The notes under the pieces are model-generated. The model saw only the letters and a program-made list of their open reading frames with translations, did not search any database and was not told the origin of the DNA. Shown piece by piece: positions 1-21,636 of a stretch of 21,636 nt of DNA. The stretch's first letter is position 1. Each line of letters begins with the position of its first letter. The DNA comes from a virus. The DNA is taken from positions 1 to 21,636 of the IMG/VR virus record IMGVR_UViG_3300009155_000311; one strand, given 5' to 3'. The position numbers and the translations under genes are program-made.

Positions 1-293
1 ACGCAGAAGATCTACACGGCCAGGCCACATCCAGTGTTGCAGGTGCTGTTGACGAAGCTGAATATCAGGGTCGTAAGGTACAGTTGGGCAAGAAAATGGC
101 AGGTGATGTAAAGAAAAGCAAAGTGTATGTGAAAGGACCCAAGGGCAACGTGGTCAAGGTCAATTTTGGTGATCCCAACATGCGTATCAAAAAGTCAAAT
201 CCTGCACGTAGAAAAAGTTTTAGAGCTCGCCACAACTGCGACAATCCGGGACCGAGGTGGAAGGCTCGTTATTGGTCATGTAGGTCGTGGTAA
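1..293 (+). CDS. Conserved phage protein, C-terminal part (5' end outside window)
   Basis: The reading frame is open from the left edge (first full codon at base 3) to a TAA at 291-293, so only the last 96 codons are present. The TTG at 84 is merely an internal codon. The visible part is strongly basic (many Lys and Arg) and ends in an Arg/Cys/Trp-rich module of the form FRARHNCD-x(n)-KARYWSCRSW. I recall this type of C-terminus from small modules at the ends of phage-encoded proteins of unknown function, often among head genes. The pair of Cys residues plus His and Asp could bind a metal, but that is only inference. The next gene starts 15 bases after the stop and has its own ribosome site. 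No function can be assigned. Confidence 0.7.
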   Translation, partial: AEDLHGQATSSVAGAVDEAEYQGRKVQLGKKMAGDVKKSKVYVKGPKGNVVKVNFGDPNMRIKKSNPARRKSFRARHNCDNPGPRWKARYWSCRSW

Positions 294-308
294 TTTAAAG
301 GAACAAAA

Positions 309-599
309 ATGGCAAGTCAAGCAAACGTCTATCAAGGTGCACTTACCAATGCACAAATGTACACCGACAAGGTGTCTATTTCTTCTGGCAGTGGTGTTGT
401 GACCTACAATGTGAACATAGCCAATCTGACCACAGGGGCCATCACTTCTGACACAATCTACAGCAATGCTGTGGGTGTTGGTGTAGGCATGATTGTGGAA
501 ACTTATGTGGGTGTGGGCAACTTTTTGACCATCGTGGGAAACACTGCCTATACCCAGGAGTTGGGCACAAGATCATCGGCCAGAGCCGGCGTCAACTGA
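309..599 (+). CDS. Small unknown protein, likely structural
   Basis: A 96-residue protein whose ATG at 309 follows a clear AAAGGAA ribosome site at 297-303. It is rich in Gly, Val, Thr, Ser and Asn with little charge (stretches such as VGVGVGMIVETYVGVG). This suggests a compact beta-strand protein rather than an enzyme. No signal peptide or strong membrane segment stands out. Its TGA stop at 597-599 overlaps the ATG of the next gene by one base, so it is probably translated with it. Its position just before the terminase suggests a head or neck component such as a capsid decoration protein, but this is inferred only from context and composition. I do not recognise the family. Confidence 0.7.
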   Translation: MASQANVYQGALTNAQMYTDKVSISSGSGVVTYNVNIANLTTGAITSDTIYSNAVGVGVGMIVETYVGVGNFLTIVGNTAYTQELGTRSSARAGVN

Positions 600-982
600 T
601 GCGAGCAAAAGAATTTGTTTCTGTCAAGATAAACGAAACAGCAGATGCAAAGATTTCCCGCAGGCTGCAGGCAGCCACTCGCGGTTTGAACGTGTACAGT
701 GATGCAGAACGTCGTAACAATGACTATGTGATGAATCGTCTGGGTCAAGCAGTGGCCATGACAGATGGTACTTTTGTACCTGAACTTGATGCCAAGAGTT
801 GGATAGGCAAGGGCAAGAGTACTCATCCCTATACCGAAGAAGAACAAGCCATGTTGAAAATGGCCTACCGGGCCATTGGTGCCAAGCATACAGATCTCAA
901 CAACGGCGACATGGACAGCGAAGAAATGGCCGAAGTCAATCGAGTTAGTCCAGTGAAAAGTTTCAAAGGGTATCCCCGATGA
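599..982 (+). CDS. Unknown protein with MRA(K/R)EFV head tag and FKGYPR tail, paralogue 1
   Basis: A 127-residue protein. It begins MRAKEFVSVKINE and ends SPVKSFKGYPR. The next gene starts MRAREFVRRNLKEE and ends SPVTAFKGYPR, although their middle parts differ, so the two are paralogues or share terminal tags. The N-terminus resembles the capsid targeting sequence of T4 internal head proteins (MKTYQEFIAEA in established examples), which directs proteins into the prohead and is cut by the prohead protease. That comparison is my inference. The middle is hydrophilic and helical with many Ala, Asp and Glu. It overlaps both neighbours (1 base upstream; ATGA with the downstream gene at 979-982). 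It is not a recognisable small terminase, although it lies just before that position. Confidence 0.75.
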   Translation: MRAKEFVSVKINETADAKISRRLQAATRGLNVYSDAERRNNDYVMNRLGQAVAMTDGTFVPELDAKSWIGKGKSTHPYTEEEQAMLKMAYRAIGAKHTDLNNGDMDSEEMAEVNRVSPVKSFKGYPR

Positions 983-1395
983 GAGCTAGAGAATTTGTCC
1001 GTAGAAATTTAAAGGAAGAAACTGTTCTCCCTCCTGAGCAGGCAGATCCCATGCGTTATACTTACATTATACCAGGACTCAGTGCTGCTGACCCTTACAA
1101 GAACTATCGCTTTGGCGTGGCCATGGCACGTGCCAGATCAGATTATGCTGATTCCACCAGTGAGCAGAACAAAAGTATTGATCCTTACAAAAAAGCCTGG
1201 TCAGCAGAAACAGTGTTTGGCGAACACGGTGTTGTGGCCGGAATGACACCAGCTATCGCTCAAGTGATTGACACAGCCCTGGCAATGACTGGAACACCAG
1301 GCGGCAAAAAATTAGTTAGCACACCTGACAGTCGAGAGCCTGCTTTTGTAGATACAAAAAGTCCCGTAACAGCATTCAAAGGCTACCCACGGTAG
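979..1395 (+). CDS. Unknown protein with MRA(K/R)EFV head tag and FKGYPR tail, paralogue 2
   Basis: A 138-residue protein starting at the ATG inside the ATGA overlap with the preceding gene, so translation is probably coupled. It shares the N-terminal motif MRAREFV and the C-terminal SPVTAFKGYPR with that gene. The middle (residues about 20-125) is different and contains YKNYRFGVAMARARSDYAD, a likely helix. In T4 the gene just upstream of the large terminase is the small terminase gp16, so this is a positional candidate. However, no helix-turn-helix or other gp16 feature is visible, and the shared tags suggest an internal head protein instead. It stops at TAG 1393-1395, directly followed by a TATAAT-like box. 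Confidence 0.75.
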   Translation: MRAREFVRRNLKEETVLPPEQADPMRYTYIIPGLSAADPYKNYRFGVAMARARSDYADSTSEQNKSIDPYKKAWSAETVFGEHGVVAGMTPAIAQVIDTALAMTGTPGGKKLVSTPDSREPAFVDTKSPVTAFKGYPR

Positions 1396-1401
1396 TATAA
1401 T
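1396..1401 (+). promoter_or_regulatory. Possible -10 box upstream of terminase gene
   Basis: A perfect TATAAT at 1396-1401 follows the TAG stop immediately, 36 bases before the terminase ATG at 1438. A -35 element is poor: TTCAAA at 1375-1380 lies only 15 bases upstream. The box sits in a small inverted repeat, GTAGT (1392-1396) and ACTAC (1403-1407). The same nine bases TAGTATAAT recur at the end of the first radical SAM gene. This is a candidate promoter only. Confidence 0.3.
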
Positions 1402-1437
1402 AACTACATATATTAGTGATCCAGGCTAAGTAATTGC

Positions 1438-2985
1438 ATGGTTAAAACAGAAACAGCTCTAGTCAAGACTCCCTACAGCAAGATCACCTACACACAGCAA
1501 CAGATTGACGAGTTTGTTGCCTGTGCTGATCCTGTGACCGGTCCGCAGTACTTTTTAGACAACTTCTTCTACATACAGCATCCTACCCGCGGACGCATGC
1601 TGTATCATCCGTTTGATTATCAAAAACGTCTGATTGACGTATACCATAACTATCGCTACAGCATAAGCATGATGCCCAGACAGACTGGAAAATCGACCAC
1701 AGCGGCTGGTTACCTGTTGTGGTATGCCATGTTTGTGCCAGATTCAACAATTCTGGTGGCAGCACACAAGTACACAGGCTCACAGGAAATCATGCAGCGT
1801 GTTCGCTATGCTTATGAATCAGTGCCAGATCATATCAGAGCCGGTGCCACCAACTACAACAAGGGCTCAATAGAATTTGATAATGGAAGTCGCATAGTTT
1901 CGGCAACCACAACTGAAAACACCGGTCGAGGCATGAGTATCTCGCTCTTGTACGCAGACGAATTTGCGTTCGTTCGGCCCACCATTGCCACAGAATTCTG
2001 GACCAGTATTAGCCCCACACTTGCCACTGGTGGTAAAGCCATTATTACATCAACGCCCAACAGTGACGAAGATCAGTTTGCGTTACTGTGGAAAGGTGCC
2101 AACCGGTGCGAAGATGAATACGGCAATCCTACACAGGTGGGACAAAACGGGTTCAAGGCATATCGCAGCTTTTGGAACGAACATCCAGACCGGGACAATG
2201 CTTGGGCACAACAGCAACGAGCAGCCTTGGGTGTAGATCGCTTCCGTAGAGAAATGGACTGCGAATTCCTTATAGCCGATGAGACTCTCATTGCTCCGGC
2301 CAAGTTGATTGACCTAGCAGGTCAGGAACCCCTGTATAAAACTGGCGAAGTACGCTGGTATAAAAAGCCTCAGTCGGGCAGGATATATGTGGTAGGGCTT
2401 GATCCCAGTCTGGGTACCGGTGGTGATCCTGCTGCTATACAGGTGTTCGAAGCCAACACAACACAACAGGTGGCTGAATGGCGTCACAACAGAACTGATA
2501 TCCCAACCCAAATTCGAATCATGGCTGACATTATTCGTCACGTAAATGATGTAGTCCGAGACCCTAAAAGCATTTACTACAGTGTAGAAAACAACAGCAT
2601 AGGCGAAGCTGCCTTGATCAGCATTACAGAATACGGCGAAGAAAACATACAGGGCTATTTCCTCAGCGAAAGCGGCAAGACTCGCAAGGGATTCAACACA
2701 TCAAACAAACCCAAACTGGCAGCATGTGCCAAGTTCAAACACCTGGTTGAAAGTCGCAGAATGACAATCAGCAGTGCCAGTCTAATATCAGAAATGAAAA
2801 ACTTTGTAGCACACGGTGTCAGCTATGCTGCCAAACCAGGTGAAACAGATGACTTGATCATGGCCACCTTGTTGGTGGTACGCATGCTGCAGGTGTTGCA
2901 GAGCTATCACGGCGAGCTTGACACACAGATGCGTGATCACCAGGACAGCATCATACCACCTCTTCCGTTCGTTATGACTATGTAA
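1438..2985 (+). CDS. 17: Terminase large subunit (DNA-packaging ATPase/nuclease, T4 gp17 type)
   Basis: This is the motor and headful nuclease that pumps DNA into the prohead. The 515-residue protein shows the full two-domain order. The ATPase domain has an adenine-side YQKRL (61-65), Walker A PRQTGKST (80-87), Walker B LLYADEF with catalytic Asp174-Glu175, and the coupling motif TSTP (204-207). The C-terminal RNase-H-like nuclease domain has acidic residues Asp322 (GLDPSLGTGGD), Glu384 (VENN) and Asp471-Asp472 (ETDDLIM). These match the spacing known for T4 gp17, which is somewhat longer (about 610 residues). The protein therefore looks complete and active. The ATG at 1438 has only a weak ribosome site. 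A TATAAT box lies 36 bases upstream. A 465-residue unknown follows after 9 bases. Confidence 0.97.
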   Translation: MVKTETALVKTPYSKITYTQQQIDEFVACADPVTGPQYFLDNFFYIQHPTRGRMLYHPFDYQKRLIDVYHNYRYSISMMPRQTGKSTTAAGYLLWYAMFVPDSTILVAAHKYTGSQEIMQRVRYAYESVPDHIRAGATNYNKGSIEFDNGSRIVSATTTENTGRGMSISLLYADEFAFVRPTIATEFWTSISPTLATGGKAIITSTPNSDEDQFALLWKGANRCEDEYGNPTQVGQNGFKAYRSFWNEHPDRDNAWAQQQRAALGVDRFRREMDCEFLIADETLIAPAKLIDLAGQEPLYKTGEVRWYKKPQSGRIYVVGLDPSLGTGGDPAAIQVFEANTTQQVAEWRHNRTDIPTQIRIMADIIRHVNDVVRDPKSIYYSVENNSIGEAALISITEYGEENIQGYFLSESGKTRKGFNTSNKPKLAACAKFKHLVESRRMTISSASLISEMKNFVAHGVSYAAKPGETDDLIMATLLVVRMLQVLQSYHGELDTQMRDHQDSIIPPLPFVMTM

Positions 2986-2993
2986 TATAAATA
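2986..2993 (+). promoter_or_regulatory. T4-late-promoter-like octamer TATAAATA
   Basis: An exact match to the T4 late promoter consensus TATAAATA starts immediately after the terminase stop codon (TAA 2983-2985). Late promoters of T4 relatives need only this element, recognised by gp55 with the gp45 clamp. It ends one base before the ATG at 2995. A transcript begun in the usual place would lack that ATG or be leaderless, so either a downstream start is used or the match is fortuitous. Confidence 0.45.
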
Positions 2994-2994
2994 C

Positions 2995-4392
2995 ATGATG
3001 GAAAACACCGCACAAAACCAACTATACGATCTGTTAGTGACCAGAGATTTTGACCCTGAAATGAAAGATGCTCAGGGTAAAGATGTGTCAGATCCTGCAG
3101 AAGCAGACATGTTTACCTTTGATTGGAAAACACCCAACAAAAACTACGGCACAGTGGTAATCTTGATTGGTCAAGACAGAAATGTCAAGATATTTTTTGG
3201 TGATAATCTGGGCCGCACCATGGAAAGAGAAGACAAAAGTTCCTGGTATGATTTCCTCAATCATCTCAAACAGTTTAGTGTACGCAACAACTTGATGAAT
3301 TTTGAAATAGAAAATATCAATCGATTAAAGTACAACATGCAGGGTATGGCTGCTATCCGGGAAGGCCTGTTTGAAGGCTACTACGGTACCCGAAAGGTCA
3401 GCTACAGCGATCAACCCAAACAGACACGTCTGGTGATCAAACACAATCGTACCTTGGGCGAAGATGACGCACGTTTTCGTTATGTAGAAAACCTGTATGT
3501 GGAAACCAGTGATGATCAACGATTTAGATTGCCATTTACAAACCTGATTGGCGGCCGTGCCATGGCTCGCCATGTGAGTGAAGGCGGCACTCCCTATGAC
3601 ACATTTGGCCAGCACATCAGTGAAATAGTGAAAGAAATGAATATCTTGAATAAGTTTGTGCGTGCCAGCAAAACCAAACAGTTCGATACAGCAGCAGCAG
3701 ACTTGGCCGAAACAGCAGTGCGTCATTATCAAGATCTCAAGGCCAAGGCCAAACGCATGATCAGTCAGCGTGGATATCTGGAAGAACTCCAGGCCTTTGA
3801 TCCTGCTGAAATCACAGATTCGGATGCCCTGGCAGAAGACATTCGCAACATGTTTATTGAACAGAGTCTGGATGCCAGAATTGAAGCTGCCATTCCTGTG
3901 TTGGCTCGATTGTCCAGACCAAGAGACAAAGACATGCAAGAAATTACAGAATTTGAATCTTGGGCTGAATCTGTAACCGAAGGCACCTGGGCCATTCCGG
4001 ACACAGCACAAACCAAAAAACAATTGCAACAGCTGATGGCAAAAGAATTGCCAGTGGGTCCGGACGCAACAAACGCCACTGAACAGTTGTATGATGTGCT
4101 GGGAGATGATGAACTGTATGACCAGTTGATTGACTTGTCTACTCAGGATCCAGACGCAGATGCCAGACCCTTGATCCAGGCCAGACTGGCAGAATTGGGA
4201 ATCACAATTGAAATGCCAGCTGAACCTGTGCTGGCTCCGGCTGCTGCTGAGCCACCTGGTGCACAAACTCCTCCACCAGAACCTGTACAGGCCGAAAACC
4301 TAGATGTGGATGGAGTCATGATGACCAAGCCCAGTAACATGAGTTCTGAAAGCGTCGAACGCATTTTGCGATTGGCACAATTGATAAAATAA
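2995..4392 (+). CDS. Conserved phage protein of unknown function, 465 residues, Pro/Ala-rich hinge near C-terminus
   Basis: The protein starts at ATG 2995 or 2998 (tandem Met) with no visible ribosome site, nine bases after the terminase. Three regions are visible. The N-terminal half (about 1-200) is mixed alpha/beta and includes VKIFFGDNLGRTM and, around 145-165, VIKHNRTLGEDDARFRYVENLYVE, followed by LPFTNLIGGRAMARHV. A long helical region (about 200-400) is rich in Ala, Lys and Glu. A Pro/Ala-rich linker (about 408-432, with PPP and PAAAEPP) leads to a short C-terminal helix ending VERILRLAQLIK. I recall similar unannotated proteins in marine T4-like phages but know no function. A linker followed by a terminal helix suggests a scaffold, tethering or core protein. 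The opposite strand has a long open frame here that I regard as a shadow. Confidence 0.85.
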   Translation: MMENTAQNQLYDLLVTRDFDPEMKDAQGKDVSDPAEADMFTFDWKTPNKNYGTVVILIGQDRNVKIFFGDNLGRTMEREDKSSWYDFLNHLKQFSVRNNLMNFEIENINRLKYNMQGMAAIREGLFEGYYGTRKVSYSDQPKQTRLVIKHNRTLGEDDARFRYVENLYVETSDDQRFRLPFTNLIGGRAMARHVSEGGTPYDTFGQHISEIVKEMNILNKFVRASKTKQFDTAAADLAETAVRHYQDLKAKAKRMISQRGYLEELQAFDPAEITDSDALAEDIRNMFIEQSLDARIEAAIPVLARLSRPRDKDMQEITEFESWAESVTEGTWAIPDTAQTKKQLQQLMAKELPVGPDATNATEQLYDVLGDDELYDQLIDLSTQDPDADARPLIQARLAELGITIEMPAEPVLAPAAAEPPGAQTPPPEPVQAENLDVDGVMMTKPSNMSSESVERILRLAQLIK

Positions 4393-4397
4393 ATTAG

Positions 4398-4490
4398 CCT
4401 TTTAAGTTGCAATGATAAATACTTTCACGTATAATCAGTGTTGTTATACGTTTGTATATACATCTTAAATCAACTTAAAAAGGCAACTTA
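4398..4490 (+). promoter_or_regulatory. gp32 leader: nested inverted repeats reaching the ribosome site
   Basis: The 100-base gap before the gp32 gene holds two inverted repeats. The outer one pairs CCTTTTAAGTTG (4398-4409) with CAACTTAAAAAGG (4471-4483), with one bulged base. Its right arm contains the AAAAAGG ribosome site. The left arm's TAAGTTGC (4403-4410) could instead pair with GCAACTTA (4483-4490), since CAACTTA occurs twice (4471-4477, 4484-4490). The inner repeat is ACGTATAA (4427-4434) and TTATACGT (4444-4451), a perfect 8-base match with a 9-base spacer overlapping the -10 box. T4 gp32 represses its own translation through leader structure, so autoregulation here is plausible but unproven. 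Confidence 0.5.
4407..4435 (+). promoter_or_regulatory. Sigma70-type promoter for gp32, with overlapping late-like octamer
   Basis: TTGCAA (4407-4412) and a perfect TATAAT (4430-4435) are separated by exactly 17 bases, the ideal spacing. Transcription would start near 4442, leaving a leader of about 50 bases before the gp32 ATG. A GATAAATA octamer (4414-4421), similar to T4 late promoters and followed by C as at 2986-2994, lies between the two boxes. The gene may therefore have both an early/host-type and a late start. Confidence 0.6.
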
Positions 4491-4492
4491 TC

Positions 4493-5470
4493 ATGGCATC
4501 ATTAGCAGACATCAGAGCAAGACTACAGGCAGCAGATTCAAACAAGGGTGGTCAATCCACAGGCGGTGGCGATAATGCAATTTATCCTCACTGGAACATG
4601 GAAGAAGGTGCATCAGCACTGTTACGTTTCCTTCCAGACGCAAACAACAAAAACACATTTTTCTGGGTTGAACGAGCAATGATTCGTTTGCCCTTCAACG
4701 GCGTCAAAGGTGAGATGGACACCAAACAAGTGCAAGTGCAAGTACCTTGCGTAGAGATGTGGGGCGAAGCTTGTCCTATTTTGGCAGAAGTGCGTACCTG
4801 GTTCAAGGACAAGAGTCTGGAAGACATGGGTCGCAAGTACTGGAAGAAACGCAGCTACGTGTTTCAAGGCTTTGTTCGCGAAAATCCAATCTCTGAGGAC
4901 AAGACACCAGAAAACCCAATCCGACGCTTTATTATTGGTCCACAGATCTTTGCCACCATCAAGTCAGCCTTGATGGATCCTGAACTTGAGGAATTGCCAA
5001 CAGACATGTTGCGTGGTCTGGACTTCCGCATTGCTAAAACCAGCAAGGGTGGATATGCTGACTACAACACATCAAAGTGGTCACGCAAAGAAACAGCACT
5101 GACCGAAGCTGAACAGTCGGCTGTTGATAAACACGGCCTGTTTGATCTTTCAACATTTATGCCTAAAAAGCCAACAGACGTTGAGCTCCGTGTCATGAAA
5201 GAAATGTTCGAAGCGTCGGTTGATGGTCAACCATATGACACAGAGCGTCGGGGTCAGTATTTCCGTCCAGCCGGCGTACAAGCACCTGCAGGATCGTCGG
5301 CACCGGCTGCATCTACGCAGGCAGCCAAGCCAGCACCAGCAGCAGATGACAACGTTCCATTTGACGCAGACGAACCAGCGGCAGCAGCCGTTCCTGTAGC
5401 AGAAAACAAACCTGCTGCAATGAATGCCGAAGATATTTTGGCAAAGATTCGCGCACGTCAAAACAAGTAA
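4493..5470 (+). CDS. 32: Single-stranded DNA-binding protein, T4 gp32 type
   Basis: This protein coats single-stranded DNA in phage replication and recombination and works with UvsX and UvsY. It has 325 residues. The basic N-terminal helix LADIRARLQ (4-12) occupies the place of the T4 cooperativity (LAST) region. The core OB-fold region follows from WNMEEGASALLRFLP (34-48), through the cysteine segment PCVEMWGEACPIL (85-97), to GRKYWKKRSYVFQGFV. T4 gp32 binds zinc with one His and three Cys. Only Cys86 and Cys94 remain here and the expected third Cys of the CPxC pair is missing, so zinc binding is doubtful. An Ala/Pro-rich linker (about 252-310) ends in NAEDILAKIRARQNK, a basic helix resembling the N-terminus, not the T4 acidic tail. 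It has its own promoter and ends before a terminator hairpin. Confidence 0.9.
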   Translation: MASLADIRARLQAADSNKGGQSTGGGDNAIYPHWNMEEGASALLRFLPDANNKNTFFWVERAMIRLPFNGVKGEMDTKQVQVQVPCVEMWGEACPILAEVRTWFKDKSLEDMGRKYWKKRSYVFQGFVRENPISEDKTPENPIRRFIIGPQIFATIKSALMDPELEELPTDMLRGLDFRIAKTSKGGYADYNTSKWSRKETALTEAEQSAVDKHGLFDLSTFMPKKPTDVELRVMKEMFEASVDGQPYDTERRGQYFRPAGVQAPAGSSAPAASTQAAKPAPAADDNVPFDADEPAAAAVPVAENKPAAMNAEDILAKIRARQNK

Positions 5471-5482
5471 TACTAAGTAGTC

Positions 5483-5512
5483 TTGGGTACTGAAGTCTTC
5501 AGTACCCAATTT
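5483..5512 (+). terminator. Rho-independent terminator after gp32
   Basis: TTGGGTACTGAAG (5483-5495) and CTTCAGTACCCAA (5497-5509) are exact reverse complements around one base, in practice an 11-pair stem with a 5-base loop. It begins 12 bases after the gp32 stop. The following T run is short (TTT, then AACC), so termination may be partial, which would allow some read-through to the next gene. Confidence 0.75.
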
Positions 5513-5535
5513 AACCGTAACATTCCACACATCAC

Positions 5536-6693
5536 ATGTATTCAGTTTATCAGCACTGGGATCCTCTACAAGTTTGCTTAGTAGGCAAAACTTATCCTCC
5601 TGAATTTTATTCATGGATCAAGGATTCATCAACACGACAAAAATTTGAAAAACTAGCTGAGGAAACCGAAGAAGATTATCAAGGGCTTATTCAATTATTA
5701 GAAGGAAAATTTAATGTAAAAATAATGCGTCCTGAATTTCCAGAAGATTTAAATGATCTTTATATTGGCAACAAATGGGTACAACCGCCAACTGCTCCTA
5801 GAGATTATTTTTTAATGATCCAAGATAAATTCTGGATTCCTAAAATTCCTAATGCTAGTCATGCTTGGTCAGTATTTTATCGACAAAATAAATTATCTTG
5901 GTGGAATGATTTTGTTCGTCCAGATGATTTTTATTCTGCCATGCCTGAATTTGCAGACGACATTAGAACTAAGTTTTCAAAGTTCAAGAAAAACGATCAG
6001 CAACATTTGGATGCCAAACTAAAATTTTATGAACATGTGTACACCGATGTACACTCAAATGGTAATGAAATTGTTTATACTGACTTAGATTTTATCAACG
6101 GTTGTTTTGTTAGTCGCATTGGTAATGACTTATATTTTGCTACACAGACATACCACGACGATAAACAAGGAATTTTAAATCAAGTTAATCAACTATTTCC
6201 TACTACAAATAATCGAATAGTTAATTCTGGTGGACACGGTGATGCAGTATATTGCCCAGTAACACCGGGATTAATTATTAGTTTGAATGATGTTCCCACT
6301 TACGCAGATACTTTTCCGGGATGGGAAGTTGTATATTTGCCGCCCAGTAACTACGAACACATGAGAGAGTTTGAGTGGAGCATGAAACGCAACAAAGGAC
6401 GTTGGTTCATGCCCGGTTTTGAACAAGACAATAATCTGATCAACATGGTAGATCATTACTTCGACGAATGGGTTGGCCAGGTGTCAGAGACAGTATTTGA
6501 TGTTAATATTCTTATTGTTGATCCTAAAAATATTGTTGTAAGTGCGCACAATGACTTGGTCGAAGCTGCATGTGCAAGACACGGCATTGAAGTACATATA
6601 GTACCATTTAGACACAAATACTTTTGGGATTGTGGCATACATTGTGTTACAAATGATATTTCAAGACTCGGACAGATGGGAAACTTTTTTTAA
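5536..6693 (+). CDS. Amidinotransferase-family protein (glycine amidinotransferase-like, pentein fold)
   Basis: It probably transfers an amidino group from arginine to an amine, or hydrolyses a guanidino compound. The 385-residue length is close to human glycine amidinotransferase (about 420). The N-terminus (WDPLQVCLVGKTYPP, 8-22) has the usual opening of the family. The catalytic triad is traceable by comparison with the human enzyme (Asp254, His303, Cys407): Asp185 in TDLDFING, His234 in GGHGDAVY followed by PVTPGLIISLND, and Cys370 in CGIHCVTNDISR. All are present, so activity is likely; the acceptor is unknown. The gene lies 23 bases after the gp32 terminator, with no ribosome site and little room for a promoter. 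Its stop overlaps the next start (TAATG). Its DNA is clearly richer in A and T than gp32 or uvsX, suggesting recent acquisition. Confidence 0.85.
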   Translation: MYSVYQHWDPLQVCLVGKTYPPEFYSWIKDSSTRQKFEKLAEETEEDYQGLIQLLEGKFNVKIMRPEFPEDLNDLYIGNKWVQPPTAPRDYFLMIQDKFWIPKIPNASHAWSVFYRQNKLSWWNDFVRPDDFYSAMPEFADDIRTKFSKFKKNDQQHLDAKLKFYEHVYTDVHSNGNEIVYTDLDFINGCFVSRIGNDLYFATQTYHDDKQGILNQVNQLFPTTNNRIVNSGGHGDAVYCPVTPGLIISLNDVPTYADTFPGWEVVYLPPSNYEHMREFEWSMKRNKGRWFMPGFEQDNNLINMVDHYFDEWVGQVSETVFDVNILIVDPKNIVVSAHNDLVEAACARHGIEVHIVPFRHKYFWDCGIHCVTNDISRLGQMGNFF

Positions 6694-7673
6694 TGTTTCG
6701 TTTACATATTAACGATTCTTTTGAGCAGCTAGAAAAATCTATTCCAGACGAAATTTTTTTCCCTGACACATTAGGCGGGTTCGATGTAAATTTACAGAAT
6801 CAATATTTGTTAACACTGAACAATATTGCGCAAAAACAAAATAAAGTTGTCAAGGTTTACATCAGCTATCCGGTAGACAATTCCATACAAAAATTTTATC
6901 CTAATCTAAAGTTAACGTTTGAGTCAATCGAAGATTTTTTAAAATTGTTTAATCAACTACACGATTACAAAATACATCCTGACGTAAATATTAAAAATTT
7001 TGTTTGCAGCTTTAACGGTACAGATCATGTGGGACGTCAGCTGTTAGTTGTTGCATTGAATCAATTTGGATATTTTAATCCTGCATATTGTAGCAAGAAC
7101 TTTACAATCACAGCCGATCAAATTGATGGACATATTGTTAATTATGTACATGAACGTGATCGTTTTTATCAAAAATTTTTTATAAATCACAATAGTGACA
7201 ATTTTTTCGAAAACATTTACAGTTTTGGACATGTAAGATTTAATCATGCAAAGAATATTCATAACCTTGAAGACAAATTAACACAAAGTTTTTTACACAT
7301 TGTAAGCGAATCATTGGCCACTAGTTATTATCCGTTTGTCTCAGAAAAGTTTTTATATAGTGTTGTGACTCGCGGATTGTTTTTGTCCTACGCTCAGCCT
7401 GGCTGGCACAACTATCTAGAAAATCACTATGGTTTTAAAAAATATTCAAAATTATTTGATTATAAATTTGACACTATTACAAATCCGGTCGAACGTCTGA
7501 TTGAACTGATGTCTATGATTTCAAAATTCAGCAGGCTGTCATCGGACGATTGGCAAGACCTATATTTGTTAGAGCAATACACCATTGAATATAATTACGA
7601 TCATTACATGTCCAACAACTATTTAAAATACATCTATGCAATAAACATTGACAATATTCAAACAATATTGTAA
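6693..7673 (+). CDS. Glycosyltransferase-like protein
   Basis: A 326-residue soluble protein. The C-terminal half has the pattern seen in fucosyltransferase-like and related phage glycosyltransferases: IVSESLATSYYPFVSEKF (203-220, the I-x-E then SEK motif), a strand with small residues (RGLFLSYAQPG), YLENHYGFKKY (241-251) and FDTITNPVERLIELM. In such enzymes the SEK segment and the following strand build the nucleotide-sugar site. A possible phosphate-binding segment in the N-terminal half is FNGTDHVGRQLLVVALNQFGYF. It starts on the last base of the amidinotransferase stop, so the two are almost certainly co-translated and may act on one product. The DNA is very AT-rich. The family assignment rests on pattern recognition only; donor and acceptor are unknown. 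Confidence 0.6.
   Translation: MFRLHINDSFEQLEKSIPDEIFFPDTLGGFDVNLQNQYLLTLNNIAQKQNKVVKVYISYPVDNSIQKFYPNLKLTFESIEDFLKLFNQLHDYKIHPDVNIKNFVCSFNGTDHVGRQLLVVALNQFGYFNPAYCSKNFTITADQIDGHIVNYVHERDRFYQKFFINHNSDNFFENIYSFGHVRFNHAKNIHNLEDKLTQSFLHIVSESLATSYYPFVSEKFLYSVVTRGLFLSYAQPGWHNYLENHYGFKKYSKLFDYKFDTITNPVERLIELMSMISKFSRLSSDDWQDLYLLEQYTIEYNYDHYMSNNYLKYIYAINIDNIQTIL
7651..7671 (+). other. AT-rich hairpin across the stop codon before uvsX
   Basis: ACAATATT (7651-7658) and AATATTGT (7664-7671) form a perfect 8-pair stem with a 5-base loop at the very end of the glycosyltransferase-like gene, 33 bases before the uvsX start. No T run follows, so it is a poor terminator. It could be an RNA processing or pausing site, or chance in AT-rich DNA. 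Confidence 0.35.
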
Positions 7674-7704
7674 ACTTAGATATCAATTATTAATAAGGAA
7701 AATC

Positions 7705-8769
7705 ATGACAAAACCATTTGATGTATCAAAATTTAGAAAAGACATTACCAAATCAATTGATGGATTAAGCATTGGCTTTAACGATCCAACAGATTGGATT
7801 TCGACAGGCAACTTTGCCTTAAACTATCTTATCAGCGGCGACTTTAACAAAGGTGTCCCCTTGGGTAAAGTAACAGTATTTGCAGGTGAATCAGGTGCAG
7901 GTAAAAGTTACTTCTGTAGTGGTAACATTATTAAAAATGCACAAGCTCAAGGCATCTTTGTTATACTAGTTGATAGTGAAAATGCACTTGATGAATCATG
8001 GATGCAGGCACTGGGTGTGGATACCAGTCCAGACAAGTTGCTCAAGTTGTCAATGTCCATGATCGACGATGTGGCCAAAACCATTGCCACATTCATGGGT
8101 GACTACAAGGCCCTGCCCGATGGAGAACGTCCAAAAGTCTTGTTTGTTATTGACAGCCTGGGTATGTTGCTAACACCCACAGACGTCAATCAGTTTGAAG
8201 CAGGCGAAATGAAAGGTGACTTGGGTCGTAAACCCAAAGCCCTAACAGCCTTGGTACGTAACTGTGTCAACATGTTTGGCAACTACAACGTGGGTATGGT
8301 TTGTACCAATCACACTTACGCAAGTCAAGACATGTTTGATCCTGACGATAAAATTTCAGGCGGCCAGGGCTTTATCTACGCTTCGAGTATTGTTGTTGCC
8401 ATGAAGAAGCTGAAGTTGAAGGAAGATGAAGATGGAAACAAGATCTCTGATGTCATGGGTATTCGAGCCGCTTGCAAGGTCATGAAGACACGCTATGCTA
8501 AACCTTTTGAAGGCGTCCAGGTCAAGATTCCATACGAAACAGGCATGAACCCCTACAGTGGTCTTGTAGACTTGGCAGAAAAGCGTAGCTTGTTGAAGAA
8601 AGATGGCAACAGACTGGCCTTTACAACTCTGGACGGAGAAGTAATTAAACAGTTCCGTAAGGCGTGGGAAAGCAACGAAGATGGTTGCTTAGACAAAGTT
8701 ATGGAAGAATTTTCAAAACAAAAAACTGAGGTAAGTACCCTTGAAGTTGACGCAGAAGGAGAGGAATAA
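7705..8769 (+). CDS. uvsX: UvsX RecA-like recombinase
   Basis: The ATP-dependent strand-exchange protein of T4-like phages. It forms filaments on single-stranded DNA with help from UvsY and gp32. I chose the ATG at 7705 because AAGGAA (7695-7700) sits just upstream and the frame before it only overlaps the previous gene. The resulting 354 residues are close to T4 UvsX (about 390). Visible motifs are Walker A GESGAGKS (61-68), the catalytic-glutamate region VDSENALDESW (89-99), Walker B VLFVID (145-150), TNHTY (201-205) and the DNA-binding loop region KISGGQGFIYASS (216-228). All key residues are intact. The C-terminus is acidic (DAEGEE). The next gene begins directly after the stop codon. Confidence 0.97.
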   Translation: MTKPFDVSKFRKDITKSIDGLSIGFNDPTDWISTGNFALNYLISGDFNKGVPLGKVTVFAGESGAGKSYFCSGNIIKNAQAQGIFVILVDSENALDESWMQALGVDTSPDKLLKLSMSMIDDVAKTIATFMGDYKALPDGERPKVLFVIDSLGMLLTPTDVNQFEAGEMKGDLGRKPKALTALVRNCVNMFGNYNVGMVCTNHTYASQDMFDPDDKISGGQGFIYASSIVVAMKKLKLKEDEDGNKISDVMGIRAACKVMKTRYAKPFEGVQVKIPYETGMNPYSGLVDLAEKRSLLKKDGNRLAFTTLDGEVIKQFRKAWESNEDGCLDKVMEEFSKQKTEVSTLEVDAEGEE

Positions 8770-9024
8770 ATGTCAGTAAATTTAGCACAAGCAGTTTGGG
8801 AAGAACTAAAACGCTACATCGGACCGTTGGATAGAACAGAAGCAGCTGATGCCCTGGTCAATTTACTTGTAGATAGTAATTTTGATGCCGACGACATTCG
8901 CAACTCATTCAGAGGTGATGCAGAAGTCAAGAAAGCTCTGCAAGGATATCTGGATGATCACGACGACGAAGAAGAAATTGATGACGATGACAATTTTGAA
9001 GAAGAAGACGAAGAGGATTATTAA
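8770..9024 (+). CDS. Small acidic-tailed protein linked to uvsX
   Basis: An 84-residue protein starting right after the uvsX stop, with a strong AAGGAG ribosome site inside the end of uvsX (about 8756-8761). Residues 1-60 look like a small helical domain (AVWEELKRYIGPLDRTEAADALVNLLVD, then FDADDIRNSFRGDAEVKKAL). Residues 62-84 are almost entirely acidic (18 of 23 are Asp or Glu). I recall similar small proteins encoded beside uvsX in T4-like phages, of unknown role. An acidic tail could mimic DNA or contact a DNA-binding partner such as UvsX, UvsY or gp32, whose own C-terminus here lacks the usual acidic tail. The first radical SAM gene starts immediately after it. Confidence 0.85.
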   Translation: MSVNLAQAVWEELKRYIGPLDRTEAADALVNLLVDSNFDADDIRNSFRGDAEVKKALQGYLDDHDDEEEIDDDDNFEEEDEEDY

Positions 9025-10284
9025 ATGTCGTTGAGCAATTCAAAATATTTTCCAATAAACACAGCTACTAGTTGCAGATCAAAATGGGCATCAAGTACCT
9101 TGCGATTAAACGATGGCACCACTGCATCCTGTACTAAAGCTAGTAAGTCTGTGATTGATTCTAACTTCAACGATTTCCACAACACAGAGAAAAAAATAAT
9201 GGCCCGTCGTCTGATGTTAGAAGGAAAATGGCCTGGTGACGGGTGCGAGTCATGCGAAAAAATTGAAAATAGTGGAGGCTTCAGCGATCGCCAGTTTCAA
9301 AATCAAGTACCGGGTGTATATCCAATGGCATTGGAAACAGACTCAACCACAGTTAACGTTTTGCCAACAGTGCTAGAATTGTTTTTTACAAATAAATGCA
9401 ATTTTAAATGTCTTTATTGTAACCCTCAATTTAGTTCTTCTATTCAAGAAGAAAATGCTAAGTTCGGCGGATCAATAATTGGAGATAATAATTTTAAATA
9501 CGTTGACAATCGATATCAAGATTTAGTACCTAAATTTTGGAAATGGTTTCACGAGAATAGTCAAAAATTACAAAGATTGCAATTGTTTGGAGGCGAGCCG
9601 TTTTTACAAGAAGATGTTTTAAAAATAATTGACTATCTACAACAAACTCCGCACCCCGGGCTTGAATTAAATATTCTTACAAATTTATCAATACCAACAG
9701 ACCAATTAAACACCATACTGACATCGTTAAGTACTAGCAAAAATAATAATTCGTTGAAACGTGTAGATATTCAGGCTAGTCTAGAATCGTGGGGACCAGA
9801 GCAAGAATATGTTAGATTTGGCTTTGATGGTAAGTTATTTGAAACTAACATGCAATCAATGATTTCAATGAACTCATTTAGAATAGGATTTTTATCTACA
9901 GTTAATTCATTGTCGATAAACAGTATGCCAGAGCTATGCAACAAGTATTTGGAATGGAACAAACTACAACCTATATTTTGGTATATGCATCTTGTTCTTC
10001 CTGACGACAGCGTATTTAATCCGGTAATTTTTGATTACTCAGTGTTCGAGAAATCAATAAATCGTATGACTGAGATGCTACCAAAAGAAACTGGCGATGA
10101 TCAAACAACCTATAAAACCTTTATGGGAATTGCAAGTATGCTGGAAAAAAATTGCAGTACTGATATAGAAAAACAACATAGACTAGTTAATTTTTTAATA
10201 GAAAACGATCGAAGAAAAAATACCAATTGGAAAATAACCTTCCCGTGGCTTGTCAAGGTGCTAGAAAAAAATAATGTTATATAG
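9025..10284 (+). CDS. Radical SAM enzyme with N-terminal cysteine (twitch-like) cluster, copy 1
   Basis: Radical SAM enzymes use a [4Fe-4S] cluster and S-adenosylmethionine to start radical chemistry. In this 419-residue protein the cluster motif is CNFKCLYC (Cys125, Cys129, Cys132), followed by the SAM-contacting GGEP (189-192) and ILTNLS. Before the core lie Cys17, Cys36, Cys74 and Cys77 in segments like LRLNDGTTASC and RRLMLEGKWPGDGCESC. They could hold an auxiliary iron-sulfur cluster, as in twitch or SPASM domains, though those usually follow the core. The second copy has the same plan. Similar proteins occur in aquatic phages with unknown substrates. Its ATG directly follows the stop of the small acidic gene. 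It is AT-rich and lies in a recombination operon, so it is probably acquired cargo. Confidence 0.85.
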   Translation: MSLSNSKYFPINTATSCRSKWASSTLRLNDGTTASCTKASKSVIDSNFNDFHNTEKKIMARRLMLEGKWPGDGCESCEKIENSGGFSDRQFQNQVPGVYPMALETDSTTVNVLPTVLELFFTNKCNFKCLYCNPQFSSSIQEENAKFGGSIIGDNNFKYVDNRYQDLVPKFWKWFHENSQKLQRLQLFGGEPFLQEDVLKIIDYLQQTPHPGLELNILTNLSIPTDQLNTILTSLSTSKNNNSLKRVDIQASLESWGPEQEYVRFGFDGKLFETNMQSMISMNSFRIGFLSTVNSLSINSMPELCNKYLEWNKLQPIFWYMHLVLPDDSVFNPVIFDYSVFEKSINRMTEMLPKETGDDQTTYKTFMGIASMLEKNCSTDIEKQHRLVNFLIENDRRKNTNWKITFPWLVKVLEKNNVI

Positions 10285-10290
10285 TATAAT
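10285..10290 (+). promoter_or_regulatory. Possible -10 box between the radical SAM genes
   Basis: TATAAT follows the TAG stop of the first radical SAM gene directly, 24 bases before the next ATG. No good -35 element is seen at 16-18 bases. The nine bases TAGTATAAT are identical to those at 1393-1401. The second gene has its own ribosome site, AAGGA at 10301-10305. Confidence 0.25.
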
Positions 10291-10314
10291 GCTTGTTAGA
10301 AAGGATACTGTTTA

Positions 10315-11472
10315 ATGGCTGATGATTTTTATTGCTCGCAAAAATTTTGGTGGTTAACAGTAGACCTGGAAAAACAAGAAACACAAAGTTGTTGTGCTGC
10401 TGTACCTGCACGAGTTGATATGAAATGGTTAGATGTTAATTCTGGGCAATTGTTTAATACACCGGCAGCAATAACCGAACGCAAATTGATGTTAGAAGGA
10501 AAACCTGTTGCCAGTTGCGAAACACAATGCTGGCAACCTGAGTCCCAGGGACTGACCAGCCGTCGATTGCAGATGAACTCTCAAGAACGCACACACGGAT
10601 CTGTTGTTGCTGATCCATCAGTGTTGAATGTTGTAGTTGGCACAGATTGTAACCTTACATGTGTTTACTGTTGCAAACAATATAGTTCGGCCTGGTCACA
10701 TGATATTTACAACAACGGAGATTACAGTCTTCCGGGCAATCGATTCAATCTTAGTGCGCGAGATCGAGTTATCATGAAAATAAGTCAAAAGGATTTTGGA
10801 AAATCGGTCAACTACAACCAACTGTTAAACGAAGTTGTTGAGCTAGTCAAAAAATCTACTCTTACCACAGTTATTATCACCGGCGGTGAACCTTTTTTGT
10901 ATTTGGAATTGGCACCACTTGCTCAACGTCTAAATGACCACGGAGTACTCATAAAAATTTTTAGCAGCTTAGGTGTTAACGAAAAACGATTTGAGAAAGA
11001 AATTGAAAAACTACAAGGACTCAACGTTGAGATTGTAATCAGTAATGAAAATGTTGAAGATGCATATGAGTTTGTTCGTTACGGAAATACCTGGCAAAGA
11101 CTCAATAAAAATATATCTACTATAGAAAAGTACAATATTAATTACAGCTTTTATTCAGTAGTTAGTAATTTGACAGTTATGGGTATTCACAAGTTCGTTG
11201 AGTGGGCAGGCAATAAGTCAATAATGTTTGCTCCTTGCAGCGATCCAGATTTCCTGTCAACATCAGTGCTAGATCCTGTAACTAAAAAAATTATATTAGA
11301 CCAACTAGATCTATACCCCAGCCAGTTAAAACAGATCATCAAAAACGATCTGACAGTAGATCCAACAGAATTACAATACCAACAACTAAAAATATATTTG
11401 AAAGAATTTGCACAAAGACGTAATCTTAGTTTTTCAGTCTTTCCAGAAAGTTTTCAAAAATGGATAGCTTAA
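10315..11472 (+). CDS. Radical SAM enzyme with N-terminal cysteine (twitch-like) cluster, copy 2
   Basis: A 385-residue paralogue of the preceding enzyme with the same architecture. The radical SAM motif is CNLTCVYC (Cys112, Cys116, Cys119), with ITGGEPF (188-194) following. N-terminal cysteines are Cys7, Cys26-Cys27, Cys68 and Cys72, with the shared segment ERKLMLEGKPVASCETQC. Copy 1 has RRLMLEGKWPGDGCESC in the same place, so this N-terminal unit is a real conserved domain. Sequence identity between the copies is otherwise low, so they probably act on different positions or substrates or as a pair. It starts at ATG 10315 after an AAGGA site. The stop TAA overlaps an ATG that begins only a 7-codon frame, with the uvsY-like gene starting four bases on. 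No peptide substrate gene is obvious nearby. Confidence 0.85.
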   Translation: MADDFYCSQKFWWLTVDLEKQETQSCCAAVPARVDMKWLDVNSGQLFNTPAAITERKLMLEGKPVASCETQCWQPESQGLTSRRLQMNSQERTHGSVVADPSVLNVVVGTDCNLTCVYCCKQYSSAWSHDIYNNGDYSLPGNRFNLSARDRVIMKISQKDFGKSVNYNQLLNEVVELVKKSTLTTVIITGGEPFLYLELAPLAQRLNDHGVLIKIFSSLGVNEKRFEKEIEKLQGLNVEIVISNENVEDAYEFVRYGNTWQRLNKNISTIEKYNINYSFYSVVSNLTVMGIHKFVEWAGNKSIMFAPCSDPDFLSTSVLDPVTKKIILDQLDLYPSQLKQIIKNDLTVDPTELQYQQLKIYLKEFAQRRNLSFSVFPESFQKWIA

Positions 11473-11475
11473 TGT

Positions 11476-11949
11476 TTGAATTTACGAGATATTGATATGT
11501 GGTATAACCAAGTAGTAACTAGCCTGAGTAACATTCCTGACTTTATAGCTCATTACGATAAAGAGCTAATAGATGCCAAACGAGATGTTCGTATAGGCGG
11601 ATATGTTGAGATCAATGTTAAAGAACTCCCTGGTATTACCGAACACCGATTTAATCAGTTGCAAGAGATTGAAGCAGTGTTAAATTATTTAAACATACAG
11701 TTACGTAAGATTCGTCGCAGACATTTTCAAAAATACCTGGAAGGGTATGCTCGTGCTCTGACCAGTAGAGATGCTGAAAAGTATGTAGACGGCGAAGATG
11801 AAGTTATTGACTTTGAAACTATTATCAATGAAGTAGCATTAATACGTAATAAATGGTTAGGGATCATGAAGGGCTTAGAAAGCAAACAATGGATGAGCGG
11901 ACACATTGTGAGATTACGAACAGCAGGAATGGAAGATGTACAGGTGTGA
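11476..11949 (+). CDS. uvsY: UvsY-like recombination mediator
   Basis: UvsY loads UvsX onto gp32-covered DNA. This 157-residue basic/acidic helical protein has the UvsY-type second half: LRKIRRRHFQKYLEGYARAL, EKYVDGEDEVIDFETIINEVALIRNKWLGIMKGLESK and a final HIVRLRTAGMED. This last segment parallels T4 UvsY AIKHIQDMRAFEAG. T4 UvsY is somewhat shorter (137). The assignment rests on this pattern and on the neighbourhood with uvsX and gp32. The start shown is TTG 11476 (reading NLRDIDMW); ATG 11497 is the alternative. An ATG at 11472 overlaps the previous stop but is in another frame and ends after seven codons. The gene converges on a minus-strand gene six bases away, with no terminator visible between them. 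Confidence 0.65.
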   Translation: MNLRDIDMWYNQVVTSLSNIPDFIAHYDKELIDAKRDVRIGGYVEINVKELPGITEHRFNQLQEIEAVLNYLNIQLRKIRRRHFQKYLEGYARALTSRDAEKYVDGEDEVIDFETIINEVALIRNKWLGIMKGLESKQWMSGHIVRLRTAGMEDVQV

Positions 11950-11955
11950 TAACAG

Positions 11956-12816
11956 TTAAAATCCATCATGATCAAATTTTGGTTTATCGGCAAACAGTCT
12001 TGCAATAGGTTTTCCTGTGGCCAATTCTTCACAGGTCCATTCTGTGTGAGCAAGACTGATAAGCCATGCATTCCGATCTGGTCTTGCAGGAGATTCTATT
12101 TGGCTCCAATCCAAATTTGCTACCGAAGCAGCCAGACTTGATGCACCAACAAAGGCAGGCACACCAGACATGACAGCTGTAGTACCAGGACCGCTGTTCC
12201 AATTCACCACTGCCCAGGCATTACTTAATGCTCGATCAAAATCAAAATCATCATAGGTGTTGGGTATATGTAAAGGCCTATCAATAATACAATCTGGCAA
12301 GACCACCACTTCCCGGCGGGGATGACTGCGTATCACGATGGCTCGTTGAGTCACTTGTCTCAGTTGATTGACAGTTTGTTTTAACCACTGTTCTGTTGTT
12401 GGCATGCCAATCCATTGCTCGCTGTCGTTGCGTTGCAATGCAATTACAATGTCATTACCAAAAGTTTGCCATGGCTTCAATTGCAAATTTAATTTTTGTG
12501 GTCTGTGTAAGTCAAGTCCGTGTCCATAAAATGCAGTTGAACCTGTTCCGTTGATGCCCACTTTCCAAGTCTTACCCCTCTGCAGCATGCCTACTTCCAA
12601 CACAACAACAGGCTTGCCTGCTGCCCTAAACGCTTGCCAAACTGCTTGATTTTGTCGCATGCGCCCAGACCAAACCATACTCCATATCACAGCAACATCC
12701 GCTGTCATGTCGTGACTGTTGTGTCTAAGACCCAGTTGATCAAGACCATGTTGAACAGCAGCAAATACCGGCTGACTGTTTAAGGCACCAAACTTGTCGA
12801 ATAGTCCAAATCGCAT
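11956..12816 (-). CDS. Capsule-polysaccharide-synthesis-like protein (GT-B type), copy A
   Basis: A 286-residue protein on the minus strand. The second half carries the signature of capsule polysaccharide biosynthesis/KpsS-like and glycerophosphotransferase-like GT-B enzymes: AIVIRSHPRRE (159-169, the R-x-HP motif) and VVNWNSGPGTTAVMSGVPAFV (203-223, a nucleotide-binding helix with Ser/Gly before it). The tail is HTEWTCEELATG. The 301-residue protein at 14936 and the C-terminal half of the fusion at 13300 have the same order (RPHP; NSSSGVAAILHGVPLW; CHWTDEESRQG), so there are three relatives within 4 kb. The likely role is sugar or polyol-phosphate transfer in glycan building. It is a single gene, convergent with uvsY and divergent from the cupin gene. 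The ATG at 12816 has a poor ribosome site. Confidence 0.75.
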   Translation of the reverse strand: MRFGLFDKFGALNSQPVFAAVQHGLDQLGLRHNSHDMTADVAVIWSMVWSGRMRQNQAVWQAFRAAGKPVVVLEVGMLQRGKTWKVGINGTGSTAFYGHGLDLHRPQKLNLQLKPWQTFGNDIVIALQRNDSEQWIGMPTTEQWLKQTVNQLRQVTQRAIVIRSHPRREVVVLPDCIIDRPLHIPNTYDDFDFDRALSNAWAVVNWNSGPGTTAVMSGVPAFVGASSLAASVANLDWSQIESPARPDRNAWLISLAHTEWTCEELATGKPIARLFADKPKFDHDGF

Positions 12817-12955
12817 ATGATCAAATACTCAATCACATATTTAACATATCAAAATTAACCGCAAGATAAATTTAATCAACCATGAAAATTATTTACATGT
12901 AACCAAGCTCTACTAAGTAGATAAACTGTGACTACAACACACAAAGGAATACTGT
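12817..12955. promoter_or_regulatory. Divergent intergenic region with palindrome
   Basis: This 139-base AT-rich gap separates the minus-strand capsule-like gene from the cupin operon, so promoters for both should lie here. A perfect 10-base palindrome TTACATGTAA is at 12893-12902 and could be an operator. AAAGGAA at 12943-12949 is the ribosome site for the cupin gene. I could not find a convincing -35/-10 pair on either strand. Confidence 0.4.
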
Positions 12956-13303
12956 ATGAAAGCTGGAAAAATTTGGGGACAAACAGAATTATTGGAAGCA
13001 AATGGTGTTTTAGAGTTTCACAGAATTCAAGCTGTGGCTGGTGGTACATGTAGCAAACACAAACATCTGTTCAAATGGAACGGATTTTATGTGGAATCGG
13101 GCCGGTTACTAATTCGCGTGTGGAAAAAAGGTTATGATCTGGTGGATGAGACTGTGCTGACTGCCGGCGAATACACCAAAGTAGCACCAGGTGAATATCA
13201 TCAATTTGAAGCAGTGGAAGATACAGTTGCATTTGAATTGTATTGGGCTGAGTTTGATCATGATGACATTGAAAGAGAAACTGTGGGCAAAATAAAACAA
13301 TGA
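12956..13303 (+). CDS. Small cupin-domain protein
   Basis: A 115-residue single-domain cupin. Cupin motif 1 is visible as GGTCSKHKH-x(n)-FYVESGR (metal ligands His35, His37, Glu47). Motif 2 is GEYTKVAPGEYHQFEA (His82, with the typical P-G turn). All four usual metal ligands are present, so it probably binds a metal. Single-domain cupins of this size include sugar-phosphate isomerases and epimerases as well as sensors. The resemblance to the cupin half of mannose-6-phosphate isomerase and the glycosyltransferase neighbours make a sugar-related role likely, but the substrate is not evident. It has its own ribosome site and overlaps the next gene by ATGA (13300-13303), suggesting coupled translation. 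It is the first gene of a plus-strand set of four. Confidence 0.85.
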   Translation: MKAGKIWGQTELLEANGVLEFHRIQAVAGGTCSKHKHLFKWNGFYVESGRLLIRVWKKGYDLVDETVLTAGEYTKVAPGEYHQFEAVEDTVAFELYWAEFDHDDIERETVGKIKQ

Positions 13304-14949
13304 CATATAAGATTTTTATTGGATGGGATCCTCGAGAAGCCGAAGCAGCAGAAGTGTGCAAACACAGCATACTGAAACATGCATCTGCTCCGGTAGAAAT
13401 TTCTTTTTTAAAACAAAGTGAACTGCGGGCCCAGCAGGTATACACCAGAGAGATAGATGCAGATAGTAGCACAGAATTTACATTTACTAGATTTTTAGTG
13501 CCATACCTGTGCCAATATCAAGGGCATGCATTGTTTGTTGATTGCGATTTTTTGTTTGAACATGATGTGGTAGAGTTATTTCAACAGTATCAAAATCTCA
13601 AGCACAGTGTTAGTGTGGTGCAGCATGATAACTATGCTCCCAAGTCGAGCATCAAGATGGATGGAAAAGTACAACATCAGTATCCCAAGAAAAACTGGTC
13701 CAGTCTCATGTTGTTTGATTGCGCCCATCCAGAATCACAATCCCTAACTGCTCATGTGGTCAATACGCAAACTGCACAATTTTTACATAGATTTGATTGG
13801 AGCACCACTGTTGGTTCAATTGATAAATCCTGGAATTGGCTGGTAAACTGGTATCACGAACCTGAGGACGGCAAACCCAAGGCCATACACTATACCGAGG
13901 GCGGACCTTGGTTTCCGGATCATGTCAAAACTGAATACGGAGCACAGTGGACACATGCTCTTAGAGAATATAAAGGCCAGGATAATCCACCTCCACCTCC
14001 ACCTCCACCTCATGTGTTTGATCAAGTGCCTGCTGAAATTGCTGCATTGTTCAAGGATATATTGAAATATCGTGTCGATCCTTCGGGGGAAATTTACAAG
14101 GTCACATTGAACAACTTGATAGATCAATTAAAAACGCTGAACAACCGGGCAGTTGTTGCCATAGGCTCAAACACAGCAGACAATAAATTTGAAAGGAAAG
14201 GACTTATGTTTGATCCATATTTACAGAGTTTCACCCTGGGTTCAGGCGGACAAATATCGCAATGGGAAAAGCACAGAAAAAGCACAACCCCGGCTGTGTT
14301 TAGAGGAGTTACCAAACGCAAAGAAATGGAAATTTGTTACCAAGAACAAAGAGATTTTTATTACATTGACACTGGTTATTTTGGAAACGGACGCAAAAAA
14401 ATTTACCACAGAATCACAAAAAATGCCTTGCAAAATCTTGGACCCATAATTGATAGACCAGGTGATAGATTTGAAACAACCGGAGTACAACTCAGGAAGT
14501 TCAGACCAGGCACTAACATACTGTTGGCACCTCCCAGCCAAAAATTGTTGAACATTTTCAACATTGATCTTGAAGAATGGATTGCAACAACACAAGAACA
14601 AATTAAACAACACACAGATCGTCCAATAGTGATAAGAACCAAACAAGGCCGAGCTGCCAGAGTCAACGACAACACTATGGAAATGGCCTTGAGCCAAGAT
14701 GTACATTGTTTGGTTACGTTTAGCAGTATTGCAGCCGGTGAAGCCTTGCTGTTGGGCAAACCTGCCATTACTCTGGGACCAAACGCAGCCGCAGCACTGT
14801 GTAGTAACAGTGTGAGTGAAATAGAATCTTTAATGATACCAACGTTGGATCAAGTACATGCGTGGGCCAGACACATTGCCTATTGTCAATTTACCGAAGC
14901 AGAAATGCGAGATGGTACAGCCTGGCGAATATTGAATGAAAACTCCTGA
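13300..14949 (+). CDS. Bifunctional fusion: GT-A glycosyltransferase + polyproline hinge + capsule-synthesis-like GT-B domain
   Basis: This 549-residue protein is made of two recognisable parts. Residues 1-225 form a GT-A type glycosyltransferase: KIFIGWDPREAEAAEVCKHSI (4-24), and HALFVDCDFLF with the metal-binding DCD (81-83). IHYTEGGPWFPD (197-208) is a late motif common in such enzymes. Eight prolines in a row (230-237) form a hinge. Residues 240-549 resemble the capsule-like proteins encoded on either side, including DRPIVIRTKQG (440-450) and VTFSSIAAGEALLLGKPAI (472-490). However, the expected HP pair is replaced by TK, and NS by FS, so this half may be inactive or altered in specificity. 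It overlaps the cupin gene by 4 bases and the following gene by 14. A fusion suggests that two sugars are added in succession by one protein. Confidence 0.85.
   Translation: MTYKIFIGWDPREAEAAEVCKHSILKHASAPVEISFLKQSELRAQQVYTREIDADSSTEFTFTRFLVPYLCQYQGHALFVDCDFLFEHDVVELFQQYQNLKHSVSVVQHDNYAPKSSIKMDGKVQHQYPKKNWSSLMLFDCAHPESQSLTAHVVNTQTAQFLHRFDWSTTVGSIDKSWNWLVNWYHEPEDGKPKAIHYTEGGPWFPDHVKTEYGAQWTHALREYKGQDNPPPPPPPPHVFDQVPAEIAALFKDILKYRVDPSGEIYKVTLNNLIDQLKTLNNRAVVAIGSNTADNKFERKGLMFDPYLQSFTLGSGGQISQWEKHRKSTTPAVFRGVTKRKEMEICYQEQRDFYYIDTGYFGNGRKKIYHRITKNALQNLGPIIDRPGDRFETTGVQLRKFRPGTNILLAPPSQKLLNIFNIDLEEWIATTQEQIKQHTDRPIVIRTKQGRAARVNDNTMEMALSQDVHCLVTFSSIAAGEALLLGKPAITLGPNAAAALCSNSVSEIESLMIPTLDQVHAWARHIAYCQFTEAEMRDGTAWRILNENS
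13988..14011 (+). repeat. CCACCT tandem repeat encoding the polyproline hinge
   Basis: Four copies of the hexamer CCACCT in a row encode eight prolines at the domain boundary of the fusion glycosyltransferase. Hexamer gain or loss would keep the frame, so hinge length could vary between relatives. Confidence 0.85.
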
Positions 14950-15841
14950 TGTTGTTGTTTATCTTAGTTCGTTGCAAAAACAAAATCCAGGTAGAAAAGT
15001 TGATACCTTGACAGCGTTTGCTGATGGTGCACGATCTCAGGGTGCCACAGTACACATAGAAACACAAAATACATATACTCCTTCAAAGTTGGCCGTAATG
15101 TTAGGGTGGGCCAGCCCTCAACAACACACGCCTAATATAAAATTACGAGCACATATAATACAACAGCAACAGCAGTTGAGTAATCACACCATGTGTATTG
15201 ATGCAAATTGTTTTAAATTTGCAGATCATGACAGTCGGTATCTGCGTTACAGTATAGGTAGTCCTTTCTACGACACTGGCAACTATGCCAATAAAAATTC
15301 AGATTCTGCCAGATGGAAGCAATTGTCAAAAGATCTTGGAGTCAGTGTACATGATTGGCGATCAACTGGAAATTACATACTGTTGCTGATGCAACGAGAC
15401 GGCGGGTTTACTATGAAGGGCCTGCATCCACTGACCTGGACTGAACAAAAAATAAAACTCATACAGCAACACACTGACATGCCTATTGTGTTACGTCCGC
15501 ATCCGGGAAAAATAGCCGACCCAACTTGTTTGATACAACCTGGGGTCACAATGAGTGATCCGATCCAGCGATCGTTATTAAAAGATTTGAAACATGCCGC
15601 CGGCGCCTTTGTGTTTAACAGCAGCAGTGGTGTTGCCGCAATACTACACGGAGTTCCGTTGTGGGTAGATGATTCCAGTAGTGTGTGTTGGCAAGTGGCT
15701 GATACTGATGCTGGCACAATTCACAATCCTGCAATGCCGGATCGAACACAATGGTTGAATGATTTAAGTGCATGCCACTGGACTGACGAAGAAAGTCGCC
15801 AGGGCTTGATCTACAAAAAATTCTTACCTTATCTTGTTTAA
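14936..15841 (+). CDS. Capsule-polysaccharide-synthesis-like protein (GT-B type), copy B
   Basis: A 301-residue protein with the same signatures as the minus-strand copy A: TDMPIVLRPHPGK (180-192), FVFNSSSGVAAILHGVPLWVDD (225-246) and a C-terminal SACHWTDEESRQG. The N-terminal half (VVVYLSSLQKQNPGRKVDTLTAFADGA) resembles the first Rossmann-like half of a GT-B fold. The key His-Pro and Asn-Ser-Ser motifs are intact, so unlike the fusion's second half it is probably active. The likely role is sugar or sugar-phosphate transfer in glycan assembly; the donor is unknown. It starts 14 bases inside the preceding gene in another frame, and the next gene's ATG comes one base after its stop, so the set is translated together. 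Confidence 0.8.
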   Translation: MKTPDVVVYLSSLQKQNPGRKVDTLTAFADGARSQGATVHIETQNTYTPSKLAVMLGWASPQQHTPNIKLRAHIIQQQQQLSNHTMCIDANCFKFADHDSRYLRYSIGSPFYDTGNYANKNSDSARWKQLSKDLGVSVHDWRSTGNYILLLMQRDGGFTMKGLHPLTWTEQKIKLIQQHTDMPIVLRPHPGKIADPTCLIQPGVTMSDPIQRSLLKDLKHAAGAFVFNSSSGVAAILHGVPLWVDDSSSVCWQVADTDAGTIHNPAMPDRTQWLNDLSACHWTDEESRQGLIYKKFLPYLV

Positions 15842-15842
15842 T

Positions 15843-16526
15843 ATGTCACAAAAAGTTATTGCTTGCTTTGGTTGTAGTTTTACAGGGGGTGTGTTTGATT
15901 CTTGTGAACCAAGACAGTCTTGGCCATATCAATTGTCATTGGCAAGACCAGATTTGAAAGTTTATAATTTTGGAAGACAAGCAACCAGCGTATTATTTTC
16001 GTTAAACATGATTGATCAAGTGTCTGAACAATTAAAATCAGATTTAGTTATAACACAACTTACCGAACCAACAAGAATGACGTTTTATGATTCAGGATTT
16101 AAATTGAATCTTAAACAAGACTTATTAAAAATTTCAGATAATTATTGGGTATTGCCGATGAGCGTCAAAGGCATTTGGCCGTTCAATGGTGTCAGCGGAA
16201 AAAGACAAATCAGAGAAAACTTCTCTAACTCTTCCACGGCAGAAAAATATCAAGTACTAAAAAATCTCATGGTCATGCATGAAGATCAAAATCATTTTGA
16301 TCCAGAATATAGAGCATTTTTTCACAGAGCTAACTCGTTATCGGATCTAGTATTTTTTCACAGAAAATTATATAGAGAAGTTCCGGGTTTAGAAAATACA
16401 CCGTGTGTGGAAAAATTATTAGGTACTGAAAAATTTTTAGATCTAGTCATAGACAAAGGATTCCACTTTGGCACTGATGGAGCCAAATGGATTTCAAACT
16501 GGGTTACTGAAGAATTGAAATTATAA
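15843..16526 (+). CDS. SGNH/GDSL-hydrolase-like protein
   Basis: A 227-residue protein read from ATG 15843, chosen over TTG 15834, which overlaps the upstream stop. The N-terminus KVIACFGCSFTGG (4-16) carries the block I motif, with Ser12 as candidate nucleophile in a GCS rather than GDS context. VYNFGRQATS fits block II. The C-terminus DKGFHFGTDGAKWISNWV (204-221) fits block V, with His208 and Asp204 or Asp212. The block III Asn is not clear. Such enzymes add or remove acetyl or other acyl groups on glycans; in a glycosylation cluster this could modify the phage or host glycan. Activity is uncertain because two positions deviate. It converges with the minus-strand operon, only two bases apart. 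Confidence 0.7.
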   Translation: MSQKVIACFGCSFTGGVFDSCEPRQSWPYQLSLARPDLKVYNFGRQATSVLFSLNMIDQVSEQLKSDLVITQLTEPTRMTFYDSGFKLNLKQDLLKISDNYWVLPMSVKGIWPFNGVSGKRQIRENFSNSSTAEKYQVLKNLMVMHEDQNHFDPEYRAFFHRANSLSDLVFFHRKLYREVPGLENTPCVEKLLGTEKFLDLVIDKGFHFGTDGAKWISNWVTEELKL

Positions 16527-16528
16527 AC

Positions 16529-17311
16529 TTAACGTAGTTTGCTAATAGCAGTATCTAATGCATCACTGATGTGTTGTATCGGAAATACTGAAAATAATTT
16601 ATCAACATTCATTACACAATTAGATCTTGGAGCAACAGTTGCAGCTTTAAATTCATCCCTAGTAAACCATTCTTTCTCTAGTCCGAGCTTATCAGCAACC
16701 TGTTTAGTAGTAGCAGAACCCGGATTACAAACATTATAAATTCCGCCTGCTGGTTTATTCACTGCAAAATACACAGCTACCTTGGCTACATCAACAACAT
16801 AACTAAATGAGTTTTCGTAGTCAATTAATTTTTGATAATTTGATAATTTTGTAAAAATGTTCTTAGGTTCGTGTGTATCACCAAAGGGCATGCGGATTCT
16901 TAATAGGTATGATTTATCAAGATGAGGCGCCATTAAAGTTTGGAACAACGCCTTTGAACCGCTGTAAAACGATCCGTTATTAAAATCAAAATTAGGAGCG
17001 TCTTCTTCAGACCACCCGCCTGGTTTATAACCAGTGTATACACATCCGCTGGTAATATGTACAATAGGCGTAGAGAGATTTGCTGATTCTAACTGCAACG
17101 GAAATACTACATTGCCGTTGATAGTTTCTTGTTTGTGTTGTTCACAAGCATCAACATTCGGAGAACCGGTATAACCAGCAGCATTGATGATTGCTGTCGT
17201 GCCAGCCGGAACAGCCTGACCATGTCTAATCCACTCGTGATGAATATTTTGATATTCTAATTCTTGTTTGATCTGTCCGCCAACATATCCATGGCCTATT
17301 AGTGTAATCAT
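16529..17311 (-). CDS. NAD(P)-dependent sugar reductase/epimerase (RmlD-like extended SDR)
   Basis: A 260-residue extended short-chain dehydrogenase/reductase. The N-terminal nucleotide-binding motif is IGHGYVGGQI (5-14, G-x-G-x-x-G). IINAAGYTG (41-49) matches the NAAAYT region of dTDP-4-dehydrorhamnose reductase. TSGCVYTG (87-94) supplies the catalytic Ser/Thr region, and YSGSK (116-120) is the catalytic Tyr-x-x-x-Lys. PAGGIYNVCNPG near residue 190 is also typical. It probably reduces or epimerises a nucleotide-linked sugar, but the exact substrate cannot be read from sequence. It is the last gene of the leftward operon; its start overlaps the cytidylyltransferase stop by one base. Confidence 0.88.
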   Translation of the reverse strand: MITLIGHGYVGGQIKQELEYQNIHHEWIRHGQAVPAGTTAIINAAGYTGSPNVDACEQHKQETINGNVVFPLQLESANLSTPIVHITSGCVYTGYKPGGWSEEDAPNFDFNNGSFYSGSKALFQTLMAPHLDKSYLLRIRMPFGDTHEPKNIFTKLSNYQKLIDYENSFSYVVDVAKVAVYFAVNKPAGGIYNVCNPGSATTKQVADKLGLEKEWFTRDEFKAATVAPRSNCVMNVDKLFSVFPIQHISDALDTAISKLR

Positions 17312-17796
17312 TATGCGTCTCTTGATTTTATCAATTCGGGAGAATATTGTGGCAATGCTTCAGTGCTATCTTTATCTTTGGCACTTTCTAATTTAGCAGT
17401 TCTTGATCTCAACTCGCTGGAGGAATACTTGTGTCCACGTTTGTGATAGTGTAATTCGATCCCAACATCCATGCAATATTGCTTGCCGGTAAAATCTCTG
17501 TTGAGATATTCTTCACTTAAAAATCTTATATGAATGGTTTGTGTCTGTAACAACTGTAATAGGTCAAACTCTGTTTCATAGATTAAAATCTCATCAACAT
17601 ACTTACATGCCTGAAGCTGAACATATCGTTCGTATGCACTTTGTACTGGTTTGTTCTTAATTCCAGGACGATCGATGGTTGGATCAATCTGTAGTGCAAC
17701 TATGAGATAGTCGCACAATTCTTTTTCCATCTTTAACATAGTAACATGACCTGCATGTAGTAGATCAAAACTGCTGCAATTAAATCCCACTTTCAT
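17311..17796 (-). CDS. Cytidylyltransferase-like nucleotidyltransferase (TagD/HldE-C type)
   Basis: A 161-residue small nucleotidyltransferase. FDLLHAGHV (10-18) contains the HxGH nucleotide-binding motif, DRP is at 42-44, ERYVQLQACKYVDEI (56-70) is typical of the family, and YSSSELRSR (124-132) is the second signature (usually S-S/T-T-x-L-R). It would join CTP or ATP to a phosphorylated small molecule such as glycerol 3-phosphate or a heptose phosphate, and so activate a building block for transfer. A very strong ribosome site AAGGAGGA (complement of 17804-17811) lies inside the end of the methyltransferase gene, which it overlaps by 17 bases. It has about 20 extra charged residues at the C-terminus compared with the core domain. 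Confidence 0.85.
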   Translation of the reverse strand: MKVGFNCSSFDLLHAGHVTMLKMEKELCDYLIVALQIDPTIDRPGIKNKPVQSAYERYVQLQACKYVDEILIYETEFDLLQLLQTQTIHIRFLSEEYLNRDFTGKQYCMDVGIELHYHKRGHKYSSSELRSRTAKLESAKDKDSTEALPQYSPELIKSRDA

Positions 17797-18409
17797 CTGA
17801 GAGTCCTCCTTTTTCTATTGAATACCAATCATTGGCTGGATGTACTGTGTCTCTGAACCACCAATATAAATCTGGGCCTGCCCAATTAGAAAATTGTTCC
17901 TGATACCACTCTACACTTCTAGGATATGTTACCCAGTTAGCGTCGTACATTCGTTTTTTAGATTTTACAGGCTTATCTGGTTTGTGTAGGCCTATGAATA
18001 CAAACTTAGTAGCATAGTTCATTAACTTATCGCACAACCAGGGCATATCAACATCAGGAATACTGCCCAGTACCTGTGTACAAATAACAGCATCGAATGT
18101 CTGTCCTATGGGTTCTATTTCAAATTCTTTTACGCAGGGATCAAACTTGTAAACACTTTCTGCATTTATCCTAGTTTGAAATGTCGTCGGTTCTGTTACT
18201 TGATCGTGCGGCATTCCGTATGAAACTATATTTGTATATTGTCTACCCTTGCCACAGCCATAATCTAGCACAGTTTTGGCATTGTATTTGTCCATCAGGA
18301 CTCTAATCTGATTGTGATAATTCTTGCAATCGTCTCCACCCCAGCTGCTGTTGTTTAATTGAAATTGTTTTCCTAGTTCTACACTTTCTAAATAATAACT
18401 ACTTGGCAT
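17780..18409 (-). CDS. Class I SAM-dependent methyltransferase
   Basis: A 209-residue protein with the SAM-binding motif I VLDYGCGKG (47-55), an acidic residue near motif II/III (YKFDPC, Asp90) and motif IV/V FDAVICTQVLGSIPD (105-119). The Rossmann-like methyltransferase fold is therefore clear. The C-terminal part is rich in Trp and Tyr (SVEWYQEQFSNWAGPDLYWWFRDTVHP), suggesting a sugar- or lipid-type acceptor site. In this operon it most likely O-methylates a sugar or the activated precursor. It starts on the last base of the upstream gene's stop and overlaps the next by 17 bases. The target is unknown. Confidence 0.85.
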   Translation of the reverse strand: MPSSYYLESVELGKQFQLNNSSWGGDDCKNYHNQIRVLMDKYNAKTVLDYGCGKGRQYTNIVSYGMPHDQVTEPTTFQTRINAESVYKFDPCVKEFEIEPIGQTFDAVICTQVLGSIPDVDMPWLCDKLMNYATKFVFIGLHKPDKPVKSKKRMYDANWVTYPRSVEWYQEQFSNWAGPDLYWWFRDTVHPANDWYSIEKGGLSDESGI

Positions 18410-19080
18410 TATAATTTTCCTATGAATTTTCTATTGTTTGCCACCCATTGTTGAGCAGACTCTGATTTATAATATTCGCTGGTCCAGTCGCTGTATATTT
18501 GCCAATTATCCGGAGTATCATAGTCTTTTCTTAATAGATACATTTGACAACTTATATTAACTGCTCTAGCGTCAGGTGCTAGAATGTATTTAAACATTAC
18601 ATTTCCGCTCTTATGTTTAGGGCCATTGAGTCTCGTAACAATAGATTCCTCTGTGTCTAAACTAGATCTACGGGCAATGATAGCAAAGTCTGTGACTTTT
18701 TTATTAGTGGCATCGCTGCGTTCATGTAGTTTATCGTAGTGATTTGTAAAATCCACGCCCATGAATGCTACATCGTTGTTTCCGTTGACGATTTCGTCGA
18801 GCTCGCTTAATACCACAGACATCGAACTAGTCGTGAACCAGAGATCGGTTCTTAATTTAATAATGACATCTTCTTTGACAGACTTAACAGCCTGCAAAAA
18901 ATCCCAGACCTGTACACCGCCACTAGAGGTAAATGGACCGTCAGTACTTGGTCCTTGTCTAGTAAAATCATAGACATTCACAGCATACTGAGTTTTTAAC
19001 AACTCAATCAACGCCTGATGATTAGCTTTTGAAGTCTTATCAAATTTACGTTGACCGATGTATACTACGGCAATTGCCAT
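18409..19080 (-). CDS. Glycosyltransferase-like protein with RTDLWF motif, paralogue 1
   Basis: A 223-residue protein related to the next gene upstream in the operon. Shared motifs in order are an N-terminal VVYIGQRKFDKT-type strand, GGVQVWDF (54-61), IKLRTDLWFT (74-83), FMGVDF and DFAIIARRS. RTDLWF resembles the R-x-D type metal/donor motif of WavE-like lipopolysaccharide glycosyltransferases, which is my best guess for the family. It is the shorter of the two and lacks about 60 residues mainly between strands and at the C-terminus. It overlaps both neighbours (16 bases upstream, 1 downstream). Donor and acceptor are unknown. Confidence 0.65.
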   Translation of the reverse strand: MAIAVVYIGQRKFDKTSKANHQALIELLKTQYAVNVYDFTRQGPSTDGPFTSSGGVQVWDFLQAVKSVKEDVIIKLRTDLWFTTSSMSVVLSELDEIVNGNNDVAFMGVDFTNHYDKLHERSDATNKKVTDFAIIARRSSLDTEESIVTRLNGPKHKSGNVMFKYILAPDARAVNISCQMYLLRKDYDTPDNWQIYSDWTSEYYKSESAQQWVANNRKFIGKL

Positions 19081-19922
19081 TTTTTAAAATCCTCTATATT
19101 TAAATCCTGCTGGTCCCATCCTTGCTGACTTCTCCACCAATTAACTGCATCTTGCATGGGGTGAGGAATGATAAAAGTTTTCTTTCCAATTTCAGACTTA
19201 TCGTCCAATATATAGCTTTGTATATAGTCTTTGCAAACTTCATTATCACTAGGATATGAAGCATATGTTTTTCTAATTAACCATGTTTGGCATAGTATTC
19301 TAAAAGCATTGACATCTTGAAAATAAAAATGTTCAGTCTTTGTCATAGGGATCAGCAATTTAAAAAGATTGTTACCGCTCCGTCTTTTTTTAGCAGGAAG
19401 GCCAGTGATATAGTCTATAACTTCTTTAGCTGGCTTTAGCTGAGATCGATTGGCAACAATTGCGAAATCTTGCACACCACCAGGGACTCCGTCTATGACA
19501 ACGATTTTATGATAGATCTTCCCAGCATTTGCATGAATCCAATCACTGCCAAAAAAAGCTATATCTGTTTTTCCTGCAAGAATTTTTTTAATCTCTTCGC
19601 ATATAATAGAAATACTCGAGTCAGTGAACCAAACGTCTGTGCGTAATCTCATCACACAGGGTTCTGTGGTGCGTTCACAACTTCTATAAAAGTCCCAGAC
19701 CTGGATGCCGCCGCCCTGTCCTCTACGATATGCATTGTCAAGATTGGGGTCACCTTCTTCAAAAGGACAAACACCTCGGTCAGGGTCGTCTTTGGTAAAC
19801 CAATAGATATTAACACCAACAATTTCATTAAGGCAATCAAACAGTCGTTGATGATTTTGTTTGACAATTTCTAAGTTATGTCTTTTATCGCCAGTGTAGA
19901 ATACTGCCAGTTTTTCTTTCAT
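19065..19922 (-). CDS. Glycosyltransferase-like protein with RTDVWF motif, paralogue 2
   Basis: A 285-residue paralogue of the following gene. Shared motifs are LAVFYTGDKRHNLE, GGIQVWDF (71-78), MRLRTDVWFT (91-100), FFGSDW and DFAIVANRS. An acidic insertion around residues 45-70 (DDPDRG, EEGDPNLD) and a longer C-terminus distinguish it. Such pairs usually add different sugars in one chain. The assignment as a WavE-like glycosyltransferase is by motif similarity only. The start overlaps the nucleotidyltransferase-phosphatase stop by 4 bases (ATGA type), so translation is probably coupled. Confidence 0.65.
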   Translation of the reverse strand: MKEKLAVFYTGDKRHNLEIVKQNHQRLFDCLNEIVGVNIYWFTKDDPDRGVCPFEEGDPNLDNAYRRGQGGGIQVWDFYRSCERTTEPCVMRLRTDVWFTDSSISIICEEIKKILAGKTDIAFFGSDWIHANAGKIYHKIVVIDGVPGGVQDFAIVANRSQLKPAKEVIDYITGLPAKKRRSGNNLFKLLIPMTKTEHFYFQDVNAFRILCQTWLIRKTYASYPSDNEVCKDYIQSYILDDKSEIGKKTFIIPHPMQDAVNWWRSQQGWDQQDLNIEDFKKWQLP

Positions 19923-20941
19923 ATAAAATCACTTAAATTATCTTGATCTCTTTTTATATTTACAGCCACAGCACGTGGCCAGGGATTAGCATCGTTATAG
20001 TCGTTTATCAACACACGCTTGGTATTTGGCAAACCAGAAATTAGCTTGAAGTCAACAAATCCTAGATCTTTTAACATTTGCTCTGTTATTGCATGTGAGT
20101 CACTGCTTCGTGCGGTGGTGAAGATTACCTGACTACCATTGGCGATTAATTCTTTAATACGTTTTATATTCTTTTCAAGTGGTATCGGTGTAGTTCCTAT
20201 TTCTAATCTTGATTGTGCGTTGATTATTGTTCCGTCAATGTCACAGAACAACACAGCCTTGTCGTTATACTCAAACCATTCTTCTGCGGTGCCTACATCT
20301 ACATAATTTGTAACAGCACTTTCTTTGAATATTGCACCATCATTAAGGCATTCTTCGATGATATGACTAACGAAGATTTCTTTCACGTTTGCATCTTTTA
20401 ATTTTTCAAACGCAGACATAAACATATCCGCTGATTCAAATTTATAACCACCTACACAGAACTTGTCAGACACAACCTGTTTCTCGATGATACTGGTAAT
20501 AATTCCTTGATCGTTGGCCACAACAAAACTTTTACTTGCTAGTCGTTTTAGTATTTCGTGATCTCTGATGTTTGAAACACAGACATAATTACCTTCTTGA
20601 TAATCATGGTCAAAAAAACTATCGCAGTCTTTGATTAGAAATTCTTCTGTGGTCAATTCTGCCTGCTTTAATATTTGATATACTGTATCAGCAGGCCCTG
20701 TTGTTCTATTTTCTAAAATCACAACCTGTATAGCATCACCATATTCGTTTTTAATATATTCGGCGGTGCTATACTGGTCGTTGTGTTCTTTTAAGATACC
20801 TATAGTAATGTTATGCTTGCCTATAAATGATTCAAGCGATCGTTCAAACATATACTTGCCTTGAAAATCTGCAAGGATGTATTTTGGCCGCATATTAGGA
20901 AATCTTGTAGATAACCCAGCAGCTGGCATTATTATTTCCAT
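19919..20941 (-). CDS. Nucleotidyltransferase-HAD phosphatase fusion
   Basis: A 340-residue two-domain enzyme. Residues 1-225 form a sugar-nucleotide pyrophosphorylase type domain: PAAGLSTRFPNMRPK (6-20, the G-x-G/S-x-R signature with Lys20), TTGPADTV (80-87) and KDCDSFF with metal-binding Asp105/Asp107. Residues 228-340 form a HAD phosphatase: AVLFCDIDGTI (229-239; Asp234, Asp236), FTTAR (274-278, motif II), Lys309 region and LINDYNDANPWPRAVAVNIKRD (311-332). The last segment resembles the small capsule-biosynthesis HAD phosphatases of the BcbF/EcbF type. Together the domains could activate a sugar or polyol phosphate and remove another phosphate. It lies between the kinase and two glycosyltransferase-like genes with 4- and 10-base overlaps. 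Confidence 0.88.
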   Translation of the reverse strand: MEIIMPAAGLSTRFPNMRPKYILADFQGKYMFERSLESFIGKHNITIGILKEHNDQYSTAEYIKNEYGDAIQVVILENRTTGPADTVYQILKQAELTTEEFLIKDCDSFFDHDYQEGNYVCVSNIRDHEILKRLASKSFVVANDQGIITSIIEKQVVSDKFCVGGYKFESADMFMSAFEKLKDANVKEIFVSHIIEECLNDGAIFKESAVTNYVDVGTAEEWFEYNDKAVLFCDIDGTIINAQSRLEIGTTPIPLEKNIKRIKELIANGSQVIFTTARSSDSHAITEQMLKDLGFVDFKLISGLPNTKRVLINDYNDANPWPRAVAVNIKRDQDNLSDFI

Positions 20942-21636
20942 AACAAATTGATTCCTTGTAATAAAAAGTTTCTTTCGAGAGTATCTGGTCTGCTGTGCCT
21001 ATATACTCTTAACAACATTAAGATCAACAGATAGTCATTGTTGGCTTGTGGATATTGTTGTAATATTTGTTGTTGTATGTGTTTGGTTTTTACATCTAGC
21101 ATCACATTATCTTTTCTAGTAAACCAACCTAGTTCTAGATCTTGTCTTAATTTTGCAATATCAAACACGTATGAATCGTATTCTATTGTTACGCAATCAA
21201 TAAGAAAAAATCCGCGATCAGTGGTAAAAATAATATTTTCTAATGTTAGATCACCGTGATAATTTGAACTCGGCAACGTTTTAGGAAGACGTTCTAACAG
21301 TTGTTCACGAGTGAATGGCATCTCATCAAAACTAACTTCTTGTAATTTTTTAATATAAGTTTCTGTATAGTCTTTGTCTACAGCATTACTAGAAAGTTTT
21401 TCTAGGATAGACAAAATAAAGTCCAATAACTTTTCATAATTGTTGGTTTTGAGATATGACTTAATATCTAGCCCGTGCAGATATTCCATGTCAATCATTT
21501 TCTTTGACACTGTGTACAATTGGGGAAGAGGATAATCTGCAGACAGGGCCTGCATACGTTCAATGTTCCTAGATATGTTTCCTATCTTTCGTACAAAGAG
21601 TTTTTCGTGTTTCTGCATCAATAATATCTGATTTCC
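20932..21636 (-). CDS. Small-molecule kinase (aminoglycoside phosphotransferase/choline kinase fold), 5' end probably outside window
   Basis: It is likely to phosphorylate a sugar or amino alcohol using ATP. Numbered from the ATG at 21618, the motifs are FVRKIGNISRN with ATP-contacting Lys11, MEYLHGLD (44-51), the catalytic loop NYHGDLTLEN (119-128, His-Gly-Asp...Asn) and FLIDCVTIEYDS with the metal-binding Asp141. The frame has no stop between that ATG and the right edge; the six codons before it read GNQILL, and the family normally has more residues before the Lys. The true start is therefore probably beyond the window. Its position before the nucleotidyltransferase fits a kinase-then-activation route. 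It overlaps the next gene by 10 bases. Confidence 0.85.
   Translation of the reverse strand, partial: GNQILLMQKHEKLFVRKIGNISRNIERMQALSADYPLPQLYTVSKKMIDMEYLHGLDIKSYLKTNNYEKLLDFILSILEKLSSNAVDKDYTETYIKKLQEVSFDEMPFTREQLLERLPKTLPSSNYHGDLTLENIIFTTDRGFFLIDCVTIEYDSYVFDIAKLRQDLELGWFTRKDNVMLDVKTKHIQQQILQQYPQANNDYLLILMLLRVYRHSRPDTLERNFLLQGINLLWK

Follow-up and report, generated by a model that had tools for sequence, protein, structure and literature searches.

A phage-borne sugar operon with a conserved kinase and nucleotidyltransferase-HAD core and an exchangeable tail of putative glycan-transfer genes

What does a run of sugar-activating and sugar-transferring enzymes encoded by a phage build, and onto which acceptor would the product be placed? 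The question is raised by positions 16529-21636 of the window, i.e. the whole stretch of 21,636 nucleotides that was analysed (IMG/VR record IMGVR_UViG_3300009155_000311, positions 1-21,636), where seven leftward ORFs fill the segment without a gap. From the kinase gene leftwards they overlap by 10, 4, 16, 1, 17 and 1 bases, in agreement with the preliminary description of a seven-gene leftward operon with overlaps of 1-17 bases. The window belongs to a giant freshwater phage, a T4-like jumbo myovirus, and the terminase, UvsX, UvsY and gp32 are all encoded in the same window as the operon. The latter lies near uvsX, uvsY and gp32, a proximity that is uninformative as to host-surface versus virion modification. 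Rightward extension, which had been proposed as a check, was provided by a contig 99.9% identical to the window, which adds six operon genes located outside the window and brings the extended operon to about 13 genes over 9.5 kb. Furthermore, the same syntenic arrangement recurs in 53 other viral contigs and hence is not due to chance. Scanning for promoters and terminators gave no more sites than were found in shuffled sequences, and no membrane proteins were predicted among the operon families.

The kinase gene (20932..21636, minus strand) is cut by the window end and its full-length product is 252 amino acids long (L002:4702-5460). It is predicted to encode a small-molecule kinase of APH/choline-kinase fold, as suggested by a Pfam APH match (3.2e-7) and by HGD-T-EN and LID motifs; the motif [HVI]GD-[LF]T-EN was observed in 36 of 36 distinct relatives, as was the LID-type motif. 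Against solved structures a single-sequence search returned nothing and a profile search gave weak matches to aminoglycoside kinases, the best at 0.0067. Given this distance from every solved kinase, choline-type or polyol substrates may be considered as well as sugars. The adjoining gene (19919..20941, minus strand) encodes a predicted fusion of a sugar-phosphate nucleotidyltransferase (NTase; approximately residues 1-228, NTP_transferase 7.8e-5) and a HAD phosphatase (approximately residues 230-340, HAD 1.4e-4). Its motifs are PAAGLSTRFP-MRPKY, KDCDSFF, DxDGT, TTAR and LINDYN; all HAD motifs are present, and DxDGT and LINDYN are found in all 36 distinct relatives. In profile search (8.8e-50) as well as in fold comparison (1.5e-11), the closest solved structure of the NTase part is the Vibrio cholerae nucleoside-diphosphate-sugar pyrophosphorylase 4EVW, which differs from the operon protein in having no HAD domain and is itself uncharacterised. 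The next profile matches are the heptose-pathway enzyme 6jq8, GlmU and IspD, while Foldseek adds inositol-1-P CTP transferase and RmlA, and the core NTase can be described as HddC/RmlA/IPCT-like. In bacteria, a profile search with the fusion gene gave just three distant matches, covering the NTase part only, and a pattern scan yielded no confirmed homologue.

The order of the two genes is constant. The APH-type kinase immediately precedes the NTase-HAD gene in 59 of the 59 loci in which upstream sequence survives, among them those of a sister group of phages whose cassette is otherwise very different, and the same order is found in the marine phage AG-345-E15, at just 26-32% identity. Since the contig collection was baited with the fusion gene and with the glycosyltransferase gene GTa, the joint presence of these two is partly by design, from which the kinase adjacency is exempt.

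GTa (19065..19922, minus strand) and GTb (18409..19080, minus strand) match no Pfam family above cut-off. A confident AlphaFold model was obtained for GTa, the larger of the pair (pTM 0.87), and a Foldseek search with it gave 49 PDB matches at E <= 0.001, nearly all of them GT-A glycosyltransferases, with the PBCV-1 capsid glycosyltransferase 2p73 at the top (1.9e-5). This predicted fold identifies GTa as a GT-A enzyme at the level of the model. Its RTD[LV]W motif is invariant (34 of 34). GTb is its paralogue (BLASTP, 32% identity, 1e-37), so that the two related glycosyltransferase-like proteins noticed earlier are borne out. No other tail gene is copied as often or varies as much as GTb, with one to three copies across loci and 27-100% identity. 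No bacterial homologue of GTa was found in 398 genomes, in a search run without a positive control, and no close phage relative of GTa, the reductase or the methyltransferase was found among 50,697 phage records.

Downstream, three minus-strand genes encode a putative SAM-dependent methyltransferase (17780..18409; phrog_24759 4.4e-8, and Methyltransf_23 at 2.7e-5, under the model cut-off), a cytidylyltransferase-like NTase of the HxGH family (17311..17796; CTP_transf_like 2e-12, phrog_7878 5.6e-31) and an NAD(P)-dependent SDR of RmlD/epimerase type (16529..17311; RmlD_sub_bind 4.5e-8, GxGYVG and YxxxK motifs). The initial enzyme calls for the kinase, the NTase-HAD fusion and these three proteins stand. 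All three genes are optional. Indeed, locus L010 is devoid of the reductase only, L007 of the methyltransferase and L049 of both cytidylyltransferase and reductase, with breakpoints falling cleanly at gene borders, and the reductase occurs only alongside the cytidylyltransferase. Furthermore, tail genes retain 90-95% identity in comparisons in which that of the core gene has fallen to 73% and that of GTa to 53%. Operon content thus differs between related phages, as in phage surface-glycan clusters, and since single genes are cleanly gained and lost the tail is not one fixed pathway. The operon had been presented as a complete pathway; as a unit this does not stand, given the optional tail genes, the six genes outside the window and the fact that no sugar 4,6-dehydratase was seen that would supply the reductase. 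The cytidylyltransferase shares 72% identity with a protein of cyanophage RN05-S that sits within a dehydratase/epimerase/FkbM/GT cluster, next to dehydratase and 3,5-epimerase genes. Cytidylyltransferase and reductase were considered as the later steps of a route like RmlA-D, which was not adopted because the dehydratase and 3,5-epimerase genes are missing from the phage operon and the operon and cyanophage reductases show little similarity to each other (28% over 96 aa).

Capsular-polysaccharide ('LPS') clusters of jumbo phages and cyanophages are known, such as the 15-gene cluster of P-SSM2 (PMC7824862; PMC9602691). These share with the operon a phage-borne sugar kinase, a HIGH-superfamily nucleotidyltransferase, an NAD epimerase/reductase, HAD phosphatases, several glycosyltransferases and methyltransferases and a polymorphic content among related phages. 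However, the operon kinase is APH-type whereas theirs is PfkB, an NTase-HAD fusion is its invariant partner, the GT-A families are private ones with no Pfam match, and the phages belong to another T4-like lineage. Hence the earlier statement that no described phage system has this exact set holds for the set itself but not for the kind of cluster, which had been described (PMC7824862), and the operon is a new version rather than a new kind of phage sugar cluster. The novelty lies in the core of APH kinase and NTase-HAD fusion and in the tail that is swapped around it as cassettes. Like MupP-AmgK-MurU salvage of MurNAc (PMC5371407), in which a HAD phosphatase, a sugar kinase and a nucleotidyltransferase act in series towards an NDP-sugar, the operon combines a HAD phosphatase, an APH-fold kinase and an NTP_transferase, but here the phosphatase is fused to the NTase and the set is phage-borne, outside any peptidoglycan-recycling context. 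The GDP-heptose route (HddA, GmhB, HddC) offers the same three activities, and the heptose-like route suggested beforehand fits the conserved core, of which the NTase is weakly matched by HddC-type models (1.3e-4 and 9.5e-5). HddA is a GHMP-family kinase, whereas the operon kinase is matched by APH but by none of the GHMP models; no heptose isomerase was seen in the cassette. Phage sugar clusters are usually just labelled 'LPS genes', and in the about fifty related contigs considered here a donor module that does not vary can be told apart from transfer genes that are exchanged, which narrows the donor question to two proteins. The tail variants constitute a natural set for asking what role the glycan plays in superinfection exclusion or virion recognition.

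As to the substrate of the core, the donor, the acceptor and the purpose, we infer the following. The HAD domain would dephosphorylate a sugar-phosphate supplied by the host, or tidy an intermediate, the APH-type kinase would phosphorylate a hydroxyl at the anomeric or a terminal position, and the NTase domain of the fusion would turn the phosphorylated sugar into an NDP-activated donor, much as in the MupP/AmgK/MurU and GmhB/HddA/HddC routes. Residues would then be added by GTa, the GTb copies and upstream glycosyltransferase-like proteins and capped by FkbM, type-11, type-23 and TylF methyltransferases, while a second donor may be added or altered by the cytidylyltransferase and reductase in some phages. 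The contiguity of donor-making enzymes with several glycosyltransferases is that of a surface-glycan cluster, and an operon for donor activation, glycan transfer and methylation, as first interpreted, is upheld. Since it holds no gene for lipid-carrier initiation or export, the acceptor should be accessible from the cytoplasm. Among nine related contigs, neither the initiating transferase PF02397 nor the flippase PF13440 of a Wzx/Wzy locus was detected (0/9, controls detected), which is no proof of absence as these contigs are fragments. We therefore hold, with roughly even confidence, that this is a cassette for building glycans, in which the donor-making core stays fixed while the transfer tail is exchanged, and whose most likely acceptor is the lipopolysaccharide core of the host or another intermediate exported by host machinery; altering the host surface during infection would block competing phages.

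The phage's own virion proteins are the second choice of acceptor. Glycosylation of capsid, tail or fibre proteins in the cytoplasm, with tail-gene variation altering the virion surface, is possible though less probable. The hypervariable tail and the failure to find export genes would suit it, and the closest solved fold of GTa acts on the PBCV-1 major capsid protein, but that match is generic to the GT-A fold and the operon has no virion gene linked to it. Moreover, in the sister group the core is coupled to genes for an outer-membrane porin and a fatty-acid desaturase-like protein, an association that points to the host envelope. A bolder and quite tentative proposal spans both acceptors: the kinase and NTase-HAD protein may form a phage-specific two-gene module making one unusual activated sugar, and serotype-like swapping of the downstream transfer genes may give each phage a private methylated glycan on host or virion.

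It is rather unlikely that the core works in a LicA/LicC-like manner, making CDP-choline, CDP-ethanolamine or a CDP-polyol so that the glycan receives a phospho-substituent. Several similarities are consistent with it: the kinase is of APH/choline-kinase fold and its AG-345-E15 homologue matches Choline_kinase (3e-5), the core NTase is like inositol-1-P CTP transferase in fold, and the PDB relatives of the cytidylyltransferase are ethanolamine-P and glycerol-3-P cytidylyltransferases. However, no LicD-type transferase was detected among the cassette proteins scanned, the NTase profile similarity extends to heptose, GlmU and RmlA enzymes, and choline needs no fused HAD phosphatase.

Modification of the phage DNA, listed as an option in the preliminary description, is improbable. 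T4-like phages glycosylate DNA using UDP-sugar donors and phage glycosyltransferases, and a sugar built or attached on a hypermodified base would indeed have a cytoplasmic acceptor. Yet a thymidylate-synthase-family hydroxymethylase (PF00303) was detected in none of the nine related contigs (fragments of 43-172 kb, controls detected), which disfavours DNA as the target, though fragments do not prove the gene absent. Many methyltransferases and variable glycosyltransferase copies fit a surface glycan better, and the bacterial NTase relatives adjoin an NTase-kinase fusion, one with an RmlA neighbour, as in surface-polysaccharide loci.

Finally, mis-joining of a phage contig to a bacterial capsule locus, raised beforehand, has in its favour that the enzyme classes are typical of such loci. 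It is refuted by the same junctions in 53 independent contigs and by a relative of the window's terminase in 11 of 16 longer carrier contigs; moreover, neither 150 Methylophilaceae nor 398 Pseudomonadota genomes contained a close homologue of the fusion gene.

To the left of the operon, and convergent with it, a possible SGNH-type hydrolase/esterase (15834..16526, plus strand) carries a GCSFTGG motif noticed by eye and has no family match. It accompanies the tail module in some phages, being 90-91% identical in L022 and L025 where the core gene is 73% identical. Beyond it lie members of the c0 cluster, which comprises 150 paralogous sequences: a protein that is GT-B/capsule-synthesis-like by inspection and without Pfam match (14936..15841, plus strand), a putative fusion of a GT8-like N-terminal glycosyltransferase (Glyco_transf_8 3.2e-4, under the model cut-off) with a c0-family domain (13300..14949, plus strand) and a further paralogue (11956..12816, minus strand).

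The seven leftward ORFs between 16529 and 21636 are arranged as the preliminary description had it, with successive overlaps of 10, 4, 16, 1, 17 and 1 bases, and a convergent ORF on the opposite strand stops two bases short of the last gene. The near-identical contig L002, which shares 99.94% identity with the window over 11,187 bases, continues rightwards and carries an operon of 13 genes in 9.5 kb. There, a GT-A-like protein, a c0-family protein, an FkbM methyltransferase, a GT-B-type protein (assigned by eye) and two type-11 methyltransferases precede, in this order, the seven genes. In two related loci (L007 and L022) the operon starts after a divergent gene, which delimits it on both the left and the right. 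The paralogous c0 family, GT-B/capsule-synthesis-like by eye and with no Pfam match, comprises 150 sequences, with no more than four in any one phage; representatives lie at 11956-12816, 13300-14949 and 14936-15841 of the window and at L002:1069-1968.

Pfam matches were obtained for the kinase (APH, 3.2e-7), the nucleotidyltransferase (NTase)-HAD fusion gene (NTP_transferase, 7.8e-5; HAD, 1.4e-4), the cytidylyltransferase (CTP_transf_like, 2e-12) and the reductase (RmlD_sub_bind, 4.5e-8); that of the methyltransferase (Methyltransf_23, 2.7e-5) falls under the cut-off of the model. PHROGs and NCBIfam were consistent with these calls, and the NTase domain lies near heptose-, GlmU- and IspD-type enzymes. 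The GD-T-EN box of the kinase and both HAD boxes (DxDGT and LINDYN) are present in 36/36 distinct relatives of each protein, HxGH in all 31 sequences labelled cytidylyltransferase and YxxxK in 10 of 10 reductases.

The two glycosyltransferase-like proteins, GTa and GTb, gave nothing above the Pfam cut-off and are paralogues (32% identity, 1e-37). The predicted structure of GTa, the larger one (pTM 0.87), matches almost exclusively GT-A glycosyltransferases in the PDB, the PBCV-1 major capsid protein glycosyltransferase coming first; among viral proteins it matches annotated glycosyltransferases or unnamed entries. Given modest TM-scores for the PDB matches (0.26-0.39, normalised by query length), the model supports a GT-A fold class for GTa but not a specificity. 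A profile search for bacterial GTa homologues, run without a positive control, was empty. The fusion protein model was weaker (pTM 0.65, HAD part poor), its closest folds being 4EVW, inositol-1-phosphate CTP transferase and RmlA.

Contigs were collected with two of the operon proteins as bait, the fusion protein (40 loci) and GTa (39 loci), and the fusion gene is present in 53 contigs apart from the window. The kinase immediately precedes it in 59/59 loci having upstream sequence, four further loci starting at a contig edge. The block upstream of this core is fairly constant, whereas the tail is variable. Indeed, GTa/GTb-type copies number from one to three, some of them fused, a 2OG-Fe oxygenase or TylF methyltransferase lies upstream in some variable loci, and the methyltransferase, cytidylyltransferase and reductase are each present or absent depending on the locus. 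Clean losses concern the reductase alone (L010), the methyltransferase (L007) or the cytidylyltransferase and reductase together (L049). Furthermore, in L020, L022 and L025 these three genes are 90-95% identical to those of the window, while identity falls to 73% for the fusion protein and 53-56% for GTa. Together, these comparisons indicate a tail swapped between phages through recombination, so that the gene set previously described as a complete pathway is one arrangement of many.

An NAD-synthase-like gene lies beside the methyltransferase in the tail of three loci (L014:13324-14076, L017 and L018), and a TerC-family membrane protein gene, inserted next to the tail, replaces the cytidylyltransferase and reductase in three others (L049:12222-12911, L050 and L051). 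The kinase and fusion gene likewise lie side by side in the marine phage AG-345-E15, within a sugar cluster; this phage additionally has a nucleotidyltransferase-plus-kinase-like fusion (L076:11475-13025), of a type also seen in bacteria (L118 and L119).

The window, a virus record of 21,636 bases, encodes a T4-type large terminase with ~52% identity to its counterparts in the Pseudomonas jumbo phages PA5oct and MIJ3, as well as UvsX, UvsY and a gp32-like single-strand-binding protein; no tRNA genes were found in it. Two radical-SAM genes stand in tandem between uvsX and uvsY (9025-11472). A terminase relative is encoded by 11 of the 16 longer carrier contigs. The fusion gene had zero matches among 150 Methylophilaceae genomes and three distant ones, to the NTase part only, among 398 Pseudomonadota genomes; both bacterial matches inspected adjoin an NTase-kinase fusion, and one RmlA too.

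Capsular polysaccharide clusters of jumbo phages have been described with PfkB kinases, HIGH-superfamily nucleotidyltransferases, epimerases, HAD phosphatases, O-methyltransferases and at least eight glycosyltransferase families, their content being polymorphic among related viruses and their proposed role being to pre-empt other phages (PMC7824862, section 3.4.10). The window cytidylyltransferase is 72% identical to its counterpart in a cyanophage cluster of this kind. The operon is a further system of this kind, from a different T4-like lineage; compared with those clusters, what is new is the kinase type, the NTase-HAD fusion and the private glycosyltransferase families.

As for the substrate, donor nucleotide, acceptor and purpose of the operon, we infer the following. 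The HAD phosphatase, kinase and NTase would act in series, dephosphorylating a sugar, phosphorylating it at the activating position and coupling it to a nucleotide, which is the logic of MupP/AmgK/MurU (PMC5371407) and likewise of GmhB/HddA/HddC. The glycosyltransferases would then transfer the sugar and the methyltransferases cap it. No membrane proteins are predicted among the operon families. Searches of nine related contigs (up to 172 kb), in which controls were positive, detected neither an initiating transferase or flippase nor a thymidylate-synthase-family hydroxymethylase; these absences make capsule export and DNA modification less likely, and no more than that because the contigs are fragments. 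The acceptor should be cytoplasmic, either virion proteins or the host-made LPS core. Host LPS is favoured, on indirect evidence, because in a sister group of phages the same two-gene core is paired with porin and desaturase-like genes. The outer-membrane porin is 66% identical to those of Methylophilaceae (Methylotenera/Methylophilus), and its gene occurs in window-related jumbo-phage contigs (L036:19246-20457; also L034, L035, L037 and L039). An S-adenosylhomocysteine hydrolase gene lies close to the porin gene in these contigs, and L036 additionally carries TauD, desaturase-like and radical-SAM/B12 genes. These genes suggest that the hosts are Methylophilaceae and that their envelope is remodelled.
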